DNA of 54,946 bases. Source: Gammaproteobacteria bacterium. GTDB lineage: Bacteria; Pseudomonadota; Gammaproteobacteria; Enterobacterales; Psychrobiaceae. Positions 1-54,946 of this stretch are shown piece after piece. The stretch lies in contig JABSRT010000028.1 in NCBI GenBank assembly GCA_013214945.1, forward strand, positions 1-54,946. Reading direction: 5' to 3'. Each line of letters opens with the position of its first letter. Position 1 is the first letter of the stretch. A program made the position numbers and the translations under genes. The notes under the pieces are model-generated. The model did not search any database, was not told where the DNA came from, and saw nothing but the letters and a program-made list of their open reading frames with translations.

Positions 1-25
1 CTCATAATGTCACCTAAATTAATAT

Positions 26-44
26 GAGGTGAGTATATCACCTC
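26..44. other. Short inverted repeat at the left edge
   Basis: GAGGTGA and TCACCTC form a perfect 7-bp inverted repeat around the 5-nt loop GTATA. There is no U-tract on either side. The gene to the left is outside the window, so I cannot say whether this is an operator or an RNA hairpin. Confidence 0.35.
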
Positions 45-106
45 TAGTTAGGTGGCCAAATTCACTGTACCACTACATATTCTTGTTGTTATTAACTATG
101 GAAGAC

Positions 107-139
107 AACACCAGACCACAGATGTTGCAGTCTGGTGTT
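107..139 (-). terminator. Hairpin after the chemoreceptor gene
   Basis: AACACCAGAC (107-116) pairs perfectly with GTCTGGTGTT (130-139) around a 13-nt loop, 12 bases past the stop of the minus-strand chemoreceptor gene. The sequence that follows on the minus strand is only weakly T-rich (TTGTCTTCC), so it is either a weak intrinsic terminator or a 3'-end stabilising hairpin. Confidence 0.55.
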
Positions 140-150
140 CTTGAAAATAG

Positions 151-1860
151 TTATACCTTAAATTGACTGACCACTCCTTCTATTTGTATCGCGAGATCTG
201 TCATCAATTCGCTCTTTTGCGCGGTTTCCCGCGAGCCCTGAGCCGTCTTTTCGACTTGCACGTTGATTTCACTAACGTTAACTCTAATCTCATTAATTGC
301 CGCATTCTGCTCTTCCGTCGCCGCCGCAATAATGTTATTTACATCGACAATAGCGCTCACCGCATGGTTTATCTGATGAAATGACTCCCCAAGCTTTTTC
401 GTGTTATCAACACAGTCTTTGGTACGGGTTTTACTGCTGCTCATCGCATCGACAGCTTGTTCAGCACGCTGCTGCAAGCCCTCTATCATGCTTTGAATTT
501 CAGAAGTAGAGTCTTGTGTACGCTTAGCCAATGTTCTTACTTCATCGGCCACTACGGCAAAACCTCGCCCCTGCTCGCCAGCTCGTGCGGCTTCAATTGC
601 GGCATTAAGTGCCAACAAATTAGTTTGATCTGCTATACCACGAATAACATCTAACACTTTACCAATACTGTTGGTCTCATTAGCTAATTCATTGATCACG
701 CCCGACGCATTATCGATATCGCTATCTAAGCGATCAATATCAAGAACTGCTATTTCGATTACTTTAGAACCATTATTTGTTTCACTGTACGATACGTTAG
801 CATGTTCAACGGCAAGACTCGCATTAGTGGCCACCTCTTGAATTGCTGGCGCTAATTGCTCTACAGCCACCAACAGTTGTTGCAATCCATTTCGTTGCTC
901 TAAGATCGCGTCATCGGTAATCATCGCAGTAGAGTTAACCTGCTTAGAAGAAATTGATATTTGGTTAATAGCCCCTCTTAGTTCGACAATAACCTGCTGC
1001 ACGTTGCTGGCAAATAAATTAAACCCTCGCCCTAACGAAGATATTTCATCATTACTTGTGGTACTTAACCGCTTGGTTAAATCCCCCTCACCTTGGGCAA
1101 TATCATCTAACGCATTAATTGCTTTATCCAGTGGCTTAAACAAAACCCTAATCATGTATACCGAAATGCATAGCACTAAGAATAGAATGACTATTTGGCT
1201 AGATAGACTGATGTTGAGCCAAAAACGTGCAGACTGCTGTGAGTCTGTGACTTGTCCTTGAGTACGGGTATTTAACACATCAAAAAATTGAGAGACTGGC
1301 TTCATGATGTTAGTGATTTCGTAGTGATATTTACTATCAAAAACAATTCGTAACGCAAAATCGGTGACACTTTCATTGGGCAATGGCTGATGAGGTCCTT
1401 GAGCAAATTGGCCGTTTTGGGCCGACACCATTGCTTGCGTTTCAGTTTCAATAAGAGCATTAGAATTGTCGCTGGCCTGTTTGATTAAGGCAAACTCTTG
1501 CGCGGAAAAATTTAACTCGCGCATGATGTCACTTTGCTTCTTTACTACTCCGGGATAGAGGCTGGCATGTACACTGCTTGGGCGAGCCACTTCACCATTA
1601 CGCCATTTAACAATATTTAGATAAGCATCAAAATATTTATTGTCGCCCGTCGCAATAAAGGTCCGACAAAGTCGCGTAAGATCTAAGGATGACTGCATGA
1701 ACTCATCTGCAATTAAATAAGATAGATAGCGAGTTTGAGCTTGATTGACTTGTTGTGTATTCTTATTTCTGGTTACCGTTTGCGAACTGATAGCCCCAAT
1801 AATTAGTATGGTTACTACACCTAGTATACCTACTAGACGCGCCTTAATCGTTAATCCCAT
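151..1860 (-). CDS. Methyl-accepting chemotaxis protein
   Basis: Transmembrane chemoreceptor of 569 aa that would signal to CheA/CheW from the inner membrane. A first membrane helix (about residues 8-27) is followed by a roughly 185-residue periplasmic ligand domain, a second helix (about 213-237), a HAMP linker (about 238-291) and the cytoplasmic coiled-coil signalling domain. The conserved hairpin tip ([20 protein letters not shown] onward, about 408-449) is intact. There is no C-terminal CheR/CheB-tethering pentapeptide. The start is supported by a strong AAGGAGGG ribosome site (1866-1873) five bases before ATG. The ligand is unknown because I do not recognise the periplasmic domain. The gene stands alone between a 3' hairpin and a long upstream gap. 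Confidence 0.95.
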
Positions 1861-1873
1861 CTACACCCTCCTT

Positions 1874-2309
1874 GTGTTAATAGACAAATCGTAATCTACT
1901 AGATATAACGTACTTTGTATCATTTGGCTAGCACAGACACAAAGACACCACTCAACGAGGTTGATAAAAAATCATTCACACGCAAAAAATGAAAAGGGAC
2001 ACGCATAACAATATAATTGATATTCAAAGAGTTTAAGCATCATGTTCATTTTGTTAGGCAATTTTAACCATCAAATTGGTTATTCAAGAAACACTCAATC
2101 ACATAGCTTTAGTGATAAAATAAAGAAATAAGGCTGATGAGGCATGCATTAGAAAAATACCGCGAATGATATTAATTACAGTTGGAATTCATCCCGTGCT
2201 ATCTCTCTTTGGCACGAAAGGTCATGATTACAATCGAGCAAACTTTATTGTTTTTAAACGCTTATTATTGTTCAGTTAGACAACGCTTATGAGCCCTACC
2301 TAGATTATT
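1874..2309. other. Intergenic stretch with no recognisable gene
   Basis: AT-rich sequence between the chemoreceptor ribosome site and the repeats downstream of fdx. I see no ORF with a ribosome site, no tRNA and no strong hairpin. It presumably holds the chemoreceptor promoter on the minus strand, but no convincing sigma-28 or sigma-70 element could be assigned. Confidence 0.5.
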
Positions 2310-2310
2310 T

Positions 2311-2485
2311 CACAACATGCCCATCGGGCCGCAGATGCTGTCAGTGCGAGGGCGACTTCGTCGTTGTTTACAGAACGCCATTACTTGTCATTTACCCACA
2401 AAAAAAGCCTCAAAATACTTGAGGCTTTTTTTCACAATATGTCCATCGGGCGGTAGTCGCTGACGCAGTCAGTGCGAGGGCGACT
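2311..2485 (+). repeat. Two-copy degenerate direct repeat downstream of fdx
   Basis: Copy 1 (2311-2357) and copy 2 (2433-2485) share CACAAYATGYCCATCGGGC at their left ends (2311-2329 and 2433-2451). They also share the identical 18-mer GTCAGTGCGAGGGCGACT at their right ends (2340-2357 and 2468-2485). Copy 2 has an extra ACGCAGTC (2463-2470) that can pair with GACTGCGT (2482-2489). The isc operon terminator lies between the copies. This looks like an interspersed extragenic element rather than coding sequence. Confidence 0.7.
2401..2431 (-). terminator. Intrinsic terminator of the isc operon
   Basis: AAAAAAGCCTCAA (2401-2413) pairs with TTGAGGCTTTTTT (2419-2431) around AATAC. The stem is 13 bp with A/T-tract flanks, so it can work in either direction. 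It is the first terminator after fdx on the minus strand and probably ends the iscR-fdx transcript. Confidence 0.88.
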
Positions 2486-2507
2486 GCGTAGCCGCCACCG
2501 GAACGAC

Positions 2508-2846
2508 TTAGTGCTGCTCGCTGGCTAAGTTAACTGTGTACTTAGGAATTTCTATTACTAGGTCTTCTTTGGCAACACAAGCCTGACAACCCAAGCGAGA
2601 TTCGCTATCAAGTCCCCAAGCTTTGTCTAACATGTCGTCTTCAAGTTCGTCACTTTCTTCAAGTGAGTCAAAACCTTCACGAACAATTAAATGACAAGTA
2701 ACACAAGCACATGATTTTTCACACGCGTGCTCAATATCAATGCCATTAGCCAGTGCGACGTCAAGAATGGTCTCACCTTCGTTCGCTTCAACAACAGCAC
2801 CTTCTGGACATAGAACTTCATGTGGTAAAAAAATTACTTTTGGCAT
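2508..2846 (-). CDS. fdx: ISC-type [2Fe-2S] ferredoxin
   Basis: Adrenodoxin-type [2Fe-2S] ferredoxin of the ISC assembly machinery. In the known pathway it supplies electrons during cluster assembly on IscU. The ATG at 2846 gives MPKVIFLPHE, which aligns with E. coli Fdx, and a length of 112 aa. It has GGAG eight bases upstream, whereas the longer reading frame from 2867 does not fit the family. The four cluster ligands are visible as Cys42, Cys48, Cys51 and Cys87 (ACEKSCACVTC and SRLGCQAC). It is the last gene of the isc operon, 114 nt after hscA, with two hairpins in that gap. No iscX follows, unlike E. coli. Confidence 0.97.
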   Translation of the reverse strand: MPKVIFLPHEVLCPEGAVVEANEGETILDVALANGIDIEHACEKSCACVTCHLIVREGFDSLEESDELEDDMLDKAWGLDSESRLGCQACVAKEDLVIEIPKYTVNLASEQH

Positions 2847-2872
2847 ACTGCCGATCTCCGCATGCATTAGTA

Positions 2873-2954
2873 CTCATCCTATAATGTAGTTTCGCTACGT
2901 TATAAAATGAGTAAAGAGTTAAAAACTTTGGTTTACCCAAATTAAGTAAACCAA
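2873..2954 (-). other. Two intercistronic hairpins between hscA and fdx
   Basis: Hairpin A has arms TATAATGTAG (2880-2889) and CTACGTTATA (2895-2904), with one G-U pair and loop TTTCG, plus an outer CTCAT/ATGAG pair (2873-2877, 2907-2911). Hairpin B has perfect 9-bp arms TTGGTTTAC (2928-2936) and GTAAACCAA (2946-2954). Neither is followed by a T-tract on the minus strand. They are more likely mRNA processing or stability elements that set fdx levels relative to hscA than terminators. Confidence 0.6.
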
Positions 2955-2960
2955 TTTAAA

Positions 2961-4826
2961 TTAAATATTGTCGACCGACTGACCTGATAATGCCTGACGA
3001 ATTGATTGGTCCATTCGACGAGCAGCAAAGTCTTGACTCACTTTGTCACAAAGCGCTATCGCATCTTTAATTGACTTAAGGTCACTGCCAGCTTGGGCGT
3101 TGGCTAATTGCGCCATTGCTTGTTCAATCAGTGATTTTTCATCGCCAGATAATAAATGAGCATCACCAAGCAAAGCACTAACCAAGCCTTCATGAACACG
3201 CGACGCTTCTACTTTTTCTTCAGCGAGCATTCGCGCTTGCATATCATCTTTGGCATAAGTCATTGAGTCTTTGATCATGTTTGCCACTTCATTGTCGGTT
3301 AAACCAAAAGATGGTTTAACTTCAATTGAAGTTTTCACGCCGCTGCTTTTTTCCATCGCGCTAACGCTTAGCAGGCCATCGGCATCTACTTGGAAAGTCA
3401 CACGGATATGAGCAGCGCCGGCAGCCATTGGTGGAATGCCACGTAATTCAAAACGCGCTAGCGAACGGCAATCTTCAACCAGTTCACGCTCACCTTGTAA
3501 AATATGCAAAGCCATCGCAGTTTGACCATCTTTAAAGGTGGTAAATTCTTGCGCTTTAGCAACCGGGATCGTGGTGTTACGGCTAATGACTTTTTCAGTC
3601 AAGCCGCCCATGGTTTCAAGACCTAGTGACAGCGGTAACACATCAAGCAGTAACATATCGCTGTCGGGTTTGTTGCCCGCCAAAATATCAGCCTGAATTG
3701 CCGCGCCAATCGCCACGACTTTGTCAGGATCGATGCTGGTTAACGGCTGTTGCTCAAAGTATTGACCTACTTTGTCTCGTACTAAAGGTACACGAGTTGA
3801 ACCACCCACCATCACAACTTTAAGAATGTCGCTGGTATTAATCTCAGCATCACGTACCGCACGGCGACAAGCCATTAAAGTACGTTTAACAATCGGCTGA
3901 ATTAGGCTATCAAAAACCTCGCGTGACAACTGACCGTGCCAGTCATTACCACAAGGCAGGTTAAGTGTTAACTCGGTGTTGTGTTGCGCACTAAGCGATT
4001 CTTTGGCCCGACAAGCCAATTGCATAATTTCACGCTGTAGGGCCGGAGAATGGTCGCCGTCATAACCTGATTGCTCGATTATCCAATCAGCAATTATCTG
4101 ATCAATATCGTCGCCACCCAGTGCAGAGTCGCCACCGGTTGCTAATACTTCAAATACGCCTTTATTTAGCCGTAAAATTGAAATATCAAACGTACCACCG
4201 CCGAGGTCATAAACGGCAATAATACCTTCTTGATCGTTATCTAGGCCATATGCAATCGCTGCGGCCGTCGGTTCGTTAAGCAATCGAAAAACTTTAACGC
4301 CTAATAATTCTGCGGCATCTTTTGTACCTTGACGCTGCGCATCATCAAAATAGGCCGGCACGGTAATGACCACGCCATCTAGTTCACCAGCTAAAGTCGA
4401 TTTAGCCAGCTCAACCAGCGGTTTTAAGATTTCGCTCGAAACTTGAATAGGATTAACCACACCGTTGCGCGTTTCAATGGTCACTAAACCATTTTCAGAA
4501 GCACTGAGGTTATAAGGAAGTTCTTTATGACTCGCTTGAATATCTTTCAGGGTCCGGCCCATAAAACGCTTAACAGATACCACAGTATTAGTGGCGTCAC
4601 TTACCGCATGCGCTTTCGCTTCAAGGCCAACTTTTATCTCGTGTTCACCGTAATGAACAATAGATGGGATAGAACCAACACCTTGATCATTGAGCAAGAT
4701 AGTTGCTTGTCCACTGCGAACGCTAGCCACTAATGAGTTGGTGGTACCCAAATCAATGCCTACGGCTAATCGGTGCTGATGAGGGGCGCTACTTTGCCCA
4801 GGTTCTGAAATTTGTAATAGTGCCAT
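2961..4826 (-). CDS. hscA: Fe-S assembly Hsp70 chaperone HscA
   Basis: Specialised Hsp70 (621 aa) that works with HscB to release the nascent cluster from IscU. The N-terminal ATPase carries the Hsp70 signatures [12 protein letters not shown] (about residues 23-34), [12 protein letters not shown] and [10 protein letters not shown]. The C-terminal half is the beta-sandwich substrate domain (about 400 onward), which in this family recognises the LPPVK motif of IscU. The N-terminus, [12 protein letters not shown], is typical of HscA. It lies 17 nt after hscB and belongs to the isc operon. HscA position and length distinguish it from DnaK, and it lacks the acidic DnaK tail. Confidence 0.97.
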
Positions 4827-4843
4827 TAGTCGATTCTTTCTAG

Positions 4844-5371
4844 TTAGAAACCAAGCAAACGCTCTTCAAGTTCACGAGCTTCCGCGGCCAATTTAAGCAT
4901 GAATTTTAGCTTTCGAACATTATCGGCAGCCGTGTTCAATGAGGATTGATCGCCAGCGGCAAACAAATCAACGAATTGTTGCTCAAACTCGCTAATGTGT
5001 CGATCAATTTGTTGTTGGAAATCGATAATTTCTTGTTCTGGATCAGACGAAGTCGGAATGTCTTCCAGTGCTTCTCTCAATTCCATCTGCTCCATTAAAA
5101 ACGTTGGGTCTTTAATGGTTTGATATTCATGAGCCAGTTCAATTCCCGCCAGCAAGAGCAAATATTCAGCACGATTAATCGGGGTTTTGAGCATGCCAAA
5201 ACCATCGTTAATGCGTGCTGATTGTTGAACCGCTAACAAACGGTTCTGCTCACTAGCATTGGCGAATTTATCGGGGTGGACTGCGCGTTGCAGTTCGAGA
5301 TACTTTGCCCTTAGCTCATTGGTATCTAATACATATGAGCGAGTAAGGGCAAACAATTCAAAATAATTCAT
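4844..5371 (-). CDS. hscB: Fe-S assembly J-domain co-chaperone HscB
   Basis: J-domain co-chaperone (175 aa) that delivers IscU to HscA and stimulates its ATPase. The N-terminal J domain contains the obligatory HPDK at residues 32-35. The C-terminal helical half (about residues 85-175, including [13 protein letters not shown]) is the IscU-binding bundle. The gene is separated by only 15-17 nt from iscA and hscA, which fits co-translation in the isc operon. Confidence 0.97.
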
Positions 5372-5386
5372 AGATAAAAAAACAAA

Positions 5387-5710
5387 TTAGACAGAAAAAC
5401 TTTCACCACAACCACATTCGCCATCAACGTTAGGGTTACTAAATTCGAACCCTTCATTTAATCCGTTTTTGACAAAATCAAGTTGGGTACCATCGAGATA
5501 AACTAGGCTTTTTGCATCGACAATCACTTTAACACCGTATTGTTCAAATACCTGATCGCCTTCATCAAGCGAATCTACAAACTCGAGTACATAAGCTAAA
5601 CCAGAACAACCCGAGGTTTTCACCCCAAGTCGTAGTCCGAGACCTTTACCACGATTTTCTAAAAAACTTTTAACCTGGTTGGCCGCAGACTCGGTTACAA
5701 TAATTGCCAT
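5387..5710 (-). CDS. iscA: A-type Fe-S carrier IscA
   Basis: A-type carrier that accepts iron or Fe-S clusters and passes them to apoproteins. Starting at the ATG at 5710 it is 107 aa, the same length as E. coli IscA. The eight extra residues of the longer frame are lysine-rich and not family-like. The three conserved cysteines are Cys35 (TSGCSG), Cys99 and Cys101 (ECGCGESF). It sits between iscU and hscB in the usual order. Confidence 0.96.
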
Positions 5711-5745
5711 ATTCTTCTTTACCTTTTTTACCATTGCCCAACGGG

Positions 5746-6123
5746 CTAACTTCTGCTTTTGTAATCTGCAATCGCTGCTTTAATTGCATCTTCAGCTAAG
5801 ATTGAACAGTGAATTTTCACTGGAGGCAAAGCAAGTTCATCGGCGATAGTACGGTTAGTAATTTCACCCGCTTCGTCTAATGTTTTACCTTTAACCCATT
5901 CAGTTACTAATGAGCTTGACGCAATGGCGCTGCCGCAACCATAAGTTTTGAACTTTGCGTCTTCAATAATACCTTGATCATTGATTTTTAGCTGTAACTT
6001 CATTACGTCACCACAAGCTGGTGCGCCAACCATTCCGGTTGCAATTTGTGGGTCATTTTTGTCAAATGAACCAACGTTACGTGGGTTTTCGTAATGATCT
6101 AATAATTTTTCGCTGTAGGCCAT
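5746..6123 (-). CDS. iscU: Fe-S scaffold protein IscU
   Basis: Scaffold on which IscS-derived sulfur and iron are assembled into [2Fe-2S]. It has 125 aa. The assembly cysteines are Cys37 (APACGD), Cys63 (YGCGS) and Cys106 (KIHCS), and the HscA recognition motif LPPVK sits at residues 99-103. All match E. coli positions. It lies 52 nt after iscS and 35 nt before iscA. No sign of degeneration. Confidence 0.98.
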
Positions 6124-6175
6124 GGTCGTATCTCCTAAATTGGCTAATGAGTTGCTGGTCTAAATATCAATTGCT

Positions 6176-7390
6176 CTAGTGAGCAACCCATTCGACACTA
6201 TCTAAATCTACACCATCTTGAAACATTTCCCATAATGGTGACATTTCGCGCAACCGTTCAATTGAATTGGTCATATCGTTGATTGCGTGGTCAATATCGG
6301 CTTCGGTAGTAAAACGACCGATGCTAAAACGAATTGAGCTGTGCGCCATTTCATCGTTTAAACCAAGCGCACGTAATACGTATGAAGGCTCTAAACTGGC
6401 TGATGTACATGCACTGCCTGATGATACGGCTAAGTCTTTTAGCGCCATCATCAGTGACTCACCTTCAACGTAAGCGAAGCTGATATTGACGTTGCCAATA
6501 TAACGCTGCTCTGCATCACCATTAAGGTAAGTCTCTTCAATTTTGAACATGCCAGTCATCAAGCGCTTGCTTAATGTCTCGATGTGCGCTTTGTCTTTCG
6601 CCATATCGACTTTAGCGATATGGAAAGCTTCGCCCATGCCAACAATTTGATGAGTAGCTAAAGTACCAGAACGCATACCACGCTCATGACCGCCACCGTG
6701 CATCTGTGCTTCTAAACGGATACGTGGCTTACGACGAACATAAAGTGCCCCAATGCCTTTAGGACCATAGATTTTATGGGCCGAGAATGACATTAAATCA
6801 ACTTTCAACGTTGATAAATCAATGTCAACTTTACCTGCACTTTGCGCGGCATCAACATGAAAAACAATTTTACGGGCACGTAACATTTCGCCCATTGCAG
6901 CGATGTCTTGAATCACGCCAATTTCGTTATTAACGTGCATCACAGAAACCAAGATTGTGTCGTCACGCAAAGCGTCTTCAAGTTGCGCAACGCTCACTAA
7001 ACCATTAGCTTGTGGATCAAGGTAAGTAACTTCAAAACCTTCACGCTCTAATTGACGGCAAGTATCTAAAACCGCTTTATGTTCAGTTTTTACGGTGACA
7101 ATGTGCTTGCCTTTTTTAGCATAAAAGTGCGCAGCACCTTTAATCGCTAAATTATCAGACTCGGTCGCACCTGAAGTGAAAACGATTTCACGAGCATCGG
7201 CATTAATTAACTCTGCAACTTGGTTACGCGCGATATCAATCGACTCTTCAGCTTGCCAACCAAAACGGTGCGAACGCGATGCAGGATTGCCGAAGTTGCC
7301 TTCCATGGTTAAACAATCAACCATTTTTGCAGCAACACGAGGATCTACAGGTGTTGTCGCGGCATAATCTAGATAAATTGGAAATTTCAT
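6176..7390 (-). CDS. iscS: Cysteine desulfurase IscS
   Basis: PLP-dependent desulfurase that converts cysteine to alanine and passes the persulfide to IscU and to tRNA thiolation enzymes. At 404 aa it matches the E. coli protein. The PLP lysine is in [12 protein letters not shown], and the catalytic cysteine is in the mobile loop [14 protein letters not shown] (Cys328 in E. coli numbering). The C-terminus, ending VEWVAH, is the IscU-docking tail typical of the family. It lies 78 nt after iscR in the same transcription unit. Confidence 0.98.
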
Positions 7391-7468
7391 TTATTACTCC
7401 ACACCAACCACTCGTTATGAGGTAGTTAGTATTGTCTATTGCTATTTATGGGGGGCAAACGCCCAGCA

Positions 7469-7948
7469 CTAACCAAGTTGGTTGATGTGCAAAATATCAC
7501 TTTGTAATTCTTGAACCATATTCTGTTTATTGGAGATTTCTTTAACCTCGGCATTTTCCATTAGCTCACCCAAGGTGATACTGTCCAGAAAATGCTGCAT
7601 TTTTTTGCTAAAGTCATTCCATAAACTATGGGTTAAACAACGACCACTGGGTGAACAAGGTTTTTCACCTTTGCATTTCGTTGCAACTACTGAGTCGTTC
7701 ACTGCCGCGATTACTGCGCCTACAGATATATCAAGCGCATCCTTCGCTAAGCGGTAGCCACCACCTGGTCCTCTGATACTGCACACCAGATCGGCTTTTC
7801 TCAACTTAGAGAACAATTGCTCTAAGTAAGATAATGAAATATGTTGCCGCGCTGAGATATCGGCTAAACACACCGGTCCAACTGACTGGTGAAGCGCAAC
7901 ATCAAGCATTGCGGTTACCGCATAGCGTCCTTTTGACGTTAATTTCAT
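7469..7948 (-). CDS. iscR: Fe-S cluster-sensing repressor IscR
   Basis: Rrf2-family winged-helix regulator that, with a [2Fe-2S] cluster, represses its own operon. From the ATG at 7948 the protein is 159 aa and begins [20 protein letters not shown]. The TTG-initiated longer frame adds only two residues. The cluster ligands Cys92, Cys98, Cys104 and His107 (KCKGEKPC...GRCLTH) are all present at E. coli positions, and the recognition helix region ([15 protein letters not shown]) is conserved. An AAGGG ribosome site precedes the ATG. Two IscR-type sites lie directly upstream, so autoregulation is expected. Confidence 0.98.
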
Positions 7949-7969
7949 ACTCAACCCTTGATACTCGGT

Positions 7970-8038
7970 ATAATAGCGCCATTACAACAAACCCGACTAA
8001 ACTAGTCAAGTATATGTTTGACTAAACTAGTCAAGTAT
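7970..8038 (-). promoter_or_regulatory. isc promoter with two abutting IscR type 1 sites
   Basis: Two 25-bp sites lie back to back, 7989-8013 and 8014-8038. Each contains the palindromic core GACTAAACTAGTC flanked by family-like ends. By eye they differ at about 2 and 3 positions from the published type 1 consensus (ATASYYGACT...AGTCRRSTAT). A -10-like TATTAT lies at 7970-7975 on the minus strand, 22 nt before the iscR ATG. The nearer site covers the expected -35 region, so IscR binding there would repress the operon, as known in E. coli. Confidence 0.88.
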
Positions 8039-8071
8039 ATCGCATTGTACCATACGCGAATTTAGAACTCG

Positions 8072-8848
8072 CTAATCTTGCCGGTCATTCTTGGTTGAGC
8101 TGCGATTAGTGGCAGTTAAAATACCACGTAAAATATTAAGTTCAACCTCTTCTGGTCTTGCTCTGTTATATAAACGCCGTAATTTACTCATTATTTGACC
8201 AGGATGAGCCTTAACGATAAAACCAATCTCATTTAATGTCGTTTCAAGATGGTCAAAAAAACCATTCATTTGCGCTGAGCTTGGATATTGCTGCTGTTCA
8301 TCAGTAACAGCAACTTTCTCCGTTTGGTTTAACCAAGCCATTCGAATTTCATAACAAATGGTCTGCACGGCCATCGCAAGGTTAAGCGAGCTATATTCTG
8401 GGTTAGCCGGAATGCATACATGATATTGGCATTGTTGCAGCTCTTCATTGGACAATCCGCTATTTTCACGTCCAAAAACGACGGCGACTGGGTAGTTAGG
8501 CACTTCATCCATCAGTTTTAACCCTGTTTGACGAGGATCTAACATTGGCCAAGGTAAAGTTCGCGATCGTGCACTCGCACCAATCACTAAACCACAATCC
8601 TCAATAGCTTGCGCTAAAGTAGGTTTGATAACTGCCTGCTTAAGAATATCTGCAGCTCCAGCGGCCAGCGCAACTGATTTGTCATCGATAGCGGTTTGCG
8701 GATCAACTAAGATAAGCTGTGACAGTCCCATGGTTTTCATGGCACGGGCAACACTGCCGATATTGCCGGGGTGGCTGGTACCCACCAGAATAACTTTAAC
8801 CTGATCTAGGTTAGATTGGTTGGGGGTTTCTATCTTATTTTCTTGCAC
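8072..8848 (-). CDS. trmJ: tRNA (cytidine/uridine-2'-O-)-methyltransferase TrmJ
   Basis: SPOUT-class methyltransferase that 2'-O-methylates nucleotide 32 of tRNAs. The knotted SAM-binding fold is indicated by TSHPGNIGSVARAMKTMGL near the N-terminus, then FGRENSGLSNEEL and the C-terminal knot IPANPEYSSLNLAMAVQ. The C-terminal extension matches TrmJ. The start is uncertain. The open frame reaches back to a GTG at 8941, but those first residues are hydrophobic and unlike the family. The GTG at 8848 gives 258 aa, close to the 246 aa of E. coli. The gene order trmJ then iscR, with suhB divergent, is the E. coli order. Confidence 0.93.
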   Translation of the reverse strand: MQENKIETPNQSNLDQVKVILVGTSHPGNIGSVARAMKTMGLSQLILVDPQTAIDDKSVALAAGAADILKQAVIKPTLAQAIEDCGLVIGASARSRTLPWPMLDPRQTGLKLMDEVPNYPVAVVFGRENSGLSNEELQQCQYHVCIPANPEYSSLNLAMAVQTICYEIRMAWLNQTEKVAVTDEQQQYPSSAQMNGFFDHLETTLNEIGFIVKAHPGQIMSKLRRLYNRARPEEVELNILRGILTATNRSSTKNDRQD

Positions 8849-8950
8849 AAGCGATGTCCAAACAGCTAATTTTGGCGCTAGTGTAACAAACGTGCAAAAA
8901 AAAAATAGAGTAAAACTGTGAACGTGGCTCCATAAATGCACTAGTTTTAC

Positions 8951-8978
8951 TTGCCAATTGAAAGGGCTCTGGTATTAT
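8951..8978 (+). promoter_or_regulatory. Probable suhB promoter
   Basis: TTGCCA (8951-8956) and TATTAT (8973-8978) are separated by 16 bp, a good sigma-70 match, about 70 nt upstream of the suhB ATG. It lies in the divergent region between trmJ and suhB. Confidence 0.7.
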
Positions 8979-9049
8979 ACGCGCCGTATTTTGCTCACAT
9001 TAATAACAATTATGAGCTTATCGTTCTTTAACATCCAAAGGTAAACACT

Positions 9050-9853
9050 ATGCATCCGATGCTAAATATTGCAGTTCGGGCAGCTCGTAGCGCAGGCAAG
9101 ATCATTATGCAGGCTACAGAGCAGCTAGACAAAGTTCAGGTAGAACAAAAAGGTTCAAACGATTTCGTAACTAATGTCGATCAAGAGGCTGAGCGCGCGA
9201 TTATTGAAGTCATTGCTAAAGCATACCCTCATCACGGTTTTATCTGTGAAGAAAGCGGTAAATCTGGCAACGCAGACAGTGAATACCAATGGATTGTCGA
9301 TCCACTTGATGGCACGACTAACTTCATTAAAGGCATCCCTCATTTCGCTGTTTCTATTGCCTTACAGGTTAATGGCAAAACTGAACAAGCTGTTGTGTTT
9401 GATCCAGTTCGTGACGAGCTATTCACCGCCACTAAAGGTGCTGGTTCACAACTAAATAATTACCGTACCCGTTCAACTAAAGCCAAAGATTTAAAAGGCA
9501 CTATCGTTGCAACTGGTTTCCCGTTCAAATTAAAACACTTCAAAGATGCTTATTTAACAATCTTCTCTGACATGTTTGACGATACTGCTGATATGCGTCG
9601 TAGTGGTTCAGCTGCATTAGACCTTGCTTATGTTGCTGCTGGTCGTGTTGACGGTTTCTGGGAAATTGGCCTAAAGCCATGGGAAACTGCAGCCGGTGAA
9701 TTACTGGTTAAAGAGTCTGGCGCTATTGTTACTGACTTTACGGGTGGCCACGGTTACGTAAAATCAGGCAACGTTGTTGCTGGTAACCCTAAAGTAGTTA
9801 AGGCTCTGTTATCTAAGATCCGCCCTCATCTAACACCTGCGCTTTCTCGTTAA
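9050..9853 (+). CDS. suhB: Inositol-1-monophosphatase family protein SuhB
   Basis: Inositol monophosphatase-fold protein (267 aa), which in E. coli also acts with NusA/B/E/G in rRNA transcription antitermination. The Mg-binding signature WIVDPLDGTTNF (residues 81-92, Asp84 and Asp87) and Glu67/Glu68 are present. The second motif reads KPWETAAG, so the usual metal-ligand aspartate at position 212 is glutamate here (codon GAA at 9683-9685). The fold and the remaining ligands are otherwise intact. The start follows AAAGGT and gives the conserved MHPMLNIAVRAAR. A strong terminator follows at 9881, so it is monocistronic. Confidence 0.96.
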   Translation: MHPMLNIAVRAARSAGKIIMQATEQLDKVQVEQKGSNDFVTNVDQEAERAIIEVIAKAYPHHGFICEESGKSGNADSEYQWIVDPLDGTTNFIKGIPHFAVSIALQVNGKTEQAVVFDPVRDELFTATKGAGSQLNNYRTRSTKAKDLKGTIVATGFPFKLKHFKDAYLTIFSDMFDDTADMRRSGSAALDLAYVAAGRVDGFWEIGLKPWETAAGELLVKESGAIVTDFTGGHGYVKSGNVVAGNPKVVKALLSKIRPHLTPALSR

Positions 9854-9880
9854 GCTCTCAGGCCGCTAGATAAATAAAAA

Positions 9881-9909
9881 GCCGATGCAGCAATGCATCG
9901 GCTTTTTTT
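9881..9909 (+). terminator. suhB intrinsic terminator
   Basis: GCCGATGCA (9881-9889) pairs perfectly with TGCATCGGC (9894-9902) around GCAA, followed by seven T. It begins 28 nt after the suhB stop. Confidence 0.93.
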
Positions 9910-9919
9910 ATGTTCAGGA

Positions 9920-10296
9920 TGAAAGGTATATCGCGGTGCCAAGGCAGGAAATTAGTTCCAGACATTTCCTAAGTACCGTCTTCCATGGCGGCAATGGCAA
10001 CGAGCGATGATGTTTACGACTAAAAAACACCCGAACAATATCCATTTTTGCACTTTAATTTAAGCCCGGGTGGCAAACTGTTAACATACCACCAAGTGGA
10101 CTGTTCAAATAACAAACAACGCAATAGTCAGTGCTCATCAAGCTGCTACCAGCCTTTAAAAATACTTAACACAATCATCTTGTATATACAACAAAACACA
10201 AACCAAATATAATCCTACAAATCAACAAGTAACGTAATTGTTATTTTTTTTCATAACAAAGCGCCATACATTAGCTGTTTCGGGTCTAAAAAAGAG
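9920..10296. other. Intergenic region before the his promoter
   Basis: About 375 bp without a credible ORF or strong hairpin. A TATAAT occurs at 10208-10213 but has no well-spaced -35 element. The stretch is AT-rich toward the his promoter, which could serve as an UP-element. I see nothing else in it. Confidence 0.4.
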
Positions 10297-10325
10297 TTGC
10301 AATTAAATCAGCGGTAACTTAATGT
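10297..10325 (+). promoter_or_regulatory. Probable his operon promoter
   Basis: TTGCAA (10297-10302) and TAATGT (10320-10325) have 17-bp spacing. The predicted transcription start, near 10332, is about 38 nt before the hisL ATG, which suits a leader-peptide attenuator. Confidence 0.6.
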
Positions 10326-10369
10326 ACGCACCTATAAACGCAACGCTATCTAACAAGGTCATTACATTA

Positions 10370-10417
10370 ATGAACAACTTCCTTCACCATCACCGCCATT
10401 TACATATTATCCGGTAA
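10370..10417 (+). CDS. hisL: his operon leader peptide
   Basis: A 15-codon ORF encoding MNNFLHHHRHLHIIR. Five of the seven codons from the sixth to the twelfth are histidine (three in a row, then His-Arg-His-Leu-His order), and the ORF ends in TAA at 10415-10417. AAGG at 10355-10358 can act as its ribosome site. The attenuator hairpins start 17 nt after the stop codon. The His run is shorter and more interrupted than the seven consecutive His codons of E. coli hisL. The function, ribosome stalling when charged tRNA-His is scarce, follows from the established his attenuation mechanism. Confidence 0.93.
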   Translation: MNNFLHHHRHLHIIR

Positions 10418-10435
10418 CTTTCAGGAAGTTTAGCG

Positions 10436-10511
10436 CTGGAAGTTTACAAATATCTTCCAGGCGGTTTTGCATACTACAATCAAACCTCTGGAAGAACCCA
10501 GAGGTTTTTTT
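10436..10511 (+). terminator. his attenuator with alternative hairpins
   Basis: Segment 1, CTGGAAG (10436-10442), can pair with segment 2, CTTCCAG (10454-10460). Segment 2 can instead pair with segment 3, an identical CTGGAAG at 10488-10494. Segment 3 overlaps the left arm of the terminator, AAACCTCTGG (10482-10491), whose right arm is CCAGAGGTTT (10498-10507), followed by a T-run to 10511. Pairing 1:2 therefore permits termination and pairing 2:3 prevents it. This is the classical logic coupled to translation of hisL. Confidence 0.92.
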
Positions 10512-10579
10512 ATGTTCAGGACGAACTTAATGCTGCTCAATCAGGATGAAGATAAGCAGCGATTTTAGGAGCAAAACAA

Positions 10580-11476
10580 GTGTCAACAAATCAAAGATTA
10601 AGAATCGCAATTCAAAAGAAAGGTCGTTTGTCAGATGAGTCAAAAAAATTACTCAAAGGCGGCGGCATCAAATTTAATACTAACTCACAGCGTTTAATTG
10701 CTCACGCCACTAATTTACCAATCGATTTATTACTTGTACGTGATGATGACATCCCGACTCTTATTATGGATGGCGTAGTTGATTTGGGCATTATCGGCGA
10801 AAATGAATTAGAAGAAATTTTTCTAGAACGCCAACAGTCTAACGCTCCGAGCGAGTATAAAACCTTAAAGCGTCTAGACTTTGGTGGTTGTCGCTTGTCA
10901 TTAGCACTGCCAACTGAAATTGAATACACTGGCGTACAACAATTTTCAGGTATGCGCATTGCAACCTCTTACCCGCACTTGCTTAAGCGTTACTTAGACT
11001 CAGAAAATGTTAACTTCACAAGCTGTACCTTAAAAGGTTCGGTTGAAGTTGCTCCGCGAGCAGGCATTGCCGATGCCATTTGTGATTTAGTGTCAACGGG
11101 TGCAACCCTTGAAGCCAATGGTTTAACCGAAGCGCAAATATTCTTTCGCAGCCAAGCGGTATTAATTCAATCAGCTACCACGCTGAGCGATGAAAAGCAG
11201 AAATTATTAGATATCTTGCTAACACGTTTTAACGGCGTAATCCAAGCGCGTGAATCTAAGTACATTATGTTGCACGCACCTAAAGCCAATTTAGACAAAA
11301 TTATTAGCTTATTACCTGGCGCTGAAAACCCAACTATTTTACCACTAGCTGATGCCGACAAAGTAGTCGTACACGCGGTTAGCAGTGAAACTCTGTTTTG
11401 GGAAACCATGGAAGAGTTAAAAACGCTAGGGGCCAGCTCAATCCTAGTAATGCCAATTGAAAAAATGTTGGGGTAA
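10580..11476 (+). CDS. hisG: ATP phosphoribosyltransferase (long form)
   Basis: First enzyme of histidine synthesis, joining ATP and PRPP, and the step feedback-inhibited by histidine. At 298 aa it is the long HisG form that carries its own C-terminal ACT-like regulatory domain (about residues 225-298, including [14 protein letters not shown]) and needs no HisZ. The N-terminal halves are the periplasmic-binding-like catalytic lobes ([28 protein letters not shown]). The start is GTG at 10580, with TAGGAG (10566-10571) eight bases upstream. It is the first structural gene behind the attenuator. Confidence 0.98.
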
Positions 11477-11479
11477 GAC

Positions 11480-12769
11480 ATGTTAAAACTCATATGGTCA
11501 GCACTTAGCGAACAAGAAAGACAGCAACAGCTGCAGCGCCCTGCCCTTGAAGATTCGGCGATGTTACATCAGCAAGTCGTCAATATTATCGACCAGGTAA
11601 AAAGCAACGGCGATGAGGCTTTGCGCGACCTAGCCCAGCGTTTCGATAACATCGAGATCACCGACATTGCCGTAACACCGGCGCAAATTTCTGCCGCATG
11701 TGACAATGTATCAGATGAGTTAAAACAAGCCTTAGCCATTGCTAAAGCCAATATTGAAAAATTTCACACTGCCCAGGTGGCAACACCAATTGCAGTTGAA
11801 ACAAGCCCTGGCGTAAAATGTGAGCTACGCACTCAAGCATTACAAAGTGTTGGCTTATATGCGCCAGGTGGTACTGCACCATTACCATCTACGGTCTTAA
11901 TGACCGCAGTACCAGCCCAAATTGCCGGTTGTGGTCGAGTTATTTTATGCTCACCACCTCCGATCTCTGACGTCATTCTATATACCGCACAATTGTGTGG
12001 TGTTGACACTATTTATCAAGTCGGTGGCGCTCAAGCTATCGCGGCCATGGCTTTTGGTAGCGAATCGATCACTAAAGTTGATAAGATTTTTGGCCCAGGT
12101 AATAAGTACGTGACCGAAGCTAAAAAACAAGTCGCGATGGTTACCGACGGCGCAGCTATCGATATGCCAGCTGGTCCATCAGAAGTATTAGTGATTGCAG
12201 ACGCTGCGGCCAACCCGGCATTTATTGCCGCTGATTTACTATCGCAAGCTGAACACGGCACTGATTCACAAACGATCTTGTTAACGCCTTGCGATGCGTT
12301 AGCTCAGCAAGTATCACAGCAGGTGACCGAGCAACTGGCCACTTTGCCGCGCAAAGAAATAGCTGCTCAAGCGGTTGCGCACAGCCGAATTTTTGTCACT
12401 AAAGATTTGGCCCAAGCGATCGACATTAGCAATAGTTATGCCCCTGAGCACTTAATTATTCAGACCGAGCAACCGCGCGATGTCTTAGCATCTATTTACG
12501 CTGCAGGTTCGGTCTTTTTAGGCAAATGGAGCCCAGAGTCTGCAGGTGATTATGCCAGTGGCACCAACCACGTGTTGCCGACTTATGGTATGTGCAATAG
12601 CTATTCGAGCTTAAGCCTAGCCGATTTTACTCGCCGTTTTACGGTGCAAGAACTTAGCTATGACGGCCTTAATATCTTAGCCGCCAGCATTTGTCCGATT
12701 GCGATTGCCGAAGGCTTAGACGCGCACGCCCGCGCCGTGACGATTCGCTTAGAACAAGGAGCGAAATAA
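11480..12769 (+). CDS. hisD: Histidinol dehydrogenase
   Basis: Zn-dependent, NAD-linked enzyme that catalyses the last two oxidations, L-histidinol to L-histidine. It has 429 aa. The family signature region is visible as [17 protein letters not shown], followed by [14 protein letters not shown] and the Zn-site segment [12 protein letters not shown]. The C-terminal motif YAPEHLI and the SGTNHVLPT segment are conserved. It begins 3 nt after hisG and its stop overlaps the hisC start (TAATG). Confidence 0.98.
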
Positions 12770-13848
12770 TGACTGATGTTGCTGATGTCACCGTCACTTT
12801 AGCTCAGCGTTTAGCGCGACCAGAATTATTGGCGATGACGCCTTATCAGTCGGCCCGCCGTATTGGCGGCAGCGGTGATGTGTGGCTAAATGCCAATGAG
12901 TCACCTTTTGCCAATACTGCACCGGCTTATAATCGCTACCCAGAGTTTCAACCGACTGAGTTAATTAATAACTACAGCCGCTATGCCAACGTGACGACCG
13001 ACCAAATTTTGGCTAGTCGCGGCGCCGACGAAGCGATTGAGCTATTAATCAGGACCTTTTGTGTATCTGGCCAAGACAGCATTAGCATTTGCACTCCAAC
13101 ATACGGAATGTATGCCATTAGCGCTGCTACCTGTAATGTTGCGGTAAATACCGTGCCTTTAATGGCCGACTGGCAGCTTGACCCGCAATTAGTTAATAAA
13201 CTAAACGGCTCAAAAATGGTGTTTATTTGTAATCCAAATAACCCAACTGGCTCAACGCTAACCCCTGCAGAACTCGAACCTATCGTTAGCGCGCTGAGTG
13301 AGCAATGCCTAGTCGTCGTTGACGAAGCTTACATTGAGTTTTCACCACATTTAACCATGGCTGGTTTAATTGAGAAGTACGATAATCTTGTTATCTTAAG
13401 AACGTTATCTAAAGCCTTCGCGCTAGCAGGATTACGCTGTGGTTTTATGCTCGCAAATAGCGGTATTATAGACTTAGTCAAGAAAGTCATTGCACCTTAC
13501 CCTGTGCCTGCGCCTGTCGGCGAAATTGCAGGTCAAAGTTTGAGCATTGCAGGGATCGAGAAAATGACTAGCCAAGTCGCCGAACTCAATCAACTTGGTG
13601 CACACTTTAGTGGCGTAGTAGGTCAATTGTCAGGCGTTAGCGAGGTATATCACTCGGGTGCTAATTTTGTCTTAATACGCTTTGACAATGATCGCTGGTT
13701 TAAGGCGTTAGGTGAAGCAGGTATCGTAGTACGTAATCAGTCGAGTGTGAAAACATTAGAAAATTGTTTACGTTTTTCAATTGGCAGTAGCAGTGAAATG
13801 GAGCGATTAATAAGCCAATTAATCAACATTTCAATGGCCATTAAATAG
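12769..13848 (+). CDS. hisC: Histidinol-phosphate aminotransferase
   Basis: PLP enzyme converting imidazole-acetol phosphate to histidinol phosphate. It has 359 aa from the ATG at 12769, which overlaps the hisD stop by one base and has AAGGAG upstream. A longer in-frame extension inside hisD is not family-like. Motifs are [25 protein letters not shown] and the PLP lysine in [17 protein letters not shown]. Confidence 0.98.
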
Positions 13849-13862
13849 AGATAATTAGAGAC

Positions 13863-14926
13863 ATGAGTAATAAAATTTTATTTATCGACCGCGATGGTAC
13901 GCTGGTTGAAGAGCCTGCCATCGACAAGCAATTAGACACCTTAGCTAAATTAGTGTTTGAACCAAATGTCATTCCAGTATTGCTGCAATTACAGCAAGCG
14001 GGCTACCAACTTGTGATGGTGTCTAACCAAGATGGTTTAGGTACCGACAGCTTCCCTCAGGCCGATTTTGATCTAGCACACGACAAAATGATGGACGTAT
14101 TCGCCAGTCAAGGCGTGGTGTTCCAAGATGTATTAATTTGCCCACATTTTGACGAAGACAACTGCAATTGCCGCAAACCAAAACTTGGTTTAGTGAAAGA
14201 TTACCTTCAGCAAGGCAAAGTCGATTTTACCACCAGCTTTGTGATTGGCGATCGCGATACCGACATTGGACTGGCAAATAACATGGGCCTTAAATCGCTG
14301 CGTTATGATCCTAAAACCTTAAACTGGAACGACATCGCACGCACTTTAACCACCCAGCCACGCATCGCAACAGTAGTCCGTAATACTAACGAAACTCAAA
14401 TTAGTGTCAGCGTTGATTTAGACCAGCAAGGTGGCAGCAGCATTAGCACCGGCATTGGTTTTTTCGATCACATGTTAGATCAAATTGCGACGCACGGCGG
14501 CTTTAAGCTTGATGTTGCGGTAACGGGTGATTTACACATCGACGACCACCACAGTGTTGAAGATACCGCGATTGCCCTTGGCACCGCGCTTAAAAAAGCC
14601 TTAGGTGATAAACGTGGCATCGGCCGATTTGGTTTTACCTTGCCGATGGATGAATGTTTATGCCAATGTGCTCTCGATTTATCGGGTCGTGGTTGGCTTG
14701 AGTTTGATGCGACATTTGCCAACGAACGCGTTGGTGAGCTAGCCACTGAAATGGTCCGACACTTTTTCCACTCATTAAGCAGCGCCATGGCCGCGACATT
14801 ACACTTGAGCGGTACAGGCCATAATAGCCACCACCTAGTTGAAGGCTTATTTAAAGTCTTTGGCCGTGCATTGCGCCAAGCAATCAAACTGCAAGGTAAT
14901 GAAATGCCAAGCAGCAAGGGCGTGTT

Positions 14927-14930
<4 letters not shown>
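13863..14930 (+). CDS. hisB: Bifunctional histidinol-phosphatase / imidazoleglycerol-phosphate dehydratase
   Basis: Fusion enzyme of 355 aa performing two non-consecutive steps. The N-terminal HAD phosphatase (about 1-165) has the nucleophile motif DRDGT (Asp9, Asp11), the zinc-site cysteines around [15 protein letters not shown] and GDRDTD. The C-terminal dehydratase (about 168-355) has the metal-binding [29 protein letters not shown] and [15 protein letters not shown] motifs. The fused form is typical of gammaproteobacteria. It overlaps hisH by 4 nt (ATGA). Confidence 0.98.
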
Positions 14931-17047
<2,117 letters not shown>

Positions 17048-17054
<7 letters not shown>

Positions 17055-17653
17055 ATATTGAACAACTAGACTGGGATAAAGTCAACCAACTGATGCCGGT
17101 CGTGGTGCAAGACGCCACTAACGGTAAAGTGCTAATGCTCGGTTACATGAACCGTGAAGCATTGACCAAAACCCTAGCGATTAAAAAAGTAACCTTCTAT
17201 TCACGCACTAAACAACGCTTATGGACCAAGGGTGAAAGCTCTGGCAACCACCTTGAGCTAACCGACATCAGTAAAGATTGTGATAACGATACTTTGCTTA
17301 TTATGGCTAAGCCAGTTGGCCCTACTTGCCACCTTGGCACCACCAGTTGTTTTGCCGATAGTGAAGGTTTTACCCTTGATTTTATCAGTCAGCTCGATGG
17401 CGTCATCAACCAACGTTACCTCAATCGCGATGACAAAAGCTATACCAGCTCATTGTTTGACAGCGGCGTAAAACGCATGGCTCAAAAGGTTGGTGAAGAA
17501 GGCGTTGAAGTGGCTTTAGCTGCGGCGACCGATGATCGTGCAGAATTAGTTAACGAATCATCAGATTTACTCTACCACTTATTAGTGCTGTTACGCGGTA
17601 AAGATGTGCCGCTAACTGAAGTGATTGAAAATCTTAAGCAACGCCATAAATAA
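17048..17653 (+). CDS. hisI: Bifunctional phosphoribosyl-AMP cyclohydrolase / phosphoribosyl-ATP pyrophosphatase
   Basis: Fused HisIE of 201 aa carrying out steps two and three of the pathway. The N-terminal cyclohydrolase (about 1-115) has [28 protein letters not shown] and the zinc ligands around DCDNDTLLI and CHLGTTSCF. The C-terminal MazG-like pyrophosphatase (about 120-201) has [18 protein letters not shown] and [13 protein letters not shown]. It is the last gene of the his operon. No classical U-tailed terminator follows, but a hairpin-forming tandem repeat does. Confidence 0.98.
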
Positions 17654-17667
17654 AGCGTGTCATTATG

Positions 17668-17801
17668 CCAGACTCACAGCCTTGAGCCATGAGTCTGGTA
17701 TAAGCAGTCATGATCTGTAAGTCTGGTATAAACAGTCTTGAACCATGAGTCTGTATAGACAGTCTTTAACCGTGATTCCCTATAGACAGTATTGAGCTAA
17801 C
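17668..17801 (+). repeat. 27-28 bp tandem repeat with hairpin downstream of hisIE
   Basis: Four and a half head-to-tail copies: 17677-17704, 17705-17732, 17733-17759, 17760-17786, and a partial from 17787. The common pattern is CAGTCTTGAACCATGAGTCT followed by GGTATAAA, with increasing divergence toward the right. The first copy forms a 9-bp hairpin, CCAGACTCA (17668-17676) with TGAGTCTGG (17690-17698), with no T-tract. It may serve as the 3' end of the his mRNA. The partial last copy touches the 3' end of the converging GNAT gene. Confidence 0.8.
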
Positions 17802-18843
17802 AAGTACTTTTATTCCCGTGTAAACGAGTTTTTAACGTCGAAAAATGATGTCTTGCTCGCTGTAAATTACCATGCACAGTCTGCTTATTACAGCCAATCA
17901 TCCGATACAAATTACGCTGCGATTGCATCCAATCTTTTTTATAATTGTCATCTCCGGTCAAAAAATCGATGCTACTTACCCGATCAACAGCGATCACCTG
18001 TTCGATTAACGCGGCCGTTAACACTGTGCCAACACTGGTTTTTCTATAACTGGTTCGATAGGCCAATTTAAAGATATAAGCCGTACCATTACTCACAAAC
18101 CATATTTGTGCAGCGACTGGCACTTCTTGGTGATAAATCAAGCCCAACCTTAATTCATCTTTTTTCCAAGCATCAATGACAATGGCATCGATAAAGGCAG
18201 GAAAAGGCTCTATTATTTTCCAACTGTCGTAATAAACGTGATGATAGTGCGCTAAATGTTTTTTTAACGATTGCAATGATTTCGGTGCAACGATTTTTAT
18301 TTGATAACCACCTAACTGTTCAAGCTTGCGCTGCTTTCTCTTGAGGGTATTGCGTAAAATACTCGGTCTGAGCGACCAATAATGATCTAAGTCTTTAATG
18401 TTATCGTGATACCAATTAACCGAATATGGATAAACAGCAGCACTAAAGCCGGTTGCCTCAAGGGCCTGCTGCCAAACCATTGCATCATTTTGATACAATG
18501 GAAAAAAATCAATCACATCAAATTTTTCGATCTCGGGCTTAGCCGCTAACATCGCAGCAACATGATCTTGATTAGATACAACTTGGTTGCCAGTCATTTT
18601 GAAATTTGGGCTGTAGTAATTGGTTAAACTGTTGAGAGTCTTCATGCCATGTACTTGACTGATCGCTAGCGGTAAAAAAAACTCCTTATTATGCTGTGAA
18701 AATACCAAGGTGGCGGGGGAAAAATTTTGATCACAAATGTGCTGTTCAAACCGCTTAACCCAATCAAGACGATTAAATAGTGATACGGTAGTTAGCTGGG
18801 CACAATTGGCTTCATTATTTGTTTCAAATAGTTGATAGTTCAC
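17797..18843 (-). CDS. BioF2-like/FemAB-like GNAT acyltransferase (gene 1)
   Basis: Predicted cytosolic acyl- or aminoacyl-transferase of the Acetyltransf_6 (BioF2-like GNAT) type, 348 aa. The C-terminal half shows the family pattern RLGLIYHQEVPVAAQIWFV, then LAYRTSYRKTSVGTVL and DFLTGDDNYKKDW. The start chosen is GTG at 18843, one base after the stop of the preceding gene, with AAGGA seven bases upstream. A GTG at 18867 would lengthen it by eight residues inside that gene. It is the third gene of a minus-strand operon with a PLP-fold protein and a second GNAT. The substrate is unknown. Relatives occur in surface-polysaccharide and peptidoglycan-type loci. Confidence 0.8.
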   Translation of the reverse strand: MNYQLFETNNEANCAQLTTVSLFNRLDWVKRFEQHICDQNFSPATLVFSQHNKEFFLPLAISQVHGMKTLNSLTNYYSPNFKMTGNQVVSNQDHVAAMLAAKPEIEKFDVIDFFPLYQNDAMVWQQALEATGFSAAVYPYSVNWYHDNIKDLDHYWSLRPSILRNTLKRKQRKLEQLGGYQIKIVAPKSLQSLKKHLAHYHHVYYDSWKIIEPFPAFIDAIVIDAWKKDELRLGLIYHQEVPVAAQIWFVSNGTAYIFKLAYRTSYRKTSVGTVLTAALIEQVIAVDRVSSIDFLTGDDNYKKDWMQSQRNLYRMIGCNKQTVHGNLQRARHHFSTLKTRLHGNKSTC

Positions 18844-18844
18844 T

Positions 18845-19885
18845 TTATTTCCTTGTGACGCCGTCACTTTTTTTCAATTTTTTTATTAAACCAATGCCTC
18901 GTTCAACCACCGGAAAGCGGTAACACGAACCGTTATACATTGAGCGCTGCTCAGTTGACCAATACAGCTGTTCCTTACTAGCATTGGTATAAAAATCAAT
19001 GTACTTGCTAACTTTTTCAATAAACAAATATTCAATTAATTTATAACGATTAACATTGCCTAATGAATAGCGGCTGTATTGCTCGTCAAAAGTTGTTTTA
19101 AGGATAATCAAAGTCTGTTGATTAAAGATGCACAGCCGAGAAGCCACTAAGTTATCGTCGATATAACTCTCGAACACTAACGCTTGCTGGTTATGCGAAA
19201 AAAGCTCAAGCAATGCCCCATAAAATTGGCCCTGAGTATTGGCCGGATGTATTGCGGTACCATTGCGCCCTTTCCACCCTTGGCTTTCTAACATGCCATA
19301 ACGGTCGACTGCAGCCGCAATTTCGTGCAGCTCAGTGGTTACTTTATTGCTTAAATTGATATTGCTTTTTACTAGTCGATTAAAGCTTTGAGCCATATCT
19401 TTACGCAGCCGTTTGGAACGGCTACGCCAATAGGTTTCAAAATCGTTTTCTAGTACTAACTTTATATTTTTAGCATGATGTTGTAACTGACTAATATTAT
19501 TAATTGCGCCATGATGTTCTTGTGGATCTAAACTTAATAAATCGAGCTTAATCGCTTGACCACCCAACGCACTAATTAGTCCGGCGCTGTTAAAGTCGAC
19601 CTCTGGGGCCAATAACAAAAAAGCAATTTGACTTTGGCTCGGCATATAGTTTTTCCAACAACCGAACCCTGTTTTTTGCAATAATAATATTGCCACCAGC
19701 TCAGAATCAACGTGACCAATAACAACGTCAATGTCCCCAGGGTAGTACTTAACTAAGGTCGATACAAACCGAGGATCTAACATCGGATTATGTGAATGAA
19801 ACTGCTGATACAACGTTTGCCATTGCTGCCATAATTGATCTGAACATTGTGCTATCGGAGTGACCTTCCAATTAACTCGCTTCAT
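18845..19885 (-). CDS. BioF2-like/FemAB-like GNAT acyltransferase (gene 2)
   Basis: Second protein of the same broad family, 346 aa, clearly divergent from its neighbour. The N-terminal half contains ETYWRSRSKRLRKDMAQSFN. The C-terminal GNAT half has LVASRLCIFNQQTLIILKTT, then EQYSRYSLGNVNRYKLIEYL and IDFYTNASKEQLYW. The start is ATG at 19885, preceded by AGGGGAA and lying inside the end of the PLP-fold gene (14-nt overlap). Two tandem GNATs of this type suggest two successive transfers, or a heterodimer, acting on one substrate. That is inference. No signal peptide or membrane segment is visible. Confidence 0.78.
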   Translation of the reverse strand: MKRVNWKVTPIAQCSDQLWQQWQTLYQQFHSHNPMLDPRFVSTLVKYYPGDIDVVIGHVDSELVAILLLQKTGFGCWKNYMPSQSQIAFLLLAPEVDFNSAGLISALGGQAIKLDLLSLDPQEHHGAINNISQLQHHAKNIKLVLENDFETYWRSRSKRLRKDMAQSFNRLVKSNINLSNKVTTELHEIAAAVDRYGMLESQGWKGRNGTAIHPANTQGQFYGALLELFSHNQQALVFESYIDDNLVASRLCIFNQQTLIILKTTFDEQYSRYSLGNVNRYKLIEYLFIEKVSKYIDFYTNASKEQLYWSTEQRSMYNGSCYRFPVVERGIGLIKKLKKSDGVTRK

Positions 19886-20942
19886 CAAAATTCCCCTTTA
19901 AGCATGCAACAATGCAATCAAGATCTGCGGGTGATAAATCCTGATGGCAAGGCAATTGAACCAACCGAGAACGATAACTGCGGCTAATGCGGCACGCGCT
20001 TGGCATAAGCTCTTCCCACCGATATATTTGAATAGCTTGCTGCCTAATATGACTAAAACCTGCCTCACTATGTAATAAAAAAGGCACAACATAAGGCGTA
20101 ACGTGATCACCAAGCTCAGGCATTAACAGCTCACCCCAACTACTATTCGCTAAATGAGTCGCCAAATATTGGTAATTACTGCGCCGAGCGCTGACGATTT
20201 TAGCCTTATCCGTTTGACAGATTTTCGATTTAGTAACGTCCGCGATATTTTTACTCATTTTGTCCTGATTAAAATAACGAAAACTGCTGACCTTTTTATC
20301 ACTAAATTTATTGTATAGTCTGCGCCACCACTGCTTTACCTTACTAACTCGATAGTCTGGCAAACATGTTAATATTTGTTTGTATTGACCAATAGTTAAA
20401 TTATCGGATCGAAGCAGTATTTCGGCGCCCTGCGTGACCGGATAAAATTTAATTAAACTCGTTACTGCAACATCACCATATAGTTGTTCAAAAAACGCAG
20501 CATGCGCTAAGTCTTCAATTAACAGTAAATTATGCTGGTGACAAAATTGTGCCAATCGCTTAATTTCACAATCAAAGCCAAAATATCGAATGCCTACGAC
20601 CGCATCATTTACTTCGATATTTTGGCTTAAAAAATCAAAATCAGGCGTTAACAGCTTTGTTACCGGATAATATTTAAGCGTTTTATTGGCAGCTAGTAAG
20701 GGTTCAACTAGTGCTGGGCAATGATAACTGGGCAGCCAAACAGTTGCCGACGCTATCGCTTTCGCAATGACATACAGCCCAGTACGGGCATGGTCTAATA
20801 GGCCTAAACTAATAATGTTATCTGGTAAAAGACGAGTGTCGTTATTGGTCAATAAAAGCTCTGTTGGCTGCTGGGTTGGTAAAGCTAAGATTTTGGCCGC
20901 GACAAAATCCTTAGCGTCGGCCAGCGGCGATGAAAATTCCAT
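19872..20942 (-). CDS. DegT/DnrJ/EryC1/StrS-type PLP-fold protein, apparently lacking the PLP lysine
   Basis: Aspartate-aminotransferase-fold protein of 356 aa resembling nucleotide-sugar aminotransferases. WLPSYHCPALVEPL (about 69-82) and LLIEDLAHAAF (about 140-150) fit the substrate-loop and PLP-aspartate regions (Asp144). Where family members have a Schiff-base lysine (S-F-x-P-x-K), the sequence reads KFYPVTQG (165-172), placing Thr170 at the lysine position. If aligned correctly, it cannot be a standard aminotransferase. A lysine-free dehydratase-like or non-catalytic role is possible, as in ColD, which uses histidine. It is first in the operon with the two GNAT genes, under an AT-rich divergent promoter region. 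Confidence 0.75.
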   Translation of the reverse strand: MEFSSPLADAKDFVAAKILALPTQQPTELLLTNNDTRLLPDNIISLGLLDHARTGLYVIAKAIASATVWLPSYHCPALVEPLLAANKTLKYYPVTKLLTPDFDFLSQNIEVNDAVVGIRYFGFDCEIKRLAQFCHQHNLLLIEDLAHAAFFEQLYGDVAVTSLIKFYPVTQGAEILLRSDNLTIGQYKQILTCLPDYRVSKVKQWWRRLYNKFSDKKVSSFRYFNQDKMSKNIADVTKSKICQTDKAKIVSARRSNYQYLATHLANSSWGELLMPELGDHVTPYVVPFLLHSEAGFSHIRQQAIQIYRWEELMPSACRISRSYRSRLVQLPCHQDLSPADLDCIVACLKGNFDEAS

Positions 20943-20963
20943 TTCTTGACTCTCGATAAGTTA

Positions 20964-21085
20964 AACATTAATTGCTCATATAATTAATGTTATTGGTATT
21001 AATACAGTTTAGTAAAGTCCCGTCTTTAATGTTTTTTATTAAGCAGTTAATTTTATATATTAAAAAACAATTAACCAAAGGTTAA
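20964..21085. promoter_or_regulatory. Operator-like inverted repeats in the divergent region
   Basis: A perfect 10-bp inverted repeat, AACATTAATT (20964-20973) and AATTAATGTT (20982-20991), with an 8-bp spacer, lies 22-49 bp upstream of the PLP-fold gene. A second palindrome, TTAACC-AAA-GGTTAA (21071-21085), lies nearer the ATP-grasp gene. The region is strongly AT-rich. No regulator gene is in the cluster, so the binding protein is unknown. Confidence 0.5.
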
Positions 21086-21210
21086 AATATCAGCGAGCAT
21101 TTTGACTGAGAACGATGCAAAAAATTAGATTTACGACTAGTATATTGATTAATAGGGTCAGCATTAAAATAGTATATTGTCGACTCGACAACCATAAAAG
21201 GAATTATATT

Positions 21211-22275
21211 GTGTTAAGACAATGGAGTAGACAACTCGCCTCGAGTCATAAAATTAGCTTATTTAGTCAAATAAAAGCCATTTCCCATTGCCGTATGGTC
21301 AGCCGGATTGGAGTATCAGAGTATTTTGAACTTAAACTATTTGACCGGGCCACTTTCCCAGAGCCACAACGTTGTATTGGCCGGGTTCTCAGTGCAAAAA
21401 TAGACAAAGTACTTAATAGCGATGCATGGCGGGCAACTGCTAACAATAAAATTCTCAATTATTCTTTGCTAGCCCATTACAATTTACCTATTCCAACCAC
21501 TGTTGCCACATACAAAGCAATGCCTCTGGGCATAGCTAATGAAAAAAAACTAAATGACGCGCAGCAATTGAGCGATTTTTTTGCAACAAACACTGACTAT
21601 CCTTTGTTTCTCAAACCAGTTCATGGAAGTTATGGCCAAGGCACTTTTTCGCTCACTGCGTTTAATCCCAACACCCAAAGCTTCACTAGTAAAGCGGGTG
21701 CAGACGTTGAGCTGTCGACTGTATTAGCGGTCGCTGACAATCCCAAACACCAAGGTTTACTGATCCAGCGTTGTTTAGTGCCCCACCCACGGGTTCTTGA
21801 AACAGTAGGGCCTAATACTAGCTGTGTTCGATTTATCTTAATTAAGGATGGTTCGGATGTATTCATTCATCGGGCATTTTGGAAAATAGCCACCAAAGGC
21901 AATATTACCGACAACTTTTCCTATGGTAAACATGGTAATTTATTAGCAGATATCGATGTTGATACAGGAAAAGTAACACGGGTTATCGGTGGCTTGTGGC
22001 CTGATACCACGCAGCATGTTAATCACCCCGACTCGGGGATGGCGTTGCTCGACTTTCAATTACCCGACTGGCAACAAGCAGTCGCACAGTGTATCCAGGC
22101 ATCTAATATCTTTTCAGGTTTATCGTTGCAAAGCTGGGATGTTGCTTTTTGTGCAGACGGCCCGGTGTTAATGGAGCTCAATACCGAACCCAATTTGGAA
22201 GTACCGCAGATGTTATCCGAGCAAGCGTTTCTTGATGACCGTTTATTGGCCATATTAAAACAACGAGGCTGGTAA
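21211..22275 (+). CDS. ATP-grasp ligase, sugar-transfer-associated type
   Basis: Predicted ATP-dependent carboxylate-amine (or thiol) ligase, 354 aa from GTG at 21211. That start has AAAAGGAA (21196-21203) at good spacing. An ATG at 21115 would add 32 residues but lacks a ribosome site. ATP-grasp features are FLKPVHGSYGQGTFSL (lysine and glycine-rich loop), LLIQRCLVPH, FRAFWK-like HRAFWKIA and the metal-binding end SWDVAFCADGPVLMELNTEP. This pattern resembles the ATPgrasp_ST (sugar-transfer associated) family. It is divergent from the PLP/GNAT operon and probably functions with it, for example adding an amino acid to a glycan or small molecule. Confidence 0.8.
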   Translation: MLRQWSRQLASSHKISLFSQIKAISHCRMVSRIGVSEYFELKLFDRATFPEPQRCIGRVLSAKIDKVLNSDAWRATANNKILNYSLLAHYNLPIPTTVATYKAMPLGIANEKKLNDAQQLSDFFATNTDYPLFLKPVHGSYGQGTFSLTAFNPNTQSFTSKAGADVELSTVLAVADNPKHQGLLIQRCLVPHPRVLETVGPNTSCVRFILIKDGSDVFIHRAFWKIATKGNITDNFSYGKHGNLLADIDVDTGKVTRVIGGLWPDTTQHVNHPDSGMALLDFQLPDWQQAVAQCIQASNIFSGLSLQSWDVAFCADGPVLMELNTEPNLEVPQMLSEQAFLDDRLLAILKQRGW

Positions 22276-22302
22276 AGCAGCTAGTCCGCGCAGGTAGCGA
22301 GC

Positions 22303-22857
<555 letters not shown>

Positions 22858-22872
22858 CTACGTTTCATCAAT

Positions 22873-22901
22873 AAAAAAGCCTGCACACGGCAGGCTTTTT
22901 A
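22873..22901 (-). terminator. guaBA intrinsic terminator
   Basis: GCCTGC (22879-22884) and GCAGGC (22890-22895) form the stem, with an A-tract on the left and a T-tract on the right. The A-tract is the U-tail on the minus strand, directly after guaA. Confidence 0.88.
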
Positions 22902-22929
22902 TCTACTTAATCAAAGTAAAATTAAGTAT

Positions 22930-24501
22930 TTATTCCCACTCAATCGTTGCTGGCGGCTTACCACTGATGTCATAAACTACCCGAGAGATACCATCAATTT
23001 CATTGATAATTCGGTTAGAAACATGTCCTAACAATTCGTAAGGAAGATGCGACCAAATGGCCGTCATGAAATCAACAGTTTCAACACAACGTAGTGACAC
23101 TACCCAGTCGTACTTACGACCGTCACCCATTACGCCAACCGACTTAACCGGTAGGAATACGGTGAATGCCTGACTTACTTTGTGGTACATGTCTGCTTTA
23201 TGCAGTTCTTCAATGAAGATTGCGTCAGCGCGGCGTAATAAATCACAGTATTCTTTTTTCACTTCACCAAGTACACGCACACCTAAACCAGGCCCTGGGA
23301 ACGGGTGACGGTATAACATGTCGTATGGTAAACCAAGCTCTAAACCAATGCGGCGAACTTCATCTTTAAATAACTCACGTAATGGCTCAACTAAGCCCAT
23401 TTCCATGTCGTCTGGCAAACCACCAACGTTATGGTGTGATTTAATTACATGCGCTTTACCCGTGCCAGCAGCAGCAGATTCGATAACATCAGGGTAAATA
23501 GTGCCCTGTGCTAACCATTTAGCGTTTTCAAGCTTTTTAGATTCTTCATCAAAGATATCAACAAAGACATGACCAATGATTTTACGCTTAGCTTCTGGTT
23601 CGTCTTCACCTTTTAAGGCATCAAGGAAACGTTGCTCGCCTTCGATATGAATAATCTTTAAGCCGAAATGATCGCCAAACATGTCCATTACTTGCTCAGC
23701 TTCATTTAAACGTAATAAACCGTTATCAACAAAAACACACGTTAGCTTGTCGCCAATCGCGCGCTGAAGCAGCATAGCGGTAACAGACGAATCAACGCCG
23801 CCAGACAAACCAAGAATAACTTCATCATCGCCGACTTGCTCTTTAATGCGAGCGATAGCATCGTCAATGATAGAACCCGCAGTCCAGTTCTTTTCACAGC
23901 CACAAATATCAACCACAAAACGCTCTAATAAACGACCGCCTTGCTTGGTATGTGTAACTTCAGGGTGGAATTGAACCCCGTAGAAACGACGTTCTTCATC
24001 AGCCATTGCCGCATAAGGACAGCTATCTGTTTTAGCAATTGTTTGAAAGCTTGCTGGAATAGTCGCGACTTTATCACCGTGGCTCATCCAAACATCTAAG
24101 AAAGAGTTACCGTCGATAAGTTCGTCTTCAATATTTTTAAATAATGCTGACTCACCAACCAATTCCACTTTAGCATAACCAAACTCACGTTCATTTGATG
24201 TTTCAACGCTGCCGCCAAGCTGTGCTGACATGGTTTGCATGCCATAACATACGCCTAATACCGGTACACCAGCTTCAAAAACATAAGCAGGTGCAGCAGG
24301 TGAATCTTTTAGTGTTACTGATTCTGGGCCACCTGATAAAATGATACCGTTTGGATTAAATTCACGGATTTTTTCTTCCGAAACATCCCAGCCCCAAAGT
24401 TCACAATAAACGCCAAGTTCACGAATGCGGCGAGCGATAAGTTGAGTATACTGCGATCCAAAATCAAGGATTAATATACGATGGTCATGTATGTTGCTCA
24501 T
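22930..24501 (-). CDS. guaA: GMP synthase (glutamine-hydrolysing)
   Basis: Converts XMP to GMP, 523 aa. The N-terminal amidotransferase has [15 protein letters not shown] (nucleophile Cys) and [13 protein letters not shown]. The central ATP-pyrophosphatase has the P-loop LSGGVDSSV. The C-terminal dimerisation domain ends [12 protein letters not shown] as in E. coli. It lies 79 nt after guaB in a two-gene operon. Confidence 0.99.
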
Positions 24502-24580
24502 GAGAAACCTTTAAATTATTAAGTTAAAAGGCAGAGACCGCTAAAAACAGCCCCTGCCCTATCTGCTATGTACTTGGCGT

Positions 24581-26050
24581 TTAGCCCATGCGGTAGTTTG
24601 GTGCTTCTTTAGTAATGGTCACGTCATGAACGTGTGACTCACCCATACCTGCTGAAGTAATCTTAACGAATTCGGCCTTAGTGCCTAGCTCGACAATCGT
24701 GGCACAACCGGTTAAACCCATCGCGCTGCGGATACCGCCAAGCTGCTGATGAATAATCGCGGTCATTGGGCCTTTGTAAGCTACTCGGCCTTCAATGCCT
24801 TCAGGAACAAGCTTTGATGCTTCGTTACTGGTTTGGAAGTAACGATCAGATGAACCGTCACGTTGATCCATTGCGCCAATAGAACCCATACCACGGTAAG
24901 ATTTGTAGTAACGACCTTGATACAGTTCAACTTCACCAGGTGCTTCTTCAGTGCCCGCGAACATAGAACCCATCATCACACAACTAGCGCCAGCAACTAA
25001 CGCTTTAGCGATGTCACCAGAAAAGCGGATACCGCCATCGGCAATAACCGGAATGCCACGACCCACTAGCGCGTCAACCGCGTCTGAGACTGCAGTAATT
25101 TGTGGCACACCAACACCAGTAACAATACGCGTGGTACAGATAGAACCCGGGCCGATGCCGACTTTAACCGCATTGGCACCAGCATCAGCAATTGCTAATG
25201 CACCAGCGCCAGTAGCAACGTTGCCACCAATAATCTGTAAATCTGGGTATTCACTGCGAGTTTTCTTGATCCGGTCTAACACGCCTTGCGAATGACCATG
25301 AGAAGTATCAATCAGTAACACATCAACGCCAGCGGCAACAAGTGCTGCAATCCGTTCATCGGTACCTTCGCCACAACCTACTGCAGCACCAACACGTAAA
25401 CGACCTTCGTCATCTTTACAAGCGTTTGGTTTGTCTTCAGCTTTTTGGAAATCTTTTACTGTGATCATACCTTGTAACTTAAAAGCATCGTCAACAACCA
25501 GAATTTTCTCAATTCGGTGCTCGTGCATTAAGTGCAATACTTGGTCTGATTTTTCACCCGCTTTTACCGTAACAAGCTTGTCTTTTGGCGTCATTAGTAC
25601 TGACGCTGGCTTATCGAGGTTAGTCGCAAAACGAATATCGCGCGAAGTGATAATACCAACCAATAGGTTATTTTCATCAACGACTGGGAATCCAGAGAAA
25701 CCTAGTTTTTTACGCATTTCATTGATTTCGCGGATCGTTACGTTAGGGCTAACGGTCACGGGTGAAGTAACAACACCAGATTCAAACTTTTTAACTAACG
25801 ATACTTGATGCGCTTGCGCTTTGATCGTCATGTTTTTATGAACAAAGCCAATACCACCCTCTTGAGCCAAAGCAATGGCTAACCGAGCTTCAGTAACAGT
25901 ATCCATTGACGCTGATAGCATCGGGATATTCAAACTGATTGTTTGGGTTAATTTAGTTCGTAAATCTGCGGTGTGGGGAAGGACAGTAGAATGTCCTGGA
26001 ACGAGTAGAACGTCGTCAAACGTTAGTGCTTCTTGTGCGATTCTTAGCAT
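24581..26050 (-). CDS. guaB: Inosine-5'-monophosphate dehydrogenase
   Basis: Oxidises IMP to XMP with NAD, the committed step to GMP, 489 aa. The catalytic barrel has the cysteine loop [20 protein letters not shown] and the flap [11 protein letters not shown]. Two CBS domains (about 95-205) are inserted and bind regulatory nucleotides in the family. A promoter with a good -10 element lies upstream. Confidence 0.99.
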
Positions 26051-26101
26051 TGCAACATCTCACCAAAATAAGAGGAAAAAGGTATAAAATATTGCGGACA
26101 T

Positions 26102-26129
26102 ATTATAGGAGATATGCAGGCGTTCGTAA
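26102..26129 (-). promoter_or_regulatory. Probable guaBA promoter
   Basis: On the minus strand, TTACGA (26124-26129) and TATAAT (26102-26107) are spaced by 16 bp. The start of transcription would be about 45 nt before the guaB ATG. Confidence 0.55.
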
Positions 26130-26309
26130 ATCACTATTTGTAATTATTTTAAACTTGGTACTGTTCGTTAACTATTGAAAATGAGCATTTGGTGGAAAAA
26201 ATCGTGGAAACGGCAATTTATCAATGTAATGATAAAAACAATTCGTTATAATCTCGCCAAATATTTACATAGTCTATAATCATTATTTTCCAGCGGTAGA
26301 GTTCACACC

Positions 26310-26873
26310 ATGACAAAAAAATACATTGATGCGCAACAATTACTCGACGATTCTTATAACTTGGGTTTAAAAGTCCTCGACAGCGGTTGTCGCCCAGATT
26401 ACATCATCGGCGTGTGGCGCGGGGGCACCCCTGTAGGCATTGCAGTGCAAGAGCTGTTGGACTTTTTTGGGATTAAAACCGATCACATTTCAATCCGTAC
26501 TTCATCGTACACAGGAATTGAACAACGTGTATCTAATGTTCGTGTTCATGGTCTTGATTACATTATTAAAAATGTTAATGCTGAAGACACCTTATTGATC
26601 GTTGACGATGTTTATGATTCGGGCTTAAGCGTGGCGCAAATTATTGAAGATTTAACCAAGAAATGTCGCCGTAATACGCCTATTATTAAGATCGCGACTC
26701 CGTATTATAAACCTCAAAATAACAAAACTGACCGAGTACCTGATTTTTATCTATATGAAACAGACGAATGGCTAGTTTTTCCGCATGAGTTAACCGGATT
26801 AACCAAAGAAGAACTGCTTAATGACAAGCCAGGTCTTGAAGTGTTAAAAGAACGTATTCGCCAAATGGACTAA
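26310..26873 (+). CDS. PRPP-dependent purine phosphoribosyltransferase
   Basis: Type I phosphoribosyltransferase of 187 aa that probably salvages hypoxanthine, guanine or xanthine. The PRPP loop LLIVDDVYDSGLSV (about 100-113) is typical, with GVWRGGTPVG at the pyrophosphate-binding N-terminus and PDFYLYETDEWLVFPHE near the purine-binding end. Divergent placement from guaBA supports a role in guanine nucleotide supply. Base specificity cannot be read from the sequence, so no symbol is given. A terminator follows. Confidence 0.88.
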   Translation: MTKKYIDAQQLLDDSYNLGLKVLDSGCRPDYIIGVWRGGTPVGIAVQELLDFFGIKTDHISIRTSSYTGIEQRVSNVRVHGLDYIIKNVNAEDTLLIVDDVYDSGLSVAQIIEDLTKKCRRNTPIIKIATPYYKPQNNKTDRVPDFYLYETDEWLVFPHELTGLTKEELLNDKPGLEVLKERIRQMD

Positions 26874-26900
26874 GTACGAGTTATTTTCAGTCTAAAACTA

Positions 26901-26922
26901 AAGGCCCTCTGGGGCCTTTTTT
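26901..26922 (+). terminator. Intrinsic terminator after the phosphoribosyltransferase
   Basis: AAGGCCC (26901-26907) pairs with GGGCCTT (26912-26918) around TCTG, followed by a T-run. It lies 27 nt after the stop codon. Confidence 0.9.
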
Positions 26923-26991
26923 ATTGTTTCAACTACAGTGACGCTATACACTACTGACCATATATCGCCGACTACTGATGAATCCCTAACG

Positions 26992-28338
26992 ATGCCACTA
27001 AGTCCATCACAAAATATCTATAATGTTTCCAAGCTAAACAATGAAATTAAGCGTTTGCTCGAAGGTAATTTTGGCCGGATTTGGTTAAATGCTGAAATTT
27101 CGAATTTTGTCGCGGCGTCATCTGGGCATTGGTATTTCACCCTTAAAGATGCGCGTTCGCAAGTTAAGTGTGCAATGTTTAAAAGTCGTAACCGTGCTGT
27201 TAAGTTTCGACCTCAAAATGGTCAGCAAATTTTGGTCAAAGCTAACCTCAGTGTTTATGAACCCCGCGGTGATTATCAGTTATTGGTTGATGTAATGGAT
27301 GTCGCTGGTGATGGTTTATTACAACAGCAGTTTGAACAGCTTAAAGCCCAACTCACTAGCGAAGGTCTGTTTGCCAGTGAGCATAAAAAGCCACTACCGA
27401 ATGCACCGAAGAAAATAGGGGTTATTACCTCACCGACTGGCGCAGCCATCCAAGATATTTTAACCGTATTAAAGCGTCGAAACCCGACCGTTGATGTCAT
27501 CATTTATCCCGTTTTAGTGCAGGGTATGCAAGCGGCTAACGACATCATCAACGCGATTAATCTTGCCAACCATCGTAATGAAGTTGAACTGCTGATTGTC
27601 GGCCGTGGCGGTGGTTCGCTTGAAGATTTATGGTGTTTTAATGACGAGATTTTAGCGCGGACAATTTTCGATTCTAATTTACCAATTATTAGTGCCGTAG
27701 GACATGAAGTTGACGTCACTATCAGTGATTTTGTCGCCGATTACCGCGCGCCAACACCGTCGGCCGCGGCTGAAATAGCGGTCGATACCACCGAAGAACT
27801 GCGTCAACGCATCAGCTATTGTCAGCAATCATTAAACGCCGTAATCAATGCCAGCATTGCTGCTCGGCAAATAACATTGCAAGGGCTGACTCAACGTTTA
27901 GTGCAGCAAGATCCTAAATATCGGTTGCAACAACAAGCCCAGTATTTAGATGAATTATCAAGTAAGTTAAGTCAAAACATTAGTCGACGACTTAAGCAGG
28001 ACAACCACAGATTAAACCAGCTTAGTCAGCGCTTGCTCGTCCATACACCTCAGCCAGCGCTGAATCAATTCATAGAGCGCCACCAGCAACTGGTAATTAG
28101 GCTTAAACAGGCTGCAACTGGGTTGCTAGCAACCAAACAAGCGGCGCTGCACGCAAAATTGCGAGAGCTCAATAGTGTCAGTCCATTAGCGGTGCTTGAA
28201 CGTGGCTATAGCATTACTTATGACGAACAAATGAATGTCATTAAAGACAGCAGTCAATTACAGCCTGATCAAATTATTGTTAACCAATTAAGTCAGGGTA
28301 AAATAACGTCGGTAATCACCAAGCTTAGTAAATCTTAA
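26992..28338 (+). CDS. xseA: Exodeoxyribonuclease VII large subunit
   Basis: Large subunit of the single-strand-specific ExoVII, 448 aa from ATG at 26992. A GTG at 26938 would add 18 residues reaching back close to the terminator and is unlike the family. The N-terminal OB fold carries IWLNAEISNF and SGHWYFTLKD. The catalytic core has GVITSPTGAAIQDIL, VGRGGGSLEDLWCFNDE and SAVGHEVDVTISDFVADYRA. The long C-terminal coiled-coil region is Gln-rich. Its xseB partner is not in the window. Confidence 0.97.
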   Translation: MPLSPSQNIYNVSKLNNEIKRLLEGNFGRIWLNAEISNFVAASSGHWYFTLKDARSQVKCAMFKSRNRAVKFRPQNGQQILVKANLSVYEPRGDYQLLVDVMDVAGDGLLQQQFEQLKAQLTSEGLFASEHKKPLPNAPKKIGVITSPTGAAIQDILTVLKRRNPTVDVIIYPVLVQGMQAANDIINAINLANHRNEVELLIVGRGGGSLEDLWCFNDEILARTIFDSNLPIISAVGHEVDVTISDFVADYRAPTPSAAAEIAVDTTEELRQRISYCQQSLNAVINASIAARQITLQGLTQRLVQQDPKYRLQQQAQYLDELSSKLSQNISRRLKQDNHRLNQLSQRLLVHTPQPALNQFIERHQQLVIRLKQAATGLLATKQAALHAKLRELNSVSPLAVLERGYSITYDEQMNVIKDSSQLQPDQIIVNQLSQGKITSVITKLSKS

Positions 28339-28352
28339 ATAGCTCAGGTTAA

Positions 28353-29891
28353 TTATTCAAAGGTACTGGTTAAATCTTTAAGATTCTGGGCACTTTCTCT
28401 TAACTTATCGCAGTTTATTTGGATTTGTTCAGCTTGCTCGTTATTATCTTGACCAATTTTTTCAACGGTCGATACACTACTGCTAATTTGGCTAGCCACC
28501 ACACCTTGTTGTTCGGTAATGCTCGAAATTTCAATCGCTGCACCAGTTGCTTGATCCATTAAAGTTGAGATCTGGATCATCGCCTGACGAATGTCTTGAC
28601 TTTGCTGGCAGCTCTGTTGTGCTTGAACCTTGTTTCCAAGCATCATTTCGCTCCAGGTTGATAAAGTTCTCTGTAAAGTAACCACCGAATTTTGAATTTG
28701 CTCCGTCGCATTTTGAGTCCGACTAGCCAATGTTCTGACTTCATCAGCAACGACAGCAAAACCTCGCCCTTGCTCACCTGCTCTGGCCGCCTCGATAGCA
28801 GCATTTAACGCTAACAGATTGGTTTGGTCAGCAATCCCCTTTATTTCGCTCATGATATTGGATATTGCATCGGCTTCTGAAATAAGCGATTGAGCAGCCT
28901 GCGCTGCTGATGCGACATTTTCAGCCACTTTAGAGATAGTTGATTCAGTTGTATCGATTAATACAATGGCCTCCTGACATTGCTCACCAACGCTAGTCAC
29001 ACGTTGAGTTGAATCATTGGTATTGAGACTTATTTGCTCAATTGATTTACTCATTTCGCTTACTGCTGTTATTAATTGCTCGAGGTGCTTACCCTGTTCA
29101 ATTAACCCCGCTAATGTGGACTTTGACGACGTATCTAGTGTGTGTGTCACATCCACTATATTCACACTATAGTCGGTACACCGACCCAACACTGTTCTTA
29201 ATTTAGCTTGCGACAACTGCAATGCATAATCTGCGATTGCCACCAAGCCTTTCCCACTAAAGATAATACTTGAAGGACTGGCTATTTTTTTCTGGAGCCG
29301 CATTAAGTATTGCGGTAGCTTGATAAGCTCCTCGCTAAAAATCACCAGCAGCAATACAAAAGACAATAATGACAAGCCGACTACCGACAGATTTTTAGTA
29401 ATCCAATATTGCCCAATCAGCATACATAGTAATACTAAACTACCTAACATTTGCTTCAGGGGTAGATTAGCGTGAAAATCGGTAATTTTCCTGCCTGCAT
29501 TCAATTGCGCATAAAGCTTGACTGCAGCACTAATTTGCTCAGCGCTAGGGCAGGCTCTAACCGATTGATAACCAACAGTAACACCATGTTCAGTTAGCGG
29601 CGTAACGTATGCATCAACCCAGTAATAGCGACCATCTTTACAGCGGTTTTTCACCATTCCACGCCAAGCCTGGTCATGTTTAAGCTTGCTCCACAAATCA
29701 GCAAACGCCGCTTTGGGCATATCAGCATGACGCACAATATTGTGTGGTTTACCGATCAACTCTTCTTGGCTGTAACCTGAAATTAGCGCAAAAGCATCAT
29801 TAACATAGGTGATAATACCGCGCTTATCTGTTATTGAAACAAGCTGTTGGGACGGAGGGAATTTTACTTCTTGAGAGTTATTTTGAGCCAT
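28353..29891 (-). CDS. PAS-containing, Aer-like methyl-accepting chemotaxis protein
   Basis: Energy or redox chemoreceptor of 512 aa. The N-terminal PAS domain (about 15-115; [21 protein letters not shown] and [13 protein letters not shown]) is cytoplasmic, as in the FAD-binding aerotaxis receptor Aer. Two closely spaced hydrophobic segments (about 149-163 and 168-186) anchor it without a periplasmic domain. The signalling tip is intact (about 352-393). A TATAAT at 29925-29930 on the minus strand may be its -10. It converges on xseA with only 14 bp between stop codons. FAD binding is inferred from the Aer family. Confidence 0.93.
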
Positions 29892-29989
29892 AACATATCA
29901 AACCTTAATAGGGGCTAGATATAAATTATAGCAGTCATTTTATAAATAACAGGGGATGACAAACGTGCGGGTAATAATAAGAAATAACT

Positions 29990-30028
29990 AGCCGATCAAT
30001 AAAGAGATATATCTTTTATTGATCGGCT
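29990..30028 (-). terminator. Long palindromic terminator after the purine permease
   Basis: GCCGATCAATAAA (29991-30003) pairs with TTTATTGATCGGC (30015-30027). The centre AGATATATCT is self-complementary, so almost the whole 39 bp is one hairpin. A moderately T-rich run follows on the minus strand. It lies 16 nt after the permease stop. Confidence 0.75.
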
Positions 30029-30043
30029 TATGTGCTTATTTAT

Positions 30044-31333
30044 TTAGAAAAAAGCAATTTTAGCGACAAACAATACTGACAGAGCTACAACACTAACCGT
30101 TAAGTCAGCGAAACGACCTGAGAATGCTTTAACGCCAACGTAAGCAATAAAACCAAAGATAATGCCATTAGCTATTGAAAATGTTAGTGGCATCATGATT
30201 GCTGCTATAACAACAGGAACGGCTTCGGTTAAGTCTTCCCATTCAATATTAATCAGACTCGACATCATCAATACTGCAACATAAAGCAATGCACCAGCGG
30301 TTGCATACGCAGGAACCATACCGGCAAGAGGTGCAAAGAACAGCGCTAGCAAGAACAAAATACCAACAACTACTGCGGTTAAACCAGTACGGCCACCAGC
30401 AGCAACACCAGCGGTTGACTCAACATAACTAGTTGTAGTTGATGTACCAAGTACAGCGCCAGCCATAGTCGCTGTAGAATCAGCTAATAATGCCTTGCCT
30501 AAACGTGGTAATTTCCCTTGCTCATCAAGTAGACCGCCGCGTTGTGCAACTGCAATCAGGGTACCCGAGGTATCAAACAAATCAACAAACAAGAAAGCAA
30601 AAATAACACTGATCATGCCAACTTCTAATGCACCAGTCAGATCCATATGCATAAATGTTGGAGCCAACGATGGTGGCATAGAGATAATACCGTTATATGA
30701 GATATCTCCAAATGCTACGCCCAGAACGGTAATAAGCAAGATTGAGATCATCACAGCACCGTTAATACCACGGTGAGTAAGACCAACAATGATAAATAAA
30801 CCCAAGGCAGTCATTATCGCAGGGAATGCTGTAACATCACCTAAAGTCACTAACGTCGCTGGGCTATCAACAACAATACCTGCATTTTTTAGTGCAATAA
30901 TTGCTAAGAATAAACCAATACCAGCCGCAATGCCGTAGCGTAATGATTGTGGAATGCTATCGACAATCCATTCTCTTACTTTAAATAAGCTCATGATTAC
31001 AAAAAGCACGCCAGAGATGAAAACACCACCTAGTGCTACTTCCCAGCTATAACCCATTTCCATAACAACGGTATAGGTGAAAAATGCATTTAGACCCATA
31101 CCAGGTGCTAAAGCAATCGGGTAGTTGGCGACAAAGCCCATAATAAAACAACCAATCGCGGCCGCTAGACAGGTCGCTACAAATACAGCGCCATTATCCA
31201 TTCCGGCAGCTTCAAGCATTGAGGGGTTAACAAAAATGATATAAGCCATAGTTAAGAACGTGGTGATCCCACCAATAACTTCTCGTTTAACATTGGTGTT
31301 GTGTTCATTTAACTGAAACAGTTGCTGCAACAT
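30044..31333 (-). CDS. NCS2-family (AzgA-type) purine permease
   Basis: Inner-membrane proton symporter predicted to import hypoxanthine, guanine or adenine. It has 429 aa from the ATG at 31333 (MLQQLFQLNEHNT). The frame runs on to 31516, but that extension is charged, Cys-rich and unlike the family. The AzgA signatures are EVIGGITTFLTMAYIIFVNP, ALAPGMGLNAFF, VDLFDTSGTLIAVA and SYVESTAGVAAGGRTGL, within about 12-14 membrane segments. It fits the nearby guaBA and phosphoribosyltransferase genes as a salvage importer. A 7-bp hairpin (AAAGCGC/GCGCTTT, 31409-31430) lies upstream. No purine riboswitch was found. Confidence 0.92.
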   Translation of the reverse strand: MLQQLFQLNEHNTNVKREVIGGITTFLTMAYIIFVNPSMLEAAGMDNGAVFVATCLAAAIGCFIMGFVANYPIALAPGMGLNAFFTYTVVMEMGYSWEVALGGVFISGVLFVIMSLFKVREWIVDSIPQSLRYGIAAGIGLFLAIIALKNAGIVVDSPATLVTLGDVTAFPAIMTALGLFIIVGLTHRGINGAVMISILLITVLGVAFGDISYNGIISMPPSLAPTFMHMDLTGALEVGMISVIFAFLFVDLFDTSGTLIAVAQRGGLLDEQGKLPRLGKALLADSTATMAGAVLGTSTTTSYVESTAGVAAGGRTGLTAVVVGILFLLALFFAPLAGMVPAYATAGALLYVAVLMMSSLINIEWEDLTEAVPVVIAAIMMPLTFSIANGIIFGFIAYVGVKAFSGRFADLTVSVVALSVLFVAKIAFF

Positions 31334-31632
31334 GACGCGCATTACTCCAAATCGTAAAGATAGATTGCAATGTATTCTTGAACTCCAAGATAGACATTGC
31401 GGTGTTTTAAAGCGCGCGATTATGCGCTTTAGGTCACACTTTAGCAAGCATATTTGACTATTTAGGTAAGATATCTCGCAAGATCGTACTAAAGCAGTTT
31501 GAATTTTATTTGACAATCAACTCGATAGCGTAAAGTTTGACTTACAGTATCTTCAGAGTTTATTTACTATAAATAACGATATTAATCGTGAGGTGTGTAT
31601 GCTGTTAATATTTTTGTTTTAAGGACTTTCTT

Positions 31633-33090
31633 GTGACCATTTCAACCCTTGCTCCAAAACCAGTTTGGGACTGGTTCGCCCAACTTTGTAGTATTCCTCA
31701 TCCATCAAAGCACGAGGAAGCATTAGCACAGCATATTGTGCAATGGGCGCAATCAAAGTCGCTCGATGTTTGCCGTGATAGCGTTGGCAATATCATTATC
31801 AAGAAACCAGCAAGTCCGGGCTTTGAAAATCGCAAAGGCGTGATCTTGCAAGCGCACCTAGACATGGTGCCACAAAAAAATAATAACCAAGTACATGACT
31901 TCACCAAAGATCCAATTAAGCCTTATATTGATGGCGATTGGGTTACAGCTCAAGGCACCACGCTTGGCGCTGATAATGGCATCGGCTTAAGTGCTATTTT
32001 AGCCGTATTAGATGATCCGACTATTGAGCATGGACCACTAGAGGCACTGCTCACCATCGATGAAGAAATGGGGATGACTGGCGCATTCGGTCTTAAGCCC
32101 GGTTTATTAGAAGGTGAAATATTACTAAATACCGATTCAGAAGATGAAGGTGAAATCTATATGGGCTGTGCGGGCGGCGTTGACGCCAATATCCGTTTTA
32201 ACCTAAATTTTGAACCAACACCACAACAACATAGTGGCTTTAGTCTGGTTATCGAAGGACTACGTGGTGGTCACTCTGGGGTCGACATTCACCTCGGTCG
32301 TGGTAATGCCAATAAAATACTCGCTCGAGTATTGTTTGAGTTAAGCAAAACCTACCCGATCCGTTTAGTCAGTTTTAACGGCGGTAGCTTACGTAATGCC
32401 CTGCCCCGTGAAGCGACAGCTGAACTTGTCATTCCAACAGCGTTAGTAAAAGCATTGCAACAAGATTTACAGCTTATAACCACCACCCTACAAGCTGAGC
32501 TTGCTAAAACAGAGCCCGAGTTAGCTGTTTTTCTCGACCCTGACGATTTACCCGAACAAGTATTAGAACAAGGGCTGCAAACGAATATTTTAGCCGCCCT
32601 ATATGCCTGCCCGCATGGCGTATTGCGAATGAGTGATGATGTTGACGGCGTGGTCGAGACATCAAACAACTTAGGTGTTATTCAAACGCGTCACAACGAA
32701 ATTTATATTCAATGTTTGATCCGCTCTTTGCTTGACTCACGCCGAGTCGATGTTCAAAACATGCTTGAATCTGTTTTCACTTTAGCGGGTGCAACAATCG
32801 ATTTTTCTGGTGCCTACCCCGGCTGGCAACCCGTAGCAGACTCAAACATAATGCAAGTGGTACGTAATACTTATGAGGAGTTATTTGGTCAGGTGCCTAA
32901 AATCATGGTCATTCATGCCGGCCTTGAGTGTGGCTTATTTAAAGATGCCTACCCGCATTGGGATATGCTGTCTTATGGCCCGACCATTTGTTTTCCACAT
33001 TCACCGGATGAAAAGGTAGAAATAGCCACCGTTGACCGCTTTTGGCAACTGACGTTAGCTATTTTGAAAAATATTCCAGAGCGTGCATAA
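31633..33090 (+). CDS. pepD: Aminoacyl-histidine dipeptidase (peptidase D)
   Basis: M20-family zinc dipeptidase cleaving Xaa-His dipeptides, 485 aa, equal to E. coli PepD. The metal-binding motifs are QAHLDMVPQ, LGADNGIGLS, IDEEMGMTGA and NTDSEDEGEIYMG, and the lid-domain motif is LRGGHSGVDIHLGRGNANK. The start is GTG at 31633, with AAGGAC upstream. Confidence 0.98.
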   Translation: MTISTLAPKPVWDWFAQLCSIPHPSKHEEALAQHIVQWAQSKSLDVCRDSVGNIIIKKPASPGFENRKGVILQAHLDMVPQKNNNQVHDFTKDPIKPYIDGDWVTAQGTTLGADNGIGLSAILAVLDDPTIEHGPLEALLTIDEEMGMTGAFGLKPGLLEGEILLNTDSEDEGEIYMGCAGGVDANIRFNLNFEPTPQQHSGFSLVIEGLRGGHSGVDIHLGRGNANKILARVLFELSKTYPIRLVSFNGGSLRNALPREATAELVIPTALVKALQQDLQLITTTLQAELAKTEPELAVFLDPDDLPEQVLEQGLQTNILAALYACPHGVLRMSDDVDGVVETSNNLGVIQTRHNEIYIQCLIRSLLDSRRVDVQNMLESVFTLAGATIDFSGAYPGWQPVADSNIMQVVRNTYEELFGQVPKIMVIHAGLECGLFKDAYPHWDMLSYGPTICFPHSPDEKVEIATVDRFWQLTLAILKNIPERA

Positions 33091-33115
33091 CTAAACTTAC
33101 TATATATAGTATGTA

Positions 33116-34168
33116 TTAAAACAAATCGAGCTGGTGAGTCGATGCTGACTCACTGCTTAAACCGACATTGAGCCCGATTAGTCGAATACTGCGACCATTG
33201 CGCCGCTTAAGTGCCTGCTCTAGTAATAGTAGATATAAGTCATAATTTGCAGTTGCGCTGATTTTTTCCACCGTGGTCGATTGAAAATCATTAAATTTCA
33301 GTTTAATGCCTTGTTTGGCGATCACTAACGTCGAGTCTGACTTTGCTATGCGGCGGGTTAACTCTATATAGAGCTGCTCAATCAATGCAATGCACTGCTG
33401 TGGCGTTGAAATATCACTCATTAATGTCGTTTCAACCCCAACCGACTTTCTGGGCCTGCTCGGCTCAACAGGCCGCAAATCAATACCTAAGCAACGTTGC
33501 GCAATGGCCAAACCTAATTTACCAAAGTTATCGAGCATAAATTGTTGGTCAACAGCGCGAACGTCACGCCCGGTTAATAGACCGAATCGGCTTAGTTTTT
33601 CTTGCGTCACCGTACCGACCCCTGGGATTTTGCTCAGAGGCAGGTTTAACGAAAATTGATCGACCTGATCGGGCGTTATCACATATTGACCATTGGGCTT
33701 GTTTAAGTCTGACGCAATTTTTGCCATAAACTTATTGGGCGCAATGCCCGCCGAAGCAGTTAAACCTGTTTGTTCAAATATCTGCTGCCGAATTTGTTCT
33801 GCAATTAAGGTTGCACTCCCCTGACATGCTTGACAGTCAGTGACATCAATATAGGCTTCGTCCAGTGATAGAGGTTCGATTAACGCGCTATACTGATGGA
33901 AAATAGCCCGAATTTGCTCCGACACTTGTTGATAAACTTCCATCCGCCCTGGCACCAATATTAGTTGAGGGCACAGTTGCTTGGCTTTAGCCGTTGCCAT
34001 AGCACTGCGCACGCCCCACTCACGAGCCAGATAATTACAGGTCGAAATAACACCACGGCGCTCACTATCACCACCAACGGCAACAGGTTGGCCAGCTAGC
34101 AGTGGATTATCGCGTATTTCGACCGCCGCGAAAAAACAATCCATATCAATGTGAATAATCTTAACCAT
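33116..34168 (-). CDS. dinB: DNA polymerase IV
   Basis: Y-family translesion polymerase, 350 aa. The catalytic acidic residues are in [14 protein letters not shown] and [12 protein letters not shown]. The thumb HhH motif [14 protein letters not shown], the little-finger domain and the C-terminal beta-clamp motif ending HQLDLF are all present. A LexA box 46 bp upstream indicates SOS control. It converges on pepD with a short palindrome (TACTATATATAGTA, 33098-33111) in the gap. Confidence 0.98.
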
Positions 34169-34213
34169 TAGAGAATAACCCGATATACTTATTTATTGCA
34201 GCACCAAGCACCA

Positions 34214-34229
34214 CTGTATATTAACACAG
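34214..34229. promoter_or_regulatory. LexA (SOS) box
   Basis: CTGTATATTAACACAG is a near-perfect gammaproteobacterial LexA site (CTG-N10-CAG with an AT-rich centre; flanks CA and TA also fit). It lies 46 bp upstream of dinB and about 100 bp upstream of tamA. dinB is the established SOS gene. Whether tamA is affected is open. Confidence 0.88.
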
Positions 34230-34329
34230 TAGCCATTGCTAGTGTTTTAATCTGAGATTCAGCTTCACGCGGTTAACATGCTATTTCCATCATGTAATTT
34301 CACTCAAGCTTAAGGATATTTTACGGTTA

Positions 34330-36090
34330 ATGAAGACCATTTCGATACTTGCATTATGCTGGGTGTTATTTTCTATCACCTTTGCTGCACGTGCTGCTCA
34401 AACTTCCGCTTCAACCGAGTTTGAGATTAGTGCCCTCAATGATCAACTTAGCAGTGAAGCGCAAGATAATGTTCAACTCTATGTTGAGAATATTTTTGCT
34501 AGCTCGCCTAAAAATTTAAGAGCATGGCAGTTAGAACTCAAAAAAAACACGATTAAAGCACTGCAAGCAATTGGGTATTATCAACCGATTATCGCCATTA
34601 CCACCAGCTACGATGACCAAGAGTATTTAGCCAAAATAATCATCGATCAGGGCCCAGCAACCACAATTTCCAAACTGAACATTTCACTTGTTGGCATGGC
34701 CGAAACCGATCCTCAATTTAGCGACTTAATTCACAGCGAAGCGCTCAAACTAGGGGATCGATTTAACCACGGTAATTATCAGAGTTTTAAAAATGCTTTT
34801 AGTGATATAGCTGTCACCAAAGGGTATTTTAAAGCGCGTTGGCAAACCAGCACCGTAACTATTAATCCCCAATTGAATCAGGCACAGATTACGCTGATAT
34901 TTCACAGTGGTGATCGCTTCTCTTTTGGTGAACTGATATTTCAACAACCAAGCCCAGCTCAAGAACTTATTTTATCGATGTTGCCCTTTGCGGTTAACGA
35001 ACCCTATGACAGTGTGCTGCTCGCGAAATATAATACCGCGCTATCACGCAGTAAATATTTTTCAGCGATTGAGGTTTTCCCTGACTTAAATAAAGCGGTC
35101 GACTCAACCGTGCCGATTTATGTCAATTTAGTTGAAAAGCCAGCTAATTCCGTCGAAGTAGGCGCGGGGGCATCTTCTAACTCTGGTCCTCGTGGGCGCA
35201 TCAAGTGGACTAAACCTTGGCTCAATAAATACGGCCACAGCATTACCAGCGAACTCAAACTTGCCAAGCTGGAGCAGTCTTTTGCAGCCAGCTACAAAGT
35301 ACCGATTGAAGATCCCAACGACAATTACGCGACGGCGACTTTAGGCTGGCAAAATATTGATCAAAATGACACCAGAAGCACCATCTATTCATTTCAACTG
35401 CACCACAATGAACTGCTAAACAGTGGCTGGAAACGTGGCACATTCCTCAAATTCGAGCGCGAAGATGCCATTCAAGGCGAACAACAATTGTTAACCACCA
35501 ATATTATTCCTGGCATTAGTTACGCTCGCACTCGCTTAAAGGGTGGCTTCACTCCTTATTGGGGGGATAAACAGATCATGAGTCTGGAGCTTGGTCATCA
35601 AGGTTGGGGCTCTGATGCTAACTTAGTTAAGTTTAAATTACGTTCCAAATGGCTGCGAAGTTATCAGACTAAACATCAATTTATTGCCGCTGGTGATTTA
35701 GCGGCCATTTTGGCCAAATCCATTGAGGATGTTCCTGTCTCTATGCGCTTATTTGGTGGGGGTGATGAGAACTTACGTGCCTATAAATTTGAGAGCATTT
35801 CGCCCAGTAAGCAAGATGAATTAACCGGTGGTTTGTATCAAGTTAACCTCTCGTTAGAATATAGTTATTTAATTGCACCAAAATGGCGACTGGCCACTTT
35901 TATTGATGCTGGCACCACCACCAATAATTTTTCCGAGGCGCTAAAAACTGATGTCGGCTTTGGGGTGCGCTGGATAACACCAGTAGGTCCAATTAAGGTC
36001 GATTTTTCCTTTGGCCTCACCAGTGATGAGAGTAACTCTGATTACGATAAACCTTTTAGACTAAGCTTTTCAATTGGGCCACCGTTATGA
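34330..36090 (+). CDS. tamA: Translocation and assembly module outer-membrane protein TamA
   Basis: Omp85-family outer-membrane protein that, with TamB, assembles outer-membrane proteins and supports lipid transport. It has 586 aa. A signal peptide (about 1-22, ending AARA) is followed by three POTRA-type domains (about 30-275) and a 16-strand barrel with the VGAGASSNSGPRGRIKW entry strand. The lid motif is MRLFGGGDENLRAYKF. The protein ends FSIGPPL. It overlaps tamB by 4 nt (ATGA). Confidence 0.96.
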   Translation: MKTISILALCWVLFSITFAARAAQTSASTEFEISALNDQLSSEAQDNVQLYVENIFASSPKNLRAWQLELKKNTIKALQAIGYYQPIIAITTSYDDQEYLAKIIIDQGPATTISKLNISLVGMAETDPQFSDLIHSEALKLGDRFNHGNYQSFKNAFSDIAVTKGYFKARWQTSTVTINPQLNQAQITLIFHSGDRFSFGELIFQQPSPAQELILSMLPFAVNEPYDSVLLAKYNTALSRSKYFSAIEVFPDLNKAVDSTVPIYVNLVEKPANSVEVGAGASSNSGPRGRIKWTKPWLNKYGHSITSELKLAKLEQSFAASYKVPIEDPNDNYATATLGWQNIDQNDTRSTIYSFQLHHNELLNSGWKRGTFLKFEREDAIQGEQQLLTTNIIPGISYARTRLKGGFTPYWGDKQIMSLELGHQGWGSDANLVKFKLRSKWLRSYQTKHQFIAAGDLAAILAKSIEDVPVSMRLFGGGDENLRAYKFESISPSKQDELTGGLYQVNLSLEYSYLIAPKWRLATFIDAGTTTNNFSEALKTDVGFGVRWITPVGPIKVDFSFGLTSDESNSDYDKPFRLSFSIGPPL

Positions 36091-39000
36091 GTAATAAACA
36101 AACCGCTTATAAAGTCGTCCGTTATTTGGGTTGGTCCCTATTAACCTTACTATTATTAATCTCTGTATTAGTCGGCAGTCACTGGGGCAATCGCCTGCTC
36201 ATTAAAGCCGTGCAGCAAATTGAACCCGCGATCGACATTAAGCTTAGCCAAGGTTCGTTATTTAATGATCCCGTTTTAAATGACATATCTATTAAGTTAG
36301 CAACAATAGAGCTTAAAGCTGCTACGTTGAAGATTAATTGGGATTGGCGATGCCTACGTAATGGCGGCATTTGCATCGACGATATTACCCTCGATAATCT
36401 GACGATTGATGTAACCCCAGCCACATCGCAACCTCAACCTAAGCAGCAACAGCCAGTCACTAACATTGATTTACCACTGTGGTTTAAGCTCAATAACCTA
36501 GCGATTAATCAACTCAAACTAACCGTTAATAGTCATCAAATTAGTTGGCAACAGTTGCAGCTAGCCTTAGCGTTTAGCGACTCAAGCTTAACCGTGAATG
36601 ATTTAAATTTAGTCGGCTTAACCGCAAAATTAGCACCGCCGAAAAACGCCGTCAAAGTCAGCACTGCTCAAACATCAAAACAAGCAGCAACCAGTGATAA
36701 CAACAAAGCAATTGAACTGCCTGAAATAACTCTGCCTTTGGCCATTGTTATTAATCGCTTAGCCATTATCGATACCACGATCATTAACGGTGATAAGATT
36801 GAAAAAATTGCCAGACTGACGCTTAATGCCAATGCAAAGCAACAGCAACTTACCATTGAAAAGTTAACGCTTGAGCATGCTTTCGCAAAGATAAATCTTG
36901 AAGGCGCTGTCAGCTTAACCAATAATTATCCACTAAAATTCACCTCAATCATTAAAACCGAACCAGCACTTGGTGTTGGTGAAAACACCATTGATATCAA
37001 TCTATATGGCTCATTAAACAAGCTAAACACTAAGCTTGCCAGTCAGGGCCAGTTCAATACAAACATCAACGCCACCCTCGATCTATTACAGCCACATTTA
37101 CCCTTTGATCTCGCCGCCAACTGGTTAGCTTTTACTGTACCTAACCAGCCGATTAAAGTAGAGCCCGGTCAACTCAATGCGAGTGGCAGTTTGCAGCAGC
37201 TGACTTTCAGTTTGGCGACAGGTGTGGTTGGCGATCAAATTCCGGCGACCACAGTTTCAGCGCAAGGCATTGCCAGCCAAGGTGGCTTAACCCTAAATAC
37301 GTTAAAAATTAATACCCTCAATGGTCAGATAAATAGTAGCGCAACGCTCAAGTGGCATGACGGTTTAAGCTGGCAAGCCAAACTGAATTTAGCCAACATT
37401 GAACCTGATAAAAAATGGCCAGCGATAAAAGCAAAGCTCAATGGCGATTTTCACAGCATTGGTCAATTGAACGGTGAAAAGTGGCAGGTTGCGCTTGATA
37501 AGATCAATCTGAATGGCCACTGGCAAAATAACCCGTTGCAGCTTTCAGGTAAAATCAACGGTCGTTCGGTAAATACCGCAACTAACTCAGGTAAAAAATC
37601 ACCTTACGGCTTGTGGCAAGTGCAGCAGCTACTGCTTAAGAATGGCAGTAATAGCCTGCTAGTTAATGGCACTATTGACCAAACTATCGCACTCAAGGCT
37701 AACATTAATGCCAATGATTTAAGTCAATCAGTGCCGCAAATAACCGGCAGTTTATTGGCCGATCTCGAACTGAGTGGCAACACAACGAACCCGACCATAA
37801 AAATAGCTTTGCAAGCCAGCAATATTAACGCCAACGCTGAGCAATTAACGCTTAAAAAGCTGTCAGTTAATGGCACGATATCAACCAATGCGCAATCGAA
37901 GAATAATCTTGCGATAAAACTCAATCAGCTTGAACTCGCCCAGCAACAAATCTCGCAAGCGTCGGTAAATTTTAACGGTAGCTGGCTTAAACACCAAGCA
38001 GAGGTGCAACTAACCAGTAATCAAGGCTCAGTACAATTGGCGCTTAAGGGTGGTTATCGTCAGCAACAGTGGTTAGGTAAATTATCTCAAGCGAGTATCG
38101 ATGCGATACTCGGTCGGTGGGCAATAACCGCACCATTAGCGATTGGGGTTAATACAAAAACTCAACAGCTAAAAATAGCTAAACATTGCTGGCTGCAGTT
38201 AACTAGCCCCACGACAGAGCAAGTCGGTATTGCTCCTAGCCTGTGTTTAACCCAGCCCAGCACTATAGGCACAGCAGGTCGGCTAAATCTTGCGTTAAAT
38301 AATTTTAACATTAGTCAGTTAGCTCCTTTGTTAGAGCAAACAAACCTGCAGGGTTTAGTCGAACTTAGTGCCACAGCGAGCTGGCAACCTAATGCAGCGC
38401 CAAAACTAGACGCTACCTTGTCAAGCCCACAAGGCCAAATTAAAGTTGAAACGCAACAAGGTGACTTTATAAGTCATTATCAACAATTACTGGTCAAGCT
38501 AACCGTAAATTCGCAGCACAATAAGTTACATGTTGCCGTTCACTCGCCAGAGATTGGTTCTCTTTTATTAAATGCCAGTGCTGCGCGGTTAAAACCTAAT
38601 GCGCCATTGCAAGGTAAGCTTGAGTTATCGCAGATTAATCTTGCGCCGTTTAAAGCATTCTTACCTGATGTTGAGATCTTAACCGGTATTATCAATAGCC
38701 AAACAACCCTTGGTGGCACGCTCGAAGCACCGCTGTTATTTGGTGACATTACGCTTAAGCAAGGTCATATCACGGGTCAATCACTGCCAACAAATATAGA
38801 TAAACTAACCGCAAACATTACTCTTGCTGGCAACAAGGCCGACATTGTCAGTAACTTCATACTAGGTCAAGGCACAGGTAAAGTGACTGGCCAGCTGCAG
38901 TGGCAGCCCGAGATAAGCGGCGATTTGACCATTTCAGGTTCGAATATGACCGTTGCACCGACCAGCGATTTGTCGGTTACCTTTAGTCCAAATATCAATA

Positions 39001-39878
39001 TTAATTACACCAAAGCATTATTGGCGATTGGTGGCGATGTCAGCATTGATAAAGGCAAGGTCAAAATAAACAAACTACCACAATCGGCGGTCAGCCTATC
39101 CGATGATGTCATTATTATCAGTGACGCTCCACCCGTTGAACCACCCGCTAATAAACTGGCGTTAGCGCTTGATGTTGATGTACTGATTAAAGAAAATTTC
39201 AACATTGATGCCTTTGGTCTAACGTCATCGTTAACTGGTCAACTAAAATTAGCGCAATCGGTCAAGAGCCCCTTAACCGGTCATGGCGAGCTCAATTTAA
39301 TTGATGCAAAGTATAAAGCAATGGGACAAAACCTTGATATTCGCCAAGGAAAAATGCTGTTTACTGGAGCGTTGAGTCAACCCTATCTAGATATTGAAGC
39401 CATTCGAGAACCAGATTTAACTCAAGATAATGTTATCGCAGGCATTAATATTACCGGGCCAGCCAAACGACCCACCCTAACGATATTTTCTGAGCCAGCG
39501 ATGTCACAACAAGAAGCTATTTCGTATTTACTGCGGGGGCGCCAGATCAACAGTGAAGACTCAACCACGGGTGAAAGTATGTTAATTGGCATGTTACTTA
39601 GCAGTGGTATTGAAGGTTCTGGTGATTTAGTTAACGATATTGGTAATAGTGTCGGTATTTCAGATATGAGCTTTAATACCAAAGGCAGTGGTGATGATAC
39701 CGCCGTGGAAGTCAGTGGTTATATTGCGCCCAACGTTGAACTGCGTTACGCGATCGGCGTGTTTGACTCGCAACCGGAGTTAACTATTCGCTATCAACTC
39801 ATGCCAAAATTATTTGTAGATATCATCAAAGGTACCGACGAAGCACTTGATTTACTGTATCTGTTCGATTTCGACTGA
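36087..39878 (+). CDS. tamB: Translocation and assembly module inner-membrane protein TamB
   Basis: AsmA-like bridge protein of 1263 aa spanning the periplasm from one N-terminal membrane helix (about 13-32). Long beta-helical repeats fill the middle, rich in Asn, Gln and Leu with alternating hydrophobics. The C-terminal TamB/DUF490 domain (about 900-1263; LSVTFSPNININYTKALLAI, QGKMLFTGALSQPYLDI, EAISYLLRGRQIN) contacts TamA. It is translationally coupled to tamA, and a hairpin terminator follows. Confidence 0.96.
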   Translation: MSNKQTAYKVVRYLGWSLLTLLLLISVLVGSHWGNRLLIKAVQQIEPAIDIKLSQGSLFNDPVLNDISIKLATIELKAATLKINWDWRCLRNGGICIDDITLDNLTIDVTPATSQPQPKQQQPVTNIDLPLWFKLNNLAINQLKLTVNSHQISWQQLQLALAFSDSSLTVNDLNLVGLTAKLAPPKNAVKVSTAQTSKQAATSDNNKAIELPEITLPLAIVINRLAIIDTTIINGDKIEKIARLTLNANAKQQQLTIEKLTLEHAFAKINLEGAVSLTNNYPLKFTSIIKTEPALGVGENTIDINLYGSLNKLNTKLASQGQFNTNINATLDLLQPHLPFDLAANWLAFTVPNQPIKVEPGQLNASGSLQQLTFSLATGVVGDQIPATTVSAQGIASQGGLTLNTLKINTLNGQINSSATLKWHDGLSWQAKLNLANIEPDKKWPAIKAKLNGDFHSIGQLNGEKWQVALDKINLNGHWQNNPLQLSGKINGRSVNTATNSGKKSPYGLWQVQQLLLKNGSNSLLVNGTIDQTIALKANINANDLSQSVPQITGSLLADLELSGNTTNPTIKIALQASNINANAEQLTLKKLSVNGTISTNAQSKNNLAIKLNQLELAQQQISQASVNFNGSWLKHQAEVQLTSNQGSVQLALKGGYRQQQWLGKLSQASIDAILGRWAITAPLAIGVNTKTQQLKIAKHCWLQLTSPTTEQVGIAPSLCLTQPSTIGTAGRLNLALNNFNISQLAPLLEQTNLQGLVELSATASWQPNAAPKLDATLSSPQGQIKVETQQGDFISHYQQLLVKLTVNSQHNKLHVAVHSPEIGSLLLNASAARLKPNAPLQGKLELSQINLAPFKAFLPDVEILTGIINSQTTLGGTLEAPLLFGDITLKQGHITGQSLPTNIDKLTANITLAGNKADIVSNFILGQGTGKVTGQLQWQPEISGDLTISGSNMTVAPTSDLSVTFSPNININYTKALLAIGGDVSIDKGKVKINKLPQSAVSLSDDVIIISDAPPVEPPANKLALALDVDVLIKENFNIDAFGLTSSLTGQLKLAQSVKSPLTGHGELNLIDAKYKAMGQNLDIRQGKMLFTGALSQPYLDIEAIREPDLTQDNVIAGINITGPAKRPTLTIFSEPAMSQQEAISYLLRGRQINSEDSTTGESMLIGMLLSSGIEGSGDLVNDIGNSVGISDMSFNTKGSGDDTAVEVSGYIAPNVELRYAIGVFDSQPELTIRYQLMPKLFVDIIKGTDEALDLLYLFDFD

Positions 39879-39910
39879 TAACAAGTATGCCAACTTATCC
39901 ATTTATCATA

Positions 39911-39945
39911 AAAAAGGGCAAACTGTAAAAACAGTTAGCCCTTTT
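39911..39945. terminator. Bidirectional terminator between tamB and the porin gene
   Basis: AAAAGGGC (39912-39919) and AACTGT (39921-39926) pair with ACAGTT (39931-39936) and GCCCTTTT (39938-39945), with an A-A mismatch between the stems and an AAAA loop. A- and T-tracts at the ends allow use from both converging operons. Confidence 0.88.
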
Positions 39946-39974
39946 AGTAAGCTAAGTAACTAAGAGAAAATACG

Positions 39975-41063
39975 CTACAACAGGTACTGAATTCTTAAAG
40001 ATACTGCTCTACCCGACTGTGATATCGGCGCTAGCATTGTAGAATAAGTAAAGCCTGACATTATTTTTAAATCCTTAGCAAAATAATAATTTAAGCCCAA
40101 AGACCAATTTTGAACCTTAGTGCCATTCGTACTTTCTAACGTATCGAGCTGACTGTAGCGACTGACCAATTCCCAATAATTGTGTTTGTTCGATAAACGA
40201 GCTCGCGCCAGTTTACCTCGGCGTACTTGATATTGGCCGTCATTTAATAAATATGACGTTTGAACATACCAACCGGTATGAGTAATATCATTGAAGCTGT
40301 CGGTTAATGATAACTGCTGCCAAAACCATTCTCCTGCGATTTTGACCTTGCCATTAGACCATTGAGCTTCACTGCCAAATAGCGAGATATCATCCACGGA
40401 TTGCTTTTTAGTATCAACAACATCAAGTGCACTATGGATCTCAAGCGCCGATTTAATATCCAACTCAGTGCCATCAAGCCTGCGACGAGAAAAGGAAGCA
40501 CCTAGCTGCAAGTTATTGTCTTGCAGCTGCAGCACCTGATAATTCACGCGTCCGGTTATTGCAACATGGTCACTCTCGTAACTGTCATTATTAAACATAC
40601 CGAGCCACCATTTAAGCTGGTCCGTTTCGCTATTTATACTAATGCCGTCGTTACGTCCAGGCGCAAAGGCCCCAGTAGACATCGCGCGCTCAATCGTCGC
40701 CAGTTGGCTAGCGCTCGTTGAGTTTTCAAGACCAAAAACTTCCTTTTGTTTACCTATTTTCACTTGGCCCCAGTCCCAGCCGCGGTATTGATAATATAGA
40801 TCATCGACGGCTACCGCTTTGTTATCGGTGTCAAAATCAATCTTTGCTTTAACTGACCAGTTTTGCTGCTTTAAGCTTAAGCTGGTTTTTAAGCGCCGTG
40901 TATCACCACTAAAGCCGTCTGGTTGATCGAACCACCCGGTTAAGTAATCGCCATCGAGCATCAATTGATGCCCGATGGTGAATGTTAACGGGTCGTCTTT
41001 TTGTTGCGCCACAGCTTGACTACTAAGCAGCGTGACGGCAATAAACATAATTGGTTTATTCAT
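39975..41063 (-). CDS. OprO/OprP-type (phosphate-selective-like) porin
   Basis: Outer-membrane beta-barrel of 362 aa from ATG at 41063. It has a signal peptide (about 1-20, ending AVA), alternating amphipathic strands and a C-terminal strand SLRIQYLL. The Porin_O_P signature is visible in KAKIDFDTDNKAVAVDDLYYQYRGWDWGQVKIGKQKEVFGLENSTS, given here only as a region (about 73-118). The family name is historical, and members also pass polyphosphate or other anions. It is last in the CotH/VTC/DUF4956 operon, 5 nt after the DUF4956 gene, so an anion or phosphate link is plausible but unproven. Confidence 0.85.
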   Translation of the reverse strand: MNKPIMFIAVTLLSSQAVAQQKDDPLTFTIGHQLMLDGDYLTGWFDQPDGFSGDTRRLKTSLSLKQQNWSVKAKIDFDTDNKAVAVDDLYYQYRGWDWGQVKIGKQKEVFGLENSTSASQLATIERAMSTGAFAPGRNDGISINSETDQLKWWLGMFNNDSYESDHVAITGRVNYQVLQLQDNNLQLGASFSRRRLDGTELDIKSALEIHSALDVVDTKKQSVDDISLFGSEAQWSNGKVKIAGEWFWQQLSLTDSFNDITHTGWYVQTSYLLNDGQYQVRRGKLARARLSNKHNYWELVSRYSQLDTLESTNGTKVQNWSLGLNYYFAKDLKIMSGFTYSTMLAPISQSGRAVSLRIQYLL

Positions 41064-41068
41064 CACGA

Positions 41069-41707
41069 TTAACTTATGACCGATGAACTGTTCACCAAGG
41101 TTAAGTCAGCGCTTTCGGTTGGTTGTTCAATCGCCAGTTCATTGTGGTAAAACACGGTTAATTTCGCCGCATCTTTAAGAAAATCAATCTCACCAATTTC
41201 AACACGAATAATATCTAACCCCGTACGCTCAGCTAAATCAGCAAGCAAGTGTTGATGATTTTCTGGCTTAATATTGTTGATGTTTTCATAATAAATTGCT
41301 TTTTCGCAAACCCGTGCTGCTAACCATTTGGTTTCACCGAGTGCTGCAAGACCACAAATAATCAGATCAAGCCCAATCAGGTCAAGTGGTGGCAGTTTAC
41401 TGACTGCGGTCATCAATGACATTACAATAACCAAGAACAGATAGGTCATATCTCTCAAGTTCAGTGCCTCGGTGCGATAGCGCAACATTGAAAACACGGC
41501 AAATAAGCCAAATGCAAAACCCATCGACATATCAATGTTGTGTAAAAAGAAGGTGACTAAAAAGACCCCCATCGCAAACATCATTAAGCCAAATAACGTC
41601 TCTCGGTTACTGGAATGACGGTAATAGATCCCCCGTAATAAGAGCAAAGTGAAACATAGGTTAATTAAAAATAATTGGATAAAAGATAGATTGATAATTG
41701 TGCTCAT
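41069..41707 (-). CDS. DUF4956 family membrane protein
   Basis: Integral membrane protein of 212 aa with about five hydrophobic helices (roughly 8-26, 38-58, 62-79, 87-104, 107-124) and a soluble C-terminal domain of about 75 residues. The conserved core is GFAFGLFAVFSMLRYRTEALNLRDMTYLFLV (about 63-93), typical of DUF4956. The start overlaps the VTC gene stop (ATGA). DUF4956 genes are frequently adjacent to VTC-domain genes, but their function is not established. Confidence 0.88.
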   Translation of the reverse strand: MSTIINLSFIQLFLINLCFTLLLLRGIYYRHSSNRETLFGLMMFAMGVFLVTFFLHNIDMSMGFAFGLFAVFSMLRYRTEALNLRDMTYLFLVIVMSLMTAVSKLPPLDLIGLDLIICGLAALGETKWLAARVCEKAIYYENINNIKPENHQHLLADLAERTGLDIIRVEIGEIDFLKDAAKLTVFYHNELAIEQPTESADLTLVNSSSVIS

Positions 41708-42504
41708 AAAGATACTCGCTGTTGTTCTATTTTATTAAGATTAAGAAGGTTTTTCTTGAAACGGTTAACGCGAAGACTCGGGTCACGAGTCAATGCCATA
41801 CCGATACAATATTTGCTAAAAGACTGCGGCCGCACCGCCATGGTCCGCATCAGTTGGTATAAGGGTGAACGGCGATTATGCCGGTGCTGTTTTAACTCTA
41901 AAATCACCACATTGCTCAGCGTCTTAGACTGCCAATTGGTCAAATTAAAAAAACTTAAATCGCTATCAATGGTCAGCCGTTCACCAAGGGTTTCATTGGC
42001 TAAGCTGATCCGACTATATTGGCCGGTTTGCACCGCTTTTAAGTCGTCGAGGTTACTCACCCCTTGGTCAATAAGGAAAGGCTGTGCTCGCTCCAGTGCT
42101 ACTATTGGATTGTCACCAGCTGCGACTCTCGTTTTGATTGTACGACCTTTATTATTTTTAAATTTGAGCTCGACAAAAGAAGTGCCGGTATCAACATAGC
42201 TGCGATGGCGCAGCTTAATTCGATTAAGCTTGCCTTGATGATGTTGGTAAAAAAAGGTCAAATCACCGGTATCGTAATAACAACTTTGATATTTAAATCG
42301 CTGGCGTTGCTCGATCTCTAAGACCGAATATTGATCACGACAATGTTGTAATATCAGCGGTAATTGGTCACGATTAACCAAGAATTTACTATCAACACGA
42401 TTCATCAATGAAGCGTTATTTAAATCACTAAGACCGTGGCTGGAAAATGTCGATAGCACGCTATCGACATCATCGGCTAACGGTAAGTCAATTAAAGACT
42501 GCAT
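41704..42504 (-). CDS. VTC-domain (polyphosphate polymerase-like) protein
   Basis: Protein of 266 aa resembling the catalytic tunnel domain of yeast VTC4, which makes polyphosphate from ATP. Basic and acidic tunnel residues are recognisable in NRVDSKFLVNRDQLP, RFKYQSCYYDTGDLTFFYQH, RIKLRHRSYVDTG, SFVELKFKNNKGRTIKTR and VILELKQ. No membrane segment is visible, so it would be cytosolic, possibly docking on the DUF4956 protein next to it. It overlaps the CotH gene by 13 nt. Polymerase activity is inferred from the family. Confidence 0.87.
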   Translation of the reverse strand: MQSLIDLPLADDVDSVLSTFSSHGLSDLNNASLMNRVDSKFLVNRDQLPLILQHCRDQYSVLEIEQRQRFKYQSCYYDTGDLTFFYQHHQGKLNRIKLRHRSYVDTGTSFVELKFKNNKGRTIKTRVAAGDNPIVALERAQPFLIDQGVSNLDDLKAVQTGQYSRISLANETLGERLTIDSDLSFFNLTNWQSKTLSNVVILELKQHRHNRRSPLYQLMRTMAVRPQSFSKYCIGMALTRDPSLRVNRFKKNLLNLNKIEQQRVSL

Positions 42505-44420
42505 CCGCCGACCACCTCACTGTTAGTGCTGGGTTGTTCGCCGCTCAATTGCTTGCCTACATTTTCAATTCGACCGATTAAAAATTCTCTCAGCCCAATG
42601 ATAGTGGTTTCTTGATTGGCAGGCATTTCGCCAATCGGCGGTAGTTCACCACCTGTTGGTGGTAAAAACCCGTCCATCGGGGGCAGTTCACTGTCAACTG
42701 GCCCAGCTTCGCCATCTATTGGCTGAATTTCACTATTAACGGGTTCTGTTTCACCAGCGATTGGCAGTGCCTCACCATCTGCTGGCGGGCCACCACCCTC
42801 ATTAGGTGCACCACCCATCGACTGACCTTCAACCGTGTCAGTTAGTGATGTTTGCCACGTTTCATAATCAAAAAACTTGGTTGGATCTGCGGCAACATAT
42901 GGATCAATAAGAGCGGCAACCACGTCAATTTTATCCGACATTTTCTCATATTCGCCAGCCTCGTTAATCACTTGGGTTAAATACTGGTGGTAGGTCGCTT
43001 TGTACGCCTCAACTTCAAGAATTTTCGCCACTAAAGGTCGATCAGCTAACGCAACGGTGGTTGGTTGATCAATCAAAAAATTGGTCGCAATTTCGACGCT
43101 ACAACCGGCAGGAAAGCCATTGATCGACATATTGTAATCCCAAGGTAACATGGTGATTTGATCACCTTGTTCATTACTATCTTGATAAAGATAAAAATTA
43201 TGAGCAAAGGGCCCCTGATAGCTGTCTAAATTAACCAAGAAAGTATTTACCGCTAAATATCTCAAGAATAAATCAAGGTTAAGCAAGCTGGCGGGTTCAC
43301 TGCTTTGCAACGCTGCAATAAACTCGACCAATATTTGTTTTTGACTGGTGTCTTCGTTGGTTTTTAACTCAAGCCCGCTGTAACTCTCACTGGCGTAATC
43401 AACAAAGGCTAACGTTGATGTGCCTGCCGCTTTATATAAATCGCCCTCTTCATAATCAAAATGGCGCTCGATAAATTCAGAGTCAATCGCTTCCACAACA
43501 TTATAAAGCCCCATGTGTTGGCCTTTAATGTAAAGGTCGACATAAGCGATTCTGGGCGCAGGAACGCCCATATCATCCATCATTTGATAAGATAAATACT
43601 CTCGCATCATGCTTGGATCCGCATAAATATTATTGAAATTTAGTTTCTTTAGACCTAGCAGTTTTTGGTCTTGCTGGTAGTAGTTAAAGTCGGCTTTAAA
43701 GCTGTAGCGAATACTGTCTGGGTCATTGGCCACCCCACTTAATGATGAGTTACCCTTGGTTCTAAACGCGATATCGGCAATCTCAATGCCGTTATAGGTC
43801 ATGACGGCAGTTTTGTATTCTTCGGCTGTTGGATCGGCCAAAATCGCCTGCCAGTCTTCATCGCTTAACTCAAGTTCGACTTTAACGACCTCGTCGGTCA
43901 AAAAGGCATTAAAAGGGATATTGGCTTCACCTGGCGTTGGGTAAAGTCGTTGTACTAACCCGTTGTATTCGCCATAAGTTCGCCCCGTTTTAACATCGCT
44001 ATCTTGCCATGCCAAGCTGTCGATCACGGTGCCTTCATAGGTAAGAGCAACTGAGTCATCACTGCTTAATTTAAAGGGCACATAGTAACTGCCGTCGGTC
44101 GGTACATCGTCGGTCGCTTGAATCACTAAATATTGACCCGCTTGCAAGGTGATTTCAGGTAGCGAGGCAGGATCATTGGTGCTGTCGCTCAGCGAATAAC
44201 CCGCTAAATTGACACTTTGATCGCCAACAACCTCAATCTCAATCCAATCTGGCCCCCCCTCTTGGTCTTTAGTCAGTACTTCCGATATCCTTAAAACTTG
44301 GCTTGCGCCATCAGTCTCTGTCGCTGTCGCATCTTCGGCACTGTCATCACTGCCACAGCCCCCTAAAATCAATGCGCTAAGTATTACTGGATATATTTTA
44401 TTAGATAACTTTATTGTCAT
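42492..44420 (-). CDS. CotH kinase-fold lipoprotein with lamin-tail domain
   Basis: Predicted surface or periplasmic lipoprotein of 642 aa. The ATG at 44420 gives a signal sequence ending in the lipobox LILGGC (Cys22). A GTG at 44432 would add four residues. A lamin-tail-like domain follows (about 40-130; LRISEVLTKDQEGGPDWIEI, then NLAGYSLSD). The CotH domain is at about 175-470 (FRTKGNSSLSG, GLKKLNFNNIYADPSMMREY, GLYNVVEAIDSEFIERHF, MLPWDYNMSI). CotH proteins have an atypical protein-kinase fold. The C-terminal 90 residues are a Pro/Gly/Glu-rich degenerate repeat (SELPPMDGFLPPTGGELPPI). It is first in the four-gene operon. Confidence 0.88.
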   Translation of the reverse strand: MTIKLSNKIYPVILSALILGGCGSDDSAEDATATETDGASQVLRISEVLTKDQEGGPDWIEIEVVGDQSVNLAGYSLSDSTNDPASLPEITLQAGQYLVIQATDDVPTDGSYYVPFKLSSDDSVALTYEGTVIDSLAWQDSDVKTGRTYGEYNGLVQRLYPTPGEANIPFNAFLTDEVVKVELELSDEDWQAILADPTAEEYKTAVMTYNGIEIADIAFRTKGNSSLSGVANDPDSIRYSFKADFNYYQQDQKLLGLKKLNFNNIYADPSMMREYLSYQMMDDMGVPAPRIAYVDLYIKGQHMGLYNVVEAIDSEFIERHFDYEEGDLYKAAGTSTLAFVDYASESYSGLELKTNEDTSQKQILVEFIAALQSSEPASLLNLDLFLRYLAVNTFLVNLDSYQGPFAHNFYLYQDSNEQGDQITMLPWDYNMSINGFPAGCSVEIATNFLIDQPTTVALADRPLVAKILEVEAYKATYHQYLTQVINEAGEYEKMSDKIDVVAALIDPYVAADPTKFFDYETWQTSLTDTVEGQSMGGAPNEGGGPPADGEALPIAGETEPVNSEIQPIDGEAGPVDSELPPMDGFLPPTGGELPPIGEMPANQETTIIGLREFLIGRIENVGKQLSGEQPSTNSEVVGGCSL

Positions 44421-44479
44421 TATGGTAGTCACTCTAGTTATTACAGTTGTGGAGGTAACACCGAGTACGTTAACAATAA

Positions 44480-44508
44480 AATATGGTTAGAATATGGAGG
44501 TAGAGTGG
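44480..44508. promoter_or_regulatory. Direct repeats with 11-bp period upstream of the CotH operon
   Basis: AATATGG at 44480-44486 and 44491-44497, then a weaker AGAGTGG at 44502-44508, occur exactly every 11 bp, separated by TTAG and AGGT. Tandem heptamers in one helical phase are the usual binding layout of OmpR/PhoB-type response regulators, one of which is encoded 700 bp away. They lie about 60-90 bp upstream of the CotH start. Confidence 0.5.
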
Positions 44509-44631
44509 TTAAATTACTGAGTTTTAAGCAATATTTGATTTATGTATGCCACATCATACTCTCGCCACACTTTCTCCACAGTTAAGCCGGTAATAACACA
44601 ATTTCTCCACCAGCTCTTGCACGATATTTGC

Positions 44632-44665
44632 GTAAATTATAGGGCCGGTCGGCACTATAATTTAC
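44632..44665. promoter_or_regulatory. Perfect 11-bp inverted repeat before the proline-rich gene
   Basis: GTAAATTATAG (44632-44642) and CTATAATTTAC (44655-44665) flank a 12-nt GC-rich spacer and end one base before the AGGAG ribosome site. The right arm contains TATAAT (44656-44661). It could be an operator, or a 5'-UTR hairpin controlling translation of the next gene. Confidence 0.55.
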
Positions 44666-44677
44666 AGGAGCACTACA

Positions 44678-45172
44678 ATGGACATTTCAGGCAGTTATAC
44701 GGTATCACCCTATACTTCAGTTTCTCAATCGAGTAGCGAGATGAAGGTCGGTTCGCGCCCACCTCCACCACCGCCCGAACCAGTAGATGGTGAGTTATCG
44801 GGTTATTTATCAGAGGTTGAAGACACCGAAGAAGTAAAGAGCTTTATGCAAGAAGTGATGAGCATGAGTTTATCTGGCGATTTTGATGCTGAGGAGTTAG
44901 CCGAAATGGCACCCGATTCGTTAAAAGCCTATGCCCAGGAACAAGGGGTAGATTTAGAAGACATGATGCAAAATGCCCATGATCATTTACAGCAAATGGG
45001 CAATAAAATGCCGGGTGGTGGCGGACCGATGCCACCACCCGCACAAGAAGACGAACAAACTAGCCTTGATAGCGCCACATCATCATATGCTAGCATTGCC
45101 CAACTTGGTGATAGCGAGAATGACCTGATGGAATCGTTATTGTCGTCTTTATCGATAAAAACGACAGCGTAA
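44678..45172 (+). CDS. Hypothetical proline-rich acidic protein
   Basis: Unrecognised protein of 164 aa with a good ribosome site (AGGAG, 44666-44670, spacing 7). The N-terminal 30 residues are Ser/Thr-rich and end in a proline run (RPPPPPPEP). The middle is acidic and probably helical (about 37-110; SFMQEVMSMSLSGDFDAEEL). A Gly/Pro linker follows (MPGGGGPMPPPAQ, about 113-125), then a Ser-rich tail ending LMESLLSSLSIKTTA. No signal peptide or membrane helix. It is divergent from the CotH operon and converges on the two-component genes. The sensor kinase and the CotH protein also carry proline-rich segments. Function unknown. Confidence 0.75.
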   Translation: MDISGSYTVSPYTSVSQSSSEMKVGSRPPPPPPEPVDGELSGYLSEVEDTEEVKSFMQEVMSMSLSGDFDAEELAEMAPDSLKAYAQEQGVDLEDMMQNAHDHLQQMGNKMPGGGGPMPPPAQEDEQTSLDSATSSYASIAQLGDSENDLMESLLSSLSIKTTA

Positions 45173-45181
45173 CGAAACACG

Positions 45182-45217
45182 GCATTAACCAAGCTTATTT
45201 TTAAGTTTGGTTAATGC
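45182..45217. terminator. Convergent terminator overlapping the response regulator stop
   Basis: GCATTAACCAAGCTTA (45182-45197) pairs with TAAGTTTGGTTAATGC (45202-45217), 16 bp with one G-T wobble and a TTTT loop, followed by GCTTTT on the plus strand. The right arm contains the last codons and stop of the minus-strand response regulator gene. Confidence 0.78.
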
Positions 45218-45909
45218 GCTTTTAACGAATACCCAATCCCGTAAACTGATTCGATGTAGTTTTGGGCTTCAGGCGCTTCCGATAACTTTTTCCGCAAATT
45301 TTTAATATGTGAATCGATGGTCCGTTCATAGATATCAAGTTCATGCTGTTTAACCGCGAGTAATAACTCTTTACGTGAAAAGACTTTCTCAGGATACTCC
45401 ATTAAGGTTCTTAAAATATTAAACTCGTTGCCCGTTAACTTGATTGGGTACTGTTTGATATAGACAGTGAACTTATCAATGTCTAACGTTAGGGATTTAA
45501 ACGACAGCTGATTCGACACGGTATTTTTAGGCGCGGCTCGTTTTAGTAACGCGGCGACTCTGGCCATCAGTTCTTTGGGACTAAAAGGCTTGCAGACATA
45601 ATCATCAGCGCCATGTTTAAAACCTAGTAACCTGTCTACTTCGTCAACCCGCGCAGTTAACATGACAATAGGAATATCACTAAATTCTCTCAGCTGCTGA
45701 CAAATCTCTAAGCCGCTAACGTGTGGCAACATCAGATCAAGGATGCAAAGATCAGGATTAAGCGCTCTTACCCGCTCAACAACGCCTGCGCCCGTACTCA
45801 TACAGGTATATTGATATCCCTCTAGATCAAGGTACTTACTGATTAAGGTCAAGATCCGCTCTTCATCCTCGACGACCAGCACATGCTGTTGACTCATTTT
45901 TCTACTCAC
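45211..45909 (-). CDS. OmpR-family response regulator (BaeR-like)
   Basis: DNA-binding response regulator of 232 aa. The receiver domain (about 8-120) has the acidic pocket VVEDEE, the phospho-acceptor Asp in LCILDLMLPHVSG, the switch Thr in MLTARVDE and the Lys in CKPFSPKEL. The C-terminal winged helix (about 140-230) has LTGNEFNILRTLM and RTIDSHIKNLRKKL. The GTG start at 45909 has AAGGA six bases upstream and overlaps the kinase gene by 8 nt. An ATG at 45897 is the alternative. Likely targets, by position, are the CotH operon and the proline-rich gene. Confidence 0.95.
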   Translation of the reverse strand: MSRKMSQQHVLVVEDEERILTLISKYLDLEGYQYTCMSTGAGVVERVRALNPDLCILDLMLPHVSGLEICQQLREFSDIPIVMLTARVDEVDRLLGFKHGADDYVCKPFSPKELMARVAALLKRAAPKNTVSNQLSFKSLTLDIDKFTVYIKQYPIKLTGNEFNILRTLMEYPEKVFSRKELLLAVKQHELDIYERTIDSHIKNLRKKLSEAPEAQNYIESVYGIGYSLKAH

Positions 45910-47362
45910 TTAAATCCTTAGGAATGTGAATGGTAATTTTTAACCCACCATGTTCACTGGCACTGGCCACAATGTCACCATGGTGGGCAATAATAATGTT
46001 TTTACAAATAGCCAAGCCTAGACCAGCGCCACCATTTTGGCGACCACGGTGCGAATCCACCCGATATAAACGGTCAAATAGTTTGTCTAATTTAGTACTT
46101 TCAACTCCGGGACCGGAATCTTCAATGGTCATCACCAGCTGCTGATTCACCTGCGCACAAGAAACCCATACCGAGCCGCCCTCTTCGGTATATTTATGGC
46201 AATTGTGTAAAATATTATCAATGACTTGCAATAAACGGCTGTGATCGCCTCGGGCGGCGCATGAGGTAACATCGGTCATTAATGAAATGTTCCGACTGCT
46301 TAATTTAGTATGAAATCGGCTCGCACTGTCCAAACAAACGTGGTCGAAACGGATCATGGTGCTATCACTGTTTAGCGCCAAATTATCGGTTACCGACAAT
46401 TGATGTAAATCATTGAGTAAATGGTTCAAGCGTAAAACGTCTTGCTGTAACAGCCGTAAATTTAGCTCAGTTGGCGGGGTTATGCCGTCAACCATCGCTT
46501 CTATTTCGCCTCTTATCACCGTAAGTGGGGTCCGCAATTCATGTGCAATGTCTTGCAACCATTGTTTTTGTTGCACTTCAAATTTGGATAACCCTACCCC
46601 AATATCATTAAAATAATGTGCTAATTCAGCGAGTTCATCATTTGAGTTTATCTCAATTTTGGTATCAAATTTACGTTCAGATAAACCAATCGCCCCTTGA
46701 ATTAAATTACGGATTGGCGCGATAAAGTGTCGTGCCAGGTAAAAGCTAACCATGCAAGATAATACCAATCCGATGAAAGCCATAAAAAAAACTCGCTCTA
46801 ATTGATGTTTTAGCAATGCATCACCATGGCGCTGTGCTGGATGAGTTTTAACCAAACCAAGCCAACCAACAATAGTACCGTTACTTTTTATCGCAAAGTA
46901 ATCTTCGATGTTATCGCCGTGTTTGACCTTTATTACAATCTTTTTGTACCGATCGATTAACTCAATGCGAGACACCAGATGTGGTCGTCTAAAATGCGGT
47001 TGCGGGACGTCTTCATTAAACATGAGTGGCGGTGGCGGATTAAACTGCGATTGTGGACGCGGACGAAAATGCTCAGCCCGAGGTGGTGGGAAATCATTAA
47101 ACACCATGACATCGTCAATAAACAACCGCCAATAATCCCGGTCGAGTTCGAGCGCACGCCAGCTATTAGTTTTGGTGTAATAATCACCTAAATCAGCCGC
47201 TAAATCATTGACCATATATTGGTCTTCTAAGTAAGCAGAGTCGTCGATATAGCTGCTCATCTTCTTGAAACTATAATAACTGACCGACAATAACACGATC
47301 GACAACAGACCAATTACGGAGAAGTTGGCTAAAAAGACCTTATGTACGAGCTTTAATTTCAT
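45902..47362 (-). CDS. Sensor histidine kinase (BaeS-like) with proline-rich periplasmic loop
   Basis: Inner-membrane kinase of 486 aa. A first membrane helix (about 11-31) precedes a periplasmic domain of about 155 residues containing a Pro/Arg/His-rich stretch (DFPPPRAEHFRPRPQSQF, then NPPPPLMFNEDVPQPHFRRP, about 90-128). Then come the second helix (about 192-212), a HAMP domain, the dimerisation helix with the phospho-acceptor in QDIAHELRTPLTVI, and the ATPase with NILHNCHKYTEEGG, DSGPGV and GGAGLGLAI. The signal is unknown. The unusual loop might bind a proline-rich partner or a ligand. It is upstream of, and overlaps, its response regulator. Confidence 0.94.
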   Translation of the reverse strand: MKLKLVHKVFLANFSVIGLLSIVLLSVSYYSFKKMSSYIDDSAYLEDQYMVNDLAADLGDYYTKTNSWRALELDRDYWRLFIDDVMVFNDFPPPRAEHFRPRPQSQFNPPPPLMFNEDVPQPHFRRPHLVSRIELIDRYKKIVIKVKHGDNIEDYFAIKSNGTIVGWLGLVKTHPAQRHGDALLKHQLERVFFMAFIGLVLSCMVSFYLARHFIAPIRNLIQGAIGLSERKFDTKIEINSNDELAELAHYFNDIGVGLSKFEVQQKQWLQDIAHELRTPLTVIRGEIEAMVDGITPPTELNLRLLQQDVLRLNHLLNDLHQLSVTDNLALNSDSTMIRFDHVCLDSASRFHTKLSSRNISLMTDVTSCAARGDHSRLLQVIDNILHNCHKYTEEGGSVWVSCAQVNQQLVMTIEDSGPGVESTKLDKLFDRLYRVDSHRGRQNGGAGLGLAICKNIIIAHHGDIVASASEHGGLKITIHIPKDLSE

Positions 47363-47489
47363 AATTCTTTAAACACGCGCTGAAAACTTCATTTAGTTTG
47401 CCTATATTGTTCACTAAGCTCCACCAAGATAGCCAATCTCCACAAAGATAACATATTGTGATAATAGCGACCACAGCCAGCGCTAGCTG

Positions 47490-49412
47490 TTACTTTTTCC
47501 TTACTGAACGCGCATTCGTCTTCTTGCGATAGGGTTTTTTGACTGTTTGCGTTGGCAAACCAACAAAGCTAATGTTTTTCACTTGGCCAATCAGCAAAGT
47601 AAGATTATTTTCAACACCAGTGATAAAAGATTGATAGCTTAATGATTTTGTAGAAATTGATTCTAACTGAGATTCCCACATCGCCGTCATATCGGGTTGC
47701 GATATTTGTAATGGCAACGCGGTGATTAATTTAAGCCCGACTTCGGTCGCATGGATCTCTTTGCCTTTTTTGATTAAATACCCACGTTTAAATAGCAGTT
47801 CAATAATGCCTGCTCGGGTCGCTTCCGTGCCCAGGCCATCGGTTTCTCGTAATGCTTTTTTAATTTTGGCATCGGTTACATACCGAGCGATGCCGGTTAA
47901 AGCCCCTAACAAAGTAGCATCGGAAAAATGTTTGGGGGCGCTGGTGTTTTTTTCGAGCAAATCGCCGTGCAAACACTGTACTACATCACCGCTGTTTACG
48001 ACGGGCAAATTAACCGCTGAAAATTCATCCGCCTCTTTACGTTGTTTTGAGACGGGAAATAAATCTTTCCAACCATGATGAATAATGTCTTTTTGTTTGC
48101 TGACAAACAAACCCGCCGCTACTTCGGTCTTAATTTGTTTATCAAGATATTCGAACGCAGGATAAAATTGCGCAACATATTGCCGGGCGACTAACTCATA
48201 AACCTTAGCTTCGTCACCGGACAATATACCGGTCGGCTTGTTTTTTGCCGTTGGGATAATCGCATGGTGAGCCCCCACTTTACCGTCGTTCCACACTCGG
48301 CTTTTTTTAGTGAGATCTGCTGACTTAAGAGCGTCTGCCATTTTACTTGAAACACCACTAATCGCCTTGGTCACCGCTGACACATCATTTAAATGTTCTT
48401 TCGGCAGATATTGACAGTCGGATCTGGGATAAGTAATAAGTTTATGTTTTTCATACAGCTGCTGACAAATGTCTAACACCTGTTTCGCACTCAAGCCAAA
48501 GGCTTTAGCGGCAGATATTTGCAGACCAGACAAACTAAAGAGTAGCGGCGGCGGTTGCTGCTTTTTGTCTTGACTTACCTTAACGATTTTCCCTGGCTGA
48601 CCTTTAATCCGCTCAACCACCTTAAGCGCCAGTTTCTTCGATATCACCCGATTTTCCTCATCCATGTAAGGTTCGCAGGCAGCACTAGGTTGCCACTTTC
48701 CTTGGTAATGGATGCCATCGCTGGTTTCAAGATTGGCAATCACTTCATAAAAAGGTTTAGAGACAAAACGTTGTATTTCAAGGTCGCGATTAACCACTAA
48801 GCCCAGAATCGGCGTTTGCACTCGGCCAATTGATAGTACGCCCTGGTAACCTGATTTTTGCCCTTGCAACGTGCAAAGCCGAGTCATGTTAAGGCCATAC
48901 AACCAGTCGGCTCGTGCTCTGGCTAGCGCCGACACGGCTAAAGGAATGTAGTCTCGATTAGGTTTTAAGTTGTTCACCGCTTTGGTGACCGCGGCGCTAT
49001 TCATATCACTAATTAAACAACGCTTGGCATTAGTAATTTTAGTTTTTGATGCTTTACAATAACTGATCACTTCATCAACTAAAATTTGCCCTTCACGGTC
49101 AATATCACCGGCGTTAACCAATGTTTTAGCTTGTTTGATTAATTTTTTGATTACCGCCAATTGCTTTTTGGTTTTTGGTTTGGGTTGCAGCTGCCACTGA
49201 CTTGGGATGATGGGCAGGTGTTCAATCGCCCATTTTTTATATTTTTCGTCATAAGCATCGGGTTCAGCTTGTTCTAACAGATGCCCAATACACCAGGTTA
49301 CAACGTCACCATTGGCTGCTTGGATATAACCATCATTCTTTTTGAGAGGCTTGGGCAGTGCGTCGGCTAAAGCTCGGGCTAAACTTGGTTTTTCAGCAAT
49401 GTATAAAATCAT
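47490..49412 (-). CDS. topB: DNA topoisomerase III
   Basis: Type IA topoisomerase of 640 aa (653 in E. coli) for decatenation of replication and recombination intermediates. The Toprim domain has the catalytic Glu in ILYIAEKPSLARALAD and the acidic motif GDIDREGQILVDE. The active-site tyrosine lies in LITYPRSDCQYLP. The strand-passage domain has SIGRVQTPILGLVV, and the C-terminus is short and basic without zinc fingers. Confidence 0.96.
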   Translation of the reverse strand: MILYIAEKPSLARALADALPKPLKKNDGYIQAANGDVVTWCIGHLLEQAEPDAYDEKYKKWAIEHLPIIPSQWQLQPKPKTKKQLAVIKKLIKQAKTLVNAGDIDREGQILVDEVISYCKASKTKITNAKRCLISDMNSAAVTKAVNNLKPNRDYIPLAVSALARARADWLYGLNMTRLCTLQGQKSGYQGVLSIGRVQTPILGLVVNRDLEIQRFVSKPFYEVIANLETSDGIHYQGKWQPSAACEPYMDEENRVISKKLALKVVERIKGQPGKIVKVSQDKKQQPPPLLFSLSGLQISAAKAFGLSAKQVLDICQQLYEKHKLITYPRSDCQYLPKEHLNDVSAVTKAISGVSSKMADALKSADLTKKSRVWNDGKVGAHHAIIPTAKNKPTGILSGDEAKVYELVARQYVAQFYPAFEYLDKQIKTEVAAGLFVSKQKDIIHHGWKDLFPVSKQRKEADEFSAVNLPVVNSGDVVQCLHGDLLEKNTSAPKHFSDATLLGALTGIARYVTDAKIKKALRETDGLGTEATRAGIIELLFKRGYLIKKGKEIHATEVGLKLITALPLQISQPDMTAMWESQLESISTKSLSYQSFITGVENNLTLLIGQVKNISFVGLPTQTVKKPYRKKTNARSVRKK

Positions 49413-49488
49413 GACTTATGATACTGTACGAAAAAACAGTATCATAACAGTATTTGTCTGCGCGGTGCAAAACAATCATCAGACTCAC

Positions 49489-49670
49489 GCATGGTTACTC
49501 AGGGCAAGCGCATTATAATTTAGATATCGAACCATATTACGTAAACTCGCGGTGAATATATCCCTATACGCTCATTTTTCGTCGATGAAAAATACGGTTT
49601 ACTCCACATGCACCAATATCGTAAGCAATAGCCACGTTTTAGTTAAAACGCGCTTGCCGTGCATGGTTAC
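49489..49670 (-). repeat. MITE-like element, long copy, with flanking direct repeats
   Basis: A 162-bp non-coding element (49499-49660) bounded by inverted termini GGCAAGCGC (49503-49511) and GCGCTTGCC (49650-49658). It is flanked by identical 10-bp direct repeats GCATGGTTAC (49489-49498, 49661-49670) that look like a target duplication. Read on the minus strand, its ends match the shorter copy at 53088-53144: CACGGCAAG...GCGTTTTA at the left and ATATCTAAATT.TAATGC at the right. No ORF is inside. The right direct repeat overlaps the last codon of the transporter gene at 49667. Confidence 0.72.
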
Positions 49671-50560
49671 TTTGCGGGACTTGATTGTGAGTCTTGGTGC
49701 TGAGCGTTAGTCCAGCGTTGATTTAACCATAATGAGCCGATAATAATCAGTCCGCCCACGGTCAATCGCATTAAGTCAGCTTCGCGATTCCAAATCACGA
49801 TATTAACCACTAAACCTGCCGGCACCAGTGCATTATTCATCACGGCTAAAGTGCCAGCGTCGACTAACGTGGCGCCTTTATTCCAGAAAAAATAGCCCAA
49901 GCCTGACGCAAAAATTCCAAGGTAAGTTAAAATGCCCCATTGCATAGCTGTGGTCGGCAATTTGCTACTATCGCCAAAGATCAAATACATCGGCAGTGCG
50001 ACAGCGAGCGCGCCGACATAAAACAAGCCAAAAATACTCGCTTGATTAATCGGCTCAGGCTGTTGTTCCATAATGCGCTTGTAAGCAACTTGGCCAATAG
50101 CAAAACTTAAGTTCGCGCCTTGCACAATCAAAAATCCCGTCAGAAAACCACTGTTAATGCCTTGATATTTTATGGTCATTGCCCCGATAACGGCGATAAC
50201 AGCACTTAATAAAAATACCGGACTAAAGCGGCGCTGACCAAGATCATAGAGCAAGGTGACATAAATTGGGGTTAACACGGTAAAGAGCAGCACTTCTGGC
50301 ACGCTCAAATAAAGAAAAGATTGATAATAGAAGCAATACATTAAACCCAGCTGAAAGGCACCCACCCCAGCAATTTGTAACGCCAGTTTAACGCTGAGGT
50401 TTTTGAGTCGAATAAAGGGCAAAAAGACCAACCCAGCCAGTGCTATCCGGCTAGCGGCCGAAAACCAAGCGTCAACCTGCCCCGCCAAATAAACACCAAT
50501 TAAACTAAATGAAAAGGCCCATAATAGGGTTACTGCACTTAAATATTTCATATTTCTCAT
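49667..50560 (-). CDS. EamA-family (DMT) transporter
   Basis: Inner-membrane permease of 297 aa with ten hydrophobic helices arranged as two EamA repeats (about 4-135 and 145-282). It is of the carboxylate/amino-acid/amine exporter type. Typical segments are VTLLWAFSFSLIGVYLAG, SVPEVLLFTVLTPIYVTLLY and LGYFFWNKGATLVDAGTLAV. The substrate cannot be predicted. The final codons overlap the direct repeat of the MITE-like element, so the insertion may have reshaped the C-terminus. Confidence 0.9.
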   Translation of the reverse strand: MRNMKYLSAVTLLWAFSFSLIGVYLAGQVDAWFSAASRIALAGLVFLPFIRLKNLSVKLALQIAGVGAFQLGLMYCFYYQSFLYLSVPEVLLFTVLTPIYVTLLYDLGQRRFSPVFLLSAVIAVIGAMTIKYQGINSGFLTGFLIVQGANLSFAIGQVAYKRIMEQQPEPINQASIFGLFYVGALAVALPMYLIFGDSSKLPTTAMQWGILTYLGIFASGLGYFFWNKGATLVDAGTLAVMNNALVPAGLVVNIVIWNREADLMRLTVGGLIIIGSLWLNQRWTNAQHQDSQSSPAK

Positions 50561-50738
50561 TATTGTACGGATTAATCAATAAAACCAAGGGATTGGTTAA
50601 GCTTTAGCAGCAATGATAACAAGTATTATTTACATTTCAATACCGCTGTTACATCATCACCAAATTATTGTTCGCAGCTGATACGACCAAATATTGTATA
50701 CTGGCCCAATTACAGCCACCAAGTCACGCTATTGATTA

Positions 50739-51914
50739 ATGAACCAGTCCATGAATAAAAAATCGCTCACGATTGCCAGTTTTAATGTCAGCATGGAGGC
50801 GACCAATTATGTTGGCCGCGCTGCACGCAATTTATCAGCGCAGGTGCTAAGCCAACAATTAGCCAATAATAGTCAGCAAATTAAAAATATTGCCCAGATA
50901 ATTCAAACCATAACACCCGACATTATTTTACTTAACGAGTTTGATTATATTGACGATGCCAGCCAAGGCATTGAATGTTTTATTAAGCAGTATCTTGCTA
51001 CCAGCCAAGGTAATTGCTTAACCATAGAGTACCCCTATTATTATTACGCACCAGTCAATAGCGGCCAGCCTAGTCCGCATGACTTAACGGGTGATGGCAG
51101 CGCAACAGGCATCCTGGGAGACGCTTGGGGTTTTGGCTTTTTTCCCGGCCATTATGCAATGGTTTTGTTGTCGCGTTACCCTATCGATGTCAAAAACATT
51201 CGCACCTTTAAAAATTTCAAATGGGCTGATATGCCCAATGCCCTGCGGCCGGTCAAACCTGATACGGGTCAGTTTTTTTATCGCGATGAAATTTGGCAGC
51301 AATTTCCGCTGTCGTCAAAAAGCCATTGGGATGTGCCGGTATTAATTGATAATGAGATAGTTCATGTGCTGGCTTCTCACCCTACGCCTCCAGTTTTTGA
51401 TGGCCCAGAATTGCGTAATCGCTGCCGTAATCATGATGAAGTCAGGTTTTGGTCTGATTATATTGCAAACGGTGCGGCTGATTATATTTATGATGATAAG
51501 GGTGGCTATGGCGGGTTAGCCGAAAATTGTCGTTTTGTGATTGTCGGCGATTTAAACGCGTCGACCACTAACGGTAACTCTAATCCTGAGGCTATCACCG
51601 CCCTGCTAAGTCACGATAAAGTCAACGATGACTGCATCCCTCACAGCACAGGCGCTAATAAAAAATCCGGCGCAAAATCGAAAGCCTCTTCTAATTTAAT
51701 AGAGTCAACTGAATCAACTGCCAAATACCATACCGCGCAATGGGGCATGCGAGCAGATTATGTGCTGCCATCTCGCTATGGATTTAAGGTGATAGATAAT
51801 GGCGTTTTTTGGCCGAACAAACACAGCACTCACTATCACTTAATTAAAAATCGGCACAGCTCTTCAGACCATCGACTGGTCTGGAGTCAGCTGCAATTAA
51901 CCCCTGTTTATTAG
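50739..51914 (+). CDS. Endonuclease/exonuclease/phosphatase family protein
   Basis: EEP-fold metal-dependent phosphoesterase of 391 aa. Motifs include ASFNVSMEA (N-terminal Asn), LLNEFDYIDD (metal-binding Glu), LASHPTPPVFDGPE, FVIVGDLNAS (Asp-x-Asn) and the catalytic SSDHRLVWSQ at the C-terminus. No signal peptide is obvious in this frame, although related proteins are often exported. The substrate (DNA, phospholipid or other phosphodiester) is not determined. It is divergent from the EamA gene. Confidence 0.9.
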   Translation: MNQSMNKKSLTIASFNVSMEATNYVGRAARNLSAQVLSQQLANNSQQIKNIAQIIQTITPDIILLNEFDYIDDASQGIECFIKQYLATSQGNCLTIEYPYYYYAPVNSGQPSPHDLTGDGSATGILGDAWGFGFFPGHYAMVLLSRYPIDVKNIRTFKNFKWADMPNALRPVKPDTGQFFYRDEIWQQFPLSSKSHWDVPVLIDNEIVHVLASHPTPPVFDGPELRNRCRNHDEVRFWSDYIANGAADYIYDDKGGYGGLAENCRFVIVGDLNASTTNGNSNPEAITALLSHDKVNDDCIPHSTGANKKSGAKSKASSNLIESTESTAKYHTAQWGMRADYVLPSRYGFKVIDNGVFWPNKHSTHYHLIKNRHSSSDHRLVWSQLQLTPVY

Positions 51915-51939
51915 ATCAAGTGTATTAGGCCAAGCATCA

Positions 51940-52716
51940 TTAACCTAAATCTAATTGCTGCTTGACCCAGCTCAAACTGTCTAGTGGCACATTAGACCAA
52001 CCAAGCCGCTGACAAACATCACGAAACTCGTCATCTATCGGTGCTTCGATTGCAATTTGCTGTCCGGTCACCGGATGAACAAATTGCAATTGTGCGGCAT
52101 GTAACATTAAGCGTCGATAACCAAAATGTTCTCGTAAATAACGATTTTGCGCGCCATCACCATGGGTAGTATCACCTAAGATTGGGTGGCGTAAATGCGC
52201 TAAATGTCGTCTTAGTTGATGTTTTCGACCAGTCTGTGGCGCTAGCGCAATTAAGCTAAAGCGCCCTGCCGGATATTTACCAATTGGCTGTGGAAATTGT
52301 GCTACTGCGATATTGGCCCAGTGAGTTGTAGCCTCTTGCGGGGCTTTATCTTGCTGAGCCTTCTTGTCGGCAATTTTGTCCAGTTGCTCTTTTAACGCAT
52401 AATCAAGCCGGTCTGCACCTTCGAGATAACCTCTAACAATCGCAATGTAACCTTTGTAAACAAGACGCTCATTAAACAGGTCGTTGAGCTGACGCGCTAT
52501 CTCGCTCGATAAAGCAAACAGCAAAACCCCAGATGTCGGGCGGTCAAGTCGATGGATCGGATAAACATATTGGCCAAGCTGATCGCGCAACATGATCATT
52601 GCAAAATGTGTTTCTTTGCGGGCCAAATAGGTTTTATGCACCAACAAACCTGACGGCTTATTTATCGCTACCATGTATTGGTCTTGATAAAGAATTTCTA
52701 ACGGTTGCTCAAACAT
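51940..52716 (-). CDS. truC: tRNA pseudouridine(65) synthase TruC
   Basis: RluA-family pseudouridine synthase that modifies U65 of tRNA in E. coli, 258 aa from ATG at 52716. The start overlaps the yqcC stop (TGATG). The catalytic Asp lies in YPIHRLDRPTSGVLLFA. Other family motifs are AINKPSGLLVHK, QTGRKHQLRRHLAHL and GDTTHGDGAQNRYLREHFG. The yqcC-truC pairing is as in E. coli. Confidence 0.96.
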   Translation of the reverse strand: MFEQPLEILYQDQYMVAINKPSGLLVHKTYLARKETHFAMIMLRDQLGQYVYPIHRLDRPTSGVLLFALSSEIARQLNDLFNERLVYKGYIAIVRGYLEGADRLDYALKEQLDKIADKKAQQDKAPQEATTHWANIAVAQFPQPIGKYPAGRFSLIALAPQTGRKHQLRRHLAHLRHPILGDTTHGDGAQNRYLREHFGYRRLMLHAAQLQFVHPVTGQQIAIEAPIDDEFRDVCQRLGWSNVPLDSLSWVKQQLDLG

Positions 52717-53042
52717 CAATCGTTAACTGCAAACAAAGCATCAAGCTGAGCGATTAAAGCCAATAAGGTAGCAGTGTCAAAAGGGACCTGCTTAAACGAC
52801 TCTTGTGCCATCGGTAAAATTAACAATTTATCAGGTAAGGGTAAATCAGAAGCTACCAGCATGCCCATTTTTGGCAACAAGATAAATTCTAACCACTGGG
52901 CAAACGTTAAAGTATCGCAACAAAAAGGTTCAGCGCTGCGCAATGCCTCTTTGGAAGGCATGGTACTTTGCCATAAATCTAATCGGATCATTTCTTTATT
53001 TATTTGTTCTAAAACTTGTTCAACCTGCGCTGCTTGTGACAT
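52716..53042 (-). CDS. yqcC: YqcC family protein
   Basis: Small cytosolic helical protein (DUF446), 108 aa from ATG at 53042, which has GGAA at good spacing. A TTG at 53054 is the only upstream alternative. Conserved features are LDLWQSTMPSKEALRSAEPFC (given as about residues 22-42) and FAQWLEFILLPKM. Function is not established. It is co-transcribed with truC, as in E. coli, where csrB lies just beyond. Confidence 0.93.
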   Translation of the reverse strand: MSQAAQVEQVLEQINKEMIRLDLWQSTMPSKEALRSAEPFCCDTLTFAQWLEFILLPKMGMLVASDLPLPDKLLILPMAQESFKQVPFDTATLLALIAQLDALFAVND

Positions 53043-53075
53043 CTTAATTTCCAATTATTAATAGAAGCGAATATT

Positions 53076-53155
53076 GGGGATCCATTCACGGCAAGAGCGT
53101 TTTATATAAAACGCCTATATCTAAATTCTAATGCACTTGCCCTAGGGGCCCATTC
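53076..53155 (+). repeat. MITE-like element, short copy
   Basis: A roughly 57-bp element (53088-53144) with termini GGCAAGAGC (53090-53098) and GCACTTGCC (53133-53141). It has the internal hairpin CGTTTTATATAAAACG (53098-53113) and the motif ATATCTAAATTCTAATGC shared with the 162-bp copy near 49500 in opposite orientation. Imperfect flanking repeats GGGGATCCATTC (53076-53087) and GGGGCCCATTC (53145-53155) resemble a decayed target duplication. It looks like an internally deleted relative of the longer copy. Confidence 0.65.
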
Positions 53156-53233
53156 TACGAGAAAACATCCTTATTACCAATAGTCGCTAATGATTGCTAC
53201 AATAGGTTAACTTTTTTTCGTGGTACTTTTTTC

Positions 53234-54274
53234 GTGGATAATATCAACTCTATTAGTGAATTTCTGTTACAAGCAGGCAGCCAATATCGAATTTTTGATA
53301 TGGGACGTCGAGTTCAAAAAATATCAACTGAGTTATTTTTAGATTTTGAACATGGCAATAGCCCCTACCCTTATCCCATTCAGCAACATGCCTTAGTTGC
53401 CGTGCTGTTTTGGAATAAAAACCAGAATGATAATCACTATGTGTGGTTTTTAAAATTGCCACTTGATGAGCAGGGATTATTAATGCAGGGGGCCCGTAAC
53501 CAATTTTTAGAATTGGTCGTCACTGCATTAGGCAATAGCATGCAGCAGCAACCGGATAAAGAGCAACAATCGGCGTTGGATCATAATCCGTTAATCTTTA
53601 AACCGTCGGAGCAAAAACTTGCCGCGTTCACCAGTCAATCTCGTTTGGCGATGGAATTACCTGCCAGCCAGTATATGGCTCCGGCGTTAAGTTATTTAGC
53701 GGATAAAGCCAATTATCAACAGTGGCAAGAATTAGGTTTTCAAGGCTTAGCGGATATTGCTAGCCGCTTAAATGAAAATGATAATCTTGATATTGTGGTC
53801 AATGCTATATCGTCGCTGCCAGCCGAATCCTTTTGTGCCTTATGTTGTTGCTTAGAAAACAGTTCCATAGATCAGCACTTAGCCACTAAGCTATTAGAGA
53901 TCCTTAGCGATGCGTTAGCAACCAACAACATCAGTATTGCTATTCATGCTTTAAGAGCGCTATCACATGCAACAGATCTATCTCAGCAACGAGCAGCATT
54001 ACAATTGGCCCTAAACAGCGAGCTGATTAAAGAGCAGCTTGATGTTGTGGTTATCTTGGCTGCTCGTTATTGGGCGGTATTAAACACCACTCAAGCCGCT
54101 GTTAGTTATTTAGAAGCCGTGGTTGAAGTTAGCGCTGAACCTGATGTTTTTCACCAATTATTTGGTGATTTGGTTACAATCCCACAGACCAGAGTCCATT
54201 TTTTAAATGCGTTACGCCATCCGCATCGCAGTAATAAATTAGCGTCAGCGATTGCTCTGTTAATTGGTGGGTAA
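53234..54274 (+). CDS. DUF3549 family protein
   Basis: Cytosolic protein of 346 aa of unknown function. The N-terminus, ISEFLLQAGSQYRIFDMGRRVQKI, is characteristic of DUF3549. The C-terminal half is alpha-helical and repeat-like (about 150-340), resembling a HEAT or TPR scaffold. The start is GTG at 53234 without an obvious ribosome site. It is followed 6 nt later by the DUF3301 gene. Confidence 0.87.
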   Translation: MDNINSISEFLLQAGSQYRIFDMGRRVQKISTELFLDFEHGNSPYPYPIQQHALVAVLFWNKNQNDNHYVWFLKLPLDEQGLLMQGARNQFLELVVTALGNSMQQQPDKEQQSALDHNPLIFKPSEQKLAAFTSQSRLAMELPASQYMAPALSYLADKANYQQWQELGFQGLADIASRLNENDNLDIVVNAISSLPAESFCALCCCLENSSIDQHLATKLLEILSDALATNNISIAIHALRALSHATDLSQQRAALQLALNSELIKEQLDVVVILAARYWAVLNTTQAAVSYLEAVVEVSAEPDVFHQLFGDLVTIPQTRVHFLNALRHPHRSNKLASAIALLIGG

Positions 54275-54280
54275 ATAACT

Positions 54281-54589
54281 ATGTCGTTAATTGAAATTAT
54301 TGCTTTGCTGGCGCTGGGTTTAATTGGCTGGCTGTTTTGGCAAACCCGCTCGATGGCCGAATTAGCTAAAAAAGCAGTCAATGAACATTGCGACAAATTC
54401 AGCTTACAGCTATTGGCCATTGCAAGAATAACACTTAAACCTTCGCGTAATAAGCGGGGAAACTTTTGTTGGCGAGCGACTTATCAGTTTGAATTTAGCA
54501 GTGACGGCGACAGTTTATATGTCGGTTATCTGGTTATTAATGGTGACATTATCGTTAAGATCGATACGCCGGTTTATCGCCAAGCTTAA
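54281..54589 (+). CDS. DUF3301 family membrane-anchored protein
   Basis: Small protein of 102 aa with one N-terminal membrane helix (about 4-21, LIEIIALLALGLIGWLFW) and a cytosolic domain with LAKKAVNEHCDKFSLQLL and WRATYQFEFSSDGD. This is typical of DUF3301. Function unknown. It is co-directional and closely spaced with the DUF3549 gene, and converges on csrB. Confidence 0.88.
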   Translation: MSLIEIIALLALGLIGWLFWQTRSMAELAKKAVNEHCDKFSLQLLAIARITLKPSRNKRGNFCWRATYQFEFSSDGDSLYVGYLVINGDIIVKIDTPVYRQA

Positions 54590-54605
54590 TCATTAAAAAA
54601 GAACA

Positions 54606-54946
54606 ATAAAAAAGGGTACGGCGCTTAGCGTCATACCCTTGATAGTTCTGCATAGTATCGAGCAAATGAATTGCTGTAACTTCCTTTGCACGGTCACTCC
54701 TTAGAACCCTCCCCTTACTACATCCTGTAGCCAATCCTTCTTTGCTATCTAGCAAGTCCTTTTCGTCCACGAATGTTAATCTTCCTTGATTAACAGCAAC
54801 ACATCCTGTGTTGGTCCTTGCCCTATCCTTAGGTGTTAATCTTACCGATTAACTTCAACACATCCTGTGTCGGTCCTTGCCCTATCCTTAGGTGTTAATC
54901 TTACCGATTAACTTCAACACATCCTGTGTCGGTCCTTGTCCTGTCC
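54606..54946 (-). ncRNA. csrB: CsrB-family sRNA, 3' part (continues past right edge)
   Basis: On the minus strand about 18 GGA triplets occur between 54640 and 54946. Several sit in hairpin loops of the form ACACAGGATGTGT or CTACAGGATGTAG, close to the published high-affinity CsrA site RUACARGGAUGU. Others lie in AAGGA/AAGGAC linkers between stems such as GTTAATC/GATTAAC. Units of 59-60 nt repeat from 54774 to the right edge. An intrinsic terminator closes the 3' end. In E. coli csrB lies between yqcC and syd, and here it follows truC-yqcC with two extra genes between, so synteny agrees. Expected role: sequester the translational regulator CsrA. The promoter and 5' end are outside the window. 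Confidence 0.88.
54607..54640 (-). terminator. csrB intrinsic terminator
   Basis: AAGGGTA (54612-54618) pairs with TACCCTT (54634-54640). The inner stem GGCGC/GCGTC closes a TTA loop after one mismatch. The A-run at 54608-54613 becomes the U-tail on the minus strand. No T-run follows on the plus strand. Confidence 0.88.

Follow-up and report, generated by a model that had tools for sequence, protein, structure and literature searches.

The window analysed here, a whole stretch of 54,946 nucleotides, ends in a repetitive sequence rich in GGA triplets on the minus strand, and the question is whether this sequence specifies an RNA that captures CsrA and, if so, what else such an RNA might do. 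A sequence-only reading had taken it for a CsrB-type CsrA-sponge RNA cut by the window edge. This interpretation was supported and is the best one for the locus: the minus-strand feature is very probably the 3' part of a tandemly amplified CsrB-type sponge RNA, which would be transcribed and bound by CsrA.

The GGA-rich RNA at the contig end

The features of the RNA that lie outside or encompass its repeats are the following.

54604..54946, minus strand: putative CsrB-type CsrA-sequestering RNA, 3' part (Rfam RF00018, 18 GGA, fold z of -5.7), its 5' part being beyond the contig end
54604..54639, minus strand: intrinsic terminator, GGGUAUGACGCUAAGCGCCGUACCC and then a U run, the 3' end of the RNA (sequence, fold and end of the covariance-model match)
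54718..54730, minus strand: CUACAGGAUGUAG hairpin, CsrA-site-like, outside the array (hairpin count)

The covariance-model check that had been suggested held in part. RF00018 (CsrB/RsmB) matched the minus strand with an E value of 6.7e-10 and over all 356 model positions, but the 44.2 bits obtained with this truncated copy lie below the Rfam gathering score of 71 bits. The plus-strand match to RF02376 (SR1; E of 0.99) was taken as chance.

The estimate of about 18 minus-strand GGA triplets proved exact, 18 being counted in 342 nt (54605-54946). Dinucleotide shuffles of this segment (2000) contained a mean of 10.4 and a maximum of 17 triplets, below the observed number, and base shuffles (2000) a mean of 8.96 and a maximum of 18, equal to it. 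Elsewhere in the window, the background per 342 nt showed a mean of 1.86 and a maximum of 9 (5426 counts, in 20-base steps on both strands). Eight of the 18 triplets were located in stems of at least 4 pairs, compared with 12 of 22 in Escherichia coli CsrB under the same rule, and the predicted fold gave a z score of -5.7, with none of 100 shuffles as good. Of the CsrA-site-like hairpins, of which at least four had been reported, four were located: three copies of ACACAGGATGTGT (54917-54929, 54858-54870 and 54799-54811) and one of CTACAGGATGTAG (54718-54730). The corresponding ACACAGGAUGUGU and CUACAGGAUGUAG elements are similar to RUACARGGAUGU, given as the SELEX consensus (PMC3856055). The U-tailed terminator was also recovered, as a hairpin at about 54614-54638 followed by a minus-strand U run and paired in the fold; a simple terminator scan did not have it among its calls.

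Judged by its anatomy, the RNA would work like CsrB. It would be transcribed leftwards, ending at the terminator (54604-54639), and would offer CsrA dimers a large number of GGA sites, some of which lie in hairpin loops, so that CsrA bound by the sponge would be drawn off its mRNA targets. GGA-rich RNAs of this family are described as sequestering CsrA (PMC3856055, PMC7652899).

Tandem modules, contig break and neighbouring genes

The repeats had been described as modules of 59 to 60 nt, in agreement with the period found by Tandem Repeats Finder (59 nt, 2.9 copies, 92% matches).

54774..54946, minus strand: tandem array with 2.9 copies of the 59-nt CsrA-site module, left open by the contig end (Tandem Repeats Finder)
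54881..54939, minus strand: module copy 1 (alignment, pair counts)
54822..54880, minus strand: module copy 2, one base off copy 1 (alignment, pair counts)
54763..54821, minus strand: module copy 3, diverged, with GGA in the loop of the second hairpin (alignment, pair counts)

Every 59-nt module consists of an AAGGAC linker and three hairpins, which in copy 1 follow in the order ACACAGGAUGUGU, GUUAAUC/GAUUAAC and CCUAAGGAUAGG. The loop of the second hairpin lacks GGA in copies 1 and 2, and carries it in copy 3 and in both modules of a related genome, G004. When these five modules (three from the window and two from G004) were compared, 98.8% of 82 cells in the module helices were paired, and both sides had changed in 5 of 17 pairs. 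The covariation score was reached by none of 500 shuffles, and controls in which the helices were slid remained at or below 49.3% paired; on one of the five covariation measures, further pair types, all 500 shuffles did at least as well as the modules. The suggested recent amplification holds; two copies stand one base apart, and the third is diverged. The claim of a greater regularity than in E. coli CsrB holds as well, since at the same setting the latter gives no tandem-repeat call. CsrA sites have very probably multiplied in this lineage as a module of about 59 nt was copied in tandem, each copy presumably adding about three GGA.

The alternative that the region is non-functional or coding, and not a regulatory RNA, draws on its repetitive character, on a promoter lying out of view and on a frame of 71 aa that crosses the 3' part and whose best tblastn match, in a set of six, was a weak one in G004 (34.5% over 55 aa, E of 0.002). 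Stops were found in all three sense frames, the module length of 59 is no multiple of three, and a coding repeat was rejected. The helices covary, there is a terminator and a match to the RNA family, and four other members of the genus have a similar element on this flank; this alternative is highly improbable.

The sponge RNA is cut at a contig end: contig C28 of the genome (G000) is covered by the window from end to end, so that the truncation ascribed to the window edge is that of the contig. The array probably runs on beyond this point. Its repetition is the likely cause of the contig stop, given that two relatives are also broken inside arrays, with a contig of G008 beginning within an array of 64-nt modules and a run of 124 N in G002 standing beside modules of about 124 nt.

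The missing 5' half was sought in the rest of the assembly. A palindrome search of the genome returned the sites of two small Csr RNAs and two one-mismatch sites, the latter without a GGA-dense stretch; the assembly lacks the UvrY/GacA palindrome and promoter that would belong to the csrB copy of the window. A BLAST search of the genome with 701 bases around the csrB of G004 matched the window contig only. The ends of all 58 other contigs (700 nt each, with C54 to C59 entire) contained no csrB-like 5' half. A loose filter for GGA or a palindrome passed 11 of 115 end loci, and neither these 11 nor the start of C11 nor that of the window itself was csrB-like on reading. At the end of contig C33 (L170), the final part appeared by eye to be much richer in G+C, possibly a join to foreign DNA.

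The genes to the left of the RNA were as follows.

54281..54589, plus strand: DUF3301 gene, convergent with csrB (PF11743, 86.9 bits)
53234..54274, plus strand: DUF3549 gene (PF12069, 374.9 bits)
52716..53054, minus strand: yqcC homologue (DUF446; PF04287, 106 bits), the neighbour of csrB in E. coli
51940..52719, minus strand: truC-like pseudouridine synthase gene (PF00849, 111 bits)

The yqcC homologue is 1.5 kb from the RNA, and both it and the truC-like gene lie at most 2.7 kb away, with two genes between. In line with the earlier reading, csrB of E. coli was found next to yqcC, between this gene and syd. The expectation that syd would adjoin the window's csrB failed: syd and queF (the latter named from its E. 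coli-like place) are in the interior of another contig, and this adjacency was rejected. DUF3301 is present in seven of the nine genomes of the genus, and csrB lies on the same side of it in G002, G004, G005 and G007; in G001, DUF3301 is not beside csrB. E. coli CsrB and the RNA of the window have in common GGA sites in hairpin loops, an intrinsic terminator and the yqcC-truC neighbourhood, and they differ in that the former (369 nt, 22 GGA) has no tandem array whereas the latter has amplified 59-nt modules. The CsrB-type assignment is backed by the family match, the covarying GGA hairpins, the presence of yqcC and the truC-like gene nearby, that of csrA in the genome and the location of the relatives' csrB behind a palindrome.

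csrB in the genus and in other families

Nine genomes of the genus, including that of the window, were sampled, and its family was represented in the sample by no other genus. csrB with a readable 5' part was available in six of them (G001, G002, G004, G005, G007 and G008), the others being the truncated copy in G000, G003, where no csrB was found, and G006, where the contig ends 106 nt past the palindrome. For lengths and GGA counts, the start of csrB was placed 185 nt after the first base of the palindrome.

G001: 355 nt, 11 GGA
G002: 981 nt (124 of them N), 45 GGA
G004: 484 nt, 25 GGA
G005: 525 nt, 29 GGA
G007: 529 nt, 30 GGA
G008: cut at 365 nt, 16 GGA

The gene therefore measures 484 to 981 nt in four genomes and 355 nt in one, and is cut in another, the largest copy (981 nt, including the N run, with 45 GGA) contrasting with the 369 nt and 22 GGA of E. 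coli. Against RF00018, two of the six relatives gave matches at an E value of at most 0.1 (42.4 and 26.4 bits) and four gave none, so that no copy examined in the genus formally reaches the gathering score.

A UvrY/GacA-type palindrome, of the type TGTNNGAGATNTCNNACA, was found upstream of all six csrB, and a palindrome of the same pattern precedes csrB in E. coli. Every one of the nine genus genomes contained the pattern, whereas the reversed control was absent from all of them; the palindromes at G004:C123 and G002:C6:169777 had no GGA-rich stretch behind them. In the scan, a -10 hexamer was located 172 to 174 nt past the first base of the palindrome in G001, G004 and G008, while weaker matches at about 175 to 178 nt were seen by eye in G002, G005 and G007. 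For their part, six small Csr RNAs of the genus showed a -10 at 163 to 174 nt. In E. coli the palindrome lies 174 to 191 nt before csrB, a spacing that supports the start predicted for the genus. The 5' domains showed pairwise identities of 0.73 to 0.82 (0.90 for G005 and G007), a single shuffled pair giving 0.73.

Small Csr RNAs were observed in the genome of the window at C11:6217-6432 (L002 1501-1716) and at about C11:28705-28903 (L062, about 1688-1885), some 22 kb apart; of the two, the Rfam family search reported the former alone. Both resemble csrB in having a palindrome 171 to 174 nt before TATAAT, GGA repeats and a terminator-like end, and differ from it in their size of about 200 nt and in lacking the csrA-complementary box treated below. 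In G001:C1 (L214, about 1501-2250), two small Csr RNAs seem to be consecutive, the second behind the palindrome-like TGTGCGATATATCGCACA.

Large Csr RNAs are not confined to this genus. In other families of the order, clustered GGA triplets numbered 55 and 62 (f2), 43 (f25) and 33 (both f11 and f12), and uniqueness of a giant CsrB to the genus was therefore discarded. In f2 (G009 and G055), the RNAs are also of the CsrB type with tandem GGA modules, their 55 and 62 triplets extending over 700 and 801 nt (L067 1512-2211 and L068 1729-2529). They scored 78.5 and 81.1 bits against RF00018, above the gathering score, although G009 reached 70.8 bits, just under it, in another scan. Their module of 51 to 52 nt, in 10.8 and 12.6 copies, is unlike the 59-nt module of the window, and they contain no csrA box. 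This array was taken as an independent amplification, and, the modules being different, arrays of this kind seem to have arisen by tandem growth on more than one occasion. The third f2 genome searched, G034, yielded two Csr matches, both elsewhere, and an assembly break is possible there. At L009 1214-1826 (G053), 43 GGA in 613 nt overlay a Csr RNA match, and no tandem repeat was called. In Pseudoalteromonas fuliginea, three Csr RNAs, Pf1, Pf2 and Pf3, with 25, 21 and 9 GGA motifs, have been reported and predicted to pair imperfectly with a few mRNAs (PMC11882849); in contrast to the CsrB of the genus, neither tandem modules nor a conserved complement to the csrA leader is described for them in the accessible part of that paper.

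Complementarity between csrB and the csrA leader

The more surprising feature is a complementarity to csrA mRNA in the relatives, beyond the view of the sequence-only reading. The longest string common to the six csrB genes was GATTGACCCC, and the longest common to eight csrA leaders of the genus was the 13-mer CGGGGTCAATCGG, of whose core GATTGACCCC is the exact reverse complement. In these eight csrA genes, the first base of GGGGTCAATC stands 34 or 35 nt upstream of the start codon. The invariant 10-nt complement was thus present in six of six readable csrB and in eight of nine csrA loci, the ninth being a phage-like copy; this copy, on G000:C54, was left out of the eight leaders, and G006 gave no csrA match. 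The complement was met while the relatives' box was being sought in the genome of the window, and was not a planned test. In that genome, the pattern of the 10-mer plus ATT occurred, with up to one mismatch, in ten places, the only Csr-linked one being the csrA leader; one exact match lies in a gene that is presumably rsmJ. The visible part of the window's csrB contains no box and matches the csrA leader by complementarity over 8 nt at most.

The genome of the window carries csrA on C2 and a second csrA-like gene on the short contig C54 (L198 883-1065). The latter matches phrog_9500, a CsrA-like regulator, and its neighbours match phrog_846 and phrog_286; it is probably a phage-borne CsrA, and its leader is without the csrB-complementary box.

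These findings raise the possibility that the full-length RNA of the genus, besides its role as a sponge, pairs with csrA mRNA, an addition to the best explanation to which we give an even chance. Specifically, GAUUGACCCC of CsrB would bind GGGGUCAAUC, whose first base is 34 or 35 nt upstream of the csrA start codon, and would lower or change CsrA synthesis; the duplex may in some species include a further stretch that covers the start codon. This detailed form is equally balanced between being right and being wrong.

The exact complementarity between a string common to the six csrB and the core of one common to the eight leaders argues for such pairing, as does the sharing of the box by 5' domains that are otherwise poorly alike. 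The 10-mer, like the 13-mer, was absent from the csrB of other families (0 of 34 loci in 23 genomes, some loci overlapping) and from their csrA (0 of 30 loci in 29 genomes; two further csrA matches had no locus in the comparison). Across the 563 kb of DNA compared, a total that counts overlaps, L073, L079 and L044 were the only places beyond the csrB and csrA of the genus with the 10-mer or its complement. G001 (13 nt), G005 (10 nt) and G007 (10 nt) carry, immediately 5' of the box, a complement to the csrA start region, in an order that fits one antiparallel duplex, and the 13-nt stretch of G001 was reached by none of 300 shuffles. In five of the six genomes the best predicted CsrB:csrA duplex surpassed 297 or more of 300 shuffled leaders, and in all six it paired the box in register, 10 of 10 nt. 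In controls, complements measured 6 to 8 nt in six small Csr RNAs from the genus and 8 nt in E. coli, whose CsrB lacks the box of the six relatives, and 6 to 10 nt, in line with shuffles, between csrB and csrA of other families. The last figure comes from 22 genomes, each represented by a single csrB locus; a 23rd genome that had a csrB match, G034, was excluded.

Other results speak against pairing. With the box alone, a complement of at least 10 nt was reached by 13 to 26 of 300 shuffles in G002, G005, G007 and G008, and two genomes of other families also attained 10 nt (equalled by 3 and 7 of 100 shuffles). In G008, 53 of 300 shuffles paired as well as the real leader, and foreign csrA leaders, represented by 29 of the 30 other-family loci, did so in G002 (3 of 29) and G008 (8 of 29). 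Accessibility of the box was ordinary on both RNAs and gave no support, and, both sides being invariant, no covariation was seen. In G001 the start codon remained unpaired in the best duplex, so that the 13-nt stretch is not used there; in G004 the stretch lies on the wrong side of the box for one duplex, and none was listed for G002 or G008. Within the genome of the window, the second csrA-like gene is without the box and the 5' domain of csrB is absent from the assembly.

DNA recognition would predict the same conservation as RNA pairing, given that neither side varies. The 10-mer might thus be a DNA site for an unknown protein, placed in opposite orientations downstream of the csrA and csrB promoters. 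Invariance on both sides suits this idea, and TTGACC resembles a -35 element, followed by eye 17 nt on by GATATA (G005 and G007) or GATATT (G001). No -10 at this spacing was seen in G002 or G008, and TTGACC as a promoter was rejected for lack of fit in these two genomes. Furthermore, the box is no palindrome; its flanks are common on the csrA side (C and GG, 13 nt in total) but not on the csrB side; GGA hairpins lie upstream of the csrB box, within the RNA predicted from the palindrome; and the anti-start-codon stretch stands beside the box in three genomes. We consider a DNA site unlikely.

To return to pairing, the stretch matching csrA mRNA in the relatives means that the RNA may act on the CsrA protein and on its production. 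Judged from sequence, the CsrB of the genus may be two-armed, with a GGA array that sequesters CsrA and an invariant GAUUGACCCC seed that pairs with the csrA leader, a proposal in which we have middling confidence. The seed, 65 to 100 nt from the predicted 5' end, would pair with the leader at a site adjoining a GGA and a GGAG, both of them possible binding sites for CsrA. Most simply, high CsrB would lead to less CsrA synthesis; alternatively, bound CsrA might be guided to its own mRNA. That such a two-armed CsrB, its seed lying in some species beside an anti-start-codon stretch, controls (most simply represses) CsrA synthesis or guides CsrA is as likely as not.

CsrB and CsrC are presented as sRNAs that bind and inhibit a regulatory protein, in contrast to base-pairing sRNAs (PMC7652899). 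The literature covered, consisting of titles and abstract openings with few subscription journals, held no mention of CsrB:csrA mRNA pairing or of a tandem-array CsrB. Short-read assemblies can break within sponge RNAs of the tandem-array kind. Because CsrA-site modules have been amplified repeatedly, nature also provides variants with which the tuning of sponge capacity can be studied. If the conserved csrA seed is true, protein sequestration and base pairing would be joined in one molecule, and the loop on CsrA would be closed at the level of its synthesis.
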